This document shows positions 1 through 64,000 of a stretch of 64,000 nucleotides of DNA, piece by piece. Below the pieces are notes generated by a model that made no database searches, had not been told where the DNA came from, and was given only the letters and a program-made list of their open reading frames with translations. A program made the translations under genes and the position numbers. Source of the DNA: Streptomyces sp. HUAS ZL42 (GTDB lineage Bacteria > Actinomycetota > Actinomycetes > Streptomycetales > Streptomycetaceae); NCBI RefSeq assembly GCF_040782645.1, contig NZ_CP160403.1, positions 1,302,001-1,366,000 on the forward strand. Direction: 5' to 3'. Each line of letters opens with the position of its first letter. Within the stretch, counting starts at the first letter, position 1.

Positions 1-1
1 G

Positions 2-1105
2 CACCGGCTCGGCGGCCTGGGCCTCGATCCGGGCTCGACCGCACAGACGACCGCCGTGGGGCTGGTGGTCCTGGTCCTCGTGACGCTGACCGCCGTCACC
101 GGCATCCGTACGGCGGCGCGGCTGCAGACCGGGCTGCTCGTCTTCGAGTACGTCGTACTGCTCGGGTTCTGCGGATACGGCATCGTCACCGGCCCGCACG
201 CATTCAGCCTTAGCTGGTTCGACCCGTTCGCGATCCCGTCGGCGCAGGCGCTGGCACAGGGTCTGCTCCTGTCGGTGTTCTGTTACTGGGGCTTCGAGGC
301 CGCCTTCAGCGTGAACGAGGAGGTGCGCGATCCCCGCGACGCGTCCCGGGCCGGCATCACGACCCTGGTGACGATGCTGGGCCTGTTCCTGCTCGGCTCG
401 ATCGCCTTCCAACGGGTGCTGTCCGAGGAGGAGTTGGCGGGCCACGGCGCCCAGGGCCTGGCCTACTTCGGCGAACGGCTGGCCTCCCAGCCGCTGGCGG
501 TGCTGCCGCTCGTGGCGCTGATGTTCTCGGCGGTCGCCTCGCTGCAGGCCGGGGTGATTCCCACGGCCCGGGCGATGTTCGCGATGAGCCGGGACCGTAC
601 GCTCGGGCCGGTGTGGTCCAAGGTCAGTCCGCGGTACGGCACGCCGGCCGCCGGAACGCTGCTGATCGGGGCACTGGCCGCGGCGGTCGCGACGCTGGCG
701 CTGATCATCCCGCGGCTCGCCGACATGATCATGGCGACGGTGAACGCCGTGGGCATCGTCGTGGCCCTCTCCTACGCCCTCACCGCGCTCGCCGCGGCCG
801 TACGCTTCCGCGCCCTGCTGCGCGAGGACTGGCGTCAGGGCGTACGCGCGGTCGTGCTGCCCGCGCTGAGCGCGACGGCCCTGCTGTCGCTCGGCGGTTA
901 CCTCGGCTGGTCCTTCTACACCTCCACCGACCACCTCGAACTGCGTGCGGACAACGGGTGGTTCCTGCTGCTGACTCCCCTGGTCATGATCGCGTCCGGT
1001 TTCGTGGCCGCCGCGTGGGCCAGGTGGGTGCGCCGCTCCCCGTACTTCCGCACCGGCGACGGCACGGACGCCGACGCGCCGCAGCTGCTCGCCACGACCC
1101 GCTGA
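2..1105 (+). CDS. APC-family amino acid permease, 3' part
   Basis: The frame is open from the first bases of the window, so the true start lies upstream; about 367 residues are visible. Repeated hydrophobic segments of roughly 20 residues alternate with short charged loops, as in a multi-pass membrane transporter. The stretch GFEAAFSVNEEVRDPRDASR near visible residue 100 is the conserved cytoplasmic region of APC-superfamily permeases (glutamate pair, then a basic/DP-R segment). The family imports or exchanges amino acids or amines across the inner membrane. The stop lies 20 bp before an amidohydrolase on the same strand, so the two probably form an operon in which the permease supplies a substrate to the hydrolase. 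Substrate is not predictable here. Confidence 0.85.
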   Translation, partial: HRLGGLGLDPGSTAQTTAVGLVVLVLVTLTAVTGIRTAARLQTGLLVFEYVVLLGFCGYGIVTGPHAFSLSWFDPFAIPSAQALAQGLLLSVFCYWGFEAAFSVNEEVRDPRDASRAGITTLVTMLGLFLLGSIAFQRVLSEEELAGHGAQGLAYFGERLASQPLAVLPLVALMFSAVASLQAGVIPTARAMFAMSRDRTLGPVWSKVSPRYGTPAAGTLLIGALAAAVATLALIIPRLADMIMATVNAVGIVVALSYALTALAAAVRFRALLREDWRQGVRAVVLPALSATALLSLGGYLGWSFYTSTDHLELRADNGWFLLLTPLVMIASGFVAAAWARWVRRSPYFRTGDGTDADAPQLLATTR

Positions 1106-1125
1106 CCCCCACCAGGAAACGGACC

Positions 1126-2757
1126 ATGCACGCAGATCTCCTCTTCACCGGCGGCCCCGTCCTCACTCCCGAGGGCCGTACCGCGACCGCCGTGGCCGTC
1201 GCAGGCGACCGCATCCTCGCCGTCGGAGGCGAGGAGGTGCGCGAGCTCGCCGGGCCGCGCACCGAGGTCGTCGACCTCGCCGGGCGGCTGCTGCTGCCGG
1301 GATTCCAGGACGCGCACGTCCATCCGGTGCCGGCCGGCCTGGAACTCACCCAGTGCGACCTGACCGGGGCGAAGAGCGCCGAGGAGACCTTGGCGGCGGT
1401 CCGCGCGTACGCCGCGGCGCATCCGGAGCGGGAGTGGATCACCGGCGGCGGCTGGTCCATGGAAGCCTTCGAGGGCGGTACGCCGACGAAGGAACTGCTG
1501 GACGCGATCGTCCCCGACCGGCCGGTCTATCTGCCCAACCGTGACCACCACGGCGCCTGGGTCAACAGCCGCGCCCTCGAACTCGCGGGCGTCACACGGG
1601 AGACACCCGACCCGGCCGACGGGCGCATCGAGCGCGACGCTTCGGGCGAGCCGAGCGGGACGCTGCAGGAGGGTGCGATGCGGCTGGTCGGGCGGCTCAC
1701 GCCGACGGCCACTCCGGCCGACCTGCTGGCCGCGTTGCTGCACGCCCAGCAGCACCTCCACTCCCTCGGCATCACGGCCTGGCAGGACGCCCTCGTCGGG
1801 AACTTCCTCGGCATGCCCGACCCCTCGCAGACGTATCGAGCGGCGGCCCTCGACGGCTCGCTCACCGCACGCGTCGTGGGCGCGCTGTGGTGGGACCGCG
1901 GGCGCGGCGCCGAGCAGATCTCCGAGCTCGTCGAGCGACGCGACGAGTTGAGCCATGGCCGCTTCCGGGCCGGCAGCGTGAAGCTGATGCTGGACGGGGT
2001 CGCCGAGAACGGCACCGCGGCCCTGCTGGACCCGTACCTCGACAAATGCGGCGGCGCGACCGCCAATCGGGGCACCGCCTTCATCGACGCCGCCCATCTG
2101 CCCAAGTACGTCACCGAGTTGGACGCGCTCGGCTTCCAGTGCCACTTCCACGCGCTGGGCGACCGTGCCGTACGCGACGCCCTGGACGCGATCGAGGCCG
2201 CGCGGACCGCGAACGGGCCGAGCGACACCCGGCCGCATCTGGCGCACCTGCAGGTGGTGCACCCCGACGACGTGCCCCGCTTCGCCCGGCTCGGCGCGAG
2301 CGCGAACATCCAGCCGCTGTGGGCGGCCCACGAGCCGCAGATGGACGAGCTGACGATCCCCTTCCTGGGAGCCGAACGGGCCGGGTGGCAGTACCCGTTC
2401 GGCGCGTTGCTGCGGTCCGGGGCCAGGGTCGCGGCGGGCAGCGACTGGCCGGTCAGCAGCCCCGACCCGCTCGAGGGGATCCACGTCGCCGTCAACCGCG
2501 TGACGCCCGGAGGCGACGCCCCGGCCTTCCTGCCCGCCGAGCGCATCGGCCTCGCGGAGGCGCTCACGGCGTACACGTCCGGTTCGGCGTACGTGAACCA
2601 CCTCGACGACACCGGTGAGGTGCGCTCGGGGGCGCTGGCGGATCTCGTGGTGCTGGACCGCGATCCGTTCGACGGGCCTCCGGAGGCGATCGCGGACATC
2701 GAGGTGGATCTCACCTATGTGGGGGGCCGGCGGGTGTACGCGGCTCATTCCGCGTGA
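1126..2757 (+). CDS. YtcJ-type metal-dependent amidohydrolase (amidohydrolase family 3)
   Basis: A 543-residue protein starting MHADLLFTGG, a typical amidohydrolase N-terminal beta-sandwich with an 'identify and compose' pattern. The metal motif DAHVHP gives His64 and His66, and further ligands lie in HFHALGDRAV (about residue 340) and the AGSDWPV segment. This is the YtcJ/Nfa subgroup, which hydrolyses amides or formamides of mostly unknown identity in the cytoplasm. ATG 1126 was chosen because upstream in-frame codons overlap the permease and lack the family N-terminus; GGAAACGGACC precedes it weakly. It follows the permease by 20 bp, consistent with uptake followed by hydrolysis. Substrate is not assigned. 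Confidence 0.88.
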   Translation: MHADLLFTGGPVLTPEGRTATAVAVAGDRILAVGGEEVRELAGPRTEVVDLAGRLLLPGFQDAHVHPVPAGLELTQCDLTGAKSAEETLAAVRAYAAAHPEREWITGGGWSMEAFEGGTPTKELLDAIVPDRPVYLPNRDHHGAWVNSRALELAGVTRETPDPADGRIERDASGEPSGTLQEGAMRLVGRLTPTATPADLLAALLHAQQHLHSLGITAWQDALVGNFLGMPDPSQTYRAAALDGSLTARVVGALWWDRGRGAEQISELVERRDELSHGRFRAGSVKLMLDGVAENGTAALLDPYLDKCGGATANRGTAFIDAAHLPKYVTELDALGFQCHFHALGDRAVRDALDAIEAARTANGPSDTRPHLAHLQVVHPDDVPRFARLGASANIQPLWAAHEPQMDELTIPFLGAERAGWQYPFGALLRSGARVAAGSDWPVSSPDPLEGIHVAVNRVTPGGDAPAFLPAERIGLAEALTAYTSGSAYVNHLDDTGEVRSGALADLVVLDRDPFDGPPEAIADIEVDLTYVGGRRVYAAHSA

Positions 2758-2846
2758 ACCGGATTGTCACCGGACGACAGTCCGCGACCCCACAACTGTC
2801 CGCCGTTGATGAGCCCTGATGTGTTACCGGCGGGTATCGTCGCCGC

Positions 2847-4073
2847 GTGCCGAAGAGAGCCGCAGTGGTGGACGAGGAGACGGGGGGCCCGTTCAAGGCG
2901 TTGCCGACGGGCCTGCACGCCCGGCTCAGACCGTACTTCGCCGACATCACCGAGGAGGTCGTGGAGGCGATCCGCACGGAGATCCCCGAGTACGCGCGCC
3001 CGGCGGACGACACGTACATGCAGGGCGTGCACCGGGGCGTCGACCATGCGCTGCGTGGGTTTCTGGAGCGCATGGCCAAGCCGGACACCGACTGGGAGCC
3101 GGTGAAGGCGACGTACCGGCGCATCGGCCGCGGGGAGGCCGAGGAGGGGCGCAGCCTGGACTCGTTCCAGTCGGCACTGCGGCTCGGGGCGCGGGTGACC
3201 TGGCGCCGGGTGAACGCCCTGGTGGACGCCGACCTGCTGCCGCGCAGTGTGCTGGGCGCGTTCGGCGAGGCGCTGTTCGTGCACCTGGACGAGATGGCGG
3301 CCGCGACCACCGCGGGGTACACGGAGGCCCGCTTGCACGCGGCCGGCGAGTTACAGCAGCGGCGGACCCGGCTGATCGACCTGCTCACCGCCGATCCTCC
3401 GGCCTCGGCCGAGGCGATCGCGGATCTGGCGCACAGTGCGCGCTGGCCGGTGCCGCGCGGTGTGGCGATGGTCGCGATCGGCCACGGAGCGCCGACCGCC
3501 ACGCCGCCCATCGTGCCGCCGGAGTTCCTCGCCCGGTTCGACGTGCAACCCGCCGTGCTGGTCGTGCCCGACCCCGAGGGGCCGGGTCGGGCGCGGGCCG
3601 TCGCCGTGGCGTTGCAGGGGATGCGCGCGGCCATGGGTCCGACGGTCGCGCTGCAGGACGGCGCGCGGTCGCTGCGCTGGGCGGCGGAGGCACTCGACCT
3701 GATGAGGCGCGGCATCCTCCCGGACGCCGGACTGGTGCGCTGCCAGGACCACCTGTCCACGCTTCTGCTGCTGCGCGACGACGCGCTGACGGACGCGCTG
3801 GCCGCACGATGGCTGCGGCCGCTGGAGGGGGTGCGCCCGCCGCAGCGCGAGCGCCTCGCGGAGACCCTGCTGAGCTGGCTGGGCTCGGGCCGCAACGCGA
3901 GCGAGGTCGCGGAGCGGCTCGCCGTGCATCCGCAGACCGTGCGCTACCGGATGCGGCAGCTGGACGAGCTGTTCGGCGCCCAACTCCACGATCCGACCGC
4001 CCAGTTCGAGATGCAGCTCGCGCTGCGGGCACTGCGGCTGCGCGGGGGCGTCAGAGAGGGCGCCGCAGAGTGA
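2847..4073 (+). CDS. PucR/CdaR-like transcriptional regulator with C-terminal HTH
   Basis: A 408-residue protein. The N-terminal half is an all-helical sensor-like region (PYFADITEEVVEAIRTEIPE, then EYARPADDTYMQGV). The C-terminal end carries the PucR family HTH, seen as ASEVAERLAVHPQTVRYRMR followed by QLDEL. PucR-type proteins bind DNA through this terminal HTH and often control the adjacent catabolic genes. It lies 90 bp downstream of the amidohydrolase on the same strand and could regulate the permease-hydrolase pair, which is inference. No strong ribosome binding site precedes GTG 2847; GTG 2865 with AGAGAG upstream is an alternative. A clear paralogue with the same architecture lies at 47501-48775. 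The 3' end overlaps the convergent acetyltransferase by 23 bp. Confidence 0.85.
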   Translation: MPKRAAVVDEETGGPFKALPTGLHARLRPYFADITEEVVEAIRTEIPEYARPADDTYMQGVHRGVDHALRGFLERMAKPDTDWEPVKATYRRIGRGEAEEGRSLDSFQSALRLGARVTWRRVNALVDADLLPRSVLGAFGEALFVHLDEMAAATTAGYTEARLHAAGELQQRRTRLIDLLTADPPASAEAIADLAHSARWPVPRGVAMVAIGHGAPTATPPIVPPEFLARFDVQPAVLVVPDPEGPGRARAVAVALQGMRAAMGPTVALQDGARSLRWAAEALDLMRRGILPDAGLVRCQDHLSTLLLLRDDALTDALAARWLRPLEGVRPPQRERLAETLLSWLGSGRNASEVAERLAVHPQTVRYRMRQLDELFGAQLHDPTAQFEMQLALRALRLRGGVREGAAE

Positions 4074-4527
4074 GCGCCTGCGGCGCGAAGCCGTTGCGTT
4101 CGCAGAAGCGGATGGCGTCCGTATTGGAGGAGTAGGCGGCCACCTCGACCTGCCCGGCACCCGTGCCCCCGGCCCAGGCGAGGAACTCACCAACGAGCGT
4201 GCCGCCGGCGCCGGCCCGCCGGTGTTCGGGTCGGACGTGCATGCCGATCAGCGTGGCGGACCTGACCGGCCGCATGGCCGAGGCCCCGGTCACTGAGCCC
4301 GTCAGGTGTCCCACGATCCGCCCTTCCCGCTCCGCCACGAGCACGAGGCGTGCCCCGTCCGCCGATGCGGCCGCGAACGACTCGGCACCGTGCTCGCGCG
4401 GCCAGTCGGCGTTGATGCTCGGGTCACGGGTCCCGCCGTCCTCGGCGAACAGACCCGCACTGGACGCCACGAGCCCCGGTATGTCCTCGGCTCGGGCCCG
4501 CCGCACCATCACCTCTTGCTCAGCCAT
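4051..4527 (-). CDS. GNAT-family N-acetyltransferase
   Basis: A 158-residue protein if started at ATG 4527 (MAEQEVMVRRARAEDIPGLV), which matches the usual GNAT beginning; an in-frame upstream GTG would add residues inside the divergent operator. The acetyl-CoA-binding signature appears as HVRPEHRRAGAGGTLVGEFL, and the C-terminal NTDAIRFCERNGF is the typical beta-bulge/helix of the fold. It would transfer an acetyl group from acetyl-CoA to an amine of a small molecule or protein. The promoter region is shared with the divergent DUF1304-tetR pair and contains that pair's operators, so it may be co-controlled. Its 3' end overlaps the convergent PucR gene. Confidence 0.85.
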   Translation of the reverse strand: MAEQEVMVRRARAEDIPGLVASSAGLFAEDGGTRDPSINADWPREHGAESFAAASADGARLVLVAEREGRIVGHLTGSVTGASAMRPVRSATLIGMHVRPEHRRAGAGGTLVGEFLAWAGGTGAGQVEVAAYSSNTDAIRFCERNGFAPQALTLRRPL

Positions 4528-4551
4528 GGCCCGGAGGCTGGTGGACGCCTC

Positions 4552-4603
4552 TGAACAACTGGACTTCCTGGACAGATGTCCAGCTATAGTGGACACCTGT
4601 TCA
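4552..4603. promoter_or_regulatory. Tandem TetR-type operators TGGACA-n2-TGTCCA
   Basis: A perfect 14-bp palindrome TGGACAgaTGTCCA lies at 4569-4582 and a near-perfect copy TGGACAccTGTTCA at 4590-4603, 21 bp apart (two helical turns). A weaker third copy, TGAACAacTGGACT, lies at 4552-4565. They sit just upstream of the DUF1304 start at 4620 and next to the divergent acetyltransferase start. The tetR gene at 4979 is the obvious candidate repressor. Confidence 0.8.
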
Positions 4604-4619
4604 AGAATCGAGGGAGACG

Positions 4620-4982
4620 ATGGAAGCGCTCGCGAACGTGCTCGTCGGTCTGGTGGCCGCGCTGCACGCCTACATCCTGGTGATGGAGATGTTCCTGTGG
4701 CAGAAGAAGCCCGGCAGGGCGCTGCACGGCTTCGACCGGGAGATGGCCCGGGCCACCGCGCCGATGGCCGCCAACCAGGGGCTCTACAACGGCTTCCTCG
4801 CGGCCGGTCTGGTCTGGGGTCTGATCGCCGCCGACCCGACGGGTTTCCGCGCCCAGGTCTTCTTCCTGTCCTGCGTGGTGGTCGCGGGCGTGTTCGGCGC
4901 GGTCACGGCGAACCGGCGCATCCTGTTCGCGCAGGCACTGCCCGGCGCGCTCGCCCTGGCCGCCGTCCTGATCGCGCAGTGA
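4620..4982 (+). CDS. DUF1304 small integral membrane protein
   Basis: A 120-residue protein with four predicted membrane segments starting near residues 5, 50, 72 and 98. The family hallmark regions HAYILVMEMFLWQKKPGRAL and AANQGLYNGFLAAGLVWGL are present, and the length is normal for DUF1304. Function is unknown; members are frequently repressed by an adjacent TetR protein. GAGGGAG ends three bases before ATG 4620. The stop overlaps the GTG start of the tetR gene by four bases (GTGA), indicating translational coupling, and the tandem palindromes at 4552-4603 lie directly upstream. Confidence 0.88.
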   Translation: MEALANVLVGLVAALHAYILVMEMFLWQKKPGRALHGFDREMARATAPMAANQGLYNGFLAAGLVWGLIAADPTGFRAQVFFLSCVVVAGVFGAVTANRRILFAQALPGALALAAVLIAQ

Positions 4983-5542
4983 CCCGAGCCGCGCCCGAGG
5001 ACCCGCGGGCCGCCCGCACCCGGGCGAGGCTGCGCGAGGCCCTGCTCGCCGAGTGCGCCGAGCGGCCCCTCGAGGAGGTCGGCGTGGCCGCCCTGGTGCG
5101 CAGGGCCGGGGTCGGCCGGGCCACCTTCTACGTCCACTACGACGGCCTGGAGGCGCTGGCCGTCGACGCCTGCGCGGACGTCGTACGCGAGGCCGTGGAG
5201 GCGCTGCACGCCTGGCGCGGGCGACCGGACCCCGTGCACGCGCCGCCCGCGCTCGCGGAGTTCTTCGCCTCGCTCACCCCGCACGCCGCCCTGTACCGGG
5301 CTCTGCTGGGCCCGGGCGGGGGCGGCCCGCTCGGCCGGGTGCTGCACCGGGACCTGCGGGCCTACAGCCTCCGCGAGCGCGAACTCGCGGGCGCTGCCGA
5401 CGCCCCACTGGTCGCCTCGGCGGTCGCCGCCACGTTCGCCGGCGTGCTGGCCGACTGGCTGCACGGGCTGCTCGACGCCGGGCCGGCTGAAATCGCCGAC
5501 CAGGTCTGGCAGTTGCTCGTGGCGCTGCACGCGAGCCGGTGA
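4979..5542 (+). CDS. TetR-family repressor of the DUF1304 operon
   Basis: A 187-residue protein started at GTG 4979 (VTRAAPEDPRAARTRARLRE). The N-terminal TetR HTH is visible as VGVAALVRRAGVGRATFYVHYDG, followed by a helical ligand-binding domain. The start overlaps the DUF1304 stop by GTGA, and no other start fits the HTH position, so the two genes are coupled. Two clear copies of TGGACA-n2-TGTCCA upstream suggest negative autoregulation of the operon and possibly of the divergent acetyltransferase. The inducer is unknown. Confidence 0.88.
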   Translation: MTRAAPEDPRAARTRARLREALLAECAERPLEEVGVAALVRRAGVGRATFYVHYDGLEALAVDACADVVREAVEALHAWRGRPDPVHAPPALAEFFASLTPHAALYRALLGPGGGGPLGRVLHRDLRAYSLRERELAGAADAPLVASAVAATFAGVLADWLHGLLDAGPAEIADQVWQLLVALHASR

Positions 5543-5546
5543 CGGG

Positions 5547-6398
5547 TCACCTGCAGGCGACCATCTCCTTCGACCGGGGCCAGGCCTCCACACCGTCGGG
5601 TGTGCGGACGTACGCGGTCGACCGGTCGTCCGTCAGCCACAACTGCCAGTCGTCCAGGCGGTATCCGGTGTCGTGGGCGTCGGCCGGCATACGCACGTCG
5701 CCGTCGTACGGGGCGGTGAGCATGCCGCTCTCGAGCACCCCGTCGGGATCGCGGACGTACTGCCGGTGGTCCTTGCCCCGGCCCGTCCCCAGGAAGTGCG
5801 CGCTCTGCCAGTCGCAGTGCTCCGCACCGGCGTGGCTGACCAGCGTGGTGGTCGGGACCCGATTCCCGTTCCGGTCGGTCCAGATCTCGTACTCCTTGGA
5901 GTCGGTGAGATCCGCCGGGAGTTCGGCCGGGTCGCAGGAGGCGTTGGTCTCCGGTCCCCAACCCGGCCGGTTCTTCTGGTCCTTGGCGACGACGATCGCG
6001 ACCTTGGTCCTGCCGTCGACGTCGAAGGAGTACAGGACGCGGTCGCCCTCACGGCGCTCCATGCGGTAGCCGGACCGGGGTTCGTCCGCCTGCTCGAGGT
6101 CGAAGTACAGCTTCAGGCCCTCTTCCGGCGTCGAGCCGCCCTCGTTCCTGCCCCACTCCCCGCCGCCTTCGCCCGAGTAGACCTCCCCGTCGCACTCCAG
6201 CGCGCGCCCCGCGGCACCCGACCGCATGAGTACGGCTCGCTCGCTGTCCTCGTCGATGTCCTTCGTCGGCACGTACAGCGGCCCGCTGTAGGGCGTGGGC
6301 GCGGGATCACCGTCGACGATCGGGTTCTCCTCCTCGGCACCGCACCCCATGGCGGCCATCGCCACCAGCACCGTCAACGTCACGAGCCCTCTGCCCAT
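5547..6398 (-). CDS. Putative secreted lipoprotein, unknown function
   Basis: A 283-residue protein with ATG 6398 as start (an upstream GTG at 6404 is possible). The N-terminus MGRGLVTLTVLVAMAAMGCG is a lipoprotein signal with a lipobox ending in Cys; the mature protein starts with an acidic linker (AEEENPIVDGDP). The rest has several cysteines and no family I recognise; it looks like a sortilin-free, soluble extracellular domain anchored to the membrane. It converges on the tetR gene with four bases between stops. I cannot assign a function. Confidence 0.7.
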   Translation of the reverse strand: MGRGLVTLTVLVAMAAMGCGAEEENPIVDGDPAPTPYSGPLYVPTKDIDEDSERAVLMRSGAAGRALECDGEVYSGEGGGEWGRNEGGSTPEEGLKLYFDLEQADEPRSGYRMERREGDRVLYSFDVDGRTKVAIVVAKDQKNRPGWGPETNASCDPAELPADLTDSKEYEIWTDRNGNRVPTTTLVSHAGAEHCDWQSAHFLGTGRGKDHRQYVRDPDGVLESGMLTAPYDGDVRMPADAHDTGYRLDDWQLWLTDDRSTAYVRTPDGVEAWPRSKEMVACR

Positions 6399-6639
6399 CC
6401 CCACCCCTGTTGCCGAGCCGCTGTTCCGTTCCTACGACGTGACAGCGGCCCGGAACGTTCGCCGGTGCGACTGCGGGGACACCCCGATCGCCGCGTGGAG
6501 GTGCCGGCGCCGGGGGGGCAGGCCGGGCGGTAGTCGGACCTCTCATCAGCGTCTCCAACGGCGCCTCTCGGGCCCGGTGGCACCACCCCCCAGGTCATCC
6601 GTTCGACAGGGGGGAACAGTCATGCCGGGCCCGGAGGCC

Positions 6640-6790
6640 AGCGGCCCTCTTGCAGGACCGCGAAGAAGATAACGGGGGGGCGCCCGTCGCGAAGCCGGCC
6701 GGGCCGGCGATCTGATCCATCGAGAGGCCGCCGGCCTCCAGCCGGTGCCGGGCCCGGGCGACGCGCTGGGAGGCCGGGCCGCTCGGCGTG
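6640..6790 (-). pseudogene. Remnant of an AraC-family regulator (HTH fragment)
   Basis: Read on the minus strand, this stretch encodes QRVARARHRLEAGGLSMDQI followed by AGPAGFATGAP. This is the second half of an AraC/GlxA DNA-binding domain, whose family pattern is RVxxARxLLExTGLSVxxIAxxAGF. The reading then degenerates, and the frame is lost after the GF motif. No upstream sensor domain is present, so this is a decayed fragment. It abuts and partly overlaps the oxidoreductase remnant on the other strand. Confidence 0.5.
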
Positions 6791-6971
6791 CGCACGGTGC
6801 GCATGCTCATGGACGCCGAACGGGCCGGGATGGGCGCGATCGCCGAACTGCTCGAAGGCGGCAGGCTGCGCGCCACGATCGCGGGGAGGTTCCCGGCCGG
6901 TGCCGCCGAGGCACACAGGCTCGGCGGCACCGGCCGGACCACCGGAAAAGCTGGTCCTGACGGTGGACTGA
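6758..6971 (+). pseudogene. C-terminal remnant of a zinc-type/quinone oxidoreductase
   Basis: The plus strand reads GVRTVRMLMDAERAGMGAIA, then a segment ending AEAHRLGGTGRTTGK, which is the C-terminal end of an MDR-family NADP-dependent oxidoreductase. The expected last residues KLVLTVD are encoded in a different frame after a one-base insertion in the run at about 6941-6945 (GGAAAAGC), and the restored frame ends at TGA 6969-6971. The Rossmann domain and N-terminus are missing. With the neighbouring AraC fragment it marks a collapsed regulator-oxidoreductase pair. Confidence 0.55.
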
Positions 6972-6978
6972 CGATCAG

Positions 6979-8085
6979 TCAGAAGGTCAGGACAGGCTTG
7001 ATGGTCTTACCCGAGGTCATGTCCTGGACCGCCTGGCCGATTTCCGCGAAGGCGTAGGTGCCGATCAGGCGCTCCAGCGGGAGCCGTCCTTCCTTGACCA
7101 GCTTGACGAGGGCCGGGATGAAGGTCTGCGTCTCACTGTCGCCGAGGGTGAGGCCGATGACCTGCTTTCCGCCGAGCATTCCGTTGACGTCGAGGGCGAC
7201 TTCGGTGCCGAAGGCCGGGGCGCCCACGATGACCAGGGTGCCGCGGGCGGCGAGCGCGTCGACGCCCTGGCGCAGGACGGAAACGGCGCCCGTGGTCTCC
7301 ACGATGCCGTCGGCGCCCTGCCCGCCGGTGATCTCGGCGATCGCCTCGCCGAGGACGGCCTGACCGGCGTCGACGGTGTGGGTGGCGCCCAGCTCCTTGG
7401 CCAGCTCGAGGCGTTCGGCGACCTTGTCCACGGCGATGATCGTGGTGGCCGGGGTGAGGGCGGCCGCCATGACCGCCGACAGGCCGACGGCTCCGGCGCC
7501 GAGGACGACGACCGTGCTGCCGGTCGCCGGCTTCAGCACGTTCCAGACGGCGCCGACGCCGGTCTGCACACCGCAGCCCAGCGGGGCGATCGACTCCAGC
7601 GGTACGTCCGGGTCGACCTTGACGAGGCTGCGCTCGTCGACCAGTGCCCGTTCGGCGAAGGACGACTGGCCGAAGAAGTGGCCGCCGAGGGGCGAGCCGT
7701 CCCGGCTGATGGTGCCGCTGCCGTCGGCGCGGCGGCCGCCGATCAGGTTCAGCGGCAGCCAGGTGGCGCAGTAGGCCGGGTGGCCGCCGTGGCAGTTGCG
7801 GCACTCGCCGCAGGAGGTGAAGGACAGCACGACATGGTCGCCGGGGGCCACGCCGGTGACGGCCGACCCGACCGCCTCGACGACGCCCGCGCCCTCGTGG
7901 CCGAGGACGCCGGGCAGCGGGAAGGGCAGTCCGCCGCTCGCCACGCTGAGGTCGGTGTGACACAGCCCGGCCGCCACCAGGCGGACGACCGCCTCGTGCG
8001 GTGCGGGGTCGTCGAGAACGACGTCGCTGAGGGTGAAGGGGGCTCCGCCGGACTCGACGACGGCGGCACGTGTGGTGATGGGCAT
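6979..8085 (-). CDS. Zinc-dependent NAD(P) alcohol dehydrogenase (aryl/benzyl-alcohol type)
   Basis: A 368-residue medium-chain dehydrogenase. The catalytic zinc region GLCHTDL and GHEGAGVVEAVG is followed by the structural-zinc cysteines CGECRNCHGGHPAYC and the nucleotide-binding VVVLGAGAVGLSA. The length and the segment GCGVQTGVGAVWNVL place it near aryl-alcohol (XylB-like) dehydrogenases, which oxidise an alcohol to an aldehyde with NAD. It lies 26 bp downstream of the aldehyde dehydrogenase on the same strand, so together they form a two-step alcohol to aldehyde to acid route, probably for an aromatic substrate. The divergent MarR and its palindrome are likely to control expression. AGGAG lies upstream of ATG 8085. 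Confidence 0.88.
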   Translation of the reverse strand: MPITTRAAVVESGGAPFTLSDVVLDDPAPHEAVVRLVAAGLCHTDLSVASGGLPFPLPGVLGHEGAGVVEAVGSAVTGVAPGDHVVLSFTSCGECRNCHGGHPAYCATWLPLNLIGGRRADGSGTISRDGSPLGGHFFGQSSFAERALVDERSLVKVDPDVPLESIAPLGCGVQTGVGAVWNVLKPATGSTVVVLGAGAVGLSAVMAAALTPATTIIAVDKVAERLELAKELGATHTVDAGQAVLGEAIAEITGGQGADGIVETTGAVSVLRQGVDALAARGTLVIVGAPAFGTEVALDVNGMLGGKQVIGLTLGDSETQTFIPALVKLVKEGRLPLERLIGTYAFAEIGQAVQDMTSGKTIKPVLTF

Positions 8086-8111
8086 TCCTGCGAACTCCTG
8101 GGCTGCGGGTC

Positions 8112-9566
8112 TCAGTCGAGCGAGACGACGACGGACTTGACCTTGGTGTAGGAGGTGAGGGCCTCGGGGCCGTACTCGCGGCCGAAGCCTGAGTCCTTGA
8201 CGCCCCCGAAGGGGACCGCGGGGTCGAGCATGGCCCAGTCGTTGATCCAGACGATGCCTGCCTGCAGCCGGTCGGCGACGCGGTGGGCGCGGGCCAGGTT
8301 GCTCGTCTGCACGCCCGAAGCCAGGCCGTACGGCGTGGAGTTGGCGAGGGCGACGGCCTCGTCCTCGGAGTCGAAGGGCTGCACGGTCAGGACCGGGCCG
8401 AAGATCTCCTCCTGCACGACCCGGGAGTCGTTGGGGAGGTCGGCGATCACGGTCGGCTTGTAGTAGTAGCCGCCGTCCAGGTCGAGCCGCTCGCCGCCGC
8501 AGACGATGCGGCCGCCCTCCTTGCGGGCCAGGTCGACGTACTCCTCGACCTTGCGCAGGTGCTTCTCCCCCGCCATCGGCCCGACGACGGTCTCGGGCCG
8601 GCGGGGGTCGCCGAGGGGCACGCCGGGCACGGCCTCGCCGAGGATGCCGAGCAGGGTGCTGTAGACGGAGCGCGCCACCAGCAGGCGCGGGCCGCCCATG
8701 CAGAACTGGCCGCTGTTGAAGACGAACCCCTTGATGATCGCGCCGACGGCCTTCTCCAGGTCGGCGTCCTCGAAGACGATGTGGGCCGCGTTGCCGCCGA
8801 GCTCCATGGTGACGGGCTTGAGCGACTCGCCGGCGACGCTCGCGGCGTGCCTGCCGACCGCGGTGGAGCCGGTGAAGGCGATCTTGTCCACGCCGGGGTG
8901 GCGCAGCAGCGCCTCGCCGGCCACCGGACCGGCGCCGGTCACGACGTTGACCACGCCGTCGGGGACGCCGGCCTTCTGCAGCAGCCCGGCCATGTACAGG
9001 GCGCTGAGCGGGGTCTCGTCGGCCGGCTTGTGGACGACGGTGTTGCCGGCCGCGAGGGCCGGGGCGAGCTTCGAGCCGGCCAGGATGAGCGGGAAGTTGA
9101 ACGGGGTGATCGCGGCGACCACACCGAGCGGGCCGCGCCTGGTGTAGGCGTGGGCGTTCATCGGGGTGTCGCGGGTGGCGCCGTCCAGGGAGTAGGCCAG
9201 GGAAGCGTAGTACTCGTAGTCGTTGGCCGCGTTCGTCACGTCGACGGCGTGGGCCAGTGTGATCGGCTTGCCGACGTCGAGGCTCTCCAGCTCGGCGATG
9301 TCGTCGGCGTTCTCGCGGATGAGCTGTGCCACACGGTGCAGGATCCGGCCGCGCTCGCGGCCGCTCAGGCCGGACCACTGGCCGGCGTCGAAGGCCTCGC
9401 GGGCGGCGCGTACGGCGGCGTCGACGTCGGCGGCGCCCGCCTCGGCGACGGTGGTGACGACCACGCCCCGCGACGGGTCGACCACCTCGGTGCGCGCTCC
9501 GTCGGCGGCCTCGCGCCACTGCCCTCCGATGAACAGTCGGCCGGGTTCCTTCTCGAAGGTGGTCAT
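8112..9566 (-). CDS. NAD(P)-dependent aldehyde dehydrogenase (benzaldehyde-type)
   Basis: A 484-residue aldehyde dehydrogenase. The family motifs are ITPFNFPLILAGSKLAPALA, FTGSTAVG, the general base Glu255 in MELGGN and the nucleophile Cys289 in NSGQFCMGG. It oxidises an aldehyde to the carboxylate in the cytosol. ATG 9566 was chosen because GAGGAG sits five bases upstream; the in-frame GTG at 9572 lies inside that ribosome binding site. It is the first gene of a pair with the alcohol dehydrogenase and is divergent from marR. A TTGACA -35 candidate on this strand overlaps the second inverted repeat upstream. Confidence 0.9.
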   Translation of the reverse strand: MTTFEKEPGRLFIGGQWREAADGARTEVVDPSRGVVVTTVAEAGAADVDAAVRAAREAFDAGQWSGLSGRERGRILHRVAQLIRENADDIAELESLDVGKPITLAHAVDVTNAANDYEYYASLAYSLDGATRDTPMNAHAYTRRGPLGVVAAITPFNFPLILAGSKLAPALAAGNTVVHKPADETPLSALYMAGLLQKAGVPDGVVNVVTGAGPVAGEALLRHPGVDKIAFTGSTAVGRHAASVAGESLKPVTMELGGNAAHIVFEDADLEKAVGAIIKGFVFNSGQFCMGGPRLLVARSVYSTLLGILGEAVPGVPLGDPRRPETVVGPMAGEKHLRKVEEYVDLARKEGGRIVCGGERLDLDGGYYYKPTVIADLPNDSRVVQEEIFGPVLTVQPFDSEDEAVALANSTPYGLASGVQTSNLARAHRVADRLQAGIVWINDWAMLDPAVPFGGVKDSGFGREYGPEALTSYTKVKSVVVSLD

Positions 9567-9597
9567 CACCACTCCTCAGCGTCGTCGCCAAGATTTC

Positions 9598-9650
9598 AAC
9601 CAACAGGATTCCTGTTGGTTCGCAGTCTCATTACAGACAGGTTTCCTGTC
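9598..9650. promoter_or_regulatory. MarR-type operators between the dehydrogenases and marR
   Basis: A perfect inverted repeat with 11-bp arms AACCAACAGGA and a single central base spans 9598-9620. A second, shorter inverted repeat GACAGG-TTT-CCTGTC spans 9636-9650. Both share the core ACAGG/CCTGT. They lie between the divergent starts at 9566 and 9670. On the minus strand TTGACA (9652-9647) overlaps the second repeat, so binding there would block the dehydrogenase promoter. Confidence 0.8.
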
Positions 9651-9669
9651 AATGGTTTAGTCTCTGCTC

Positions 9670-10116
9670 ATGGCCGGCACCCAGGTATCCCAGACAACCA
9701 AAGCACCTCCGTCGCTGCTCTACATGGTCAAGCAGGTCGAGCTGGTCGTGCGCTCCCATCTGGACGAGCTGGTCAAGCCGTCCGGGATCACGGCGCTGCA
9801 GTACACCGCGCTCACCGTGCTCGAGCGGCACGACGGCCTGTCGGCGGCACAGCTGGCCCGGGACTCGTTCGTCACCGCCCAGTCCATCGCGGACGTGGTC
9901 CGCTCCCTGGAGAACCGCGGACTGATCCGCCGGGAACGCAACCCCCGCAACCGGCGCGAGCTGCTGATCCTGCTGACCGACGACGGACGCGAGCTGCTCG
10001 CACGGCACGCCTGCGCCGTACGGGAGCTGGAGGAGCTGATGGTGCGCGACCTCACGGCGCACCAGACGGACCAGTTCCGCCAGGCCCTCTCCAAGGCCTG
10101 GCACGCGCTGTCGTAG
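9670..10116 (+). CDS. MarR-family transcriptional regulator
   Basis: A 148-residue protein of normal MarR length. The winged HTH is visible as LSAAQLARDSFVTAQSIADV followed by VRSLENRGLIRRERNPRNRR, with the wing at the RRE turn. MarR proteins bind palindromes as dimers and release on binding aromatic or phenolic ligands, which fits control of the divergent alcohol/aldehyde dehydrogenase pair. The two inverted repeats at 9598-9650 lie immediately upstream of its start. The effector could be the substrate of the pathway; this is inference. Confidence 0.9.
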   Translation: MAGTQVSQTTKAPPSLLYMVKQVELVVRSHLDELVKPSGITALQYTALTVLERHDGLSAAQLARDSFVTAQSIADVVRSLENRGLIRRERNPRNRRELLILLTDDGRELLARHACAVRELEELMVRDLTAHQTDQFRQALSKAWHALS

Positions 10117-10234
10117 CCCCGGCTACGGGATTCGCACAAACCCGGCCGGAGTCGGCCGCAATTCGAAGACATATGTCAATCGAACATGCTCAAATTCGCT
10201 CCAACGAGGGTAACTTGCAGGGCGGGGGATCGGC

Positions 10235-10657
10235 ATGCGCTCCCCGCCGGCGGAGCAGGTTGGAGGCGATGTCGTCGTGCAGCACGACTCTGCGGCGCCC
10301 ACCCGGCATCTGATCGTCCGCCGGGACCGGGGCTTCACGGTGCTGGAGTTCCACGGCGAGATCGACATCGCCTCGTCCGTGGAGATCGTCCCGCACCTGG
10401 ACGCCGCGACCGCGGCCCCCGGCCCCCGGGTCGTGATCGACCTGACCCGGGTGCAGTTCTTCGACTGCTCCGGCCTGCGCCTGCTGTACCGCGCCCGCAG
10501 CCGCGTCCTGAACCACGACGGACAGTTACTCCTCGTCTGCACCCACCCGTTGACCCTGCGCGTCCTGCGGGTCACCGGCCTGTCCCGGCTGCTGCCCCCG
10601 CGACCGACCCTGGACGCCGCCCTGGAGCAGCCCGAGGCCACGTCCGGAACGTTATGA
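10235..10657 (+). CDS. STAS-domain anti-sigma factor antagonist
   Basis: A 140-residue single STAS domain. The strand FTVLEFHGEIDIASS leads to the phosphorylation loop VQFFDCSGLRLL, in which Ser79 is the expected serine targeted by an anti-sigma kinase, as in SpoIIAA/RsbV. Such proteins switch sigma factors on by binding the anti-sigma factor when unphosphorylated. No partner kinase or sigma factor is adjacent, so it acts in trans. GC-rich GGGCGGGGG precedes ATG 10235. Confidence 0.88.
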   Translation: MRSPPAEQVGGDVVVQHDSAAPTRHLIVRRDRGFTVLEFHGEIDIASSVEIVPHLDAATAAPGPRVVIDLTRVQFFDCSGLRLLYRARSRVLNHDGQLLLVCTHPLTLRVLRVTGLSRLLPPRPTLDAALEQPEATSGTL

Positions 10658-10812
10658 CGGCGCTTTGAAGCGCTCCTTGACCATACCCGCGACGTGACGG
10701 GCCCCACCGTCCTGCCGCTCTCATGCCACGCCCCGGAAATCCGGTTGCGGGCCGCCGCCCCCGGCGCGCCATGATGGCGTCGTCCGTGTTCCCTCATGTG
10801 AGGATCCCCCGC

Positions 10813-10926
10813 ATGCGCCGACTCCTCGGAATCAACCAGCTTCCCCACTGGACGACGGTTCTCGAGGACTCGACCACGCATGGACACGCTGAACATCGGA
10901 ATCCTGGCCCACGTCGACGCCGGTAA
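10813..10926 (+). other. Short upstream ORF overlapping the ribosome-protection gene
   Basis: An ATG preceded by GAGG opens a 37-codon frame beginning MRRLLGINQLPHW. It runs through the start codon at 10880 of the Otr(A)-like gene in another frame and stops at 10926. Short leader ORFs are used to control some ribosome-targeting resistance genes. Here this is only a positional suggestion; the frame may be fortuitous. The rest of 10658-10812 shows nothing I recognise. Confidence 0.25.
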
Positions 10927-12745
10927 GACCAGCCTCACCGAGCGGCTGCTGTTCGACCACGGCGCCATCGACCGGCTCGGCAGCGTCGACACCGGTGACA
11001 CCCGGACGGACGACGGGGCGATCGAGCGGCAGCGCGGGATCACCATCCGGTCGGCCGTGGCCTCCTTCACCGCGCACGGCACGCAGATCAACCTCATCGA
11101 CACCCCGGGACACTCCGACTTCATCGCCGAGGTCGAACGCGCCCTGGAAGTGCTGGACGGGGCGGTGCTGCTGCTCTCGGCCGTCGAGGGCGTGCAGGCG
11201 CAGACGCGGGTGCTGATGCGGACCCTGCGCCGGCTGCGGCTCCCCACCCTGGTCTTCATCAACAAGATCGATCGCACGGGCGCCCGCGCCGAGGGACTGG
11301 TCGCGGACATCCGGCGCCGGCTCACCCCGCATGTGGTGCCGCTGAACGAGGTCACCGGCATCGGCACCGCCGACGCCAGCGTCCGGCCGTTGCCGCTCGC
11401 GGACCCCGCGGCCGAGGCCCTCGCCGACGTCGACCCGGGCATTCTCGCCGCGGTCGTGGACGGTCCCGCACCGACACCGGACGCCCTGCACACCGCCCTC
11501 GCCGCGCGCACCGCCGACGGGTCCTTCCACCCCGTGTTCTTCGGCTCGGCCCTCGGCGGGCAGGGCGTCGCGGAACTCGTCGAGGGAATCGTCCGGCTGT
11601 TCCCCGAGCCGAAAACGCCGGACGGCGCCGAGCCACGTGGCACGGTGTTCGCCGTACGACCGGGCCCCGGCGGCGAGCGGACCGCGTATCTGCGGCTGTA
11701 CGACGGTGAGGTGGCGCAGCGTCAGCGGCTGACGTTCCTGCGCCGGGAGTCAGACGGCCGGACCACCGAGGTGTCCGGACGGGTCAACCGCCTCGAGGTG
11801 ATCGGCCGCCCCGGACCGCTCACCGGCGGCAACATCGCTGCCCTGACCGGCTCGACGGGCATCCGCGTGGGCGACCGTCTCGGCGAACTCACCGACCGCG
11901 CCCCGCACTTCGCGCCGCCGACGCTGGAGACCCTGGTCAGGGCCCGGCGGCCCGAGCAGGCGGCGGCACTGCGCTCGGCCCTGCTCACCCTCGCCGACCA
12001 GGACACGCTGATGCATGCCCGTCCGGCGGCCGGCGGAGCCACCGCGTTGCTGCTGTACGGCGAGGTCCAGATGGAGGTGATCGCGGCGACGCTCGCCCAG
12101 GACTTCGGCATCGAGGCCCGCTTCGAGCCGGGCAGGGTCCGGTTCCTGGAGCGGCCCGCCGGGACCGGCGAGGCCTGGGACGAGATGCCGTGGCACGACC
12201 ACACCCGGTACTGGGCGACGATCGGGCTGCGCGTCGAACCGGGACCGTCCGGCTCCGGCGGGGTGTTCACATACGAGACGGAACTCGGCGCACTGCCTCG
12301 CGCCTTCCACCAGGCCGTCGAGGACACCGTGCACGCCACGCTCGAGACCGGCCCGCACGGCCGGCCCGTCACCGACTACCGGGTCACGCTGATCCGCTCC
12401 GGGTTCGCGGCGCCCATCAGCACCGCGGCCGACTTCCGCGGGCTCACCCCGATCGTGCTGCGCCGGGCGCTGGAGCGGGCGGGGACGCGGGTGTACGAGC
12501 CGTGCCACGCCTTCGAGGCGGAGGTGCCGCTGGACGCCCTCGCCCCGGTCACCGCTCAACTCGCCGCCCACGGAGCCGACTTCAAGGAGACGAAGGGAGG
12601 TGCGACGGCATGGTCGATCACCGGGGAGCTGCCCGCCCGGCATGTGCGCGAGGTCGAGCTGAAGCTGCCCGGCCTCACGCACGGCGAGGGCGTGTGGTGG
12701 TCCCGCCCCTCCGGCGACCGGGCCGTGTCACCAGGAGACCGGTAG
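10880..12745 (+). CDS. Otr(A)/TetM-type ribosomal protection GTPase
   Basis: A 621-residue translational GTPase. G1 is AHVDAGKTSLTERLL (residues about 10-24), the G3 motif is DTPGHSDF, and G4 is INKID; switch I contains RGITIRSAV. Domain order matches EF-G, but the N-terminal NIGILAHVDAGKTSLTERLL and the total length (TetM/OtrA are about 640-660 residues) fit tetracycline-type ribosome-protection proteins rather than housekeeping EF-G. Such proteins bind the ribosome and dislodge tetracyclines; some family members have no resistance phenotype. No tetracycline biosynthesis gene is nearby. It converges with the P450 gene, overlapping it by 18 bp. Confidence 0.82.
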   Translation: MDTLNIGILAHVDAGKTSLTERLLFDHGAIDRLGSVDTGDTRTDDGAIERQRGITIRSAVASFTAHGTQINLIDTPGHSDFIAEVERALEVLDGAVLLLSAVEGVQAQTRVLMRTLRRLRLPTLVFINKIDRTGARAEGLVADIRRRLTPHVVPLNEVTGIGTADASVRPLPLADPAAEALADVDPGILAAVVDGPAPTPDALHTALAARTADGSFHPVFFGSALGGQGVAELVEGIVRLFPEPKTPDGAEPRGTVFAVRPGPGGERTAYLRLYDGEVAQRQRLTFLRRESDGRTTEVSGRVNRLEVIGRPGPLTGGNIAALTGSTGIRVGDRLGELTDRAPHFAPPTLETLVRARRPEQAAALRSALLTLADQDTLMHARPAAGGATALLLYGEVQMEVIAATLAQDFGIEARFEPGRVRFLERPAGTGEAWDEMPWHDHTRYWATIGLRVEPGPSGSGGVFTYETELGALPRAFHQAVEDTVHATLETGPHGRPVTDYRVTLIRSGFAAPISTAADFRGLTPIVLRRALERAGTRVYEPCHAFEAEVPLDALAPVTAQLAAHGADFKETKGGATAWSITGELPARHVREVELKLPGLTHGEGVWWSRPSGDRAVSPGDR

Positions 12746-13918
12746 CCGCAGCGGACCGCGCGTCAGCTGCCCCTCCCGCCACTCGATGGTGTCCGGGGTG
12801 AACTCGGCGCGCAGGCCGGGGAAGCGGACCGCGAGACGGTGCAGGGCGAGTTCGAGTTCCAGTCGGGCGAGCCAGGCGCCCAGGCAGTGGTGGGGACCGG
12901 CCCCGAAGATCACGCTGGGTGCGGGCAGCGGTGCCGACAGGTCGGCCGGGCCCGGCGGGAAGACGTCAGGGTCGCGGCCGGCGGAGTTGGTCTGGGCGGC
13001 GACCACGCTGCCCGCCGGGATCGTCACCCCGCCGACCTCGACGTCCTGGACGGCCCGCCGGATCAGGCCGGGCAGCACCCTGCCCTCGCTGAGCGGGACG
13101 GTGCGCAGCAGCTGCTCGGCCGAGGTCGCCGCCGCGTGCTCGTCCACGGCGCACGCGGGCCAGTGCTCACGGCCGTCGGTAAGGAGGTAGACGACGATGT
13201 TGCCGAGGGCGGTCATGGTGGTCTCGTGACCGGCCACGACCAGGCCGCAGACCAGGGTCAGCAGCTGCAGGTCGTCGACACCGAGGGCGTCCCCCGCCGC
13301 CACCAGACCGCTCACCAGGTCGTCGCCGGGCGACTTGCGCCGCTCGGCGACCAGGTCGGCGGCGAACGCGCCGAACTCGGTCATGGCGGCCATCACCTGC
13401 TCCGCGGTGTGGGCGCCACCGGACAGGGCGTGGTCGGCCCAGTGCCGGATGCGGTCGCGGTCGAGGTGGTCGAGACCCATGAGGCGGCAGATCACCGAGA
13501 CGGGCAGGGGCCGCGTGAACCCCTCGACGATGTCGGCCGGCCGGGGCTGTGCCGCGAGGCCGTCGAGCAGGGACTCGACCACGGAGGCCACCCAGGGCCG
13601 CCACCGGGCGACCGCGCGGGGCGTGAACGCGCGCTGCACGGTGCCGCGCAGCCGCTGGTGTGCCGGGCCGTCCTGGTTGAGAAGCCCGTTCGGGTTGTCC
13701 AGCAGGTTCGGCACGACGAGCAGCGGTGGGGCGTCCTCGGCATGCAGTGACCGGCGGTCGAAGCGGGGGTCCATGAGCACCTGGCGCACATCGGCGTAGC
13801 GGCTGACGAGCCACACCGGGGTTCCGGTGGCCAGAGCGGTGAGCCGGGGCGGCCCGGGCTCCGGCAAGGGCGTGCGGTGCATGGGGCACAGGGGGCGCGA
13901 GCTGCTGTCTGCGGCCAT
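12728..13918 (-). CDS. Cytochrome P450
   Basis: A 396-residue class I bacterial P450. The I-helix oxygen-binding motif is VAGHETTMTA and the heme loop is FGAGPHHCLGAWLA with ligand Cys345; the PERF-like region is unusual (AGRDPDVF then PADLSAPLP), a common actinobacterial variant. ATG 13918 is preceded by AGGAGG at six bases; upstream codons lack a ribosome binding site. It would need separate ferredoxin and ferredoxin reductase partners, and none lies adjacent. Substrate unknown. It overlaps the convergent ribosome-protection gene at the 3' end. Confidence 0.9.
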   Translation of the reverse strand: MAADSSSRPLCPMHRTPLPEPGPPRLTALATGTPVWLVSRYADVRQVLMDPRFDRRSLHAEDAPPLLVVPNLLDNPNGLLNQDGPAHQRLRGTVQRAFTPRAVARWRPWVASVVESLLDGLAAQPRPADIVEGFTRPLPVSVICRLMGLDHLDRDRIRHWADHALSGGAHTAEQVMAAMTEFGAFAADLVAERRKSPGDDLVSGLVAAGDALGVDDLQLLTLVCGLVVAGHETTMTALGNIVVYLLTDGREHWPACAVDEHAAATSAEQLLRTVPLSEGRVLPGLIRRAVQDVEVGGVTIPAGSVVAAQTNSAGRDPDVFPPGPADLSAPLPAPSVIFGAGPHHCLGAWLARLELELALHRLAVRFPGLRAEFTPDTIEWREGQLTRGPLRLPVSW

Positions 13919-14064
13919 CCGGGCCTCCTGGAGCGCCGGAACAGGGAGGCCTTCCACGCTAGTGCGCCCGTCGTGCCTCCGTCAGGGGTCTCAATCGGCC
14001 AACAAGACGGTCTGGCAAGGACTTTGAGGGGCATTCGGACAGTAGAGGAAGGAGGGCCGTCGCC

Positions 14065-14727
14065 ATGACGACTCCCATCAGGCGCCTGTCCAGGCGCATG
14101 CCCGGCTGGGCGAAGGCAGTGAGCGCCGTCGTACTGGTGCTCGTCGTGTTCTTCGCCGGGATCCGGCTGAGCGTGCTCCCGGGCCTCAAGGACCTGTTCG
14201 GCACCGAGACACGCGACCGTTCGGGTCCCGCCCTGCTCCAGTCCATCCAGGACATCAGCCGTTACGACGCCGCCTCCGGCAACTTCCAGGTCGTCGTGGA
14301 CCTGGAGAAGGACGCCAAGTACCTGCCCGACGCGATCCGCGGCACCCGCACCCTGTACGTCGGGGCGGGCACCGTCGACGCCTACGTCGACCTCGGCAAG
14401 GTCGGCGAGAACGACGTGACGGTCAACGACGACCGTACGTCGGCCACGCTCCGGCTGCCGCACGCCCGGCTCGGCAAGCCGGCCCTGGACGCCGACCGCT
14501 CCTACGCGGTCTCCAAGCAGCGTGGTCTCCTCGACCGTATCGGGGACCTCTTCTCGGACAATCCCAACGGCGAACAGGCCGTGCAGAAGCTCGCCGTCAA
14601 GCACATCGGCGAGGCGGCGAAGGAGAGCCAGTTGACCGCACGGGCAGAGAAGAACACCACCGACATGCTCGAAGGGCTGCTGCGTTCCCTCGGCTTCAAG
14701 GAGGTGAAGGTGTCGTACGCCGCGTGA
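14065..14727 (+). CDS. DUF4230 membrane-anchored protein
   Basis: A 220-residue protein with one N-terminal membrane anchor (AVVLVLVVFFAGIRLSV, about residues 20-36). The extracytoplasmic domain has the DUF4230 pattern, seen in LLQSIQDISRYDAASGNFQV and RSYAVSKQRGLLDRI. Function is unknown. GGAAGGAGG lies about ten bases before ATG 14065. Its stop codon abuts the convergent mrpD stop without any spacer. Confidence 0.8.
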   Translation: MTTPIRRLSRRMPGWAKAVSAVVLVLVVFFAGIRLSVLPGLKDLFGTETRDRSGPALLQSIQDISRYDAASGNFQVVVDLEKDAKYLPDAIRGTRTLYVGAGTVDAYVDLGKVGENDVTVNDDRTSATLRLPHARLGKPALDADRSYAVSKQRGLLDRIGDLFSDNPNGEQAVQKLAVKHIGEAAKESQLTARAEKNTTDMLEGLLRSLGFKEVKVSYAA

Positions 14728-16488
14728 TCATGTGAGGGGCACGCCCGGCAGGGCCAGCGCGCCGAGCAGCGCAGCCCCCACCAGTACCCAGGCCACGTAG
14801 TCACCGACGTGCCCGGACTGCAGGCGCCGCAGTGGCAGCGCCCAGTCCGGGGCGGCCGGCAGCCCGGGGCGGGTGACGGCAACCGCGGCCAGGGCCACGG
14901 CCAGCAGGGTCGAGGTGAGTCCCAGCACCACGCCGACCGGGGTCCAGTGCACGGAGACGTGCACGCCTCCGGACCCGGCCTCGTTCACGGCGTGCGCCAC
15001 CACGCCGGCGAAGCCGGGGGCCACGCCGACGGCGAGGGATCCGGCGAGCAGCAGCGCCGGGACCACCGTCATGGTGTCGGGGATGCGGGCCAGCCGCTGC
15101 CGGGTCTCGGGCCGCTCTCCGGAGCCGGTCGTCTCGTGCTCGCCCCCGTCCTCGGGGCGCGGGCCGAGGCCGAGGAACACCCGTGCGGCGACCCGCAGTA
15201 CGGCTGCCGCGGTCACCGCCGACACGGCGACGTACAGCACGGTAAGCGGGCCGCCGACGGCCTCCTCCGTGATCGCCTTGCCGAGCGCCGTACCGAACGG
15301 CGGCAGCCCGGACAGCCCCAGGGCTCCGACGACGAACATCACGGCCACGGCGCGCAGTTGCCGGGCCCGCCCGTACAGGGCGTGCTCGTCGACGCTGCCG
15401 TACCGGTCGAGGAGGATGCCGGCGCAGGCGAACAGCGCCGCCTTCACCCCGGCATGGCCGAGGACGTACAGCGCGACCCCGTCGTCGGCCTCCGGCTTGA
15501 GTTCGCCGATGCCGATGAGGAACAGCCCCATGTGGGCGACCGTCGAGTACGCCAGCAGCCGTTTGATGTGCCGCTGGTACCAGCACATGACCGCGCCGAT
15601 CACCGCCGTCAGCGCGCCCAGCACGATCAGCGCGCGCTCCACCTCGGCCACGGGCACCCCGCCGGGTCCTGCGAAGACGGTTCCGTACACCCGCCATGCG
15701 CCGAACACGCCGAGTTCGACCATCACTCCCGACAGCAGCATGCACACGGGCGTGGGCGCGATCGCGTGCGCGTCCGGCAGCCAGAAGTGGAAGGGCACCA
15801 CGGCGGCCTTGACCAGCAGGCCGGTCAGGACGAGGACGAAGGCCGCGAGGACGAGAGCGTCGGGCCCGCCGTGCGCGTCGAGGCCGCGGCCGATCTGGGT
15901 CATCGCGAGCTCGCCGGTGCGCCCGTACAGCAGTCCGATCCCCATCAGCATGGCGTACGCGCCGAGGGAGTTGACGACCCCGAAGGTCAGTGCGCCCTGT
16001 ACGGCCTTGGGGTCGTCGATGCGGTAGCCGGTCAGCGCGTACGCGACCACGCTCATCAGCTCGAAGTACACGAACGCGTTGAACAGGTCCCCGGCGATCG
16101 CGAAGCCGCACATGCCCGCCTGGAAGACCAGCATCAGCGCGGGGTAGGAACCGGCGTGGCGGCGCGGTGGTTCCTCGAAGTAGTGCCAGGAGTACACCAG
16201 TGCCGCCAGCGTCAGCAGCGAGGCGAGTGAGGCCATGCCGAGCCCCGGCCCGTCCCCGACCAAGAGGATGCCTACGCTCTGCCCGTTCACCGGCCGCCAG
16301 GCGCCGACCCATTCGACCATCGGAGGCGAGGAGTTGAGCAGGAGGACGAGCGCGAGGGCCGCGTTGCCGGCCGCGACGGCGCAGCCGATCGCCTCGGCCG
16401 CGACCCGGGGCAGCCGGCGGCCGCCGGCGACCAGCAGACCCGCGCCGAGCAACGGGACCGCGACGAGCAGCGGGAGCAAATGGTGCAT
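14728..16488 (-). CDS. mrpD: Mrp-type Na+/H+ antiporter subunit D (NuoM/N-like)
   Basis: A 586-residue polytopic protein starting MHHLLPLLVAVPLL. The complex-I-like proton-translocating signature includes the conserved segments FNAFVYFELMSVVAYALTGY and VKAAVVPFHFWLPDAHAIAP (lysine in TM7, HFWLPDAH) and IKRLLAYSTVAHMG. It is the only NuoL/M/N-like subunit in this operon, so it is the probable ion-translocating core. The start overlaps the mrpC stop (TGATG). The C-terminal region after about residue 450 is a less conserved extension with a charged linker (EDGGEHETTGSGERPE). Confidence 0.88.
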   Translation of the reverse strand: MHHLLPLLVAVPLLGAGLLVAGGRRLPRVAAEAIGCAVAAGNAALALVLLLNSSPPMVEWVGAWRPVNGQSVGILLVGDGPGLGMASLASLLTLAALVYSWHYFEEPPRRHAGSYPALMLVFQAGMCGFAIAGDLFNAFVYFELMSVVAYALTGYRIDDPKAVQGALTFGVVNSLGAYAMLMGIGLLYGRTGELAMTQIGRGLDAHGGPDALVLAAFVLVLTGLLVKAAVVPFHFWLPDAHAIAPTPVCMLLSGVMVELGVFGAWRVYGTVFAGPGGVPVAEVERALIVLGALTAVIGAVMCWYQRHIKRLLAYSTVAHMGLFLIGIGELKPEADDGVALYVLGHAGVKAALFACAGILLDRYGSVDEHALYGRARQLRAVAVMFVVGALGLSGLPPFGTALGKAITEEAVGGPLTVLYVAVSAVTAAAVLRVAARVFLGLGPRPEDGGEHETTGSGERPETRQRLARIPDTMTVVPALLLAGSLAVGVAPGFAGVVAHAVNEAGSGGVHVSVHWTPVGVVLGLTSTLLAVALAAVAVTRPGLPAAPDWALPLRRLQSGHVGDYVAWVLVGAALLGALALPGVPLT

Positions 16489-16847
16489 CAGCCGCGCAGC
16501 TCCGAGAGTTCGTCGGGGTCGACGGTGCCATGGCGCTTGGAGACCTGCACGACGAGCGCCAGCAGCAGGGCGGTGACGGTGGCGCCGACGACGACGTCGG
16601 TGAGGGCGAGGGCCTGCACGACCGGGTCGACGACCGGCCGCGATCCCGGCTTCAGGTCCGAGAAGACGGGAGCCGTGGCGTCGTCCCGGTAGCCGACTGC
16701 GAGCAGCAGGACGTACGTGGCCGACTGGCATACGGCGAGGCAGCCCACGGCGTGGATCAGGTTGCGGCTGGTGGCCAGGCCGTAGCAGCCGACGAGGAAG
16801 ATCCAGACGGCGACCAGGTACGGAAGGACGTGCATCACGGCGGTCAC
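16488..16847 (-). CDS. mrpC: Mrp-type antiporter subunit C (NuoK-like)
   Basis: A 119-residue membrane protein with three segments, corresponding to NuoK/MnhC. The family pattern is visible in GCYGLATSRNLIHAVGCLAV and DPVVQALALTDVVVGATVTA, the second being the typical ALVLTAIVIG-like helix of subunit C. GTG 16847 has GGAGG about ten bases upstream. It ends one base into the mrpD start and begins seven bases after mrpB, so it is part of one transcript. Confidence 0.88.
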   Translation of the reverse strand: MTAVMHVLPYLVAVWIFLVGCYGLATSRNLIHAVGCLAVCQSATYVLLLAVGYRDDATAPVFSDLKPGSRPVVDPVVQALALTDVVVGATVTALLLALVVQVSKRHGTVDPDELSELRG

Positions 16848-16854
16848 AGCGGTC

Positions 16855-17643
16855 TCACCTCCCGCTCTCCTCGTCAGTCGTTCCCTCTGTCGTGTCCTGC
16901 GTCGCGGACTCTGTCTCGTCCTCGATCTCGACGGCCTGGTCGAGGAAGCGGGCGAGCAGCACGACGACCGCGCAGGCGACCTCCATGCCGATGGCCGCGT
17001 TCAGCACCGGGACGGTGCCGCCGGAGGACAGCGTGTTGAACGTGCCGTGCGGCAGCAGTGTGTTGGCGAGGAACGCGGTGCCCGCGAGGACGCCGGCGAG
17101 CCCGGTGACGAGGTAGGCGGAGGCGGACAGCGCGTCGCCGACCTCGTACCGGCCGATGGGCCGGATGCGTTCCAGGGCTCGGTAGTCCGCACCGAGGTAC
17201 AGCAGGTGCAGGGCGGTCGCGGCGACGACTCCGCCCTGGAAGCCGCCGCCTGGGCTGAGCTGGCCGTGCGCGATCACGTAGAGGCCGGTGACCACGGCGA
17301 CGGGCAGGACGATCAGGGCGTAGCGGCGCACGGGCGGGGCCACGTCGGCGGGTTCGGGCCGGGCGCGGTGCTCGTCGCGGGTCTGCCGCAGCAGGACCAC
17401 GCAGCCGAGCACGGCCGCGAACAGGATGGTCATCTCGCCGAGGGTGTCGAAGGCGCGCAGGTCGAAGTTGACGGAGGCGACGGTGTTCGCGGTGTGCCGG
17501 GCCAGGGACGCCCGGACGGCACGGTCACCGTAAGGGTGCCGGTCGCCGCCGAAGGACGGGAGTTGAAGGCAGGCGGCGACGAGCAGCGCGGCCAGCGCCG
17601 CGCCGCCCGCGCACACGAGCCACAGCCGGAAGCGCCGGTTCAA
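16855..17643 (-). CDS. mrpB: Mrp-type antiporter subunit B (MnhB-domain)
   Basis: A 262-residue protein. The C-terminal domain carries the MnhB hallmarks AHGQLSPGGGFQGGVVAATA and a run of four or five membrane segments; the N-terminal part contains FDLRAFDTLGEMTILFAAVL, equivalent to the MbhE/MrpA C-terminal element. The subunit thus combines what other systems split between the MrpA tail and MrpB. The start codon is TTG, overlapping the upstream stop as TTGA. The tail is rich in Glu and Thr and probably cytoplasmic. Confidence 0.87.
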   Translation of the reverse strand: MNRRFRLWLVCAGGAALAALLVAACLQLPSFGGDRHPYGDRAVRASLARHTANTVASVNFDLRAFDTLGEMTILFAAVLGCVVLLRQTRDEHRARPEPADVAPPVRRYALIVLPVAVVTGLYVIAHGQLSPGGGFQGGVVAATALHLLYLGADYRALERIRPIGRYEVGDALSASAYLVTGLAGVLAGTAFLANTLLPHGTFNTLSSGGTVPVLNAAIGMEVACAVVVLLARFLDQAVEIEDETESATQDTTEGTTDEESGR

Positions 17644-17900
17644 CGGCTCCGTCCCTTCTGCCGCGCGCGTCGCCTCACCTTGCGGACCGTCAGCAGCAGC
17701 AACAGCGGCGTCAGGGCGGAGCCGACCGCGAGCTGTGACAGACCGACGTCCGGTGCCTGCAGGACGGTGAACAGTACGGCGAGCAGCGTGCCGAGGACGG
17801 CCAGGACGAGGGCCTGGCGCACGGGGTCGCGGACCGCGACGGCGGCGGTCGCCGAGACCGCCACCAGCAGCAGCGCGACGACGATGACGACGTCAGCCAC
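17640..17900 (-). CDS. DUF4040/MbhD-like antiporter subunit
   Basis: An 86-residue protein with three membrane segments. The signature DPVRQALVLAVLGTLLAVLF and APDVGLSQLAVGSAL is that of DUF4040, equivalent to the MbhD part of MrpA. GTG 17900 lies within the end of the upstream gene (eight-base overlap). It supplies a module that in canonical Mrp is fused to the large MrpA subunit. Confidence 0.82.
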   Translation of the reverse strand: MADVVIVVALLLVAVSATAAVAVRDPVRQALVLAVLGTLLAVLFTVLQAPDVGLSQLAVGSALTPLLLLLTVRKVRRRARQKGRSR

Positions 17901-18345
17901 GGCGGACCCCGCCGAATCCGCCGGACAGTGCCCGCGAGGCGATGACGTTCCCGCCGATGAGCAGGGCCGCGACGACCAGGAGCTTCACCATCGCCCGGCT
18001 CGGGCCGGTGGCCACGCACAGGGCCAGCGTGACGGCAGCGCCCACGCCCGCGGTCGCCCAGGTCACACCCCAGGCGCGGGGCGGATCCGCGGCCAGATCG
18101 TCGGCGAGCAGCCGCGCGAAGACGAGCGTGCCGACAGGACCCAGCAGGGCGAGGATCAGCGCGAGATCGACGTACGACGGACGGTCGTAGCCCTGGGAGA
18201 GCAGCAGCAGGGCGGGGCAGGCGAGGGCGGTGGACAGGTTCTGGGCGACGACCCGGCGCCGCAGCGGCCCGGTGACGACTCCCCAGACGGCCGTTCCCAC
18301 TCCCCCGGCCAGGACGGCCGTCGCGGCGACGAGCCAGCCGTTCAC
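17893..18345 (-). CDS. Fused MrpF and partial MrpG subunit
   Basis: A 150-residue membrane protein. Residues 1-85 follow the MrpF pattern: GPLRRRVVAQNL, then a hydrophobic segment, then SYVDLALILALLGPVGTLVF. Residues 95-145 (TWATAGVGAAVTLALCVATG, MVKLLVVAALLIGGNVIASR) resemble the C-terminal helices of MrpG, but the N-terminal MrpG helix and its GLLRFPDxYTR motif are missing. The GTG start overlaps the upstream stop (GTGA). The MrpG reading is based on pattern only. Confidence 0.65.
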   Translation of the reverse strand: MNGWLVAATAVLAGGVGTAVWGVVTGPLRRRVVAQNLSTALACPALLLLSQGYDRPSYVDLALILALLGPVGTLVFARLLADDLAADPPRAWGVTWATAGVGAAVTLALCVATGPSRAMVKLLVVAALLIGGNVIASRALSGGFGGVRRG

Positions 18346-18524
18346 CGGTCGGTCACCGCCCGTCGCGCGGCCCGGGCGGCCAGTGCTCCGACGCCCGCGA
18401 CGCCGGCACCCACAGCGAGTTCCAGTGTGTCGACCGTGCTGACCAGGACCAGCCACAGCAGGCAGAGCCCGGCCCACCAGGCCAGGGTCTCGGCCGCGGC
18501 GAGGAGTGTCGTGCGCCGGTTCAC
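18342..18524 (-). CDS. Short MrpE-like N-terminal subunit
   Basis: A 60-residue protein starting VNRRTTLLAAAETLAWWAGL with two membrane segments. It matches only the N-terminal helices of MrpE (about 160 residues normally). GTG 18524 was chosen because GAGGAGG lies eight bases upstream; the frame remains open further upstream without another such site. It is the first gene of the antiporter operon and overlaps the next gene by GTGA. Confidence 0.6.
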   Translation of the reverse strand: MNRRTTLLAAAETLAWWAGLCLLWLVLVSTVDTLELAVGAGVAGVGALAARAARRAVTDR

Positions 18525-18756
18525 CCGCCACACCTCCTCAGCCGCTGCCCGCTCTGTCCGTTTTGCCGTTTCCTGCATCCAAGCACCGCCGCCGCCGGGG
18601 GGAACGGCGGCGCGCGCTGGTCACCACCCGGAGTGCCCCGGCCGCAGGAACGGAAACCGCCGGTGCGCCCCCGGTGGGCCCTCGGCGGTGGACTGGTTGG
18701 CGCGGTTCGCGGGTAACCGCCTTACTACGCAGGGAAGTTGAAGACTGGAGGACCGT

Positions 18757-19287
18757 ATGGCCCGTGTCACCTCACGCCTGCGCACCACCAAGCCGACCGG
18801 CGGTTCCAAACCGCCCCGCGGCGCCCGCCGGCTCCTCCCCTCCCTCGCCCGCCTGCTGGCGATGGTGTGCGCCTTCGCGTTCATGGTGGCGTTCGCCGTC
18901 GTACTGGCCCGGCTCACACTGGAGCCCTCTCCCGCGTCGGAGGCGCTGACCCACACCAACCTCCGCCCGGGCCGCTCGCTGCGGGCGTATCTGGACCAGC
19001 CCGCACTGCGCGACGCCGTCAAGCAGATCGGCGGGAACCTGCTGCTCGGCGTACCGTTCGGGATCCTGGTGCCCGTCGTGGCACCCCGGGCGCGGGGGAT
19101 CCTGCGCGTCGTGCTGCTGACCGCGACCGTGATGCTCATGGTGGAGTTCGCGCAGGGCGCCCTGGTCACCGGACGCGCCTTCGACATCGACGACGTCATC
19201 CTCAACACCACCGGAGCACTGGTCGGTTACCTGCTCCTGGGCCGCCGCCTCAGCCGTGCCGTGCACGCCCGCGAAAGCAAGAAGTAA
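18757..19287 (+). CDS. VanZ-like family membrane protein
   Basis: A 176-residue protein with a basic N-terminus and four membrane segments. The VanZ family pattern is visible in IGGNLLLGVPFGILVPVV and the acidic motif VMLMVEFAQGALVTGRAFDI followed by DDVILNTTGALVGYLL. VanZ relatives affect teicoplanin susceptibility in enterococci, but most actinobacterial members have no known role. GGAGG lies upstream of ATG 18757. The region 18525-18756 before it shows no further gene. Confidence 0.85.
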   Translation: MARVTSRLRTTKPTGGSKPPRGARRLLPSLARLLAMVCAFAFMVAFAVVLARLTLEPSPASEALTHTNLRPGRSLRAYLDQPALRDAVKQIGGNLLLGVPFGILVPVVAPRARGILRVVLLTATVMLMVEFAQGALVTGRAFDIDDVILNTTGALVGYLLLGRRLSRAVHARESKK

Positions 19288-19296
19288 CCGCAGGCC

Positions 19297-19539
19297 CTAG
19301 CGGCGGCGCGGCGTCCAGGTGAACTTGTCGCCGCCCACCCAGCGCACCACGTCGGGGTCGTCCAGGTCGTGGACCGTGATGCCCCACGCGGCGGCGGCCT
19401 CGAGGACGTCGGTGATGGTCTTCGCCTCACCGACCACTCTTCCGTCGATCTCCACGATGCGGAACGGCGGCCGGCCCGGTTGTACACCGAGCACCTTGAT
19501 CCGCGGGTGGGATATGTAGGGGCTCGCGATTTCGGTCAT
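19297..19539 (-). CDS. Conserved small actinobacterial protein, unknown function
   Basis: An 80-residue basic protein starting MTEIASPYISHPRIKVLGVQ. It contains RIVEIDGRVVGEAKTITDVL and ends KFTWTPRRR. It has no signal peptide or membrane segment and resembles a small domain with a beta-hairpin followed by one helix. I do not recognise a family. It converges on the VanZ-like gene nine bases away. Confidence 0.6.
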   Translation of the reverse strand: MTEIASPYISHPRIKVLGVQPGRPPFRIVEIDGRVVGEAKTITDVLEAAAAWGITVHDLDDPDVVRWVGGDKFTWTPRRR

Positions 19540-19679
19540 GTAATAGAGCGTAGAGCCGAACCGGCGGTAGCGAATCAGGTGAGCCGCCGCTCGAGCGGTC
19601 GGGCGGCCGCAGGAGCCGGTGCGCGGCCGCATCGGCTCAGGGCGCCGCCGGTCGCCGCGCCACAAGTGGGAGCCGGCCC

Positions 19680-20125
19680 GGGGACCCGTTCGGAGCATGC
19701 CGCCGTCGACGCGCCGGTGACGTACAAGGCGCCGGCACCGGCCGGCAAGGCGATCACGGCCGCGGCCTCGCGGGCGTCGCCGGGGCGGCCGAGCGGCACA
19801 CCGGGCCGTTCCCTCGTGTGCACGTCGACGGCCTCCTGCCCGGTCATCGGCGTGGCGATCTCGCCGGGCGCGACCGCGTTGACGGTGCTGCCGTACTCGG
19901 CCGGCTCCAGCGCCAAGCCCCGGGTGAGCAGGCCGAGCCCGCCCTTGGCCGCGCGGTACGGGGCGGCCAGGGGCGGCCGGTGCTCGTGGACGGAGGTGAC
20001 ATTGACCATCCGGCCGCCGTCGCCCTGCCGGATCACGTGCCGCGCCGCCCTCTGGCCGGACAGGAAGGTCGTGGCCCAGGCGGTGGCACGGCCGATACCG
20101 GAGTCCGTGCCGGTGATCGGGCCTC
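19680..20125 (-). pseudogene. Short-chain dehydrogenase pseudogene with internal deletion
   Basis: The minus strand reads the SDR cofactor motif TGTDSGIGRATA directly followed by FLSGQRAARHVIRQGDGGRM, then VNVTSVHEH, the catalytic pair in APYRAAKGGLGLLTRG (Tyr and Lys) and TVNAVAPGEIATPM. In an intact SDR the first and second parts are separated by about 80 residues, which are missing. Near 19720 the frame shifts, so that the normal C-terminal VDGGML is encoded in another frame. It cannot make a functional enzyme. Confidence 0.75.
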
Positions 20126-20237
20126 CTCGCGGACGCGGCGACAAGGCATCGCAGTGCCGGGGCGCGTACGGCGCAGACCGTCCCGTCCGTCGTGCGGCTC
20201 GCGTGGGCCTGGGGAACCCTGGAGCCAGGAGGTGGCG

Positions 20238-21251
20238 ATGGATCCCGTCGAGGCCCTGGACCGGATCGCCTTCCTGCTGGAGCGGTCCCTGGCTCCGACG
20301 TACCGCGTCCGCGCCTTCCGCACCGCGGCGAGGGTGCTGGTGGCACTGCCGCGGGGGGAGATCGAGGAGCGGGCGGCGGCCGGGACGCTGGAGTCCCTGA
20401 AGGGCGTCGGTCCGAAGACGGCTCAGGTGGTGCGTGAGGCGCTCGCCGGCCAGGTGCCCGGTTACCTGGAGCAGCTGGAGGGCGAGGCGGCGGCAGCCCC
20501 GCGGGTGCGCGGCGGCGAGCGGCTGCGGGCGCTGCTGCGCGGGGACTGCCATGTGCACTCCGACTGGTCGGACGGCGGCAGCCCCATCGAGGAGATGGGG
20601 CGGGCCGCGGCCGAGGTCGGGCACGAGTGGGCGGCGCTGACCGACCACTCCCCGCGGCTGACGGTGGCGCGCGGGCTCTCGGCCGAGCGGCTGCGTGAGC
20701 AACTGGACGTGGTGGCGCGGCTCAACGAGACGTGGGCGCCGTTCCGGCTGCTGACCGGCATCGAGTGCGACATCCTCGAGGACGGCTCCCTCGACCAGGA
20801 GCCGGAGTTGCTCGACCGGCTCGACGTCGTGGTGGTGTCGGTGCACTCCAAGCTGCGGATGGACGCCCGGGCGATGACCCGCCGGATGGTGACCGCCGTA
20901 CGCGATCCGCACGCCGACGTCCTCGGGCACTGCACGGGGCGGCTGGTCACCGGACGGGGGCGGCCGGAGTCGGAGTTCGACGCGGACGCGGTGTTCGCCG
21001 CGTGCGCCGAGTCGGGCACGGCCGTGGAGATCAACAGCCGCCCGGAGCGGCTCGACCCGCCGAGACGGCTGCTGCGCCGGGCCGTCGACGCAGGTGTGCT
21101 GTTCTCGATCGACACCGACGCGCACGCGCCGGGCCAGCTGGACTGGCAGATCAACGGCTGCGCGCGGGCCGAGGAATGCGAGGTGCCGCCCGAGCGGGTG
21201 GTCACGACATGGTCCGTGGAGAAGGTGCTGGACTGGACGCGCGGCGGGTGA
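20238..21251 (+). CDS. HhH plus PHP-domain phosphoesterase (PolX-like without polymerase)
   Basis: A 337-residue protein. The N-terminal 90 residues resemble the helix-hairpin-helix region of family X polymerases (LESLKGVGPKTAQVVREALA). The PHP domain begins with the metal motif GDCHVHSDWSDGG, continues with ALTDHSPRLTVARGL and GIECDIL, and ends with SIDTDAHAPGQL, so all the His/Asp metal ligands are visible. There is no nucleotidyltransferase core. It probably has a DNA-related phosphoesterase or 3'-5' exonuclease activity, by analogy with the PHP domain of PolX. AGGAGG precedes ATG 20238 by five bases. Confidence 0.85.
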   Translation: MDPVEALDRIAFLLERSLAPTYRVRAFRTAARVLVALPRGEIEERAAAGTLESLKGVGPKTAQVVREALAGQVPGYLEQLEGEAAAAPRVRGGERLRALLRGDCHVHSDWSDGGSPIEEMGRAAAEVGHEWAALTDHSPRLTVARGLSAERLREQLDVVARLNETWAPFRLLTGIECDILEDGSLDQEPELLDRLDVVVVSVHSKLRMDARAMTRRMVTAVRDPHADVLGHCTGRLVTGRGRPESEFDADAVFAACAESGTAVEINSRPERLDPPRRLLRRAVDAGVLFSIDTDAHAPGQLDWQINGCARAEECEVPPERVVTTWSVEKVLDWTRGG

Positions 21252-21372
21252 CGCACATCACCGCGGGATCGCGCCGAGACAGGAACACCCGCCAGTAGTT
21301 CCCCGTTGAACCAACTGTGGGTGCGCCGCCTTTCGCCGAGAGGCGACCGCCATTCGTGCCCACCACTTTGCC

Positions 21373-21413
21373 GCCCCGACCGTGATTCCCCCGTCCGGTC
21401 GGGGCTTTCTTCT
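21373..21413 (+). terminator. Rho-independent-type terminator after the PHP gene
   Basis: A hairpin with 10-bp perfect stem GCCCCGACCG/CGGTCGGGGC and a 13-nt loop, followed by TTTCTTCT. It lies 120 bp after the PHP stop and before the convergent oxidoreductase, so it can end the plus-strand transcript. Nothing else recognisable lies in 21252-21372, apart from a weak minus-strand short frame. Confidence 0.7.
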
Positions 21414-21442
21414 GCATTTCAGAAGATGGTGGAGCGCGGCGC

Positions 21443-22432
21443 TCACGCCACGGTGACCACGGCCTTCCCGCGGGCGTGGCCCTGTTCCAGGTGGCGCACG
21501 CCCTCGGCCGTGTCGGTCAGGGAGTAGGTCCGGTCGACCACCGGGGTCAGCTTGCCGGCCTCGATGAGCGTGGTGACGGCCAGCAGGTCCTCCTGGATCG
21601 GCCCGGCAGGGGCCGACGGCAGAATCGGCAGGAGCCGCTGCCGGACGAACGCGTTGACCGCCGCCACCCGCAGCAAGGAGGCCACCGCCCCGAAGACGTG
21701 GCCGGGCGAGCCGCCGCCGTTGGCCACCAGGGTTCCTGTCGGAGTGAGTGCCTGGCGCAGCCGGTTCAGCGGGCGGTTGCCCACGTTGTCGAGGATCACG
21801 TCGTAGCGCACGCGCCCGTCGGTGAAATCCTCCCGGGTGTAGTCGACGACGTGCGCGGCGCCCAGTGAGCGCACCAGGTCGGCGTTGCGGGCGCTGCACA
21901 CCCCGGTGACCTCCGCGTCCAGGGCCGCGGCGATCTGTACGGCGAAGGTGCCCACGCCACCGCCTGCCCCGTTGACCAGCACCCGCTGCCCGGCCCGCAC
22001 CTGGCCCACGGTCCGGATGCCCCGCAGAGCGGTCACCGCTCCCATCGGCACGGCCGCGGCCTGCTCGAAGGTCAGACTCGCGGGCTTGGGCACGAGCCGC
22101 TCCGCGGTGGTGCGCGCGTACTCGGCGAAGGAGCCCGGGCAGAAGCCCAGGACCTCGTCGCCGGGCCGGAGGCCGCGCACGTCGGCGCCGACCGCCGCCA
22201 CCTGCCCGGCCGCGTCGATCCCGGCCACCCGCGACTTCGGCCGGGTCAGCCCCATGGCTCCGCTCAGCCGCGCCACGAACGGGTCTCCGCGCATCATGTG
22301 CCAGTCGTAGGGGTTGAGCGCGGCGGCGCGCACCCGCACCAGGACCTGGTCGGCTTCCACCTCCGGCCGCTCGGTGTTCGCCAGCCGCAGGACGTCCGGC
22401 GGACCGAACCGCTCCTGAACGATTGCCCTCAT
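21443..22432 (-). CDS. NADP-dependent zinc-type (MDR/quinone) oxidoreductase
   Basis: A 329-residue MDR oxidoreductase without structural zinc cysteines. The N-terminus MRAIVQERFGPPDVLRLANT, the segment AAALNPYDWHMMRGDPF and the nucleotide loop VLVNGAGGGVGTFAVQIAAA identify the quinone oxidoreductase-like subgroup. ATG 22432 follows GGGAG and fits the family start. Two identical-type palindromes lie upstream between it and a co-directional tetR gene, so it is probably a repressed detoxification gene. Substrate unknown. Confidence 0.88.
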   Translation of the reverse strand: MRAIVQERFGPPDVLRLANTERPEVEADQVLVRVRAAALNPYDWHMMRGDPFVARLSGAMGLTRPKSRVAGIDAAGQVAAVGADVRGLRPGDEVLGFCPGSFAEYARTTAERLVPKPASLTFEQAAAVPMGAVTALRGIRTVGQVRAGQRVLVNGAGGGVGTFAVQIAAALDAEVTGVCSARNADLVRSLGAAHVVDYTREDFTDGRVRYDVILDNVGNRPLNRLRQALTPTGTLVANGGGSPGHVFGAVASLLRVAAVNAFVRQRLLPILPSAPAGPIQEDLLAVTTLIEAGKLTPVVDRTYSLTDTAEGVRHLEQGHARGKAVVTVA

Positions 22433-22450
22433 CGGATCTCCCCCATCAGT

Positions 22451-22500
22451 GGTGTACGGCGTACACCTCTGAATGGCACGGTAGGTGTACGCCGTACACC
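22451..22500. promoter_or_regulatory. Two TetR-type palindromes GGTGTACG-n-CGTACACC
   Basis: Two almost identical 17-bp palindromes, centred on G or C, lie at 22451-22467 and 22484-22500. Their centres are 33 bp apart, about three helical turns. They sit 18 bp upstream of the oxidoreductase start and between it and the tetR stop. They are the likely operator of the TetR protein encoded upstream. Confidence 0.8.
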
Positions 22501-22552
22501 CGTCAAGAGGCATGGAGAACCGAAACGGCAGAAGCGGTCCTTCGCCGGCGGC

Positions 22553-23251
22553 TCAGGCCGTGCGAAGTCGCTCGAGGCCGTCCAGCGTCAGATCCAGTGC
22601 GAACTCGAACTCGAACTGGTCGTCGCAGCCCGGACCGACGACGGACTCCTGGTCGTGGGCGACCGCCATGGCCAGTTCGGTGATGTGGGGGAAGCGCGCG
22701 GCCATCTCCTCGGGCGGCATCGCGTCCGGATCCGGCTCGCGGCCGGAGGTGTCCTCGAACAGTTCCTGGGAGAAGCCCAGCAGGCGGCTGCCCATGACGT
22801 GCATCGCGTGATGGACCAGATCGATCGAGAACCCGCCGGCCCGGAAGATCCCGATCATCGAGTCCAGATACTCCATGACCGCGGCGGTCGGGGTGGCCCG
22901 CGCCTTCATCCGCGACTCGATGACCCCGGGTGCCCACGGGTGACGCAGCAGCATGCGGCGGGCGGACAGCACCCGCCGGCGAACGGCGGTCTTCCAGTCG
23001 GCGTCGCCGTCCGGTGGGTCGATCTCGCCGACGAGCACGTCGATCATGCCGTCCAGCAACTCGTTCTTGTTGGCCACGTGCTTGTACAGCGCCATGGGCA
23101 CGACGCCCAGCGCCTGCGCGATCTTGCGCATGCTGAGCGCGTCGACTCCGCCTTCGTCGGCCAGGGCGACGGCGGCGGTCAGAACCCGCTTCCTGCTCAA
23201 GGGCGCGCGGGACTGCGCGGCGGCGCCGGCCTGCGTGGTGATGGCCACCAT
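22553..23251 (-). CDS. TetR-family regulator with TetR_C-type ligand domain
   Basis: A 232-residue protein. The HTH is LSMRKIAQALGVVPMALYKH followed by VANKNELLDGMID, the pattern of the classical TetR-like subgroup with a C-terminal TetR_C domain. ATG 23251 (MVAITTQAG) fits the length; the frame upstream is open but is not protein-like. It is on the same strand and immediately upstream of the MDR oxidoreductase, with two strong palindromes between them, so it most likely represses that gene. Confidence 0.87.
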   Translation of the reverse strand: MVAITTQAGAAAQSRAPLSRKRVLTAAVALADEGGVDALSMRKIAQALGVVPMALYKHVANKNELLDGMIDVLVGEIDPPDGDADWKTAVRRRVLSARRMLLRHPWAPGVIESRMKARATPTAAVMEYLDSMIGIFRAGGFSIDLVHHAMHVMGSRLLGFSQELFEDTSGREPDPDAMPPEEMAARFPHITELAMAVAHDQESVVGPGCDDQFEFEFALDLTLDGLERLRTA

Positions 23252-23533
23252 CCCCTCTCGTACGGGAAGGCCCGGAGCCCACCCTGATTCCCCTTGCCGA
23301 ATGTACAGCGCGACAGGATTTACGCGGTCTCGAGCACCTGAGGTCCGTACACCGCGGCAGAGCGGCCGGCGGCCGTCCGGAGCCGGTCGGACATCGGAAT
23401 GATCTCGCTCATGGCCCTGATCATCTCGCAGGATCCCAGCGGGTGTTGAGGCCAGGCCGCCGATGCCCGGTGCTCCCGTCGGTGGCGGCGGCAGGGCGGG
23501 CATGGTGTCCTGGAAGTGTCCCCAGGAGTTCCC

Positions 23534-24370
23534 ATGCACCACCCCCGCCCTTCCTCCCTGACCCACCCGCCGTCGGCGTCGCCGACCGGGCCGTCCGGCG
23601 GGTTGCTGCCTAGGCGCGACCTGGTGCTCGCCTGGTCCCTGGTGATGCTGATCGCGGTGCTCGCGTGGGTGCTCACCGTCGTACAGGCCCGGGACATGGG
23701 TGTCGAGGCCGGCACGATGGGTATGGCGCTGCCGCTGTTCCTGCTGCTGTGGGTGACGATGATGGCCGCCATGATGCTTCCGTCGATGGCGCCGGTGGCC
23801 ATCACCTGGGCGCGGTCGATCGGCCGCCGCTCCTCCGGCTGGACGAGGGCGGCCCGGACCACCGAGTTCGTGGGCGGCTATCTGCTGGTGTGGACGGCGT
23901 TCGGACTGCTCGCCTACGCCGCTCTGTCCTTCACGGGGGACTGGGTGGAGGACGATCCGCGCGCGGGCCGCTGGATCGGTGCCTTCGCTTTCCTGCTCGC
24001 GGGCGTCTACCAGCTCGGTCCGCTCAAGAAACTCTGCCTGCGGCACTGCCGCGATCCCATGAGCCACCTGATGCGCTACTCGGGCTTCCGGCCGCCGGCC
24101 CGGGACCTGCGGGTGGGCCTCCATCACGGGGCGTACTGCGTCGGCTGCTGCGCCGGGCTGATGGTCGTCCTGGTCCCCCTCGGTGTGATGAACGTGGCCG
24201 CGATGGCCGGTCTGGCGGTCGTGATCTTCGCGGAGAAGCTGTGGGCTTGGGGGCCGCTCCTGGGCCGGGTGGTGGGTGTGGCGTTCCTCGTCATGGCGGT
24301 ACTGGCACCGTTCCAGGACTGGCTGCTGCCGGGGCTGGAGGAGCCGATGCCGTCCATGAGCGGCATGTGA
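23534..24370 (+). CDS. DUF2182 integral membrane protein (predicted metal-binding)
   Basis: A 278-residue protein with about six or seven membrane segments. The family motif is visible as WVTMMAAMMLPSMAPVAITW, and the Cys/His-rich loop reads KKLCLRHCRDPMSHLMR and GAYCVGCCAGLM, giving candidate metal ligands. ATG 23534 has CAGGAG five bases upstream; a GTG 18 bases earlier is possible. It is convergent with a DUF1326 gene, and the two families are often neighbours, possibly acting together in the membrane on a metal or lipid. Exact role unknown. Confidence 0.82.
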   Translation: MHHPRPSSLTHPPSASPTGPSGGLLPRRDLVLAWSLVMLIAVLAWVLTVVQARDMGVEAGTMGMALPLFLLLWVTMMAAMMLPSMAPVAITWARSIGRRSSGWTRAARTTEFVGGYLLVWTAFGLLAYAALSFTGDWVEDDPRAGRWIGAFAFLLAGVYQLGPLKKLCLRHCRDPMSHLMRYSGFRPPARDLRVGLHHGAYCVGCCAGLMVVLVPLGVMNVAAMAGLAVVIFAEKLWAWGPLLGRVVGVAFLVMAVLAPFQDWLLPGLEEPMPSMSGM

Positions 24371-24410
24371 CCCCGTCGGCATGTGACCCCGTCGGCGTGT
24401 GACCCGTCGG
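24364..24410. repeat. Short tandem repeat of about 16 bp
   Basis: The unit CATGTGACCCCGTCGG is repeated twice exactly (24364-24379 and 24380-24395), then once imperfectly as CGTGTGACCCGTCGG (24396-24410). The first unit includes the DUF2182 stop codon. It looks like slipped-strand duplication of the gene end; function is not suggested. Confidence 0.8.
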
Positions 24411-24445
24411 TCCCCCTATGGCGCTCACCGTCGGCACTGCTGGTG

Positions 24446-25069
24446 TCAGGCACGGCCCCTGACCGCGCCCTCGGCCTCCTCACTGCTGAACACGTACTGG
24501 GCCGCCTCGCCGTACGACCCCTCGAAACTGAGCCCGAAGGCGTTCGAACTGCCCGTGGTGGTGCCCACCTCGAATTCCGGCGCGAACCCGAAGAGGGCGT
24601 TCTTGACCGTGGACGGCTTGCCGTCGGGCCCGATCAGCGGCTCGTACGACAGTTCGGTCCGGCCCTCGACCTTCAGGCCCGGCTTGTCACCGCCGACGGC
24701 GGAGACCTCCGCCCGCTCCATGCCGAGGTACTCGCCGTAGAACTGGGAGAGTTCACCGAACGGCCCGCCCTCCCGGCCGGAGAGGATCCGCTCCAGGGCA
24801 TCCGCCTGCTGGTCGCTGGCTCCGGAGTCCACGACCAATGCGACCTTCCAGTTGCCGGAGGTCAGATTGGACGGGAACTCGTTGTAGAACGCGAAGTCGA
24901 CACCGGACAGATCCACGTCGTCCAGGTTCCCCTCCGCCACGTGGAACACCGCCGCGCCCAGGCACCCGACCTTGCCCTCCTTGTCTCGGGGCTGTCCGTC
25001 GACCGGGCAACTGCACAGGACGGCGCAGGAACATCCGGCGATGTAGTTGCCGGAGATCGTCCAAGTCAT
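24446..25069 (-). CDS. DUF1326 family protein
   Basis: A 207-residue protein starting MTWTISGNYIAGCSCAVLCS. This Cys-rich start (CSCAVLCSCP) is diagnostic of DUF1326, and the rest contains the family segments FAFYNEFPSNLTSGNWKVAL and PFGELSQFYGEY. Function is unknown; the clustered cysteines suggest metal binding. GCGGAGGAGCC precedes ATG 25069. It is convergent with DUF2182 across a tandem repeat. Confidence 0.85.
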   Translation of the reverse strand: MTWTISGNYIAGCSCAVLCSCPVDGQPRDKEGKVGCLGAAVFHVAEGNLDDVDLSGVDFAFYNEFPSNLTSGNWKVALVVDSGASDQQADALERILSGREGGPFGELSQFYGEYLGMERAEVSAVGGDKPGLKVEGRTELSYEPLIGPDGKPSTVKNALFGFAPEFEVGTTTGSSNAFGLSFEGSYGEAAQYVFSSEEAEGAVRGRA

Positions 25070-25224
25070 GGCTCCTCCGCTCCTCGATTCATCGATCGGG
25101 TACGGCGGTGAGCGCCATCTGTACTTCCACGCTATTCCTGTCAAATGGGCCTGTAAACGGGAGCACCGCCGTGGACCGGGTACTCGGTCGATTCGTAGGG
25201 CCGGACAGCCGAGAGGAGCCCGCG

Positions 25225-26253
25225 GTGAGCAGCGGAACGGGCAGCAGGATCGTCGTCACGGGTGCCACCGGCAACGTCGGTACGAGCGTGGTGCGCCTCC
25301 TCTCGGAGGATCCCGAGGTCGGGTCCGTGCTGGGCCTGGCCCGCCGGATCCCCGAGTGGTCGCCCCCGAAGACGGACTGGTCGGCGGTGGACCTTGCGTC
25401 CGAGCAGTCCGGCCTTGCCGACCGGTTCGCCGGGGCCGATGCCGTGATCCATCTGGCGTGGGCCTTCCAGCCGACACATGATCCGGCGAGGACCTGGCGC
25501 ACCAACGTGCTGGGCGGCACACGCGTCTTCGAGGCCGTCGCTGCCGCGAAGGTGCCCCTCCTCGTGCACGCGTCGTCGGTCGGCGCCTACTCGCCGGGGC
25601 CGAAGGAACACGCGGTGGACGAGTCGTGGCCGACGCACGGCTGGCCGGATGCCGCGTACTGCCGGGAGAAGGCCTATCTGGAGCGGGCCCTGGACACGTT
25701 CGAGCGGGACCACGCCGGGGTCCGGGTCGTGCGGATGCGGCCGGCGTTCCTGTTCAAGCGGGAGTCGGCGAGCGAGCAGCGCCGCATTTTCGGCGGGCGG
25801 TTCCTGCCGGGCCCGCTGGCACGGCCGGAGCTGCTGCGCTTCCTGCCGGACATCCCGGGACTGCGGGTGCAGGCACTGCACACCGACGACGCGGCCAACG
25901 CGTACCGCCTGGCGCTGCGCACGGACGCCCGAGGCGCCTTCAACCTGGCCGCGGACCCGCCGGTGGACGCGGAGATGCTGGGCGAGATGCTGGGCGCCCG
26001 CCCGGTCCGGCTGCCCCGGACAGCGGCCCGCTCCGCGATCGCCGCCGCGTGGGGGCTGCATCTGCTGCCCGCTTCACCGCATCTCTTCGACGCGGTCCTC
26101 AGGCTTCCCCTGATGGACTGCACGCGCGCGCGTGCCGAGCTGGGCTGGCATCCGGAGCGCACGGCGACGGAGGTGCTGGAGGAGTTCCTGCAGGGGCTGC
26201 AGCGCGGCGAGGGCGCACCGACGGAGCCGCTGCGGGGACGCAAGGCCGGCTGA
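25225..26253 (+). CDS. NAD-dependent epimerase/dehydratase (extended SDR)
   Basis: A 342-residue protein with the Rossmann motif VTGATGNVGTSVVRLL at the N-terminus, VIHLAWAF, and the catalytic YxxxK as YCREKAYLE. The C-terminal part contains LHTDDAANAYRLALR and FNLAADPP, typical of atypical extended SDR proteins. It probably reduces or epimerises a sugar nucleotide or a small carbonyl compound; substrate unknown. GTG 25225 follows GAGAGGAG. It ends 20 bp before the convergent formate dehydrogenase operon. Confidence 0.85.
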   Translation: MSSGTGSRIVVTGATGNVGTSVVRLLSEDPEVGSVLGLARRIPEWSPPKTDWSAVDLASEQSGLADRFAGADAVIHLAWAFQPTHDPARTWRTNVLGGTRVFEAVAAAKVPLLVHASSVGAYSPGPKEHAVDESWPTHGWPDAAYCREKAYLERALDTFERDHAGVRVVRMRPAFLFKRESASEQRRIFGGRFLPGPLARPELLRFLPDIPGLRVQALHTDDAANAYRLALRTDARGAFNLAADPPVDAEMLGEMLGARPVRLPRTAARSAIAAAWGLHLLPASPHLFDAVLRLPLMDCTRARAELGWHPERTATEVLEEFLQGLQRGEGAPTEPLRGRKAG

Positions 26254-26272
26254 CCCCACGGCCGGGCGCCGA

Positions 26273-27238
26273 TCAGTCCTCCTGCACGTCCTGCGGGCCG
26301 AGGCGCCCGTCCAGCCGCTCGCGCTGCGGTACGACCGTGTACTTCGGGTCCCGCGCCGACGCCATCCCGGCCGCGAACACGCCGAAGCGGGTGCACGCCG
26401 AGCCGGCCAGCAGGGCCAGTCCGGAGACGAGGGCGGCGGGGCGACGGTGGCCGAGCAGGGCCGCGGTCACCGCGCCCCCGGCCGTCAGCAGGCGAGCCGT
26501 ACGCAGGAGCGCGCCCGCGCGGCCCTCACGCCAGGTCTCGGCGACCATGCCGAGCCGCCGCTCCGCGGCCTTCTCGGCGGCCGCGTCGGCGAGCGCGGCC
26601 AGTCCGGCGGCGCACCGCGCGGGTGCGTTCTCGCGGGTCGGTCCGACGACCAGCGCCATCCCGGCGGCAGCGGCCGCGGCGGAGGCGGCGAAGAGGTGGG
26701 GCAGCTCGCGGCGCGCCCCGTGCCACGCCGGTACGGCCGTGTCCGCCGCGAGGACGCCGGTGTACGTGGCGACCGCCGGGCCGAGCAGGGCGGCGGCGCC
26801 GGTCGCCGCTCCCCCGAGCCGCGGCAGCCGGCCGGTCACCGCGCTCGCGGCGGCCGCGCCCGCCGCGGGTCCGTACGCCGACAGCAGCCAGGAGCCCATG
26901 CTCATCGGCGACGTCGGTTTGAAGACCCGGAGCATGTTCGCGAAGCGGTCCGGCCGCCCCAGGTCGTGGATCAGCGCGGCGGCGGAGAGGGAGACGGCCG
27001 TGAGTGAGGAGACCTTCAGAGCCGTGGCGGTCGTCGCACGACCGGTCAGTTGGGCGCCGGCCGCGAACACCGACCCCGCTCCCGCGAGCCCGCCGAGGAA
27101 GAAGTACCCGGCGATGTCGGGTGCCGCCCAGGCCGGTGCCTTGATGACGGGCCGCCCGTAGTAGGAGCGGAACTCGGCCCGCGGGACGACGGGTTGCTCG
27201 CCGCGCCGGCGTCGTCCGGTGGCCGGGGTGCCGGTCAT
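26273..27238 (-). CDS. NrfD-like membrane subunit of formate dehydrogenase
   Basis: A 321-residue polytopic protein. The N-terminus has SYYGRPVIKAPAWAAPDIAG, and the NrfD/PsrC pattern continues with YFFLGGLAGAGSVFAAGAQL, HDLGRPDRFANMLRVFKPTS and MSMGSWLLSAYG. It would anchor the complex in the membrane and pass electrons to quinone without heme. The ATG overlaps the stop of the iron-sulfur subunit by ATGA, so it is the last gene of a three-subunit operon. Confidence 0.88.
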   Translation of the reverse strand: MTGTPATGRRRRGEQPVVPRAEFRSYYGRPVIKAPAWAAPDIAGYFFLGGLAGAGSVFAAGAQLTGRATTATALKVSSLTAVSLSAAALIHDLGRPDRFANMLRVFKPTSPMSMGSWLLSAYGPAAGAAAASAVTGRLPRLGGAATGAAALLGPAVATYTGVLAADTAVPAWHGARRELPHLFAASAAAAAAGMALVVGPTRENAPARCAAGLAALADAAAEKAAERRLGMVAETWREGRAGALLRTARLLTAGGAVTAALLGHRRPAALVSGLALLAGSACTRFGVFAAGMASARDPKYTVVPQRERLDGRLGPQDVQED

Positions 27239-28050
27239 CGCCGTCCCCTTCCGGCCAGCGCGAACGACACCGCCACGCCGCCCAGCAGTGACAGCGCCGC
27301 CGCTCCCGCGTGTTTCCACATGGCCGGCAGATCGCGGGTGGTGACGACCGGGTCCGGGGGCAGGCCGTACACCTCGGGTTCGTCCAGCAGCAGGAAGAAC
27401 GCTCCGTCGCCGCCCACCCCGTCGTCGGGGTCGTGGCCGTACAGCTGTGCCCCGGGGACACCCGCGTCGTGCAGCTGGTCCACCCGCAGCGCGGCACGCT
27501 CCCGCAGTTCGTCCAGCGGGCCGAACTGGATGGACTCCGTCGGGCAGGCCTTCGCGCAGGCCGGTTCCTGGCCCGCGCCGAGTCGGTCGTAGCACATCGT
27601 GCACTTGAACGCCCTTCCGTCCCGCGGGCGTTGCTCGATGACGCCGTACGGGCAGGCGGGCACGCAGTAGCCGCAGCCGTTGCAGATGTCCTCCTGGACG
27701 ACGACGGTGCCGAACTCGGTGCGGAACAGCGAGCCGGTGGGGCAGACGTCGAGGCATGCGGCGTGCGTGCAGTGCTTGCACACGTCGGAGGACATCAGCC
27801 AGCGCACGTCGGAGCCGGACTCGCCGTCGGCCAGGGGGAGTTGGGTGCGGCCCTCCGGCTTCGGCTGCTCGATGAAGGCGACGTGCCGCCACGTGGACGC
27901 GCCGAGGGCCTCCGTGTTGTCGTACGACATGGCGGTCAGCGAAAGACCGTCCTCCGGGATCGCGTTCCACTCCTTGCAGGCCACCTCGCACGCCTTGCAT
28001 CCGATGCAGACCGAGGTGTCGGTGAAGAAGCCGACCCGTTCCTCGCTCAC
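27235..28050 (-). CDS. Formate dehydrogenase iron-sulfur subunit
   Basis: A 271-residue ferredoxin-type protein. Four [4Fe-4S] cysteine groups are visible: CIGCKACEVAC, CKHCTHAACLDVC, CNGCGYCVPAC and CTMCYDRL...CAKAC. A C-terminal membrane helix (GAAALSLLGGVAVSFALAG) anchors it. It relays electrons from the molybdenum subunit to the NrfD-like subunit. Start and stop overlap both neighbours by four bases, so all three are translationally coupled. Confidence 0.92.
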   Translation of the reverse strand: MSEERVGFFTDTSVCIGCKACEVACKEWNAIPEDGLSLTAMSYDNTEALGASTWRHVAFIEQPKPEGRTQLPLADGESGSDVRWLMSSDVCKHCTHAACLDVCPTGSLFRTEFGTVVVQEDICNGCGYCVPACPYGVIEQRPRDGRAFKCTMCYDRLGAGQEPACAKACPTESIQFGPLDELRERAALRVDQLHDAGVPGAQLYGHDPDDGVGGDGAFFLLLDEPEVYGLPPDPVVTTRDLPAMWKHAGAAALSLLGGVAVSFALAGRGRR

Positions 28051-31000
28051 TTGCGTGCCTCCGTTCCGGTGGTCGCGGTGATTCCGGCGCGCCGGCGGTA
28101 CTCGGCGACCAGTCGCGGCAGATCCGGTCCGCGCGGGCGGCGGCCCGGGAGGATGTCGGCGGTCAGCGCCTTGTCCTCCTGGATGTGCGCGTTGGGGTCG
28201 AGGGCGATGGCCATCAGTTCGTTGGCCGCGTCGCCCCTCGCCACACCGTTGGGCCCCCAGTGGAAGGGCAGGCCGATCTGGTGGACCGTGCGGCCCTGCA
28301 CCCTGAGCGGCCGGATGCGGTCCGTCACCAGCACCCGTGCCTCCACGGCGTTGCGTGCCGTCACGATGGTGGCCCAGCCGCCGTTCTCCAGGCCGCGCTC
28401 GCGCGCCAGGGCGGGCGAGACCTCGCAGAAGAACTCCGGCTGCAGCTCGGACAGATACTCCGACCAGCGGCTCATGCCGCCCGCGGTGAAGTGTTCGGTC
28501 AGGCGGTGCGTGGTGACGACGTACGGGAAGACGTCGGCGCCTTTCTCGTCGCCGCTGGGGTGGTAGCGGTTGCCCTCGCGGGGCAGCAGCTGCCGTACCG
28601 GGTTGCGCGGGGTCGACGGATGGAGGGCGTTGGTGAACGGCGAGTCCTGGGGCTCGTAGTGGGTGGGCAGGGGGCCGTCCTCGAGGCCGGCGGGTGTGTA
28701 GAGCCAGCCCTTTCCGTCGGCCTGCATCACGAACGGGTCGTCACCCCGCAGCGCGTCGGGGCCGACGGCGTCCTCGGGGGGTACGTAGCCGGGCGCACGG
28801 TCGGGGACGAAGTCCGGAACGTCGTGACCGGTCCACTCCCCCGTGTCCGCGTCCCACCAGACGTACTTCTTGCGCTCGCTCCACGGGGTGCCGTCGGGGG
28901 CGGCGGAGGCGCGGTTGTAGAGGATGCGGCGGTTGGCGGGCCACGCCCAGGCCCACTCGGCGGCCACCCAGTCCTGCTCCTGGTGCGGTTTCCTGCGGGC
29001 GGCCTGGTTGACGCCGTCGGCGTAGATGCCGCAGTAGATCCAGCAGCCGCAGCGCGTCGAGCCGTCGTCCTTCAGTTCGGTGTACGCGCTCAGCGGGGCG
29101 CCGTCCGGGCCGTGGCCGTTGATCTCGGCGAGCACGGCGTCGGCGACGGGTTCGGCGTGCGGGCCGTCGACGGGGTAGTTCCAGGCCAGATCCAGGACAG
29201 GACGGTCCATGGGGTCGGTCGAGCCGGCCAGTTTCTCCCGGATCCGACGGCCGAGGTGGTAGGTGAACCACAGGTCGCTGCGGGCGTCGCCCTCGGGTTC
29301 GACGGCCGCGTAGTGCCACTGCACCCAGCGGTTGGTGTTGGTGAAGGAGCCGGACTTCTCGGTGTGCGCGGCGGCCGGGAAGAAGAACACCTCGGTGCCG
29401 ATGTCCTCGGTGCGCAGCTCGCCGGTCTCGATCTCGGGTCCGTCCCGCCACCAGGTCGCCGACTCGATGAGCGAGAAGTCGCGTACGACGAGCCAGTCGA
29501 GGTGGGCCATGCCCAGGCGCTGCAGGCGGGTGTTGGCGGAGCCGACGGCCGGGTTCTCGCCGTACAGGAAGTAGCCCTTGCAGACGCCGTCGAGCTGGGC
29601 CATCACCGTGTCGTAGGTGGAGTGGGATCCGGTCAGGCGCGGCAGGTGGTCGAAGCAGAAGTCGTTGCCGGGGGTGGCCGCGTCGCCGTAGTAGGCCTTG
29701 AGGAGGCTGACGAAGTAGGCGCGCATGTTCGCCCAGAAGCCCTTCTCGGTGCGGGTCGCGGTGACGAAGTCGTCGAGGCTCATGTGGGCGTGGGCGTGCG
29801 GCATGGGCAGATAGCCGGGCAGCAGGTTGAAGAGGGTGGGGATGTCGCTCGAGCCCTGGATGGAGGCGTGACCGCGCAGCGCCTGGATGCCGCCGCCGGG
29901 GCGGCCGATGTTGCCGAGGAGGAGCTGCAGGATGCTCGCGGCGCGGATGAACTGGCTGCCGGTGGAGTGCTGGGTCCAGCCGACGGCGTAGGCGAAGGCG
30001 CTGGTGCGGTCGCGGCCCGAGTTGGCGGTGAGGTCCCCGCAGACGCGAAGGAAGGTCTCGCGCGGGATGCCGCAGACGTCCTCGACCATCTCCGGTGTGT
30101 AGCGGGCGAAGTGGCGTTTGAGGATCTGGTAGACGCAGCGCGGGTGCTGGAGCGTCTCGTCCGTCGGTGCGAGGTGGCCGGTTCGGGCGCCGCCGGAGCC
30201 GTGGGCCTCGGGGCCGGCCATCTTGCGGGTGCGTTCCTCGTACTGCTCGTCGACCTCGCCGGTCGGCTGCTGGACCTCGACGCCCTCGTACTGCCAGCTG
30301 TGCGGGTCGTAGTGCGCCTTCTCCACGTCGAGGCCGGAGAAGACGCCGTCGAGGTCCTCGGTGTCACGGAAGTCCTCGTTCACCAGGGTCGCCGCGTTGG
30401 TGTACCGCAGGACGTACTCGCGGAAGTCCTTCTCCTCGGTGAGGACGTGGTTGATGATCCCGCCGAGGAAGGCGATGTCGGTGCCCGCGCGGATCGGGAC
30501 GTACAGGTCGGCGAGGGCGCTGGTGCGGTTGTAGCGCGGGTCGACGTGGATGATGCGGGCGCCGCGCTTCTTGGCCTCCATCACCCACTGGAAGCCGACC
30601 GGGTGGCACTCGGCGAAGTTGGAGCCCTCGATGACGATGCAGTCGGCGTGCTGGAGGTCCTGCATGAAGGTGGTGGCGCCGCCCCGGCCGAAGGAGGTGC
30701 CGAGGCCGGCGACGGTGGAGCTGTGGCAGACCCGGGCCTGGTTCTCCACCTGGACCACGCCGAGGCCGGTCAGCAGCTTCTTGATCAGGTAGTTCTCCTC
30801 GTTGTCGAGGGTGGCACCGCCGAGGCTGGCGATGCCCATGGTGCGGGCGGTGCGCTTGCCGTCCCGCTCCCACTCCCAGGTCTCGCGCCGGGTGCGGACG
30901 ACCCGCTCGGCGACCATGTCCATGGCGGTGTCCAGGTCGAGGGGCTCCCAGTCGGTGCCGTACGGGCGCCGGTACAGAACCTGGTGGCGGCGGGCCGGTC

Positions 31001-31292
31001 CGGTGGTGAGCTGCAGGGTCGCCGATCCCTTGGGGCACAGCCGGCCGCGGCTGACCGGGGAGGCCGGGTCGCCCTCGATCTGGACGACCTGCTCTCCCTT
31101 GACATAGACCTGCTGGGCGCAGCCGACCGCGCAGTACGGGCAGATGGACGGCACCACGCGATCGGCGGTGCCGGTGCGCGGCTGCAGCCGCTCGGTGTAG
31201 GCGGATTTCGCGGCGGCACCCCGCGCGGTGCGGTCGGTGCCGGTGAGCTGACGGTGGACGGGCCACGAGCGGACCCGGTCGACCATACCCAT
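28047..31292 (-). CDS. Formate dehydrogenase major (molybdopterin) subunit, Cys form
   Basis: A 1081-residue molybdopterin oxidoreductase. The N-terminal [4Fe-4S] ligands are Cys51, 54, 58 and 86 (SICPYCAVGC, RGRLCPKGS). The active site reads NQARVCHSSTVAGLGTSFGR, with Cys189 in the position where many FdnG-type enzymes have selenocysteine. The enzyme oxidises formate to CO2. There is no stop codon in the active-site region, so no selenocysteine insertion is needed. GGGAG lies five bases before ATG 31292. I do not see a twin-arginine signal at the N-terminus (residues 1-30), which suggests a cytoplasmic orientation. Confidence 0.93.
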   Translation of the reverse strand: MGMVDRVRSWPVHRQLTGTDRTARGAAAKSAYTERLQPRTGTADRVVPSICPYCAVGCAQQVYVKGEQVVQIEGDPASPVSRGRLCPKGSATLQLTTGPARRHQVLYRRPYGTDWEPLDLDTAMDMVAERVVRTRRETWEWERDGKRTARTMGIASLGGATLDNEENYLIKKLLTGLGVVQVENQARVCHSSTVAGLGTSFGRGGATTFMQDLQHADCIVIEGSNFAECHPVGFQWVMEAKKRGARIIHVDPRYNRTSALADLYVPIRAGTDIAFLGGIINHVLTEEKDFREYVLRYTNAATLVNEDFRDTEDLDGVFSGLDVEKAHYDPHSWQYEGVEVQQPTGEVDEQYEERTRKMAGPEAHGSGGARTGHLAPTDETLQHPRCVYQILKRHFARYTPEMVEDVCGIPRETFLRVCGDLTANSGRDRTSAFAYAVGWTQHSTGSQFIRAASILQLLLGNIGRPGGGIQALRGHASIQGSSDIPTLFNLLPGYLPMPHAHAHMSLDDFVTATRTEKGFWANMRAYFVSLLKAYYGDAATPGNDFCFDHLPRLTGSHSTYDTVMAQLDGVCKGYFLYGENPAVGSANTRLQRLGMAHLDWLVVRDFSLIESATWWRDGPEIETGELRTEDIGTEVFFFPAAAHTEKSGSFTNTNRWVQWHYAAVEPEGDARSDLWFTYHLGRRIREKLAGSTDPMDRPVLDLAWNYPVDGPHAEPVADAVLAEINGHGPDGAPLSAYTELKDDGSTRCGCWIYCGIYADGVNQAARRKPHQEQDWVAAEWAWAWPANRRILYNRASAAPDGTPWSERKKYVWWDADTGEWTGHDVPDFVPDRAPGYVPPEDAVGPDALRGDDPFVMQADGKGWLYTPAGLEDGPLPTHYEPQDSPFTNALHPSTPRNPVRQLLPREGNRYHPSGDEKGADVFPYVVTTHRLTEHFTAGGMSRWSEYLSELQPEFFCEVSPALARERGLENGGWATIVTARNAVEARVLVTDRIRPLRVQGRTVHQIGLPFHWGPNGVARGDAANELMAIALDPNAHIQEDKALTADILPGRRPRGPDLPRLVAEYRRRAGITATTGTEARK

Positions 31293-31310
31293 GGGGGCTC
31301 CCTGTCGCGG

Positions 31311-31544
31311 TCAGCCGGTCGGCTCGTCCGGCGCCGGGTGTTCGGGGTGGACGGTGGCCGCGTGCGGAGCGCCCTGCCGGCCCGTACCTGCCTCGTCGGT
31401 GTCGGGGACGTCCTCGTCGGGCTCGTCCGGCTGTTCCGGGTCGCTGACCTCCCAGGGGTCCTCACCTGAGTGAGCCTGCTGGTCCGGCAGGTCCCGCGGG
31501 ACGGGCTCGCCGTTCTGACCTGTGCCTTCACGGTGCTGGGCCAC
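31311..31544 (-). CDS. Small acidic disordered protein upstream of fdh genes
   Basis: A 77-residue protein started at GTG 31544 with GGGAGG four bases upstream. It is rich in Asp, Glu, Pro and Gln (DPWEVSDPEQPDEPDEDVPD), has no cysteine or hydrophobic segment, and should be intrinsically disordered. It ends 18 bp before the start of the formate dehydrogenase large subunit on the same strand, so it is likely the first cistron. No family recognised. Confidence 0.6.
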   Translation of the reverse strand: MAQHREGTGQNGEPVPRDLPDQQAHSGEDPWEVSDPEQPDEPDEDVPDTDEAGTGRQGAPHAATVHPEHPAPDEPTG

Positions 31545-31666
31545 GGGTCCTCCCTTCGGGTCGTCGGGGCGTCACGCGAGTACCTCCGCGGTGACCCGCG
31601 AAACCTGGGAGCGACATGGGATAAATCCATAGCCTCCCCCCTTGTTGGCCCTCTACGCTAGGCCAA

Positions 31667-31692
31667 AACCTAGTACCCCTAGGTTCTAGTAT
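31667..31692 (+). promoter_or_regulatory. Inverted repeat and -10 candidate upstream of the FBP gene
   Basis: A perfect inverted repeat AACCTAG-n5-CTAGGTT spans 31667-31685 and is followed at 31687-31692 by TAGTAT, a good -10 hexamer. The gene starts at 31712 after AGGAGG. The palindrome overlaps the expected spacer or -35 zone, so a repressor bound there would block transcription. It also lies in the divergent region upstream of the formate dehydrogenase operon. Confidence 0.5.
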
Positions 31693-31711
31693 CGGCCCCA
31701 GGAGGCACTCC

Positions 31712-32206
31712 ATGAATTCCCTCACCGAGCAGGACATCCGCGACTCGTTCGTCAACTGCTCCAAGGGAGAGGCCAAACGTCTGGCCGTCCCACGCGATCT
31801 CGGCCAACGCCCCTGGGACGACCTCGACTTCCTCGGCTGGCGGGATCCGGGCGCGCCCGACCGCAGCTATCTGGTGACGGAGCGGGACGGGCGGCCGGTC
31901 GGTGTCTCGCTGCGCTTCCCGCCCTCGCAGCGCGGATTTCTGCATCGCAGCATGTGTTCGCTGTGCCTGACCACGCATCCGGGCGGCGGCGTCTCGCTGA
32001 TGACGGCCCGCAAGGCGGGCGCGGCGGGCCGCGAGGGCAACTCGGTCGGCGTGTACATGTGCACGGACCTCGCCTGTTCCCTGTACGTACGCGGCAAGAA
32101 GGTCCCGCAGAGCACGCTCCGGATGGAGGAGAGCCTGACCCTGGAGGAGCAGATCGCCCGGACGACGGGCAATCTGAACGCCTTCCTCGACAAGCTGTAC
32201 GTCTGA
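31712..32206 (+). CDS. FusB/FBP-type EF-G-binding zinc-finger protein
   Basis: A 164-residue protein of the FBP (FusB-like C-terminal) family. The treble-clef zinc site is visible as SMCSLCLTTHPGG and YMCTDLACSLYVRG, giving four cysteines (about residues 81, 84, 112 and 117). FusB proteins bind EF-G on the ribosome and free it from fusidic acid; the short actinobacterial forms have only the zinc-finger half and their role is less certain. AGGAGG lies at a normal distance from ATG 31712. Upstream is a palindrome with a -10 element. Confidence 0.82.
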   Translation: MNSLTEQDIRDSFVNCSKGEAKRLAVPRDLGQRPWDDLDFLGWRDPGAPDRSYLVTERDGRPVGVSLRFPPSQRGFLHRSMCSLCLTTHPGGGVSLMTARKAGAAGREGNSVGVYMCTDLACSLYVRGKKVPQSTLRMEESLTLEEQIARTTGNLNAFLDKLYV

Positions 32207-32355
32207 TTCAGCCGGCGCCCTGCACCCCTCCCGCGACCCACTGGCCGACGAGGACAATCTAGGCTCCGTTGCGGACTGTTGCGGTCCGCATCGAGGACGT
32301 CCGATGTGTCCGGTAAAGCGTTGGATGCCCATGAGGAAGGGGAACAGGCGAAGGG

Positions 32356-33609
32356 ATGCAAGAGCAACGTGAGTGGTCGGCGGACGTCGTGCGCTTCGTG
32401 AAGCGCCGCCGGGATCCCGTGGTCGTACAGACGCTGCGGTCGGCGGCCGCGGCGACGATCGCGTACGTCATCGCGCTGCGCATCAGCCCCGAGGCCGCGC
32501 CGCTGACCGCCCCCCTGACCGCGCTGCTGGTCGTCCAGGTCACCCTGTACGCCACGCTCACCAACGGCATCCGCCGGGTGAACTCCGTGGTGGCCGGGGT
32601 CCTGGTCGCCATCGCATTCAGCCTCCTGGTGGGTCTGACCTGGTGGAGCCTCGCCCTGCTGATCGTGGCCTCGCTGGCCGTCGGGCATCTGGTGCGGGTC
32701 GACGAGTACGTGCCCGAAGTGGCGATCAGCGCGATGCTGGTGCTCGGCGTGACCACCGTCGGGGACACGGCCTGGGCGCGGGTGCTCGAGACCCTGATCG
32801 GCGCGGTCGTCGGACTGGCCTTCAACCTGCTGTTCGCCCCGCCGGTGTGGGTGGACGAGGCGGGCGAGTCGATCGAGGGGCTGGCCCGCCGGGTACGGCA
32901 GTTGATGCTGCGCGTGGGCGAGGAGGCAGCCGGCCGCACACCCGTCGAGGAGGCGACGGCCCGGCTCCACGAGGCGCGCCGGCTCGACCACGACATCGTC
33001 GAGGTGGACGCGGCGCTGCGGCAGGCCGAGGACAGCCTGCGGCTCAATCCGCGTGTGAGTGAGGGCCTGCTGCACCGGGTGGTGCTGCGCACCGGCCTGG
33101 ACACGCTGGAGATCTGCACGGTCGTGCTGCGGGTGCTCGCCCGTACGCTCACCGACCTGGCCAAGGCCCGCGCACCCGAGCCGCTGTTCGCACCGGCGAC
33201 GGGTGCCGCCGTGGAGCAGTTGCTGTCCGAGATCGCCGACGCCGTGGTCAGCTTCGCCGTGCTCGTGACCACCCACCTCAGCGAGAGCGCCGAGTCGGCG
33301 GAGGCGCGGCTGAGCACGGAACTGCGCACGGCGGTGGGCACCCGCGACAAGCTGGCCCTGCTGCTGCGTGAGGAGTCCGAACGCGAGACCCGGCACTGGC
33401 AGCTGCTCGGCGCCGTGCTGACCGAGGTCAACCGGATCCTCGACGAACTCGACACCGAGCACCGCTCGCGCCGTCTGCTGGAGGAACTGGACCGGGTGTC
33501 GCGGGAACAGCGCGAACGGATGCCCCGCCTGACCCGGCTGCGCGAGCGCCTGGGCGTTCAGGAGCAGCTGTGGCGGAACCGTACGGGGATCGGCCGGCGT
33601 TTTCCGTGA
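32356..33609 (+). CDS. FUSC-family aromatic acid exporter-like protein
   Basis: A 417-residue protein. The N-terminal half has six or so membrane segments within about residues 25-180 (AAAATIAYVIALRISP, LTALLVVQVTLYATLT, VLVAIAFSLLVGLTWW). The C-terminal half is a charged, helical cytoplasmic domain (EDSLRLNPRVSEGLLHRVVL). This is the ArAE/FUSC layout of exporters for aromatic carboxylates such as p-hydroxybenzoate. No partner membrane-fusion protein is adjacent, as expected in Gram-positives. Confidence 0.82.
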   Translation: MQEQREWSADVVRFVKRRRDPVVVQTLRSAAAATIAYVIALRISPEAAPLTAPLTALLVVQVTLYATLTNGIRRVNSVVAGVLVAIAFSLLVGLTWWSLALLIVASLAVGHLVRVDEYVPEVAISAMLVLGVTTVGDTAWARVLETLIGAVVGLAFNLLFAPPVWVDEAGESIEGLARRVRQLMLRVGEEAAGRTPVEEATARLHEARRLDHDIVEVDAALRQAEDSLRLNPRVSEGLLHRVVLRTGLDTLEICTVVLRVLARTLTDLAKARAPEPLFAPATGAAVEQLLSEIADAVVSFAVLVTTHLSESAESAEARLSTELRTAVGTRDKLALLLREESERETRHWQLLGAVLTEVNRILDELDTEHRSRRLLEELDRVSREQRERMPRLTRLRERLGVQEQLWRNRTGIGRRFP

Positions 33610-33655
33610 GGGAGCGCCGGGACGGGGCCGGCGCGGGAATCGAGGGAGCGGGCCG

Positions 33656-34720
33656 ATGGCCGACACCGCCGTACGGATCGACGGGAACACGCTGCGGCTG
33701 CCGGGCGGTGTGGCGGTGCGGTTCGTGCGCACCCTGCGCCTGCCCGAGACGGGCACCCACCCGCTGCCGCCGGGGCTCGGCGAGTTCCCGGTCCGGCGGG
33801 TCTCCGACTTCCCGGACACCGTGCCCGAGCAGTGGCGGGCGCGCGGCGGGGTGATGCTGCCGGTGTACCTGCGCGAGGCCATGTGGCTGAGCTTCTCCGG
33901 GACCACCGAGCCGGCCGCACTGCAGGTCGGGGTGGGCAAGGTGTGCGCGGTCTCGGGCAAGCGCTGGAGCGGCGAGCTCTCGCGGCACCCGCAGAACTAC
34001 GTCGTGCTGCCCCGCCAGCCCTGGCTGGACGGCATCAACTCCGGCAAGGGGACGGTCCGCCAGTTCGTGGCGGTGCCTCTCGGTCTGGGCGCGACCGTGG
34101 AGGGTCAGGTCACCGGCGAGGAGGTGTGGGGCGGTGTACAGCTGCAGTCCTTCCCGCTGAACGACGAGGCGCTGGCCGAGTGGCGGCGCGAGGAGGAGCG
34201 GCGCCGGGTCGAGGAGGTACGGCGCGTGAAGTCGGCCGGCGGCTACGGCGCCGCGCTGCCCATGGCGGCCCCGCCCGCGCCGGGCGCCGTACCGGCACCC
34301 GCTGCGGCGGCCGCTCCGGCGGGTCGGCCCCGGGCCGCCGCGGCCATGGGCCTCGGGGTCGGCGGTTCGATGCGCCAGGAGGTCTACAACGACGACCGTC
34401 CGCTGAAGGACTGGGCGCAGGACGCCGCCGGGCGGGTCTTCGTCCATCTCGTGACCCCTCCGGAGTGGCGCCGTATCACCGGCGAGGCGCCCCCGCCGTC
34501 ACCCGTGGACCGCGCGGCGTACACGCGGGCGGGCCTGCCCTGGTACGACTACTACGACCAGGACGCCGAGGACCTCGCCCCGACGGGCACTCTCGAGGGC
34601 GTCAGGCCGGTCGGCGACTGGCTCGGCGACGACCTCGACCCCTGGCAGGAACCCGCACCGCACCAGGTCAAGCCGCTCAAGGACGCCCCGGGGAAGCCGG
34701 TGGAGGACGGCGACTGGTAG
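33656..34720 (+). CDS. Conserved actinobacterial protein, unknown function
   Basis: A 354-residue soluble protein. Residues 1-180 form a compact domain (HPLPPGLGEFPVRRVSDFPD, VMLPVYLREAMWLSFSG, GKGTVRQFVAVPLGLGATVE), then an Ala/Pro-rich linker at about 200-225, then a shorter C-terminal domain with RPLKDWAQDAAGRVFVHLVT and YDYYDQD. No enzyme motif or signal peptide is visible. GAGGGAG lies eight bases upstream of ATG 33656. I do not assign a function. Confidence 0.65.
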   Translation: MADTAVRIDGNTLRLPGGVAVRFVRTLRLPETGTHPLPPGLGEFPVRRVSDFPDTVPEQWRARGGVMLPVYLREAMWLSFSGTTEPAALQVGVGKVCAVSGKRWSGELSRHPQNYVVLPRQPWLDGINSGKGTVRQFVAVPLGLGATVEGQVTGEEVWGGVQLQSFPLNDEALAEWRREEERRRVEEVRRVKSAGGYGAALPMAAPPAPGAVPAPAAAAAPAGRPRAAAAMGLGVGGSMRQEVYNDDRPLKDWAQDAAGRVFVHLVTPPEWRRITGEAPPPSPVDRAAYTRAGLPWYDYYDQDAEDLAPTGTLEGVRPVGDWLGDDLDPWQEPAPHQVKPLKDAPGKPVEDGDW

Positions 34721-34820
34721 ACGTCGCCGTTGTTGCGTCCGGGCCGTCTTTGCACTCGGGAGGCGTTCCGCGTCAGGGTGGTTGCCACGACGGGGGCAAC
34801 CGACGACCTGAGGTGCGGGC

Positions 34821-36068
34821 ATGGGCAGTGGTACGGAGGCGTCGCACGACGGCTGGAGCAGGCGGCGCTTCGTCGGCGCTCTGGGCGGGGCGGCCGCGGC
34901 CACGGCTCTGGGCGCCTGCGGCGGCGCGTCGGACACCCCGACGGCGGCCGGGGAGACTCGGCCGGCATCCGAGGAGACCCCGGCCACGTCACCGCAGGTG
35001 GCGCCCGGCTCCTCCGCCCCGGCATCGGCGCGCCCGTCCGGTCCCCGCCCCCTGTACATCGGCACGTACACCTCGGCCGAGGGCGGCGGCGAGGGCATCG
35101 GCCTCGCCACGTACGACGCGACGACGGGTCGTGTCACCGGCGACGGAACCGTCACCGGCGTCCGCGACCCGTCGTACCTCGCGGTGCACCCGGACGGCCG
35201 GACGCTGTACGCGGTCAGCGAGCGGGAGAAGGGTTCCGTGACCGCCGTGCGGCTCTCCGACCGCGGGATCCTGGGCAGCCGGCCGACGGGCGGGGCGTAT
35301 CCCTGCCAGCTGTCGGTCCACCCGGGCGGGCGCTGGCTGCTCAGTGCCGACTACGGTTCGGGCACCGTGGCCGTGCACCCGATCGGGGCCTCGGGTGCGC
35401 TGGGCGAACGCACGGACCTGGTCAGGCACTCCACGCCGCCGCCGGGGCCGGGCCAGGAGGGCCCGCACGCCCACCAGTTCGTCACCGGCCCGGACGGCGG
35501 CCATGTACTCGCCGTCGACCTCGGCACGGACACCGTCTACACCTACCGTCTGGACACGCGCACCGGCCGGCTCACCGAGGTCGCCCAGGCGCACACCCGG
35601 CCGGGCGCGGGCCCGCGTCACCTGACGTTCCATCCCGGCGGCCGGTACGCCTACCTGGCCAACGAGTCCGACGACACGGTCGCGGTCTGCGCGTACGACC
35701 CGGCCACCGGCCGGCTCACCGTCGGCGGGCCGCAGTCCACCGGCAGCGGCAAGGGCACCAACTATCCGGCGCAGTTCGTGGTGACGCCGAACGGCGCGTA
35801 CGCGTATCTCGCGAACCGGGGGCACAACAGCCTGGCGCGCTACGCCGTGGAGGCGGACGGGGCCCGGCTGCGGCTGCTCGGCACCGTGCCGGTGGCCGGG
35901 GACTTCCCGCGGCAGATCGCGCTCTCGCCGGACGGGAGGCTGCTGTTCGCCGCGAACCAGAGGTCCAGCACGGTCAGCGTCTTCCACGTGGACGGGGCGA
36001 ACGGTGAACTGCGGCTCGCGGGCGAGCCGTTCGCGTCACCCGTCGCCGTCTGTGCGCTGCCGCTGTAG
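34821..36068 (+). CDS. Tat-exported lactonase-family beta-propeller lipoprotein
   Basis: A 415-residue protein. The signal SRRRFVGALGGAAAATALGAC combines a twin-arginine motif with a lipobox, so it is probably exported folded and lipidated. After a Thr/Pro/Ala-rich linker, a seven-bladed propeller of the lactonase (PF10282, 6-phosphogluconolactonase-like) type begins at RPLYIGTYTS and shows repeating motifs such as YLAVHPDGRTLYAVSE, HLTFHPGGRYAYLANES and QIALSPDGRLLFAAN. Extracellular location argues against a pentose phosphate role; it could hydrolyse another lactone. Its end overlaps the convergent DUF2470 gene. Confidence 0.85.
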   Translation: MGSGTEASHDGWSRRRFVGALGGAAAATALGACGGASDTPTAAGETRPASEETPATSPQVAPGSSAPASARPSGPRPLYIGTYTSAEGGGEGIGLATYDATTGRVTGDGTVTGVRDPSYLAVHPDGRTLYAVSEREKGSVTAVRLSDRGILGSRPTGGAYPCQLSVHPGGRWLLSADYGSGTVAVHPIGASGALGERTDLVRHSTPPPGPGQEGPHAHQFVTGPDGGHVLAVDLGTDTVYTYRLDTRTGRLTEVAQAHTRPGAGPRHLTFHPGGRYAYLANESDDTVAVCAYDPATGRLTVGGPQSTGSGKGTNYPAQFVVTPNGAYAYLANRGHNSLARYAVEADGARLRLLGTVPVAGDFPRQIALSPDGRLLFAANQRSSTVSVFHVDGANGELRLAGEPFASPVAVCALPL

Positions 36069-36761
36069 GGCGCGGGGGCAGGAGGCGGCGCTCGCCTGGG
36101 CGAGCAGCGCGTGCATGCGTTCGGTGAGCTGACCTACGTCGTCGGCGGGGGTGTGGAACGGCAGGCGTACGTCGCCGTGGGCGCGGGCGCGCTCGATGCG
36201 CAGCGTCAGTCCGTGCCGGTCGACGGCGAGGGGCTGGACGCGTACGGCGCCGTGCAGGCTGTCGGGTTCGACGAGCCGGGTGAGCCGCTCCACGGCGTCG
36301 GCATGGCAGTCGGCGAGGTGGGTGAGCAGCCGTGCCTCGGCCGCGGCGAGCGGGTCGGGTGCGGCGTCGGCGAACTCCTCGAGGTCGACGACGACGGCGG
36401 CGGAGGGCTGCTTCAGTACCACGCGAGTGGCCCGGAAGGCGAGGTGCCCGTCCTCGGGGGTGAACCAGCCGGCGAGCCAGAGCCGGGCGCGGATACGGTG
36501 GCGCACGGGGACGGGTGCGACGTCGGCGAACTCCAGCACGGCGGAAGGCTCGCCGCGGGGCGCGCAGATCGCGGCCGCGAGCAGGGCGCTGTCCTCGGGC
36601 AGGTGTGCAAGCACCCGGCCGTCCTCGTCCACGGTGTGTGCGCCGACGAGTTCCTCGCGGCCGCCGTTCGCGGTCACGCTGCAGGACCACGCCGTGGCGA
36701 GCACCGACCGGGCACGCTCCGCCGCGGCAGGCGCGGCGATCCAGCTCTGGCTGTCACCCAT
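36036..36761 (-). CDS. DUF2470/PNPOx-like protein under iron control
   Basis: A 241-residue protein. The N-terminal part has a split-barrel-like fold pattern (ARLWLAGWFTPEDGHLAFRA), and the C-terminal part (LLTHLADCHADAVERLTRLV) is the DUF2470 region containing its conserved histidine. Related proteins are found in heme-utilisation and PNPOx families. A strong IdeR/DmdR-type iron box lies 13 bp upstream of ATG 36761, so expression should rise under iron limitation. This supports a role in iron or heme metabolism. Its end overlaps the lactonase by 33 bp. Confidence 0.78.
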   Translation of the reverse strand: MGDSQSWIAAPAAAERARSVLATAWSCSVTANGGREELVGAHTVDEDGRVLAHLPEDSALLAAAICAPRGEPSAVLEFADVAPVPVRHRIRARLWLAGWFTPEDGHLAFRATRVVLKQPSAAVVVDLEEFADAAPDPLAAAEARLLTHLADCHADAVERLTRLVEPDSLHGAVRVQPLAVDRHGLTLRIERARAHGDVRLPFHTPADDVGQLTERMHALLAQASAASCPRALQRQRTDGDG

Positions 36762-36773
36762 GCCAGGACCTCC

Positions 36774-36792
36774 TTAGGTAAGCCTTGCCTAA
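36774..36792 (-). promoter_or_regulatory. DmdR1/IdeR-type iron box
   Basis: The 19-bp site TTAGGTAAGCCTTGCCTAA closely matches the palindromic iron-box consensus TTAGGTTAGGCTAACCTAA. It sits 13 bp upstream of the DUF2470 start and would overlap the promoter, so the iron-loaded repressor DmdR1 should silence this gene in iron-rich conditions. Confidence 0.85.
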
Positions 36793-36855
36793 CCTACCGA
36801 AGATCAGGGGTGTCCGCCAACCACGGGGACGGTTCGGATCCGGGCAATACGGAGA

Positions 36856-37470
36856 TCACTCCGCCGGCGAAACAACCCCCAGCAAGGCCCGCGCACACAG
36901 ATCGCGCACCTGCTCCCTCGACAGATCCGGGCCCCGCAGCCACTCCAGGCAGACCGCGGTGGTGAACGCCAGCCAGCCCCGCACGGCCAGCCGCACGTCC
37001 GGCCGCTCCTCGAAGAGCGGGCCGAACTCCGGGTCCGCGGCCAGGGCCGCCAGGATCTGGCGCTCCTGTGCGGCCAGGGCCCGTTGGTAGACCCGGCGCA
37101 CGGTCCGGTCGCCCGCGGCGTCGGCGCGGTGGAAGGCGCGGTAGCCGTGGGCGTGGGCCTCGACGTACTCCAGATAGGTGTCGAGACCGGCGGTGAGCTG
37201 CTCGCGGACCGGGACACCGGGCACTGCGGCCGTCATACGCAGCATCCGCTCGCTCTCCCGCTCGACGACCGCGGCGAAGAAGTCCCGCTTGGTCGGGAAG
37301 TAGTGGTACAGCAGTCCGCGGGAGACGCCCGCGATCTCGGCGACCTGCTCGATCCACACGTCGTCGTACGGGTTCTCCGAGAACAGGCGTGCCCCGACCG
37401 ACAGCAGCTGCTCCCTGCGCTCCGCGGTACTGAGCCGGCGCCGTGTGCGCTCCCCCTGGTTCGCGGCCAT
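36856..37470 (-). CDS. TetR-family regulator divergent from the BM3-like P450
   Basis: A 204-residue protein. The HTH reads VWIEQVAEIAGVSRGLLYHYFPTK, and the ligand domain is helical with a C-terminal WLAFTTAVCLEWLRG. It begins 117 bp from the divergent P450 gene and the intergenic region contains an inverted repeat CGGTTCA...TGAACCG. By analogy with BM3R1 and P450-BM3 it may repress the P450 until a fatty acid ligand binds; that is inference. Confidence 0.86.
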   Translation of the reverse strand: MAANQGERTRRRLSTAERREQLLSVGARLFSENPYDDVWIEQVAEIAGVSRGLLYHYFPTKRDFFAAVVERESERMLRMTAAVPGVPVREQLTAGLDTYLEYVEAHAHGYRAFHRADAAGDRTVRRVYQRALAAQERQILAALAADPEFGPLFEERPDVRLAVRGWLAFTTAVCLEWLRGPDLSREQVRDLCARALLGVVSPAE

Positions 37471-37490
37471 GCCCGCACTTTACTTGACGC

Positions 37491-37519
37491 CGGTTCAACA
37501 ACAGGACCAGACTGAACCG
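37491..37519. promoter_or_regulatory. Inverted repeat between tetR and the P450 gene
   Basis: CGGTTCA at 37491-37497 and TGAACCG at 37513-37519 form a perfect 7-bp inverted repeat with a 15-bp spacer. TTGACG at 37484-37489 is a possible -35 for the plus strand, so the repeat falls between the -35 and the start. A third GAAC motif (ATTGAACC) follows. Probable binding site of the divergent TetR. Confidence 0.6.
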
Positions 37520-37586
37520 CGTTATTGAACCCACGTACAACATGCGCTGCGTCGCAACGTGTCGCCGGATCAAGGGAGATCGCGTC

Positions 37587-39101
37587 ATGGCGGGGACGAC
37601 GACAGGGGACGTACTGCCGAAGGGGTTCCGCGGCGCGGAGCTCGGCTGGCCCGAGCTGGACCGCATACCGCATCCGCCGTACCGGCTGCCCCTGCTCGGT
37701 GACCTGCTGGGCGCGAGCCGGCGGACGCCTCTGCAGGACTCCCTGCGCTACGCGCGGCAGCTGGGGCCGATCTTCCGGCGCAAGGTGTTCGGCAACGAGT
37801 TCGTGTTCGTGTGGGGTGCCGGCCTCGCCGCCGACATGGCCGACGAGACGCGCTTCGCCAAGCACGTCGGGCTCGGTGTCGCCAATCTGCGGCCGGTCGT
37901 CGGGGACGCGCTGTTCACGGCGTACAACCACGAGCCGAACTGGCAACTGGCGCACGACGTCCTGGCGCCCGGTTTCAGCCGCGAGGCCATGGTGGCCTAC
38001 CACCCGATGATGCTGGACGTGGCCGCGCGGCTCACCGACCACTGGGACCGCGCGTCGGCGGCGGGCCGCCCGGTGGACGTGCCCGGGGACATGACCAAGC
38101 TGACCCTGGAGACGATCGCGCGCACCGGGTTCGGGCACGACTTCGGTTCCTTCGAACGCTCCCGTCCGCATCCCTTCGTGACGGCGATGATCGGCACGCT
38201 CACCTACGCACAGCGCCTCAACACGGTCCCCGCGCCGCTGACCCCGCTGGTGCTGCGCGGCGCGAGCCGCCGCAACGAGGCCGACATCGCCTACCTCAAC
38301 CGCACGGTCGACGACCTGGTGCGGGCCCGCCGTACGGCGGGCGGGGAGGGCGACCTCCTCGACCGGATGCTGCAGACCGCGCACCCGGAGACCGGCGAGC
38401 GCCTGTCCGCGGAGAACGTCCGCCGCCAGGTCATCACCTTCCTGGTCGCGGGCCACGAGACCACCTCGGGCGCGCTCTCCTTCGCCCTGCACCACCTCTC
38501 CCGGCACCCGGACGTCGCGGCCCGGGCCCGCGCCGAGGTGGACCGGGTGTGGGGCGACACCGCCGTGCCCGGGTACGACCAGGTGGCCAAGCTGCGTTAC
38601 GTGCGCCGGGTCCTCGACGAGGCGTTGCGGCTGTGGCCGACCGCGCCCGCCTTCGCGCGGGAGGCGCGGGAGGACACGGTGCTGGGCGGGCGGCATCCGA
38701 TGCGGCGGGGCGCCTGGGCGCTGGTGCTGACGGCGATGCTGCACCGGGATCCCGAGGTGTGGGGTGCGGACGCCGAACACTTCGACCCGGACCGCTTCGA
38801 CGTGGCCGCCGTACGGGCCCGTCCGCCGCACACCTTCAAACCGTTCGGGACCGGGGCGCGGGCATGCATCGGGCGGCAGTTCGCGCTGCACGAGGCGACG
38901 CTGGTCCTCGGACTGCTGCTGCGCCGCTACGAGCTGCGGCCCGATCCGGCCTACCGGCTGCGGGTCACCGAGCGGCTGACGCTGATGCCGGAGGGGCTGC
39001 GGCTGCGCCTGGAGCGGCGTACGGGAGTGGCCCGGGGAGCGGTGGAAGCCCAGGTGACGCCGTCAGAGCCGCGCTGTCCAGTACACGGGGCGGGTGACTG
39101 A
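37587..39101 (+). CDS. CYP102/P450-BM3-like heme protein without reductase domain
   Basis: A 504-residue P450 strikingly like the heme domain of P450-BM3: THE-like [57 protein letters not shown] and the heme loop [20 protein letters not shown] with Cys427. BM3 itself continues with a roughly 580-residue FMN/FAD reductase, which is absent here; the protein ends 77 residues after the heme Cys with a short tail. It likely hydroxylates fatty acids with a separate redox partner. ATG 37587 follows AAGGGAG. The divergent TetR and an inverted repeat lie upstream. Confidence 0.88.
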
Positions 39102-39893
39102 CGTCGGCAGTGCGGTGCCGGCACCCCCCCGGGCCGCGTTCAGCTGCGGCTGGGTGAGGAAGAACGCGCCGGTGAGATCGGCGTCCGTGAGGTCGGCGTC
39201 GCGCAGGTCGGCACCGATCAGATCCGCGCCACGCAGGTCGGCACCGGTGAGGTCGGCGGCTATCAGGTAGGCGCCGCGGAGGTTGGCGCCGCGCAGATCG
39301 GCGCCCTTGAGACGCGCGCCGATCAGGTCCGCGCCCCGGCGTTCCTTGCGGCGGCCGCGGATGCCGGCCCGCACCAGCTCGCTGGTCTTCAGCAGGAGGC
39401 CGTTGACCTCCTGACGGTGTGCGGCCACGTCCAGCGCGACGAGTTCCCCGGGAGTCTGCCGGGTGAGCCGCTCGGTCCGCTCCAGGGCGCGGCGCAGATC
39501 GGCGTGGACGGGTCGGGCGGCGGGGAGGGTGAGTGCCTCGGTCAGGTACCAGAGCAGTTCGTGCAGCTGCCGGACGACCGGGAACACGTCGAACATCCGG
39601 CGGGCGTGCTCACGCGATCCGCCACGCCAGTCCTGCCCGCCGAAGGTGACCTGCGAGACCGTCTGCCCGGCGCCGAAGCAGTCGTAGACCGTACAACCGG
39701 TGAACCCTTTCTGCCGGAGCTTCGCGTGGATCCCGCACCGGTGGTCGTCCCGAAGATTCGGACAGGGTGTCCCGGCGTCCTTGGTCATCGCGAAGTCGGC
39801 GGACGCGGCGAACGGCAGGGCGACGCAGCACAGGCCGAAGCAGTTGCCGCAGTCGCCTCGCAGTCGGGACCGGTCGGCTGTCTGATCCTGCAT
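39063..39893 (-). CDS. Pentapeptide-repeat protein with Cys-rich N-terminus
   Basis: A 276-residue protein. The N-terminal part has a cysteine set typical of an Fe-S or zinc cluster ([31 protein letters not shown]). A helical linker is followed by a pentapeptide-repeat helix, visible as [20 protein letters not shown] and continuing with [12 protein letters not shown] for about twelve repeats. Pentapeptide proteins can mimic DNA and protect gyrase, but most have unknown roles. It begins at ATG 39893 and overlaps the P450 end by 39 bp. Confidence 0.83.
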
Positions 39894-40034
39894 GGCGCCC
39901 AGCCTACGACCCGTAACCTCACCGAGGGATTTCCGGCCTTGTGGGTGTCCCCTCATACAACGGAAAACAAGCTGCGCTACCACTTGGGGAGCGGCCGAAG
40001 CAGGCAGGAGCCCAACTCATCCGGGAGCGACGCC

Positions 40035-40235
40035 ATGTGCACTCACCAGCCTCTGTGCCCCTCCGCCGACAGCCCCGACCACGACGCCGCCGTCATCGTG
40101 TCGGGCCACCCCGAGCAGGGCTGGTACCTGCTGTGCAACGGCACGATCGTCTTCGACGACACCGGTGAGCTCCTGCCCGACGGCCGGGCGGTGGGCCCGC
40201 ATCGCACGCGGGGCCCACTTCCCGTGACCGTCTGA
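40035..40235 (+). CDS. DUF5999 small protein
   Basis: A 66-residue protein starting MCTHQPLCPSADSPDHDAAV. The Cys/His start and QGWYLLCNGTIVFDDTGELL are typical of the DUF5999 family of streptomycetes. Function unknown; the N-terminal CxxxxxxC and later cysteine could bind a metal. GGGAG lies upstream of ATG 40035, and its stop abuts the convergent sigma-factor stop. Confidence 0.75.
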   Translation: MCTHQPLCPSADSPDHDAAVIVSGHPEQGWYLLCNGTIVFDDTGELLPDGRAVGPHRTRGPLPVTV

Positions 40236-40236
40236 C

Positions 40237-41130
40237 TCACCCGGCGAGGTCCGGCAGATCGAGGCCCGCGAGGCGCTCGGGGTCGGCCAGGATGTGCAGT
40301 GCGACGATCCTGCCGTCGGCGACGGTGACGCCCATGACCGACAGCGGCTGCCCGTCGCGGACGTTGAGGATCCCGACCGAACCGTTGACCAGCGCCTGCC
40401 GCCCGTAGGGCGCGAACTCCCGGAACAGGACCGCCTGTTCGGCCACTGCCTTCGCCCCGCGCACCAGCTTCGACGCGGCCGCACCCGTGAGGGCCCCGGA
40501 GTCGGCACGCAGCACCACATCGGGGTCGAGGACCGCGAGCAGCGCCTCGAAGTCCCCGGCACGGCTGGCCGCCATGAAGGCGTCCACGACCTCGCGCTGC
40601 CGGGCAACATCGGGCTCGGCCGGTACGGTCGCGCCCTGCACCCGGCGCCGGGCCCGGCTGGCCAGCTGCCGGGTCGCCGCCGAGTTGCGCTCCACGACGG
40701 GTGCGATGTCGTCGAACGGCACGGCGAACATGTCGTGCAGCACGAACGCGAGCCGCTCGGCGGGGTCCAGGGTCTCCAGAACCACGAGGAGCGCCAGTCC
40801 GACCGAGTCGGCCTGCAGGACCTCCTGCTCCGGGTCGACCTGGGCGAGCGGCCTGACCACGGGGTCCGGGACGAAGGTGTCGTCCTCCATCGGCTGCTCA
40901 CGCCGGGCCGTACGCGACCGCAGCATGTCCAGGCAGACCCTGCCGGTCACCGTGGTGAGCCAGCCCCCGAGGTTGCGGATGTCGCTGGTGTCGGTACGCC
41001 CGAGCTTCAGCCAGGTCTCCTGGACCGCGTCCTCCGCCTCGGCGAGCGAGCCGAGCATGCGGTAGGCCACGGCGTTCAGATGCCCGCGGTGCTCCTCGAA
41101 CCGGACCGCCAGCAGATCCGTGCCGGTCAT
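40237..41130 (-). CDS. ECF41-type RNA polymerase sigma factor with SnoaL-like tail
   Basis: A 297-residue protein. Sigma region 2 is visible in YRMLGSLAEAEDAVQETWLK, region 4 in LDPAERLAFVLHDMFAVPFD. The C-terminal ~120 residues (FMAASRAGDFEALLAVLDPD, ILNVRDGQPLSVMGVTVADG) form a SnoaL-like domain, the hallmark of the ECF41/SigJ group, in which the extension modulates activity in place of an anti-sigma factor. Members are often next to a carboxymuconolactone decarboxylase, but here the neighbour is a PIG-L deacetylase, with a ten-base gap. Confidence 0.88.
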   Translation of the reverse strand: MTGTDLLAVRFEEHRGHLNAVAYRMLGSLAEAEDAVQETWLKLGRTDTSDIRNLGGWLTTVTGRVCLDMLRSRTARREQPMEDDTFVPDPVVRPLAQVDPEQEVLQADSVGLALLVVLETLDPAERLAFVLHDMFAVPFDDIAPVVERNSAATRQLASRARRRVQGATVPAEPDVARQREVVDAFMAASRAGDFEALLAVLDPDVVLRADSGALTGAAASKLVRGAKAVAEQAVLFREFAPYGRQALVNGSVGILNVRDGQPLSVMGVTVADGRIVALHILADPERLAGLDLPDLAG

Positions 41131-41139
41131 GAACGCCCC

Positions 41140-41883
41140 CTATCGGCTGAACAGTTCGAAGGCCACGGCCGGCGTGCCGCCGAAACGCTCGCCCACGGAC
41201 GCCGCCACCCCGTTCAGGAATCCCCGTGCGTACGCTTCCGGGTCCTCCTCCGTCAACGCCTCGATGTACGTGCGGTGTTCGAGCAGGGAGCGCACCGCCC
41301 GCTCCAGGCCCGGCGTCGCGTCCACGGCGTGGGTGGGCGAGGCGGAGCCGGCGATGGCGACCCAGCGGACGCCGCTCCAGGGCTCCAGGCCCTGTTCGAC
41401 GAGCTCCGGGAAGATCCAGCGGTTGCCCGCGTCGGCGGCCGCGTCGAGGGTCGCACGGCCGACCGCCACATGGTCCGGCGTGTTCCAGGCGACGCCGCCC
41501 CAGGTGTCGCGGTGGTTGAGGGTGATCACCAGCTCGGGGCGGTGGCGGCGGATGGCGGCGGCGATGTCGCGGCGCAGGGCGGGGCCGTACTCGATCACAC
41601 CGTCCTTGTGGTCGAGGAACTCCACCGCCGAGACCCCGACGACCGCCGCGCTCGCCCGCTGCTCCTGCTCCCGCAGCGGGCCGCACTTCGCGGGCTCCAG
41701 CGTGTCGATGCCCGCCTCGCCCCGGGTGGCCAGGACGTAGGCGACCTCGCGGCCCCCGTCGGTCCAGGCGGCGATCGCCGCCGAGCAGCCGTACTCGAGG
41801 TCGTCCGGGTGGGCGACGACCGCGAGGGCGCGCCGCCAGTCGGCGGGCATGGGCTGGAGCTGAGTGATCGTCGGCTCGGTCAT
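41140..41883 (-). CDS. PIG-L family N-acetylglucosamine deacetylase-like protein
   Basis: A 247-residue protein. The zinc motif AVVAHPDDLEYG lies at about residues 21-32, and the third ligand is in NTPDHVAVGRATLDAAADAG. PIG-L/MshB/BshB enzymes deacetylate GlcNAc-containing substrates; this member resembles generic actinobacterial LmbE proteins. It is upstream of the ECF41 sigma factor in the same direction and may be in its operon. ATG 41883 fits the family length. Confidence 0.86.
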   Translation of the reverse strand: MTEPTITQLQPMPADWRRALAVVAHPDDLEYGCSAAIAAWTDGGREVAYVLATRGEAGIDTLEPAKCGPLREQEQRASAAVVGVSAVEFLDHKDGVIEYGPALRRDIAAAIRRHRPELVITLNHRDTWGGVAWNTPDHVAVGRATLDAAADAGNRWIFPELVEQGLEPWSGVRWVAIAGSASPTHAVDATPGLERAVRSLLEHRTYIEALTEEDPEAYARGFLNGVAASVGERFGGTPAVAFELFSR

Positions 41884-41920
41884 GGAGTCAGCCTAATACT
41901 CCGGCTGTAGAACGTGATCT

Positions 41921-42283
41921 TCATGTCTGGGTCGCGGTTTGTCGGCGGTAGTGGCTGGCCCGGGCTCGGGCCTGGTGGCGACGTCGCCAGTCGGACCAGC
42001 CGAGCCGGTGGGCTACGGCGTGCTCGGGTCGGCCGACGAGCGTGGTGAACGGCCGATGGATCTCGTTGCAGGTGAGCGGGATCAGCCCGTCCGGGGCTGG
42101 CTCGCGGGCGTGCTCGGCGGCGCGGACGACGGCGAGGAAGGCGTGGGCGGCCGCCCTCCGGCAATGCCACGGTAGTTGGCGCCGTGGCGGCGAGGCGGTG
42201 TCACGCCAGTTGGGGGTGGTGTCGTGGGTGAGGCGGCGGGTCATCCGGGAGTCAGAACTGCTCACCCAGCGACGGCCGTTCAC
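41921..42283 (-). pseudogene. C-terminal remnant of an IS transposase (IS701-like)
   Basis: The minus strand contains LIPLTCNEIHRPFTTLVGRP and HRLGWSDWRRRHQARARASH followed by YRRQ, which is the familiar C-terminal end of IS701-type/DDE transposases in Streptomyces (WSxWRRRHQxRAxxxHYRR). Only about 100 residues are seen, with no catalytic DDE residues and no clear terminal inverted repeats. It is a dead stub. Confidence 0.6.
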
Positions 42284-42534
42284 CTGGGAGTCCTGTCGGG
42301 AGCCTTACTTTTTCTACACATTGCGAGCCAGGAGCGCTCAAACCTCCGACTATTCAGGAGTTGACGGGTCCGGATATTCATCGGGAGCGGTGTCGGCTGC
42401 AGGGCACCGTGCACTGAGGCGCTGCTGCACCCGCCGCGGCGCGAGGAGGACAGCGGCCGCCGCGGTGTCAACGACCCCTGATGCCAAGGGCGCCGCCTGG
42501 GTAAACCCGGGCACGCCCCGGGGAAGGGATCCAG
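42284..42534. other. Intergenic region before the sedolisin gene
   Basis: About 250 bp. It has locally lower GC at 42300-42370 (ACTTTTTCTACACATTGCG), which may hold a promoter, but I could not pick out a convincing -10/-35 pair. No gene is seen. Confidence 0.4.
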
Positions 42535-44592
42535 TTGCTCACCGAGTCCCGGACCGGCCGGATACGCCGGACGACCACTTCCGCCAGCCGCCCCCGCGGC
42601 GCGCCGACCGCGGCCACGCTGCTGACCGCCGCACTCGTCGGCGCCTTTCTCGTAGCGAGTCCCGCCGCCGCCTCGGCGACGGCCGCGGTCGCGCACACGC
42701 ACCCCGCCTGGGCCACCGCGACGGCCGACCATGGTGCGGCAGCCGCCTCCACCACGTTGACCCCCACGGTCTTCTACGCCGGGCAGGACCCCGCCGGCAT
42801 GACCGCTTACGCGCAGGCCGTCTCCACGCCGACCAGCCCCTTCTACCGCCACTACCTCACCCCCGCCGAGTACCACGCGCGCTTCGGCGCCACCGCCGCG
42901 CAGGTCAAGGCGGTGCGGTCCTGGCTCACCGGGGCCGGCCTGAAGATCACCTCGTCGGACAAGGCCGGTGTCACCGTGACCGGCACCACCCCGGCCATCC
43001 AGAAGGCCTTCGGCGTCACCCTGCGCAGCTACAAGATCAAGGGTGAGAGCTACGTCGCACCGACGGCCGACGCGCAGGTGCCCGCCGCGGTCGCCGCGGA
43101 CGTGGGCACCATCACGGGCCTGACGACGATGCCGACCGTGATGCGGCCGGCGGGCCCGCTCGGCCAGGTCACCACGAGCCTCGCCAAGGGCGTGACAGGC
43201 GCCAAGGCCACCGCCTCCAAGGGCCGCAACGGCGCCACCTTCCTCGGCCCGGCCCGCTGCTCCTCCTACTACGGCGAGGTCAAGGACGACACCGTCCCTC
43301 CGTTCAACGGCAAGCAGAACCCGTACGTCACGTGCGGATACAAGCCCTCCCAACTGCGCGGCGCGTACGGCGTCACCCGCTCCAAGCTCACCGGCAAGGG
43401 CGCTACGGTCGCCATCGTCGCCGCCTACGGCTCCCCCACGATGCTCGCCGACGCGAACAAGCACGCAGAGAACCACGGCGACAAGCCGTTCAGGGACGGC
43501 CAGTACACCGAGATGGTCACCCCGGAGCAGTGGACCGACCTGAACCGCTGCGGCGGCACCAACGGCTGGGCGATCGAGCAGACTCTGGACGTCGAGGCCC
43601 TGCACGCGATGGCGCCGGACGCGAACGTGCGCTACTACGGCGCGAACACCTGCAGAGACGCGGGATTCCTCAAGGTCTTCCAGACGATCAACGACACGCA
43701 CGGCGCCGACATCGTCTCCAACTCGTGGGGCGCAGCCATCTACCGGACCACCGGCGACGTGGACCTGGCGTCGATCGCCGAGTTCAACCGGGTCTTCGCG
43801 CAGGGGGCCATCGAGGGCATCAGCTATCAGTTCTCCACGGGCAACTGCGGCCCCGATGACCCGGCCACCTTGTGCGGCATGTTCAGCGAGTCGTCGACAC
43901 CGCAGCCCCATTTCCCGGCCTCCAGCCCGTGGGTGACCGCCGTCGGCGGCACCAGCATGGGCATCGGCGCACGCAACCAGGCACTGTGGAGCACCGCGTG
44001 GGGCACCCATGCGTGGTACCTGCTGAACGACGCCTGGTTCCCGGGCGGCTGGGTGTTCGGCGGCGGTGGCGGCACCAGCTCCCTCTTCAGGCAGCCCTTC
44101 TACCAGCAGGGCGTGGTCTCGACCGAGCTCGCCAAGACGCTGCCGAACGGCACGAAGGTCGCCAACCCGATGCGGGTGACCCCGGACGTGTCGATGCCCG
44201 CCGACCCCTTCACCGGCTTCATCGTCGGCATGACCGTGGCTCAGTCCGACGGCAGCACCGGCTACGCCGAAACCAGCATGGGCGGCACCAGCCTCGCCTG
44301 CCCGCTGTTCGCGGGCCTTCAGGCCTCCGCCATCCAGGCGCAGGGCGGAGAGAACATCGGCTGGGCGAACCCCGCCATCTACGCACGCGCCGGCAGCCAC
44401 GCCTTCACCGACCTGACCGCCACCGGCCCCGGCAGCCACGAGGCCAGTGTCCTTCCGGCCTCCGCGGACGTCCCGACCGTCACTGTGAACTTCGGCGACA
44501 ACCATCTGCTGAAGGCGGGCCGCGGCTACGACAACACCAGCGGTGTCGGCACCCCCTCGCCGTACTACCTCTGGTCGTACCGTATCCGTTAG
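42535..44592 (+). CDS. Secreted S53 (sedolisin) serine-carboxyl peptidase
   Basis: A 685-residue preproprotein starting at TTG 42535 with GAAGGG upstream. A signal peptide (about residues 25-50, ending AAASATAAVA) precedes a pro-kumamolisin activation domain with PTSPFYRHYLTPAEYHARFG. The S53 catalytic domain shows Glu and Asp in WAIEQTLDVEALHAM and the nucleophile in the GGTSLACPLFAG motif; the oxyanion region is IVSNSWGAA. Such enzymes are acid-active secreted endopeptidases. The C-terminus contains the calcium-site-like GRGYDNTSGVGTPSP. A strong hairpin follows. Confidence 0.9.
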   Translation: MLTESRTGRIRRTTTSASRPRGAPTAATLLTAALVGAFLVASPAAASATAAVAHTHPAWATATADHGAAAASTTLTPTVFYAGQDPAGMTAYAQAVSTPTSPFYRHYLTPAEYHARFGATAAQVKAVRSWLTGAGLKITSSDKAGVTVTGTTPAIQKAFGVTLRSYKIKGESYVAPTADAQVPAAVAADVGTITGLTTMPTVMRPAGPLGQVTTSLAKGVTGAKATASKGRNGATFLGPARCSSYYGEVKDDTVPPFNGKQNPYVTCGYKPSQLRGAYGVTRSKLTGKGATVAIVAAYGSPTMLADANKHAENHGDKPFRDGQYTEMVTPEQWTDLNRCGGTNGWAIEQTLDVEALHAMAPDANVRYYGANTCRDAGFLKVFQTINDTHGADIVSNSWGAAIYRTTGDVDLASIAEFNRVFAQGAIEGISYQFSTGNCGPDDPATLCGMFSESSTPQPHFPASSPWVTAVGGTSMGIGARNQALWSTAWGTHAWYLLNDAWFPGGWVFGGGGGTSSLFRQPFYQQGVVSTELAKTLPNGTKVANPMRVTPDVSMPADPFTGFIVGMTVAQSDGSTGYAETSMGGTSLACPLFAGLQASAIQAQGGENIGWANPAIYARAGSHAFTDLTATGPGSHEASVLPASADVPTVTVNFGDNHLLKAGRGYDNTSGVGTPSPYYLWSYRIR

Positions 44593-44622
44593 CAAGCGGC
44601 ACCGAGCACGTGCAGTAACGCG

Positions 44623-44664
44623 AAGCGGCAGGCATTCCGGCGGACGGACCGGGGCCTGCCGCTT
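44623..44664 (+). terminator. Hairpin terminator after the sedolisin gene
   Basis: A perfect 11-bp stem AAGCGGCAGGC/GCCTGCCGCTT with a 20-nt loop, 30 bp after the sedolisin stop. The downstream CCGCTCTGT is only weakly T-rich, as is common for Streptomyces terminators. Confidence 0.7.
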
Positions 44665-44752
44665 CCGCTCTGTGTCAGGGTTGCGTATGTCCTGGGCCGG
44701 CACGGTTGACGTACAGGATGCTCTCGAGGTTGTTCCGACCACCAAGGGATCG

Positions 44753-44805
44753 GAGCGCGGCAGGCGCGGACCGTCCTCGGAGGACGGTCCGCGCCTGCCG
44801 CGCTC
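44753..44805. terminator. Large bidirectional terminator hairpin
   Basis: A 53-nt perfect palindrome (26-bp arms around one central base) beginning GAGCGCGGCAGGCGCGG and ending in CGCTCTTG. It lies eight bases beyond the stop of the convergent polyester hydrolase, so it can stop transcription from both sides. It shares the core GCGGCAGGC with the hairpin at 44623-44664. Confidence 0.8.
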
Positions 44806-44813
44806 TTGATGGG

Positions 44814-45676
44814 TCAGAGAGGACAGGTGCCCTCGAAGACGGCGGTATTGGGGTCGTTCGGGATCGGGCAGAGGAACTGGTCGTAGCGGGTGTCGTCGTC
44901 CACGAAGCGTTTGAGCCAGGCGATGCTGTACTTGGCGATCGTGGTGTTGGGGCTGGCGAAGGTGAAGTGATCGGCGCCCTTCAGCTCGACGAACGCCTTC
45001 TCGTGGGCTTTGGTCAGCGCATCGTAGGCGGGCCGGGCGAAGGTGGAGACGGGGGCGACGGTGTCGCCATCGGCCCCGAAGATCATGGTGGGCACGATGA
45101 TCTGCTCGCCGACGTTCGTGATGTCCCAGGGCGCCAGAGGGATCGCCGCCTTGAGCGCCGGATTGGCCGCCGCACTCTGCAGAGAGCCGCCACCACCCAT
45201 GGACCACCCCATCACGGCCAGCCTGTTGGGGTCGATCCTGCTTTTGACCGAGCTTTTCGTGGTCAGGTAGTTGAGCGCGGCGAGTTGTTGTCTGCTGCGG
45301 TCGGACGGGAAGTCCCACAACGCATTGGTGTCCAGGGTCATCACCACGAAGCCCTGAGAAGCCAGCCGTGGCCCGTACCAGGCGATCTGGGCCTGCCCGG
45401 AGACGAAGCCCGGCATGACGACGATGGCGCCGAAGGTGCCCTGGCTCGTGTCGGTCGGGTAGTAGATGGTGCCGTTGTTGAAACCAGGGCCACTTCCCGC
45501 CGGCACGGTGACGGAAGAGACGGCGAACGGGCCGGTGACGGCGGTGAGCTCGCCTCGGTGGGGGCCGGGCCACGCTCGTAGGGGTTACCGGAGGCCGCGT
45601 GGACAGGGGTGGCGAGCGCGATCGAGACCACGACCGCAAGGAACGCCATGAGCGCTCGGGGGCTGAGCAGTTTCAC
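44814..45676 (-). pseudogene. PETase/cutinase-like polyester hydrolase with 1-bp frameshift
   Basis: A secreted alpha/beta hydrolase of the Thermobifida cutinase/PETase type. The start is GTG 45676 (GAGAGGAC upstream), with a signal peptide and mature N-terminus ASGNPYERGPAPTEAS. At about 45554 one base is missing; in the other frame the expected sequence continues as TAVTGPFAVSSVT, then PAGSGPGFNNGTIYYP. Total length 863 bp equals 288 codons minus one base. The catalytic core is intact: Ser in GWSMGGGGSL (45203-45201), Asp in GADGDT (45065-45063), His in GADHFTF (44969-44967), and the C-terminal disulfide cysteines of FLCP and GTCPL. The intact remainder could only start without a signal peptide. 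Known family enzymes hydrolyse cutin, lipids and PET. Confidence 0.8.
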
Positions 45677-45698
45677 GGGAGTCCTCTCGGACGTGCTG

Positions 45699-46361
45699 TC
45701 AGTTGGTGTAGACGGCCGGGGCACCGGCGACACTGCTGTCGACCACGGGGGCGTAGCTGGCCGTGAAGTAGCCGTTGCCCGCGCACAGCGCCGAGCCGGA
45801 GACCTTCCTGAAGGCCTGGTTGGTGAAGGTCAGGTCGCTGGCACCGTTGGAGCTCGTTCCGGAGAGGCTGGGCGCCTGGTAGACGCAGGTGGCGGAGCCC
45901 AGCAGGGTGGAGAGCACCACCGTGGTCTGGATGCTGCCACCCGGGGCCGGGGTCACCGTGACGGTACCGTCGGAGGCGGCGGAGGTGGCGTAGGGCAGGG
46001 CGTCGACGGTGATGCTGCGCACCGCGGTGACGCCGAAGATGTTGCTGGTGCAGCCGCTGAAGGTCTGGGAGGTCGCGGACTCGGTGGCGACGCCCGGGGC
46101 CGCGGGGTTCGACGTCACCGTGGCGGAGAGCGTCGATCCCGTGCAGGCGATGCGGGAGGTGCCGTCGCTGGTGGTGGCGAGGGTGGCTGTGGTGCCGCTC
46201 GCCAGCGAGGCGGTGAGCACGTCGCCGACGGAGACCGCGTTTCCGGCGGCGCTGCCGTAGGTGAGCACGGCGCTGTCCGCCGAGGCGGCAGCGGCTGGGA
46301 GAAGGGCCAGGGCCGTCAGGGCGGCCGTGGCGGCGAGGGCGGGGACTGTGAACCTGGGCAT
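45699..46361 (-). CDS. Secreted Thr/Ser-rich protein, unknown function
   Basis: A 220-residue protein with an N-terminal signal peptide MPRFTVPALAATAALTALAL and cleavage near ASADSA. The mature part is rich in Thr, Ser and Ala and forms repeated beta segments (SGTTATLATTSDGTSRIACT, GCTSNIFGVTAV), with six cysteines suited to extracellular disulfides. It is a typical actinobacterial 'Tat pathway signal' or secreted hypothetical protein. It lies 22 bp upstream of the polyester hydrolase on the same strand, so both are probably cotranscribed and secreted. Confidence 0.75.
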   Translation of the reverse strand: MPRFTVPALAATAALTALALLPAAAASADSAVLTYGSAAGNAVSVGDVLTASLASGTTATLATTSDGTSRIACTGSTLSATVTSNPAAPGVATESATSQTFSGCTSNIFGVTAVRSITVDALPYATSAASDGTVTVTPAPGGSIQTTVVLSTLLGSATCVYQAPSLSGTSSNGASDLTFTNQAFRKVSGSALCAGNGYFTASYAPVVDSSVAGAPAVYTN

Positions 46362-46666
46362 GCGGGGTCCTCTGCTGTGAGTGCAGGTGGCGAGTGCGGG
46401 TTCGCCGGCCCCGACTCGGGGTGAACGCGGTGACCCGGGCAAGGCGGTTCCCGGACTGCGGGAACGGCTGGTCCGATGTGCGCCCCTGGCCCGAGGCCAG
46501 GGGGGAGTGCTCACTTGCTGGCGGTCTTGCGCGTGCGTGACACTGTCGGCTCCGGCGGCTCTACGGCCGCAGGTCCGCGCAAGTTGAAAACCTGTGAGAG
46601 TTGTAAACCTGACGGGTATTCAAGTCAATACACTGCACATGAGTTCGCGACGAAAGAGGACGAGCC
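46362..46666. promoter_or_regulatory. Divergent control region with direct repeats TTGAAAACCTG/TTGTAAACCTG
   Basis: About 300 bp between divergent genes. Near the tetR side, TTGAAAACCTG (46584-46594) and TTGTAAACCTG (46601-46611) form an imperfect direct repeat 17 bp apart, in a local AT-rich patch that is unusual here. It is a candidate binding site for the adjacent TetR. No ORF or RNA gene recognised in the rest. Confidence 0.45.
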
Positions 46667-47443
46667 ATGGCCGCAGGGACGTCGACGCCTCCTCAGCTGG
46701 TGCTGCCCGGTACCCGTGCCGGACGCGACCCCGAGCGCTCGCTGCGACGAGGCCCACGCCGAACCTCACCCGAGGCGGTCACCGCCAACCAGCGCGACAG
46801 ACTGCTCGACGGCTTTGTGCACACCGTCGCCGAGGTCGGCTACGCCGGTACTCGCATCAGCGACGTCTGCCGGGCCGCGGGCGTGACCCGACCGGTCTTC
46901 TACGAGATCTTCGACGGCAAGGAGGACGCCTTCCTCGCCGCTCACCGGTATGGCACCTCCCTGGTCTTCGACGCCATGGAGCACGCCCACTCAGAGGCCT
47001 CCGACTGGCCGGGCCGGGTGCGGGCCGGGCTCGGCGCGCTGCTCGGCATCCTGGCCGAAGCCCCCGCGTTCGCGACGATGGCCGTCGTGGAGATCGACGC
47101 GGTCGGGCCTGCGGGACGGGTGGCGCGCGAGGCGATGTTGGCCCGTTTCCGGGACTTCTTCACGGACCTGCCCGATGTCGAACTCCCCTTCCCTGTCGAT
47201 GAGTTGATCGACACGGTGGTCGGCGGTGTGTACTCCGCGATCTACCGGCGGATCGCCGCCGGCCGGACCGCCGACCTGCCGGATCTGCTTCCGGGTCTGA
47301 CGTTTTCCGTTCTGGCTCCCTTCCTCGGCCCGGAACTCGCCGCGGCCGGCCTCGGCGAACCGGCGTCCTCTTCCCGCCCCCACCCGGGCTGTCCGGCCCC
47401 GTCCCCGGACACCGGAGACAGCGAACGTTCGACGAGGCGGTGA
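46667..47443 (+). CDS. TetR-family regulator with extended N-terminus
   Basis: A 258-residue protein. An unusual ~40-residue basic N-terminal segment (LRRGPRRTSPEAVTANQRDR) precedes the HTH, visible as GYAGTRISDVCRAAGVTRPV followed by FYEIFDGKEDAFLAAH. The C-terminal domain ends in a Pro/Ser/Gly-rich tail. ATG 46667 follows AGAGGA. It is divergent from the secreted protein/polyester hydrolase pair and may control it through the direct repeats upstream. Confidence 0.85.
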   Translation: MAAGTSTPPQLVLPGTRAGRDPERSLRRGPRRTSPEAVTANQRDRLLDGFVHTVAEVGYAGTRISDVCRAAGVTRPVFYEIFDGKEDAFLAAHRYGTSLVFDAMEHAHSEASDWPGRVRAGLGALLGILAEAPAFATMAVVEIDAVGPAGRVAREAMLARFRDFFTDLPDVELPFPVDELIDTVVGGVYSAIYRRIAAGRTADLPDLLPGLTFSVLAPFLGPELAAAGLGEPASSSRPHPGCPAPSPDTGDSERSTRR

Positions 47444-47500
47444 GCACCTCTTCGCAGGAGGACGCCCGTCTGAGGTCTGGAACAGGCTGTGGCGCGACAC

Positions 47501-48775
47501 TCAGGTGCCCGTCGAGCGCAGGGGGGACGCCGGGGGCCGGACGTATTCCGGTGCCGGCCGGGAATGCTCACGGTCAGGGCCCGGACGGTCCCGTTCGCGG
47601 GGCGGGCCGAAGGCCACGTTCGCCCGCAGGGCCATCTCCAACTCGAAACGGGCCTCCGCGTCCCGCAGTGCCTCGCCGAACACCTTCTCCAGCTGCCTCA
47701 TCCGGTACCGCACGGTCTGCGGATGGACGTGCAGCCGCACGGCGGTCACCCCCACGCTGCTCTCGCTCTGTAACCAGGCCAGCAACGTCTCCGCCAGCCG
47801 GTCACGCTGCGGTGCGGGGATTCCGGCCAGCGGTGCCAGAGCCCGGGACGACAGTGCCCGGATCAGCGGCTCGTCCGCGTAGAGGACCAGCGTCGAGAGG
47901 TGGTCGGCGCACCGGAGCACGCCGTCACCTGGCAGGATTCCACGACGCATCAGCGACAGAGCCCGTGCCGCACAGCGCAGTGAGTCGACGATCTGGGACA
48001 GCGGGACGGTCGGCCCGACCGCGGTGGGCCGACCGCGCAGCACGGGTGCGAGGGCGTGCCTTCGTGGCACGCCGGGCCTGTCCGGGTCCGGGATGACCAG
48101 GCGTGCGGGGCGTGCGCTCATGTCGGCCAGCACTCCGGCGGGCAGCAGCAGTTCGTCGTCCTCCTGCTCGATTCCGTCCACAGCCATGACCGCGACACGC
48201 CTGGGCATGGCCCAGCGTGCGGTGCGGGCAAGTTCCTCGACCGCTTCGGCGGAGGCCGGAGGATCGGCGAACAGCAGGTCCATCAGGCGTTTGCGGCGGC
48301 GCTGCAACTCGCCGGTGCTGTGCAGCCGGGCCTCGCCGTGGCCTTCGGTGGCCGCCTGCATGATCTCGTGCATGTGGGTGAAGGCCGCCTCCGCCAGCGC
48401 GGCCACCTCGCCGGAGTCCAGCCCGAGTTCGTCGGCGGCCTTCGCCAGGCGCCGCCAGGCGGCCCGCCCGCCGAGCCGGAGCGCGGCCTGCAGCACTTCC
48501 AGGCCACGTCCTTCACCGGCTTCGCCCCGCCCGATCTCCTGGTAGGTGCGAGCGACACGCTCCTGATCCTGGTCGACGTCGGCGATGCGGTCCACGAAGA
48601 GCGTCAGAGCCCGTCTGACTCCGGCTCTGATGGTTCGCACATACGCGTCGTCGGCGGGCCGCGCGTATTCGGGTACCTGAAGCTGTACCTCGTGTTCGAT
48701 TTCCTTGGTGATCTCGTCGAGATGCGGACGCAGAAAGTCCGCCAATCGCTGGGGGACGACGGCGAAGGGATCCAT
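47501..48775 (-). CDS. PucR/CdaR-like regulator, paralogue of 2847-4073
   Basis: A 424-residue protein. The N-terminal region contains QVPEYARPADDAYVRTIRAG and RTYQEIGRGEAGEGRGLEVL, and the C-terminal HTH is VTAVRLHVHPQTVRYRMRQL. Architecture and many segments (EYARPADD.Y, IGRGEA.EGR, ARLH..GELQ.RR) are shared with the regulator at 2847-4073, so they are paralogues. It is followed by a Pro/Arg-rich tail of about 30 residues. It lies downstream, on the same strand, of the esterase-FAAL-PKS cluster with 130 bp between, and could regulate it. Confidence 0.85.
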   Translation of the reverse strand: MDPFAVVPQRLADFLRPHLDEITKEIEHEVQLQVPEYARPADDAYVRTIRAGVRRALTLFVDRIADVDQDQERVARTYQEIGRGEAGEGRGLEVLQAALRLGGRAAWRRLAKAADELGLDSGEVAALAEAAFTHMHEIMQAATEGHGEARLHSTGELQRRRKRLMDLLFADPPASAEAVEELARTARWAMPRRVAVMAVDGIEQEDDELLLPAGVLADMSARPARLVIPDPDRPGVPRRHALAPVLRGRPTAVGPTVPLSQIVDSLRCAARALSLMRRGILPGDGVLRCADHLSTLVLYADEPLIRALSSRALAPLAGIPAPQRDRLAETLLAWLQSESSVGVTAVRLHVHPQTVRYRMRQLEKVFGEALRDAEARFELEMALRANVAFGPPRERDRPGPDREHSRPAPEYVRPPASPLRSTGT

Positions 48776-48905
48776 CCTGGCTGCTCCTACCGCTCGGTCA
48801 AGGCGGCACAACCGAAGACGATATCCCCCGCGGGACTCCGCCGAACTGTTCCTCAACTGATAAGACGGGCTGGGAAGTTGTCCGTTCATGACAAACACGC
48901 AGGGA

Positions 48906-49907
48906 TCAGGCCGGCACACCGAGCGCCGCGGCGAGTACCGGCCAGGAGGTGACGAACTCCCGCTTCCAGTCGCTCCATTGGTGACCGCCGCCCTGATAGA
49001 GGTGCTGGGTGACCGGGACACCCAGGCGGCCGAGTTCGGTGACGAAGCTCTGGGTGGAGGGAGCCACGAGGCTCTCCAGGACTCCGGGCAGCAGGGCGTC
49101 GACACCGCCGCTGATGAGCTGCGCGATCGCGAGGATGATGGCGAGAGGGCTGCTGAGGCTGCCGCTTCCCGCGGAGACGTAGAGCGCGGTGCCCCGCAGG
49201 GCGTTCGCTCGGGCCAGGGGGTTGTAGTCCTGCCACGTGGCCGAGTCGCGGGTCGGATCGCCCCACAGCGACAGAGGGTCGAGGCTCTCTCGCGCCACGA
49301 TCGCCTGGATGATCGTCGGCATCCTCGTCGCCCTGGTGTCGGGAATACCGCTGTACGACGCGGCGGCCACGAACATTCCCGGATGGCGGGCGGCGTGCGC
49401 CATGGCCCCGTACCCTCCCGTCGACACACCGGCGACGGCCCGGACACGGGAGGCCCGGTAACCGGCGCTCAGCACCGCCGGAACCTCCTGGAGCTGGAAG
49501 GTCTCGTAGTCGAGGCCGGTCCGCCACCGCGTGGGGATGGCGGTGGGACCTCCGTCCGGCATGGCGACGATGAGGTCCCGGTTCGCCGTGACCGCCTCGA
49601 TGTCGGTCTCCCTGGTCCACGAGGTGTAGTCGTCGTGCGCGCCGTGCAGGAGGTAGAGCACCGGCCAGGTCCGGCCGGGTCGGTCGGCGTAGGAGGTCGG
49701 CAGGATGATCCGCACGGGCGCGGTGCGGCCCAGCGCGGCGGAGGGAACGCCGAGGTCGTAGGTGCGGGGGCCCAGTCGGCTGACGGTGACATCGGCGGCC
49801 GAAGCCACCCGGGCCCCGGCCAGCACCCCCGCGACTCCGAGGGCGGCGGCCTTGGCGACGGTACGGCGGGACGGACCGCGGTGGTGAGCGGACGGGCGGT
49901 CGGACAT
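48906..49907 (-). CDS. Secreted esterase of the antigen-85/esterase D superfamily
   Basis: A 333-residue protein with a Tat-type signal (PSRRTVAKAAALGVAGVLAG) ending at VASAA. The alpha/beta hydrolase shows LYLLHGAHDDYTSW, MPDGGP and the nucleophile elbow GVSTGGYGAMA with Ser162. The C-terminal QGGGHQWSDWKREF carries the likely catalytic His. Ag85 (FbpA) enzymes of this family transfer mycolates to trehalose in mycobacteria; other members are simple esterases. It lies just downstream of FadD32-like and Pks13-like genes in the same direction. Confidence 0.82.
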   Translation of the reverse strand: MSDRPSAHHRGPSRRTVAKAAALGVAGVLAGARVASAADVTVSRLGPRTYDLGVPSAALGRTAPVRIILPTSYADRPGRTWPVLYLLHGAHDDYTSWTRETDIEAVTANRDLIVAMPDGGPTAIPTRWRTGLDYETFQLQEVPAVLSAGYRASRVRAVAGVSTGGYGAMAHAARHPGMFVAAASYSGIPDTRATRMPTIIQAIVARESLDPLSLWGDPTRDSATWQDYNPLARANALRGTALYVSAGSGSLSSPLAIILAIAQLISGGVDALLPGVLESLVAPSTQSFVTELGRLGVPVTQHLYQGGGHQWSDWKREFVTSWPVLAAALGVPA

Positions 49908-49971
49908 GGCAGGCGGCTCCTTGCGGGGGTCGGGAGGAGACGAGGACGGAAGTTCCGGTGCCGGCCGATCC

Positions 49972-51107
49972 TCAGAGCGGCTCCTGGCCGAGTACTCGGT
50001 TCAAGTGATCGGCGATGGTCTGGGCATGCGGCGGGTCGAGCAGCGAAGGGGGACGTCGACGACCTCGCCGCCCGGGTGGAGGAGGGGGGCCGGGAGGGGA
50101 CGGCCCGCGGTGTGCAGGGCGGCCAGTTGGCCGCGGAAGGTGAGGGCGGGGTCGTCGTCTCTGCGCAGTGTGGGCAGGTGGAGGGCGTCGGGCAGGTTCT
50201 CGGCGAGCGGGTGCAGGAGCAGCGGGTGCGGGGAGATCTCGATGAAGGCGGTGTGCCCGTCCGCCGCCGCGGCGGCCAGCGCGCCGGCGAACCGGACCGG
50301 AGAGCGGAGATTGGCCGCCCAGTACGCGGCGTCGAAGTCGCAGGCACCGGTGGGGTCGTCGTGGACGGTCGAGTAGACGCGTACGGCGGTGTCGGAGCGG
50401 CCCCGGACGTCGCCGAGACGGGCGACCAGTTCGGGCATCAGCGGCTCGACCTGGGGCGAGTGCCCGGCGCCCTGGACGAGCATGGTGCGGGCGGTGCGCC
50501 CCACGGCTGTGAGGTGTTCGACGAGCCGGGTCACGGCCGGTGCCTCACCGGTCACGGTCTTCTGCCCGGGTGAGGTGTGCACGGCGAGGTGGACACCCGG
50601 GAACCGCGGTGCGATGTCGTCGAGTTCGTCGTCGGTGGGGTCCACCACCGCCATCGCCCCGCCACGCAGGGTGGCGAGCAGCCGGGACCGTACGGCGATG
50701 ACGCGGGCACCGTCGGCGGGATCGAGCGCCCCTGCTACGACCGCTGCCGCGACCTCTCCCATCGAGTGCCCGACGACCGCGGCAGGTTCGACGCCGTAGA
50801 ACGCAGTCACCAGGGCCACGCACGCCTCCGGGCAGCCGGCAGCCGACTCCGACCACGGCGATCGGTTCGTGGGCGAATGCCCCGCGGGGGACGTGCACGG
50901 CCTGCGGGCCTGGTGCCGCGCCGCCCAGGAGGGTGACCAGCGCGTCGACGGTAGGCGCTTCCCATAGCAGGGTCGTGGGCAGCTCCCGGCCGACCGCGTG
51001 GGCCAGTTCTCCGGTGATGGCAACCGCGTCGCGCGAGGAAAGATGAAAGCGATCCGTTCGACGACCAACCGCCTCAGACCGATCGGTCCGTCCGCGCTCG
51101 CGCTCAT
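49972..51107 (-). pseudogene. Collapsed type I PKS: ACP, first residues of KS, then AT
   Basis: A polyketide synthase relic. The start MSASADGPIGLRRLVVERIA begins an ACP, and after a frameshift near 51044 the sequence continues as SSRDAVAITGELAHAVGREL in a second frame. It then reaches the KS N-terminus EPIAVVGVGCRLPGG at about 50850. There it jumps directly into an AT domain (CVALVTAFYGVEPAAVVGHS, MGEVAAAVVAG), so the whole KS core (over 1.2 kb) and KS-AT linker are deleted. The AT runs to VVDVP; the last residues LLDPPHAQTIADHLNRVLGQ are in another frame, ending 49972-49974. The ATG overlaps the FAAL stop by ATGA. Confidence 0.82.
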
Positions 51108-52933
51108 GACGTGCCCCGTTCCGGATGCTCGTAGGAACCGTCGAGATAGCGGGCGCGGGTCAGGGCGCGGGAGATCTTGCCGCTGGAGGTGCGCGGCACG
51201 CTGCCGGGCCGGACGAGCAGCACGTCGGCCAGCCGCAGGCCGTGCCGGGCGGAGACGGCCGCGCGCACGGCGGCAGCGACCTCTTGGGGATTGCGGGCCG
51301 GGGCGGGCAGGCCACGGGCGTGTTCGGCGACGATCACCGCGGACTCCGCGGCGATCCCGGCACGGGTCCCGGTGTCGACAGCGGGGTCCCGGCCTGCGGG
51401 GAGTTGTCCGGCTGGGACGGCGAAGGCCGCGAGACGGTCGGGGCGTATCGCCCGGTGCGCCGCTTGCGCGGTGCCTTCGACGTCCTGCGGATAGTGGTTG
51501 CGCCCGTCCACGATGATCAGGTCCTTGAGGCGGCCGGTGACCAGGAGCTGTCCGTCGAGCACCGTGCCGAGATCACCTGTCCGCAGCCAGTGGCCGGGTT
51601 CGTGTGCCAAGCGGGCCTGGAAGGTCTCACGGGTCTGCGGGCCGCGATCCTGGTAGCCGCGCCCGATGTTGGGTCCCTGGACCCAGATCTCGCCCACCAC
51701 CCCCGGCGGCAGGACGGCGGTGGTGACGGGGTCGACGACGCGAATCGTCTGCCCGACGGGTTCGCCGCAGGCGGCGAGCAGGACCGCGGCCGGATCATCC
51801 GGGGCGACGGGAACGGCTCTGCCGGCCGCCAGCGCCTCGCGGTCCAGGGAGTACCGGCGCAACGGCTGTCCGGGCCGATGGGCACTGACGAAGACGGTGG
51901 CTTCGGCGAGCCCGTAGGACGGGCAGTGCACCTCTGCCGGCAGTCCCTGGACTGCGAAGGCCGCGTGGAAGCGGTCGGCGGTTTCGGGCCGCACGGGTTC
52001 GCTGCCGTTGACGAGCACGGCGACCCGGTCCAGCCGGAGGCCGACCTTGTCCTCGTCGGAGATGACGGTCGCGCAGTAGTCGTACGCGAAGTTCGGCGCG
52101 GCGCTGAGAGCGTTCGGGAACTCGGACAGCAGGCGCAGCCAGCGTGCGGGCCGCCGCAGGAAGGCCAGCGGGTCCATGACGACGGACCGCAGGCCACGGA
52201 CGACGGGGGCGGCGACACTGAGTACCAGCCCCATGTCGTGGTAGAGCGGTAGCCAGCCGACCATCGTGGGTGGCCGCTCGTCGGCGCCGTACGCGGTGAG
52301 CGCCTGGCGGGCGTTGGCGACGACGTTCGCGTGCGAGATCTCGACGGCGGTCGGGGTGCGGGTGGAGCCGGAGCTGTACTGCAGGTAGGCGGTCGCCTGC
52401 CCGTCCGGAGCAGGGACACGTGGACCATCGGCCTGGTCGTCGGGGACGAGGTCGGTGACGATCAGCCGGGGCCGCAGACCATGTGCGGCGAGGAAGGCGC
52501 TCACGGTGTCGGCATCGGCGCTGGTGGTGAGCACGGCGGCGGGACGGGAATCGGCGAGGATCCCGGCCAGGCGGTCGGCGTGACCCGGCAGGTCGGGGGT
52601 GAACAGGGGGACGGCGACGGCGCCGGAGGTGAGCGCTGCGAGGAAACCGACGACGTATTCGAGGCCCTGGCCGCAGAGCAGGGCGACGCGTTCGCCGGGA
52701 GCCACGGTTTCCCTCAGCCGGGAGGCGACCGCGCGCGTGCGTATATCGACGCGGTGCCAGGTGAGCGTGCGGTGCCTGGCCCGGAGGCCGGGCGCCGGGT
52801 ACTCCGCGAAGGTGAACGCGGGACGTCCAGGGGTGTGACGGGCCCAGTGGGCAAGGTGAGCGGAGAGACTGCTCGGGTCGTCCGGCGCTGTGCCTGATGC
52901 GTCGGAGGCGTGCGGCAAGGCGTGCGAGGGCAT
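51104..52933 (-). CDS. Long-chain fatty acyl-AMP ligase (FadD32-like FAAL)
   Basis: A 609-residue adenylating enzyme, apparently intact. It follows FadD32/FAAL segments: LQYSSGSTRTPTAVEISHAN, VGWLPLYHDMGLVLSVAAPV, CPSYGLAEATVFVSAHRPG, and GRLKDLIIVDGRNHYPQDVE near the C-terminal hinge; the terminal RTSSGKISRALTRARYLDGS contains the catalytic Lys. FAALs activate fatty acids as acyl-AMP and load them on the N-terminal ACP of a PKS. ATG 52933 has GAGGAG seven bases upstream. It is coupled to the PKS by ATGA, as fadD32 precedes pks13, but the PKS is now broken. Confidence 0.9.
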   Translation of the reverse strand: MPSHALPHASDASGTAPDDPSSLSAHLAHWARHTPGRPAFTFAEYPAPGLRARHRTLTWHRVDIRTRAVASRLRETVAPGERVALLCGQGLEYVVGFLAALTSGAVAVPLFTPDLPGHADRLAGILADSRPAAVLTTSADADTVSAFLAAHGLRPRLIVTDLVPDDQADGPRVPAPDGQATAYLQYSSGSTRTPTAVEISHANVVANARQALTAYGADERPPTMVGWLPLYHDMGLVLSVAAPVVRGLRSVVMDPLAFLRRPARWLRLLSEFPNALSAAPNFAYDYCATVISDEDKVGLRLDRVAVLVNGSEPVRPETADRFHAAFAVQGLPAEVHCPSYGLAEATVFVSAHRPGQPLRRYSLDREALAAGRAVPVAPDDPAAVLLAACGEPVGQTIRVVDPVTTAVLPPGVVGEIWVQGPNIGRGYQDRGPQTRETFQARLAHEPGHWLRTGDLGTVLDGQLLVTGRLKDLIIVDGRNHYPQDVEGTAQAAHRAIRPDRLAAFAVPAGQLPAGRDPAVDTGTRAGIAAESAVIVAEHARGLPAPARNPQEVAAAVRAAVSARHGLRLADVLLVRPGSVPRTSSGKISRALTRARYLDGSYEHPERGTS

Positions 52934-52961
52934 GAGAGTACTCCTCACGTCACTGGTCGTC

Positions 52962-53261
52962 TCACGGACCGGGGACTGCGATCACGGCTTCGCTGCAGCA
53001 CTCACAGCGGAATGTTGCCGTGCCGCCGCTGCCGTTCCGGCCGCACACCAGCGCGCCGGTCTCGACGAAGGAATCCGGATCCAGCAACCGAGCCAGGCGT
53101 TCGCGAGCGGTGCGGCGGCCGCGCGCGGCCTGCCAGGCCACGGCCTGCGCGGATCCGCCGGCCAGGGCCCGTCGCTGTCGAGCAGCGAGATCCGTGAGCC
53201 GTTGCGCCGTCGTACCCGCAGCAGGAGCGGGCGATTCCCGGGTCTCCGCGATCGAGGTCAC
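52962..53261 (-). pseudogene. Truncated acyl-CoA carboxylase beta subunit (AccD)
   Basis: A 99-codon frame with a strong AAGGAGG before GTG 53261. Residues 20-70 (QRLTDLAARQRRALAGGSAQ, ARERLARLLDPDSFVETGAL) are the N-terminus of biotin-dependent carboxyltransferases of the AccD/PccB group. The remaining ~450 residues are missing; the last ~28 residues (CGRNGSGGTATFRCECC...) are not family-like. It lies 28 bp upstream of the FAAL gene. Carboxylases of this class supply the carboxylated extender for Pks13 in mycobacteria. Confidence 0.75.
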
Positions 53262-53791
53262 AGCCACCTCCTTCGGCGCTTGCGAGCATGGCAGTTGCGC
53301 AAGCGGCGGTCCTCTTTCTCGCACCGAATGTGAAGTTGTTGAGCGATCTGCGGCGCGCGTTCATTGACGGACTACAAGCCGAGACGACCGAACGTCGGCC
53401 GACTCATCGCTGTGCCGACACCCAGCGGGCATTCGGGGAGGGGGCGGACTGGAGGTTGCGGGCCGTCGGCGGGATCGGTCCCCTTTGATTCGCCCGGTTG
53501 GCGGGGATTCTCCGGTGAGCTGACGGCTCATCTTGTTGGCTTGCTCTTCATGGTCCGGCTTGGTCACGTTCGGGTTCGGGCGGAAGTTCCTGAACGCCCG
53601 GCGCACCCTCGAAGCAACATGATCAAGATCTACAGCTGGGGTACTGAGCCTCGATCCACTGGACAGGGGGTGATGCGGCGCATCCGCTCCTGTCAAGACA
53701 CGAGTATTCGAGACATGACGTGCGGCCCTTCGATCATGCCTAGTGAATCCCAACCGGTTCCGCTCAATGAGACAGAAAGAGGTGAGCGAAG
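53262..53791. other. Long intergenic region of lower GC
   Basis: About 530 bp, with AT-richer patches than the rest of the window (CAACATGATCAAGATC). It separates the minus-strand accD relic from the plus-strand dioxygenase-like gene and must hold both promoters. No protein-like frame, tRNA or inverted repeat was recognised. Confidence 0.4.
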
Positions 53792-54952
53792 ATGACCTGC
53801 GAAGGGTTCTCCTTGGCCCGCTCGATCACGGAAGAGGGGAGGCGGACGGGAAAGCATTTCCTGTCGGAACGTTCACTGGTCGAGTTGAGCGACATTCGAC
53901 GTCGGCACACCGCACGGCGTCCGTTTCTCGAAGCATTCCTCGACGGCATGCTGGACAAATACGAGGGGCGTTATTGGAACCGAAGCTACCTTTCGCTGCC
54001 GCTCCTGGAGCTCCTCTTGGACGGCCGGTATTCCGCGCTGAGCCCCGACCGGATGTCCACCCTGCTCATGTCCGACGTCGTGCGCTTCGAGATACAGACG
54101 GCAGGCGGATCTCACGAGTCGCCTTCCCTGGGTCGTCCGGATCCGGTGACGCTGCGCAAGCGGCTGCGCCATGCCCTGCGGTTCGTGGTCGACGGCCTCG
54201 GCGGACCGGATGCCGATGACCTGCCGTCCCGGGTGGCCGACATGCCTCAGCCCGGCTTGGAAGGGCTGGTCGACCTGTTGCCCGGGCCACCGGCGACGGA
54301 TGCCGGCCGGTGGTTCGGCGTCACCGTCCAGCCCGTGTACGTGCTGCATGACGAATACTTCTTCATCCGCATCCTTCAGACCCACGAAATGCTCTTCACG
54401 GCGATCGCCACGCACATGAAGGGAGCGATCGGAGCCCTGCGTGCCGGACAGCTGGAATCGAGTGTGGCGTGGATAAATCACGCGACGGAGATTTTCGAGC
54501 GCGCGGCGGCGCTGTTCCGGATCGTCGCCACGATGCGAGCCGGGCAATTCTCCATATTCCGGCAGTTCACCCAAGGGGCCAGCGCCATTCAGTCCGAGCA
54601 GTACAAGAGGTTCGAGATCCTGTGCGGTGTTCCACCTGCCCCGCGTCTGCACTCAGCAGCCTTCACGAGTGTTCCCGCCGTTCGGGCCGAGGCGGAAGAC
54701 ACCGCCCATGACACCCTCACTCGGGCATATCTCGACCTCCGCGAGGCGGGCGTATTCAGCCAGGCGGAGTGGAATCTGCTCGACGCGGCACTCAGCAGGC
54801 TGGAAGGCAGGCACCAGCGCTGGAAATCCACCCATCGCAGCCTCGCCGTGCGCATGCTGGGCGATGCACACGGATCCGGTTACACCGATGGCGTTCCGTA
54901 CCTGACGAAATGCCTGGAGAACCGGCTGTTCTGGCAACTGCGCGGGCGATGA
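53792..54952 (+). CDS. Divergent tryptophan 2,3-dioxygenase-superfamily heme protein
   Basis: A 386-residue protein. The C-terminal 200 residues follow TDO: YFFIRILQTHEMLFTAIATH, then FRQFTQGASAIQSEQYKRFE with Arg257, and HRSLAVRMLGDAHGSGYTDG with the proximal heme ligand candidate His348, ending GVPYLTKCLEN. Compared with TDO the distal His of HQxxELW is replaced (LQTHEML: Leu, with a His two residues later). An extra ~185-residue N-terminal region is unknown. TDO relatives include oxygenases of indole-derived natural products. GAGGTGA lies upstream of ATG 53792. Its base composition is lower in GC than its neighbours. Confidence 0.75.
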   Translation: MTCEGFSLARSITEEGRRTGKHFLSERSLVELSDIRRRHTARRPFLEAFLDGMLDKYEGRYWNRSYLSLPLLELLLDGRYSALSPDRMSTLLMSDVVRFEIQTAGGSHESPSLGRPDPVTLRKRLRHALRFVVDGLGGPDADDLPSRVADMPQPGLEGLVDLLPGPPATDAGRWFGVTVQPVYVLHDEYFFIRILQTHEMLFTAIATHMKGAIGALRAGQLESSVAWINHATEIFERAAALFRIVATMRAGQFSIFRQFTQGASAIQSEQYKRFEILCGVPPAPRLHSAAFTSVPAVRAEAEDTAHDTLTRAYLDLREAGVFSQAEWNLLDAALSRLEGRHQRWKSTHRSLAVRMLGDAHGSGYTDGVPYLTKCLENRLFWQLRGR

Positions 54953-54989
54953 ACGCACCTCCGCTCTCTCGCGAGGTGATCCGGGACAA

Positions 54990-55090
54990 CCGCGCGTACC
55001 CGTCGACGAGGACGGCGATGTCGGAGACCCGCTCCTTGAGCAGGTAACCGACGGCTTCCGGCTGGTCGGCGAGGAGCCGCCTGGGTATAC
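54990..55090 (-). pseudogene. Remnant of a NarL/LuxR-type response regulator
   Basis: The minus strand reads RRLLADQPEAVGYLLKERVS followed by DIAVLVDGYAR, a segment from the end of a receiver domain (the GYLLKERV motif of NarL-type response regulators). No phosphoacceptor Asp and no LuxR HTH are present around it. It is a short relic between the dioxygenase-like gene and the peptidase. The rest of 54953-55184 shows nothing else. Confidence 0.5.
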
Positions 55091-55184
55091 CGGGCTTCGA
55101 GGTGCCCCATGAAGGCACCCCCGCCACGCACCGGCCCGTGCTTTCTCCCGGTCACGACCCGGATCGTCCCACCGCCTCGCGCCG

Positions 55185-56486
55185 TCAGACCTCGTCGCGC
55201 GTCAGCGCCAGCAGCCGGTCCAGGACCCTGGCACCACCGGCCCGCACGCCGTCGTGCTCGAACTCGTCGGTGACCCAGGTGCGCAGGCTGCGGACGGTCC
55301 GGGCGGTCCGCAGGGAGTGGTCGGTGTCGACGTACATGTCGTCGTGGTAGATCGCCGCGGCGACCGGGACCTCGTTGGCGGCGAGGCGCGCGGGGTCGTA
55401 CAGCGGCCGCCAGTCGGTGCGGGCGGCGAGCAGTTCGGCGGTCTCGCGCAGCGGGCGCAGCGCCGGGTCGCAGTCGAACATCCAGGGGTGGACGGTCTCG
55501 CCCGTGAACAGCAGCGGTCCGTCGCCCGTGAGGGACTTGGCCGCGTCGAACTGCGGGAACTCGGCCCGCACCCGCTCGGCGGCCCAGTCGGTGGGTCGGG
55601 CGTCCTGGCCGTAGATCGCCTCGTGGACCAGGGCGTACAAGGGGTGGCTCGCGTACGACAGCAGGCCCTGCACGCCCTCCTGGAAGGCGTCGGACAGCTC
55701 CGTGCCGCGCGGGGTGCGGACGAAGGCGTCCTCCAGGAGGTAGTGCAGGCGGTGGCTGCCGTCGCCGGCGCCGAGGACGATGCCGAGGGACTGGAATGCC
55801 TCGACGGTGAGCCGGTAACCGTTCGGCAGGACGACCTCGTTGGTCAGCAGATGGTCGGCGATGCGGCGGGCGCGTTCGACGTCCTGCGGGTAGCGGGCGT
55901 AGTGCGCGGTGACCTTGCGTTCGATGCGCGGGTAGGCGGCGCGGTAGACGTCGTCGGCGTGGGCGTCGAGGGAGGGCAGGCCGCCGGCGATGACGGCGGC
56001 GGTGAGGCCCTCGGGGGCCGTGGAGAGGTAGTTCACCGTGCAGAAGCCGCCGAAGCTCTGGCCGAGCACCGTCCAGCGGGCGCCGCCGGTGACCCGGGCG
56101 CGGATCGCCTCGCAGTCGCGCACGATCGAGTCGGCACGGAAGTGCGTGAGATAGCCGGCCTGCTCGGCGGGGCCGCCGCGCAGCGGAAGCGTCTGGCGGT
56201 TCGCGGGTGTGGAGTGGCCGGTGCCGCGCTGGTCCAGGAGGAGGACGCGGTACTCCTTCAGGGCGCGGCCGAGCCACGCCTGCCTGCCGACGAAGCGGTT
56301 CGCCCCGAAACCGGGGCCGCCCTGCAGATAGACCAGCCACGGCAGGTTCTGGTGCGCCTTGTCGCTCGCGACGACCTCGCGGGCGTAGAGCTCGATCGTC
56401 TCCCCGGCCGGGTCGTCGTGATCGAGGGGCACGGTGAAGTGGCGGTCGGTGAGGACGACTCCGGGCTGGCGGTAGCTGACGGTCAA
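55185..56486 (-). CDS. Proline iminopeptidase-like alpha/beta hydrolase
   Basis: A 433-residue protein started at TTG 56486 (GGGGAG five bases upstream; a GTG at 56531 is an alternative). The family start SYRQPGVVLTDRHFTVPLDH is followed by the oxyanion motif VYLQGGPGFGANRF, LLDQRGTGHSTP and the nucleophile elbow VLGQSFGGFCTVNY; a C-terminal His lies in IYHDDMYVDTDHS. This S33 family removes N-terminal proline from peptides. It probably serves peptide salvage; there is no signal peptide. Confidence 0.87.
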   Translation of the reverse strand: MTVSYRQPGVVLTDRHFTVPLDHDDPAGETIELYAREVVASDKAHQNLPWLVYLQGGPGFGANRFVGRQAWLGRALKEYRVLLLDQRGTGHSTPANRQTLPLRGGPAEQAGYLTHFRADSIVRDCEAIRARVTGGARWTVLGQSFGGFCTVNYLSTAPEGLTAAVIAGGLPSLDAHADDVYRAAYPRIERKVTAHYARYPQDVERARRIADHLLTNEVVLPNGYRLTVEAFQSLGIVLGAGDGSHRLHYLLEDAFVRTPRGTELSDAFQEGVQGLLSYASHPLYALVHEAIYGQDARPTDWAAERVRAEFPQFDAAKSLTGDGPLLFTGETVHPWMFDCDPALRPLRETAELLAARTDWRPLYDPARLAANEVPVAAAIYHDDMYVDTDHSLRTARTVRSLRTWVTDEFEHDGVRAGGARVLDRLLALTRDEV

Positions 56487-56584
56487 CAGGTCTCCCCGTA
56501 CGGACGGACTCGGTCCGTCCCAGTTCAGCACACCCGCGGCCGCCCTAGGCGACCGGGGATCATGAACGGCTGCTGAACGGCGGA

Positions 56585-57610
56585 TCAGCGGCCCGGCAGG
56601 CTGGAACGCCGCACGACCAGCTCCGGCTGGAGCACCACCCGCCGGTGCTCGTGTCTCCTGGGCCCGGCGCCTGCCTCCGTCTCCTCGAGGAGCAGCTCGG
56701 CGGCCAGGGCGCCCATGGTGACGGCGGGCTGGCGGACCGAGGTGAGGGGGACCGCCGCGGCGGCCGCGAACTCGATGTCGTCGTATCCGACGATGGCGAG
56801 GTCGTCGGGGACGCCGACGCCTGCCGCGTACATGGCCTGCAGGACGCCGAGGGCGAGCAGGTCGTTGGCGCAGAAGACGGCGGTCGGACGGTCGGCCAGG
56901 CCGAGGAGGCGGGCACCGGCGTCGCGTCCGGCGGCGACGTCAAGCCTTTCGGTGGGCAACTCGCGCAAGGCGTCGGGGCCGAGGCCGGCCTCGGCGAGCG
57001 CGTTGAGGGCGCCGGTGCGGCGGTCGCGCACCTGGTTGAAGCCGGGCGGGCCGCTGACGTACGCGATGGTGCGGTGTCCGGCGTCGACGAGGTGGCGTAC
57101 GGCCAGCGCGCCGCCCGCCACGTCGTCCACGGAGACCGAGCACTCGGTGGTGCCCTCGGCGACCCGGTCGACGAGGACGAAGGGGATGTTGTGCCGGCGG
57201 AACGTCTCGATGTTGCGTCCGGTGGCGTCGGCGGGGGTGAGCAGCACGCCCCGGACCCGCTGCTCGGCGAAGAGCGACAGGTACTCGGCCTCCTCACCGG
57301 GGCTCTGCGCGCTGTTGCAGACCATCACGCCGAGTCCCGCCTCGCGCGCCGCCCGCTCGGCACCACGCGCGACGTCGACGAAGAAGGGGTTGCCCATGTC
57401 GAGGACGAGGAGCCCCATGATCCGGCTGCGGCCCGCGCGCAGCTGGCGCGCGGACTCGCTGCGGACGTAGCCGAGCCGGTCTATCGCGGACAGCACCCGG
57501 GCACGGGTCTCGGACGCCACCGTGTCCGGGCGGTTGATCACGTTCGAGACCGTCCCCACCGAGACTCCGGCGGCGCGGGCGACGTCCTTGATACCCACCG
57601 ACTGGGTCAT
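56585..57610 (-). CDS. LacI-family transcriptional regulator of the rhamnose locus
   Basis: A 341-residue LacI/GalR protein. The HTH reads IKDVARAAGVSVGTVSNVIN, and the hinge continues to the periplasmic-binding-like domain with GLLVLDMGNPFFVDVARGAE and VVGYDDIE. ATG 57610 starts MTQSVGI. It lies downstream of the rhamnose transporter-mutarotase-BNR_4 genes on the same strand and is the natural candidate regulator of rhamnose use; the operator would be upstream of the transporter, outside the window. Confidence 0.88.
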   Translation of the reverse strand: MTQSVGIKDVARAAGVSVGTVSNVINRPDTVASETRARVLSAIDRLGYVRSESARQLRAGRSRIMGLLVLDMGNPFFVDVARGAERAAREAGLGVMVCNSAQSPGEEAEYLSLFAEQRVRGVLLTPADATGRNIETFRRHNIPFVLVDRVAEGTTECSVSVDDVAGGALAVRHLVDAGHRTIAYVSGPPGFNQVRDRRTGALNALAEAGLGPDALRELPTERLDVAAGRDAGARLLGLADRPTAVFCANDLLALGVLQAMYAAGVGVPDDLAIVGYDDIEFAAAAAVPLTSVRQPAVTMGALAAELLLEETEAGAGPRRHEHRRVVLQPELVVRRSSLPGR

Positions 57611-57667
57611 CGGTCGAGGACCTCCAGGGAGAGAGGGGCGGCGGGTGCGCCTTTACATTAGCTTCAT

Positions 57668-57711
57668 CGGTGGTGACCGACGCACCCGCTGGGCTGCTCC
57701 GGTCACCACCG
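57668..57711 (-). terminator. Hairpin between BNR_4 gene and lacI
   Basis: A perfect 12-bp stem CGGTGGTGACCG/CGGTCACCACCG with a 20-nt loop, seven bases beyond the stop of the BNR_4 protein gene. There is no T-tract, but many Streptomyces terminators lack one. It likely ends or attenuates the rhamnose transcript before lacI. Confidence 0.65.
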
Positions 57712-57717
57712 CACGGA

Positions 57718-59148
57718 TCAGGCGGGCAGGCGGAAGTTGAGGCTGCGGAGCGCCGAGGGCGTCGTACCGCTGGACTTCTCCTGGTACATGATCGACAGGA
57801 AGTTGTCCTGCGGGACGCGTGTCTCGTCGATCACCACTTCGCCGAAGGCGTTCAGCCCGGCGCCGACGCCGTCGTACAGGATCGCCCAGTCGGTGTACCC
57901 GGATGCCTTGGAGGCCCCGGCGATACGGCAGAAAGGGAAGATCGCGTACGCGTTGTCGTACTTGTCGAGGATCAGCTTGGTGCGCTGGCTTGAGTTCAGC
58001 GGCACCGGTATCTCGGTCTTCTGCCAGGTGCCGGAGGAGTTCTTGCGGACGTGGAAGGCACGGCCGTTGTTCGTCCGGTCGGTGACGTAGTTCGTGGTGC
58101 ACTGGCCGAAGCGGCCGGGCACATAGCTGATGACGGCGTGCGGCAGACCGGCCGAGTCCGTGAACTGGCTTTCCTGGTTCATCAGCGAGTGGTCCGGGTT
58201 CAGCGCGTCGATGACGAGCCCGCTGTCCGTGACGGCGACCTTGTCGGAGCCGCCCGTGGTGCCGACGACCGTGCCCGCGTTGTTGCGCCAGGTGCGTCCG
58301 CGGTCGTCCGAGTAGACGTAGCCGGTGTCGTGGTTGGTGATTCCGCCGCTGCTGCACATCACGGCGCCGTTCTGCTCGCGCCACGTGAAGAACGAGTGCA
58401 GGCGCCCGTTCCTGTCGTAGTCGATGCCGTGCAGGTACATGTTGCGGGCCGTGCTGGAGCCGTGCTCGCTGGTGTACGTGCCGGTTGAGGAGGTCCATTC
58501 GCCGAGGTTGGTCCAGGACGTGCCGTCGTACTCGGCGAGGGCGTTGCGGCCGTTGCCGGAGATGCCGACCCGGTAGCTCAGCTGGAGTTTGCCCTCGGGC
58601 GTCGAGATGAACTGCGGGTAGGTGAACTGCGAGGTGAGCGCGAGCCCGTCGAGGGTGGACTGGGGAGCGCCGAAGCGGCTCGTGGTCCAGCTCAGTCCGC
58701 CCGGGTTGTCCATGAGACCGGCCACCGACTTGACGTAGGTGAAGCCGTCGCTGTGCGAGTCCATGTTGAGGTGCAGCCGACCGTCGGCCTTGGAGATCCC
58801 CATGGAGATGACGTTGTGGGAGTCGTTGTACCGGAGGGTGTGACCGACCTTGACCGTCGACCAGGTGCTCGAGCCGAACACGCGGCGGCCGACGACGGCG
58901 TTGCGGTCGGCGGTGTACCAGACGGCGTACTGGTAGCCCTTGTAGGTCAGCAGACCGTTCTTCTGGAACGAGTTGTTGTTGACCAGGCCGTCGTAGGACA
59001 CGAAGTAGATGGCCTGGGTGTCGAGCGTGGTGCTGCCGGTCAGGGTGAGCGAGGGGCCGGGGTCGGCGGCCCGGGCGGTGCCCGCGGCGAGCGCGGGGGT
59101 CGCCACGGCGCCGAGGAGCGCGGCACCCAGCACGGTACGTCTTCTCAT
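57718..59148 (-). CDS. Secreted BNR_4 beta-propeller, possible rhamnosyl-glucuronate lyase
   Basis: A 476-residue secreted protein. The Tat-like signal MRRRTVLGAALLGAVATPAL is followed by SIA-free BNR_4 propeller segments such as GLLTYKGYQYAVWYTADRNA, YNDSHNVISMGISKADGRLH, SDDRGRTWRNNAGT and NYVTDRTNNGR. This fold houses polysaccharide lyases of the ulvan and L-Rha-alpha-1,4-GlcA types. Here the gene follows rhaM directly (start within 18 bp of its stop) in a rhamnose-uptake operon, so it probably frees rhamnose from a polymer. ATG 59148 follows GGAG; ATG 59163 is possible. The substrate is inferred from context only. Confidence 0.78.
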   Translation of the reverse strand: MRRRTVLGAALLGAVATPALAAGTARAADPGPSLTLTGSTTLDTQAIYFVSYDGLVNNNSFQKNGLLTYKGYQYAVWYTADRNAVVGRRVFGSSTWSTVKVGHTLRYNDSHNVISMGISKADGRLHLNMDSHSDGFTYVKSVAGLMDNPGGLSWTTSRFGAPQSTLDGLALTSQFTYPQFISTPEGKLQLSYRVGISGNGRNALAEYDGTSWTNLGEWTSSTGTYTSEHGSSTARNMYLHGIDYDRNGRLHSFFTWREQNGAVMCSSGGITNHDTGYVYSDDRGRTWRNNAGTVVGTTGGSDKVAVTDSGLVIDALNPDHSLMNQESQFTDSAGLPHAVISYVPGRFGQCTTNYVTDRTNNGRAFHVRKNSSGTWQKTEIPVPLNSSQRTKLILDKYDNAYAIFPFCRIAGASKASGYTDWAILYDGVGAGLNAFGEVVIDETRVPQDNFLSIMYQEKSSGTTPSALRSLNFRLPA

Positions 59149-59165
59149 CTCGGGGGACTCCATCG

Positions 59166-59486
59166 TCAGGCGAGGTGGAACACTTCGGTGAGCGGCTTCA
59201 TCGCCTCGTCGGGGCGGGCTCCGTCGAGGGACTCGAAGAAGGGGGCCATTTCGGCCTGCCAGCGGGCGTTGACCTCGGCCGCCTCCATACCGGCGAGGGC
59301 GGCCTCGAAGTCCTCGGTCTCCAGGTAGCCGACGAGCAGGCCGTCGTCGCGCAGGAAGAGCGAGTAGTTGTGCCAGCCGGTGGCCGAGAGAGCTTCGAGC
59401 ATCTCCGGCCACACGGCGGCGTGGCGTTCGCGGTACTCGGCGATCCGGTCCTCTCGGACCTTGAGGAGGAAACAGATGCGCTGCAT
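59166..59486 (-). CDS. rhaM: L-rhamnose mutarotase
   Basis: A 106-residue protein of the RhaM/RhaU family: MQRICFLLKVREDRIAEYRE, RHAAVWPEMLEAL, GWHNYSLFLRDDG. The His and Trp residues of the alpha/beta ferredoxin-like barrel site (HAAVWPEM, GWHNYS) are present. It interconverts alpha and beta rhamnopyranose to speed catabolism of sugar imported by the adjacent transporter. It is in the same direction, 17 bp after rhaS. Confidence 0.92.
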   Translation of the reverse strand: MQRICFLLKVREDRIAEYRERHAAVWPEMLEALSATGWHNYSLFLRDDGLLVGYLETEDFEAALAGMEAAEVNARWQAEMAPFFESLDGARPDEAMKPLTEVFHLA

Positions 59487-59503
59487 GAAGTACCGCTCCC
59501 TTT

Positions 59504-60589
59504 CTAGAAGTTGTACTGGTCGATGTTCTTCGCGTCGAAGACGGTCGGCTTGCCCAGGCTGATCACACCGTCCTTGCCGATGGTGAACGACCCCATGTCA
59601 CCGGCGGTGAAGGTCTCGCCCTCCTTGCCGGTGATCTGACCCGACACCATGGCGACCGCGGCGCGCGCGGCGAGCTCGCCGAGCTTGGCCGGGTCCCACA
59701 GCTCGAAGCCGTCGACGGTGCCGTTCTTGACGTAGCTGCGCATGTCGTTCGGGGTGCCGAGGCCGGTCAGCTTGACCTTGCCCTTGTACTTGGAGCCCGA
59801 CAGGTACTGGGCGGCCGCCTTGATGCCGACGGTGGTCGGGGAGATGATCCCCTTCAGGTTCGGGTACTGCTGGAGCAGGCCCTGGGTCTGCTGGAAGGAC
59901 TTCTGGGCGTCGTCGTCACCGTAGGCGATCTTGACGAGCTTCATGTCCTTGTACTTGGGGTCCTCCAGCTCCTTCTTCATGTAGTCGATCCAGGTGTTCT
60001 GGTTCGTGGCGGTCTGCGCGGCCGACAGGATCGCGATCTCGCCCTTGTAGCCGATCTGTTCGGCGAGCAGCTGCACCTCGGTGCGGCCCAGGTCCTCGGC
60101 GCTGGCCTGCGAGACGAAGGCGTTGCGGCAGTCGGCCTTGGTGTCGGAGTCGTACGTGACGACCTTGATGCCGTTGCTCATGGCCTGCTTGAGCGCGGTG
60201 CACAGGGCGCCGGGGTCCTGCGCGGAGACGGCCATCGCGTCGACCTGCTGCTGGGTGAGCGTGTTGACGTAGGAGACCTGGCCGGAGGTGTCGGTGGCGC
60301 TGGACGGGCCGACCTCCTTGTAGTTGGAGCCCAGCTCCTTCAGGGCCGCCTCGCCGCCCTTGTCGGCGGAGGTGAAGTAGGGGTTGTTGACCTGCTTCGG
60401 GAGGAAGCCGACGGTCAGGCCCTTCTTCAGCTCGGCGTTGGGGTTCGCCTTGCCGGCGGAGGCTGCGGAGCCGGAGCTCTCGTTCTTCACGTCCTCCTTG
60501 GTGGTGCCGCCGCAGGCGGTGGCGGCGAGGGCGAGTGAGGAGACGGCGGCGAGGGCCGCGCAGGCACGGCGGAGAGATGACTTTCGCAT
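59504..60589 (-). CDS. rhaS: Rhamnose ABC transporter substrate-binding lipoprotein
   Basis: A 361-residue sugar-binding lipoprotein. The signal ends in ALAATACGG (lipobox), followed by an acidic linker. The type I periplasmic-binding fold is seen in TVGFLPKQVNNPYFTSADKG, DAMAVSAQDPGALCTALKQA and ISPTTVGIKAAAQYL. Homologues in the RhaSPQT system bind L-rhamnose; the mutarotase neighbour supports this. ATG 60589 fits the family start. A stable intergenic repeat separates it from rhaQ and may boost its relative expression. Confidence 0.9.
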   Translation of the reverse strand: MRKSSLRRACAALAAVSSLALAATACGGTTKEDVKNESSGSAASAGKANPNAELKKGLTVGFLPKQVNNPYFTSADKGGEAALKELGSNYKEVGPSSATDTSGQVSYVNTLTQQQVDAMAVSAQDPGALCTALKQAMSNGIKVVTYDSDTKADCRNAFVSQASAEDLGRTEVQLLAEQIGYKGEIAILSAAQTATNQNTWIDYMKKELEDPKYKDMKLVKIAYGDDDAQKSFQQTQGLLQQYPNLKGIISPTTVGIKAAAQYLSGSKYKGKVKLTGLGTPNDMRSYVKNGTVDGFELWDPAKLGELAARAAVAMVSGQITGKEGETFTAGDMGSFTIGKDGVISLGKPTVFDAKNIDQYNF

Positions 60590-60618
60590 GGCGGATCCTT
60601 TGAACGTAGGGGAGTACG

Positions 60619-60672
60619 GCGCGCCCTGAAGGGGCGCGGGGAACTGCGCGACCAGCCACATACGGCCCGCAG
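60619..60672. repeat. Streptomyces interspersed intergenic repeat with hairpin
   Basis: The stretch GGGGAACTGCGCGACCAGCC and its flanks (CGCGCCC-TGAA-GGGGCGCG) form a short hairpin element very common between genes of Streptomyces. It sits between the rhaQ stop and the rhaS start. As transcribed (minus strand) it may act as a stabilising or attenuating structure. Spurious peptides such as WLVAQFPAPL are often predicted from it. Confidence 0.75.
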
Positions 60673-60689
60673 GTTTCAAGCTGGTTTCC

Positions 60690-61670
60690 CTAGCGGAGGG
60701 CTGACGCCCTCGCGACGGAGATCTGACGTGCGACCTTGGGGCCGAGCACGGAGACGACGAGCAGGACGCCGGTGACGACGATCTGCGACTGTGCGGAGAC
60801 ATTGACGAGGCTCATCACGTTCTGCAGCGCGCCGAGCAGGAAGACCCCCGCGATCGCGCCGCCGAGTGTGCCCTTGCCGCCGTCGAAGTCGATGCCGCCG
60901 AGCAGCACCGCGGCGACGACGGAGAGTTCGAGGCCGGTGGCGTTGTCGTAGCGGGCGCTGGCGTAGTGCAGTGCCCAGAAGATGCCGGTGAGGGAGGCCA
61001 TGAGGCCGGTCACGGTGAACAGGATCAGCTTCTGCCGCTTGACGCGCAGGCCGGCGAACCGCGCGGCCTCCTCGCTCGCGCCGATCGCGAACAGCGACCG
61101 TCCGAACGGGGTGGCGTGCAGCACGACCACGGCGATCGCGAGCAGGGCCAGGAAGGGCAGGAAGGCCTGCGGGAGGAAGGTGTCCCCGAGGCGTCCGGCC
61201 GCGAAGTCCAGGTACGGGGTGGGGAAGTCGGTCACCGCGTCGGAGCCGAGCACGATCTGTGCGATGCCCCGGTAGGCGGCGAGGGTGCCGATGGTGACGG
61301 CGAGGGAGGGCAGGCCGAGCCGGGTGACGAGCAGGCCGTTGACCAGTCCGCACACGACACCGAGCAGCAGGCAGAGCGGGATGATCGTCTCGATCGTCAT
61401 GCCCTGGTTCCACAGGTAGCCCATCACGGCGCCGGACAGACCGGCGGTCGAGGCGACCGACAGGTCGATCTCGCCGGCGACGACGAGCAGGGTCATCGGC
61501 AGGGCGATCAGGGCGATCGGCAGGGTGTTGCCGATGAGGAAGGACAGGTTGAGGGCGTTGCCGAAGCCGTCCACGAAGCCGAAGGACAGCAGGAGGACGA
61601 CGACGAGGAGGGCGCCGACGACGGTGTCCCAGCGGATCGCGCGGTTCACAAAGGATCCGGACTCAGGCAT
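60690..61670 (-). CDS. rhaQ: Rhamnose ABC transporter permease (RhaQ type)
   Basis: A 326-residue permease of the RbsC/branched-chain family with about ten membrane segments. The conserved region GEIDLSVASTAGLSGAVMGY and the coupling loop FGRSLFAIGASEEAARFAGL are clear. It pairs with RhaP to form the heterodimeric channel. Its start overlaps the rhaP stop by eight bases. Confidence 0.9.
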   Translation of the reverse strand: MPESGSFVNRAIRWDTVVGALLVVVLLLSFGFVDGFGNALNLSFLIGNTLPIALIALPMTLLVVAGEIDLSVASTAGLSGAVMGYLWNQGMTIETIIPLCLLLGVVCGLVNGLLVTRLGLPSLAVTIGTLAAYRGIAQIVLGSDAVTDFPTPYLDFAAGRLGDTFLPQAFLPFLALLAIAVVVLHATPFGRSLFAIGASEEAARFAGLRVKRQKLILFTVTGLMASLTGIFWALHYASARYDNATGLELSVVAAVLLGGIDFDGGKGTLGGAIAGVFLLGALQNVMSLVNVSAQSQIVVTGVLLVVSVLGPKVARQISVARASALR

Positions 61671-62733
61671 GGCGGGCGTTCCCCTTCTCCAGGGCCGTCT
61701 TCTTCGTGGCCGACTTCTTCAGGGCGGACGCCACGCGCAGGGCGACGATCCGGTCGACCGCGATGGCGAGGAGGAGCAGGATGCCGTTGATGGCGAGCAC
61801 CCAGACGGAGCTGACGCCGAGGGCGGGCAGCACGCTGTTGATGGACGTGAGGAGCAGCGCGCCGAGTGCGGCACCGTAGACGCTGCCGGAGCCGCCGGTG
61901 AAGACGACACCACCGACCACCACCGCGCTGACGACGGTCAGTTCGTAGCCGTTGCCCGTGCCGGAGTCGACGTTGCCGAACCGGGCCAGGTACATGGCGC
62001 CCGCGAGGCCGGCCAGGCCGCCGCAGAAGGTGTACGCGGCCAGGATCCGCTTGCGGACCGGGATGCCGGCGAGCCGCGCGGCCTCGGGGTTGGAGCCGAG
62101 CGCGTACAGCTCACGTCCGCTGCCGAAGTGCTTGAGGTAGTACGCGGTCGCCACCAGGACGGCGAGCGCGATCAGCGCCAGCCATGGCACCGCGGATATG
62201 CCGCCCGAGCCGAAGTCCACGAAACCGCCGGGCAGGTCGGCCGCGACGATCTGGCGGGAGCCGACCCAGATCGAGTCGATGCCCCGGATGATGTAGAGCG
62301 TGCCGAGGGTGACGACGAGCGCGGGCACCTGGCCGAGGCTGACGAGCAGGCCGTTGAGGAGGCCGAACCCGACGCCGAGGAGGACGGCCAGGGCCACGGC
62401 CACGACCGGGTTGCCGCCGCCGTGCAGATACGTACCGGCGGCGAAGGCGCTGATGCCGAGCGTGGAGCCGACCGAGAGATCGACGTTGCGGGTGATGACC
62501 ACCAGCGACTGGCCGGTGGCGACCAGCACCAGGATGGTCGCGTTCAGCAGCAGGTCCTTGATGCCCTGCTCGGAGAGGAACTCGCTGTTGCCCAGCTGGG
62601 TGATGACGATCATCACCAGGAAGACGACGAGGATGGCGAGTTCGCGCATCTTGAAGACGCGGTCGACCAGGCGGGTGCCGCTGGACCTGGGAACCTCGGC
62701 GACGGGGGTTTCGTTCGGGGTGATCACCGTCAT
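61663..62733 (-). CDS. rhaP: Rhamnose ABC transporter permease (RhaP type)
   Basis: A 356-residue permease. Segments include [40 protein letters not shown] (coupling loop) and [20 protein letters not shown]. It has a Lys-rich cytoplasmic tail. ATG 62733 overlaps the rhaT stop by ATGA. Confidence 0.9.
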
Positions 62734-64000
62734 GCGGCGGCCCTCCCCGTGGCTGCGGCCATCACGGTTTCCTCGGTGGCTTCGGAGCGGGGGATCTCGG
62801 CGGTGAGCCGGCCCTCGTGCATCACGAGCACGCGGTCGGCCATGCCGAGGATCTCGGGCAGGTCGGAGGAGATCATCAGGACGGCGACCCCGTCCGCGGC
62901 CAGCTGGGAGAGCAGCCGGTGGACCTCGGCCTTGGTGCCGACGTCGATGCCGCGGGTCGGCTCGTCGACGATCAGGACCTTCGGCCCGGTGGCGAGCCAC
63001 TTGGCGAGGACGACCTTCTGCTGGTTGCCGCCGGACAGGGTGGAGACGGCGTCGGCGATCCTGGCGTACTTCACCTGGAGCCTGACGGCCCAGTCGAGGG
63101 AGCGGCTGCGCTCGGCGCCGCGGTCCATGAGCCCGGCCTTCACGGTGGAGCGCAGGCCGGTCAGGCCGATGTTCCGCTCGATGGACATGCCCATCACCAG
63201 GCCCTGGGCGCGCCGGTCCTCCGGCACGAGGGCGAGTCCCGCGGCCATCGCCGTGGAGGGCGCGCCATTGGTCAGCGCGCGTCCCTCGACCTCGACCTCG
63301 CCGGCGTCCCACCGGTCGACGCCGAAGACGGCCCGCGCGACCTCCGTACGGCCCGCCCCGACGAGGCCGGCCAGGCCGACGATCTCGCCGCGGCGCACGT
63401 CGAAGGAGATGTCGGTGAAGACGCCCTCGCGGGTCAGCCGCCGAACGCTCAGGGCGACCTCGCCGGGCTCGACGTCCTGCTTCGGGTAGAGCTCCTCGAG
63501 GTCGCGGCCGACCATGCGGCGGACCAGGTCGTCCTCGGTCATGCCGTCCAGCGGCTCGCTGGCGATCCAGGCTCCGTCGCGCAGGGTGGTCACCCGCCGG
63601 CAGATCTCGAAGATCTCCTCGAGGCGGTGCGAGATGAACAGCACGGCGGCGCCCTGTTCGCGCAGGGTGCGTACGACGCCGAAGAGCCTGGCGACCTCGC
63701 TGCCGGTGAGGGCCGCGGTCGGTTCGTCCATGATGAGGACGCGGGCGTCGAAGGAGAGCGCCTTGGCGATCTCGACGATCTGCTGGTCGGCGATGGACAG
63801 GCCGCGGGCGGGCCGGTCGGGGTCGAGTGCCACACCCAGGCGCTGCATCAGGGCCAGCGTCGCCTCGTGGGTGGCCTTGTGGTCGATACGGCCGAGGGCG
63901 CGCCGCGGCTGGCGGCCCATGAAGATGTTCTCGGCGATCGACAGGTCCGGGAAGAGCGTGGGTTCCTGGTAGATCACTGCGATGCCGGCGTCGCGGGCGT
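62730..64000 (-). CDS. rhaT: Rhamnose ABC transporter ATPase, 3' part
   Basis: The C-terminal ~423 residues of a two-domain sugar ABC ATPase; the 5' end, with the first Walker A, lies beyond the window edge. The first domain shows the signature [15 protein letters not shown] and Walker [13 protein letters not shown]; the second shows [18 protein letters not shown] (degenerate Walker A), [15 protein letters not shown] and [12 protein letters not shown]. It powers import by RhaPQ and RhaS. As the most upstream gene of the operon in this window, its promoter is outside. Confidence 0.92.

What the first reader, a model, noticed from the sequence alone, without database searches (positions are those of the whole stretch)
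48906..53261. Decayed mycolate-type condensation locus (accD', FAAL, ACP-KS-AT relic, Ag85-like esterase) in a Streptomyces
In this direction the genes are: truncated carboxylase beta subunit, FadD32-like fatty acyl-AMP ligase, PKS relic with an N-terminal ACP, and a secreted Ag85-type esterase. Mycobacterial and corynebacterial mycolate biosynthesis uses the same set (AccD4, FadD32, Pks13, Fbp proteins), and fadD32 and pks13 are adjacent there. The FAAL is intact and shares many segments with FadD32 that I recall (NHYPQD, DMGL, ARYLDGS). Streptomyces makes no mycolates, so this is either a transferred and lost system or a different FAAL-PKS lipid pathway. Only the similarity and gene order are seen; the pathway product is inference.
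Basis: partly seen in the sequence, partly recalled or inferred. Interest (0 to 1): 0.85.

Follow-up and report, generated by a model that had tools for sequence, protein, structure and literature searches.

The report
Decayed mycolate-type lipid locus in Streptomyces
This stretch is a broken copy of a Streptomyces gene set that closely resembles the machinery tuberculosis-type bacteria use to join two fatty acids into mycolic acids; intact copies, one of them in this same genome, suggest that bacteria not known to make mycolic acids may make a related lipid.

Summary
In detail: on the minus strand lie an accD stub, an intact FAAL, a PKS relic and an Ag85-like esterase, followed by a PucR-type regulator. 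Intact relatives show four deletions that removed most of AccD, the KS, part of the AT, the second ACP and most of the TE, and frameshifted the first ACP.

Intact Streptomyces orthologues, and an intact paralogue in this genome, encode AccD, FAAL, ACP-KS-AT-ACP-TE, esterase and regulator; the paralogue type adds a cutinase. Independent signatures match mycolate biosynthesis: domain order, KS-AT clade with Pks13, AccD4-like pocket residues, a Pks13-like AT motif, a mycoloyltransferase-like esterase. In S. scabiei the linked cutinase is Sub1, the known suberinase; FAAL and cutinase co-occur in 37 Streptomyces genomes (each in 39 of 295).

Against: curated Pks13 and FadD32 cut-offs are missed, the FAAL is not specifically FadD32's sister, AccD is PccB-like overall, product unknown. 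Recent transfer from mycolate makers is not supported. The papers listed in my searches did not describe the system. Best reading: a recently decayed copy of a widespread, apparently undescribed mycolate-type condensation locus outside Mycobacteriales.

The parts
53002..53267 (-). accD (acyl-CoA carboxylase carboxyltransferase) stub: about 73 N-terminal codons, then an internal deletion of about 1.35 kb; only the last codons follow, out of frame
   Evidence: tblastn 74% to L041 AccD 1-84; breakpoints by blastn against L041 and L042; TIGR01117 35 bits
51104..52948 (-). FAAL (FadD32-like fatty acyl-AMP ligase), intact reading frame; an ATG at about 52931 is an alternative start
   Evidence: PF00501 E 2e-60; NF038339 557 bits, below cut-off 975; best PDB hits 5icr/5d6j, labelled acyl-CoA synthase, 455 bits, then chains labelled FadD32, 437 and 428 bits; window-branch pN/pS 0.25
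49987..51107 (-). Pks13-like PKS relic: frameshifted first ACP (about 55 bp lost), first residues of KS, then deletion into AT; AT C-terminal two thirds in frame (GHSMG and GAGH motifs kept); second ACP and most of TE deleted, last about 60 bases remain
   Evidence: PF00698 E 5e-52; breakpoints; intact orthologue domains; AT motifs readable
48906..49907 (-). mycoloyltransferase/Ag85-like esterase (twin-arginine-like N-terminus, read by eye, no signal-peptide program run), Ser-Glu-His triad and HxW motif intact
   Evidence: PF00756; the L041 orthologue's best PDB hit by sequence is 6sx4 (Protein PS1), E 3.9e-37; AF2 model of the window protein pLDDT 87.6, Foldseek first 27 hits all mycoloyltransferase/Ag85 family, MPT51 included; triad
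47501..48775 (-). PucR/CdaR-type transcriptional regulator, the conserved fifth gene of the module; open frame
   Evidence: PF13556 E 6e-19 in the ORF that holds it; 75% to L041 REG; a homologue downstream of the FAAL in 65 of 65 loci with enough flank
45699..46514 (-). secreted-looking protein without Pfam family; among the DNA held, a match only in L042; belonging to the module is uncertain
   Evidence: no Pfam; 72% to L042
44814..45506 (-). PET hydrolase/cutinase-like esterase (PF12740); among the DNA held, a match only in L042; perhaps the counterpart of the PF01083 cutinase of the type B loci, uncertain
   Evidence: PF12740 E 3e-96; 78% to L042

Best explanation
The locus is a recently decayed copy (type A) of a Streptomyces mycolate-type condensation operon: AccD - FAAL - Pks13-like synthase - mycoloyltransferase-like esterase - PucR-type regulator. 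In the intact form the AccD (with biotin subunits encoded elsewhere) would carboxylate a long-chain acyl-CoA; the AT would load that alkylmalonyl unit on the second ACP; the FAAL would activate a second, free fatty acid and load it on the first ACP; the KS would join the two by Claisen condensation; the TE would release an alpha-alkyl beta-keto acid onto an acceptor, and the exported esterase would pass it on. Shown here: gene content, architecture, catalytic and specificity residues, phylogeny, linkage. Inferred: every reaction, chain lengths, acceptor, and beta-reduction by an enzyme encoded elsewhere. In the window AccD, KS, both ACPs and TE are lost or frameshifted, so the copy cannot condense; its FAAL, esterase and regulator frames remain open and could still serve the genome's intact type B copy (inference).
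For: Intact orthologues and an intact paralogue in the same genome. Domain order ACP-KS-AT-ACP-TE; NF040607 Pks13 is the best-scoring NCBIfam model (1197 bits); Pks13 is the best PDB relative (864 against 662 bits for MAS). KS-AT clade with Pks13 100/99 against 10 outgroup PKSs (SH-aLRT 100 with 17 outgroups). AccD: Ala at the Asp422 site in 80 of 80 Streptomyces A/B rows and never Phe at the 160 site (75 V, 5 A); Mycobacteriales AccD4 Ala in 6 of 6 and Gly 5, Ser 1; own PccB Phe/Asp, others Phe/Ile or Phe/Cys; PMC5187497 passages say Phe is universal in subunits known to carboxylate four carbons or fewer. AT motif GAGH in 74 of 74 readable Streptomyces A/B rows (5 gaps), GASH or GAGH in 10 of 10 Pks13, no Gly-first motif in 11 outgroups. 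First-ACP motif xGMSSR in 4 of 4 A/B rows, FGLSSR in 3 of 6 Pks13 rows by pattern search. Esterase. A cutinase in 64 of 65 loci with enough flank; 4 of 6 fetched Mycobacteriales loci also have one, between the Fbp-type gene and FadD32, as in PMC2625445 (abstract).
Against: Curated cut-offs for Pks13 (1197 of 2100 bits) and FadD32 (557 of 975 bits) are not met. The FAAL is not specifically sister to FadD32. AccD is closest to PccB overall (699 bits against 518 for chain D4a of 9t97, read as AccD4). No reductase was noticed in the locus (the rest of the genome was not searched), and Streptomyces are not known to make mycolates (recalled). Outgroup PKSs come from only four genomes. Residue rules for AccD and AT are correlations; one distant carboxyltransferase of the own genome (L291, 33%) also has Ala at the 422 site, with a gap at the other.
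Confidence: 0.75

Rival explanations
1. A different FAAL-PKS product: the Pks13-like synthase makes a secreted small alpha-branched keto lipid, ketone or pyrone used as signal or antibiotic, and the esterase is a simple hydrolase or self-protection enzyme. The machinery works like Pks13, but the product is no envelope lipid. (Not exclusive with the enzymology of the best explanation.)
For: Cut-offs for Pks13 and FadD32 not met; FAAL separate from FadD32; patchy distribution (39 of 295 Streptomyces genomes at the A/B level of 60% FAAL identity or more) resembles specialised metabolism; a PucR-type regulator is linked in 65 of 65 loci with enough flank; no KR motif in the type A-C synthases looked at.
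Against: The linked esterase has mycoloyltransferase fold, sequence and Ser-Glu-His triad; the genes that matched in more than half of the 80 loci are only the module, the cutinase and one secreted hydrolase-like protein.
Confidence: 0.35
2. A plant-polyester module: the linked cutinase/suberinase releases long fatty acids from cutin or suberin, the FAAL captures the free acids, and the synthase condenses them into a storage or surfactant lipid under PucR control. (Not exclusive with the enzymology of the best explanation.)
For: The linked cutinase of S. scabiei is Sub1: four Cys, the catalytic triad and both mature ends match; the start of the abstract of PMC7104285 says Sub1 is specifically induced by suberin (listing). 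FAAL and cutinase co-occur in 37 genomes, each in 39 of 295, 36 of 37 within 12 kb. FAALs use free acids (recalled). The window's type A locus and L042 are followed by a PF12740 cutinase-like esterase.
Against: Mycobacteriales also keep a cutinase in the mycolate locus (4 of 6 fetched; PMC2625445); no cutinase match in the fetched stretches of L184-L217 other than the type B locus L204 (flanks limited); L041 (type A) has none.
Confidence: 0.3
3. Recent horizontal transfer of a mycolate locus from Mycobacteriales, then loss.
For: Same gene classes and adjacency of FAAL and synthase.
Against: Separate branches in both trees; two old paralogues A and B within Streptomyces; different gene order (AccD first, esterase downstream).
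Confidence: 0.04
4. The deletions are an assembly artefact and the locus is intact.
For: Only one assembly was seen; no reads available; substitution pattern shows no relaxed selection.
Against: One-contig genome; four separate deletions of differing length, one frameshifting, short microhomology at some junctions by eye, while neighbouring frames are intact.
Confidence: 0.05

Closest known systems
Mycobacteriales mycolate condensation locus (fbp - cutinase Rv3802c - fadD32 - pks13 - accD4)
   Same: FAAL next to an ACP-KS-AT-ACP-TE synthase, linked carboxyltransferase with matching residues at two pocket sites, mycoloyltransferase-like esterase, cutinase (type B loci); AT motif and first-ACP motif; one KS-AT clade
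   Different: Gene order; Streptomyces synthase shorter (about 1310-1420 aa; Mycobacteriales ORFs 1714-1919 aa); AccD closer to PccB overall; a PucR-type regulator is fixed in the module; product unknown; the window copy is broken
KR-containing Pks13-like loci in Streptomyces (type D) and in families coded f17, f18, f46
   Same: ACP-KS-AT...ACP-TE core in the same clade and a FAAL; esterase seen nearby in 3 of 11 type D stretches and in 12 of 14 stretches fetched around f17/f18/f46 esterases; AccD in 5 of the f18/f46 loci
   Different: KR domain and DH remains between AT and second ACP (Pfam on L185, L194, L186, L202, L208); so a beta-hydroxy product is plausible
MccB/SamR0483 medium-chain acyl-CoA carboxylase subunit of Streptomyces (PMC5187497, passages)
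   Same: PccB-like carboxyltransferase with Ala at the Asp site and no Phe at the 161 site
   Different: MccB feeds modular PKS extender units; here the gene is fixed in a FAAL-Pks13-like operon
Sub1 suberinase/cutinase of Streptomyces scabiei (PMC7104285, passages)
   Same: Is itself the linked cutinase of the type B locus L090
   Different: In the passages read it is treated as a plant-polymer enzyme; no lipid operon is mentioned there
Lipstatin pathway of Streptomyces (recalled, not tested)
   Same: Claisen joining of two fatty acids to an alpha-alkyl beta-hydroxy acid, recalled
   Different: Recalled to use KASIII-type condensing enzymes, not a Pks13-like synthase

Membership tests
Mycolate condensation system (FadD32-Pks13-AccD4-Ag85) | Single-module synthase ACP-KS-AT-ACP-TE with catalytic residues, in intact relatives | tested here: met
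   Pfam on L041, L059, L120; KS Cys in 78 of 79 rows (1 gap), AT Ser in 75 of 79 (4 gaps); second-ACP and TE serine motifs in 4 of 4 A/B rows looked at
Mycolate condensation system (FadD32-Pks13-AccD4-Ag85) | The same, in the window copy | tested here: not met
   KS, both ACPs and TE lost or frameshifted
Mycolate condensation system (FadD32-Pks13-AccD4-Ag85) | FAAL adjacent to the synthase | tested here: met
   window, L120, and 78 of 80 loci; in the other two (L044, L119) the contig ends first
Mycolate condensation system (FadD32-Pks13-AccD4-Ag85) | Long-chain acyl-CoA carboxyltransferase | tested here: inconclusive
   Two pocket sites as in AccD4 (no Phe, Ala) in 80 of 80 Streptomyces A/B rows; activity not tested; stub only in the window
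Mycolate condensation system (FadD32-Pks13-AccD4-Ag85) | Product is an alpha-alkyl beta-hydroxy long-chain acid | not testable with these tools
   needs lipid analysis
Mycolate condensation system (FadD32-Pks13-AccD4-Ag85) | Mycolate reductase CmrA and transporter MmpL3 | not tested
   no such gene was noticed in the loci; the rest of the genome was not searched
Pks13 (NCBIfam NF040607 equivalog) | Score over curated cut-off 2100 | tested here: not met
   1197 (L041) and 1147 bits (L059)
Pks13 clade (KS-AT phylogeny) | Groups with Pks13 to the exclusion of other PKSs | tested here: met
   100/99 with 10 outgroups, SH-aLRT 100 with 17; outgroups from four genomes only; the order inside is weak (85/65). 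The window relic itself is not in the tree (KS lost)
FadD32 | Over curated cut-off and sister to FadD32 in a tree | tested here: not met
   557 of 975 bits; separate clade, unresolved base
Mycoloyltransferase/Ag85 family | alpha/beta-hydrolase with Ser-Glu-His triad and mycoloyltransferases as closest structures | tested here: met
   window S, E, H, W present; 69 of 69 A/B rows, 8 of 8 type C, 6 of 6 Mycobacteriales; f17/f18/f46 Glu in 9, Asp in 3 of 12; Foldseek first 27
Mycoloyltransferase/Ag85 family | Mycoloyl transfer to trehalose or wall | not testable with these tools
   needs an enzyme assay

The most novel reading that the evidence does not exclude
Streptomyces and other actinobacteria outside Mycobacteriales make mycolate-like lipids ('streptomycolates') with a full condensation, transfer and hydrolysis set, of which the Sub1 suberinase is a part; mycolate condensation is then older than the mycomembrane, Pks13 is one branch of a wider actinobacterial family, and Pks13's catalytically dead half-DH is a leftover of a KR-bearing form: its relatives of type D and f17 still carry only the N-terminal DH half plus a KR.
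Probability: 0.4. Interest if true: 0.92.

Novelty: new variant of a known kind. Interest (0 to 1): 0.72.

Why it matters
Mycolic acids are described as found exclusively in Corynebacteriales (PMC5310785, start of abstract in the listing) and the origin of the mycomembrane as a mystery (PMC6194230, section 10). A Pks13-clade synthase with AccD, FAAL, mycoloyltransferase-like esterase and cutinase in Streptomyces makes that origin testable in genetically tractable soil bacteria, predicts an undescribed lipid class, and gives Sub1, studied as a plant-polymer enzyme, a possible second role. The window itself is a dead copy and matters as the pointer to the intact ones.

Tried and rejected
Rejected: recent transfer from mycolate makers (trees). 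Rejected: long-standing pseudogene under drift; window-branch pN/pS is 0.25 (FAAL), 0.37 (esterase), 0.25 (regulator), 0.31 (AT relic), within the spread of intact relatives (0.09-0.65), so decay looks recent. The AT values were out of frame and are replaced by those. Led nowhere: papers on a Pks13-like system in Streptomyces (searches; several lists were capped at 20 or 30). The Pks13-family count over the class (25 of 296) scores single stretches at E 1e-300 and misses the Streptomyces loci, so it is no distribution count; one search scored only 4 candidates a genome, so 53 of 295 is a lower bound.

Rows dropped: FAAL tree, 60 rows prepared, 6 left out by the program because my trimming left short pieces (L043, L090, L116, L216, L230, L234). 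KS-AT tree: 15 rows dropped as near-duplicates and the outgroups changed; tree: 12 of its 56 rows dropped to save time. Of 30 loci brought by the esterase search I fetched 14 wider stretches, chosen partly because their flanks showed PKS or AccD; 12 of the 14 hold a Pks13-like synthase, L190 and L191 do not. Co-occurrence lists were copied by hand (same handles, taken to be the same draw); FAAL hits of 60% identity or more were counted as type A/B.
Full report
OBSERVATION. Comparison with the intact orthologue of S. xylophagus (L041) and with L042 shows what is missing: an internal accD deletion of about 1.35 kb, a roughly 55-bp deletion that frameshifts the first ACP, a 1.74-kb deletion from the start of KS into AT, and a 1.14-kb deletion from the end of AT to the end of TE. 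FAAL, esterase and a PucR-type regulator (47501-48775) stay open. Nucleotide identity to L041 is 73-87% in the aligned blocks.

DECAY LOOKS RECENT. Changes unique to the window have pN/pS of 0.25 (FAAL), 0.37 (esterase) and 0.25 (regulator), and 0.31 in the dead AT piece (21 N, 26 S), against 0.09-0.65 for two intact relatives. Counts are small and no test was made.

INTACT FORMS. Of 421 relatives found with the FAAL the best 80 loci were kept: five are type A relatives at 74-79% (L040-L044), the rest lie at 59-67%. AccD lies before the FAAL in 79 of 80 and the synthase behind it in 78 of 80; in the other three (L095; L044, L119) the contig ends first. In the 65 of 80 loci with at least 9.5 kb after the FAAL, the esterase and a downstream regulator were found in 65, a PF01083 cutinase in 64 (not in L041) and a secreted hydrolase-like protein in 59 (Pfam on one representative cutinase, the rest by similarity). 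The window's own genome has an intact type B copy, 9.7 kb from AccD to regulator, ACP-KS-AT-ACP-TE by Pfam, with the cutinase behind it (L120). Of the six type A carriers fetched, five also have type B (own genome; S. xylophagus L041/L052; MBT65 L040/L069; SID12488 L042/L070; MBT53/G183); for the sixth, S. graminilatus, this was not tested. Redundancy may have allowed the decay (inference). In 295 Streptomyces genomes 53 had a FAAL hit at E 1e-120 or better, 39 of them at 60% identity or more, the A/B level.

IS IT MYCOLATE-TYPE? Architecture: ACP-KS-AT-ACP-TE. Best-scoring NCBIfam model Pks13, 1197 bits, cut-off 2100 not met. Best PDB relatives: Pks13 864 bits against 662 for the next family; for the FAAL 5icr and 5d6j (labelled acyl-CoA synthase, recalled as FadD32) 455 bits and chains labelled FadD32 437 and 428, against 369 for FadD23; 6sx4, C. 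glutamicum PS1/mycoloyltransferase A, for the L041 esterase, E 3.9e-37, with all of the first 27 Foldseek hits of the window esterase model in the mycoloyltransferase/Ag85 family, MPT51 included. AccD is closest to PccB overall, but at the two sites that passages of PMC5187497 tie to chain length it has Ala for Asp (80 of 80) and Val or Ala for Phe (75 and 5), as Mycobacteriales AccD4 has Ala (6 of 6) and Gly or Ser (5 and 1), and five f18/f46 AccDs have Ala and Gly. Control: of 15 carboxyltransferases in two genomes only the own type B AccD (Val/Ala) and AccD4 (Gly/Ala) combine a non-Phe residue with Ala; own PccB reads Phe/Asp, four others Phe/Ile, one Phe/Cys; distant ones vary (two Phe/Tyr, two Thr/Tyr, one Phe/Ala, and two with a gap at the first site, Met and Ala at the second). 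The AT motif is GAGH in 74 of 74 readable A/B rows and GASH or GAGH in 10 of 10 Pks13, against HAFH or others, none starting with Gly, in 11 outgroups. The first-ACP motif GMSSR (4 of 4 A/B rows) resembles FGLSSR, found in 3 of 6 Pks13 rows. The esterase triad Ser-Glu-His and the following Trp are present in the window and in 69 of 69 A/B rows; in f17/f18/f46 Asp replaces Glu in 3 of 12.

TREES. KS-AT: Pks13, Streptomyces types A-D and families f17, f18 and f46 form one clade, 100/99 with 10 outgroup PKSs and SH-aLRT 100 with 17. Except L153, found with the Pks13 model, the f17/f18/f46 loci were found through the esterase, not the PKS, so their place is not circular. The position of Pks13 inside is weak: 85/65 for Pks13 against the rest, while the quick tree puts it beside L153 at 85. 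FAAL: the Streptomyces types plus L153 and L187 form a clade at 94/95, just under the program's mark; three other f17/f18 FAALs and FadD32 lie outside in an unresolved base, and several rows are long. This speaks against recent transfer.

A WIDER FAMILY. The fetched Streptomyces hits at 50-56% are type C (FAAL, ACP-KS-AT-ACP-TE, esterase, no AccD seen; 8 loci) and type D (2-kb insert before the second ACP; 11 loci). Pfam on two type D synthases shows a KR and only the N-terminal half of a DH; the f17 synthase L194 is alike, while L185 (f18) and L186 (f46) have both DH halves and a KR. By a simple pattern search in the 19 of 24 type D and f17/f18/f46 rows that it could read, the KR YAAAN motif is in 15 and the DH HxxxGxxxxP motif in 2. 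PMC11649247 (section 21 read) reports in Pks13 a catalytically dead domain resembling the N-terminal half of a DH; a KR/DH-bearing ancestor would explain both (inference). Five f18/f46 loci have an AccD at 60-66%.

CUTINASE LINK. In S. scabiei the linked cutinase is Sub1: Cys 31, 103, 178, 185, Ser114, Asp182, His195 and both mature ends match PMC7104285 (passages). In 295 Streptomyces genomes the A/B FAAL occurs in 39 and this cutinase in 39, both in 37, 36 of those within 12 kb and one on separate contigs (Fisher p 3e-42, relatedness not corrected). The exceptions are G001 and G139 (FAAL only; fragmented assemblies, G001 79% complete) and G099 and G260 (cutinase only; G260 has a type D FAAL). 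Four of the six Mycobacteriales loci fetched also show a cutinase between the Fbp-type gene and FadD32; L147 and L151 gave no match. The abstract of PMC2625445 describes the cutinase Rv3802c in the Rv3799c-Rv3804c cluster.

LITERATURE. Ten searches listed no paper whose title or abstract start describes a Pks13-like operon in Streptomyces; several lists were capped, only listings, abstracts and the passages and sections named here were read, and the library lacks most subscription journals. One database protein is already named polyketide synthase 13 (Streptomyces sp. yr375; others are called phthiocerol synthase PpsA).

VERDICT. The window holds a dead copy of a widespread mycolate-type condensation locus. 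It works like the FadD32-Pks13 system on most of the sequence evidence, but is not filed as FadD32 or Pks13 proper because curated cut-offs and FAAL grouping fail. Product, acceptor and chain length are unknown.

Noticed in passing
L090:18457-19095 (S. scabiei 87.22): The Sub1 suberinase gene lies at the end of a Pks13-like locus and co-occurs with it across Streptomyces.
   Followed up: yes
L198-L203, L205-L217: Further Streptomyces FAAL-synthase loci without AccD seen (type C) or with KR and half a DH (type D).
   Followed up: partly
window 53792-54952 (+): Tryptophan 2,3-dioxygenase-like protein (PF03301 E 2e-16), only a partial domain match, beside a proline-iminopeptidase-like gene at 55185-56531 (-).
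   Followed up: no
window 2889-4031 (+): A second PucR-type regulator, 50% identical to the module's regulator, far from the locus.
   Followed up: no
L059:18883-20604 (-): Conserved secreted-looking 573-aa protein (59 of 65 loci) with a GGHSLGG motif and no Pfam family.
   Followed up: no
L121 (G000:C1:9085000-9104000): A third FAAL of the genome (40%) beside a modular PKS; its FAAL and KS-ATs fall outside the Pks13-like group.
   Followed up: partly
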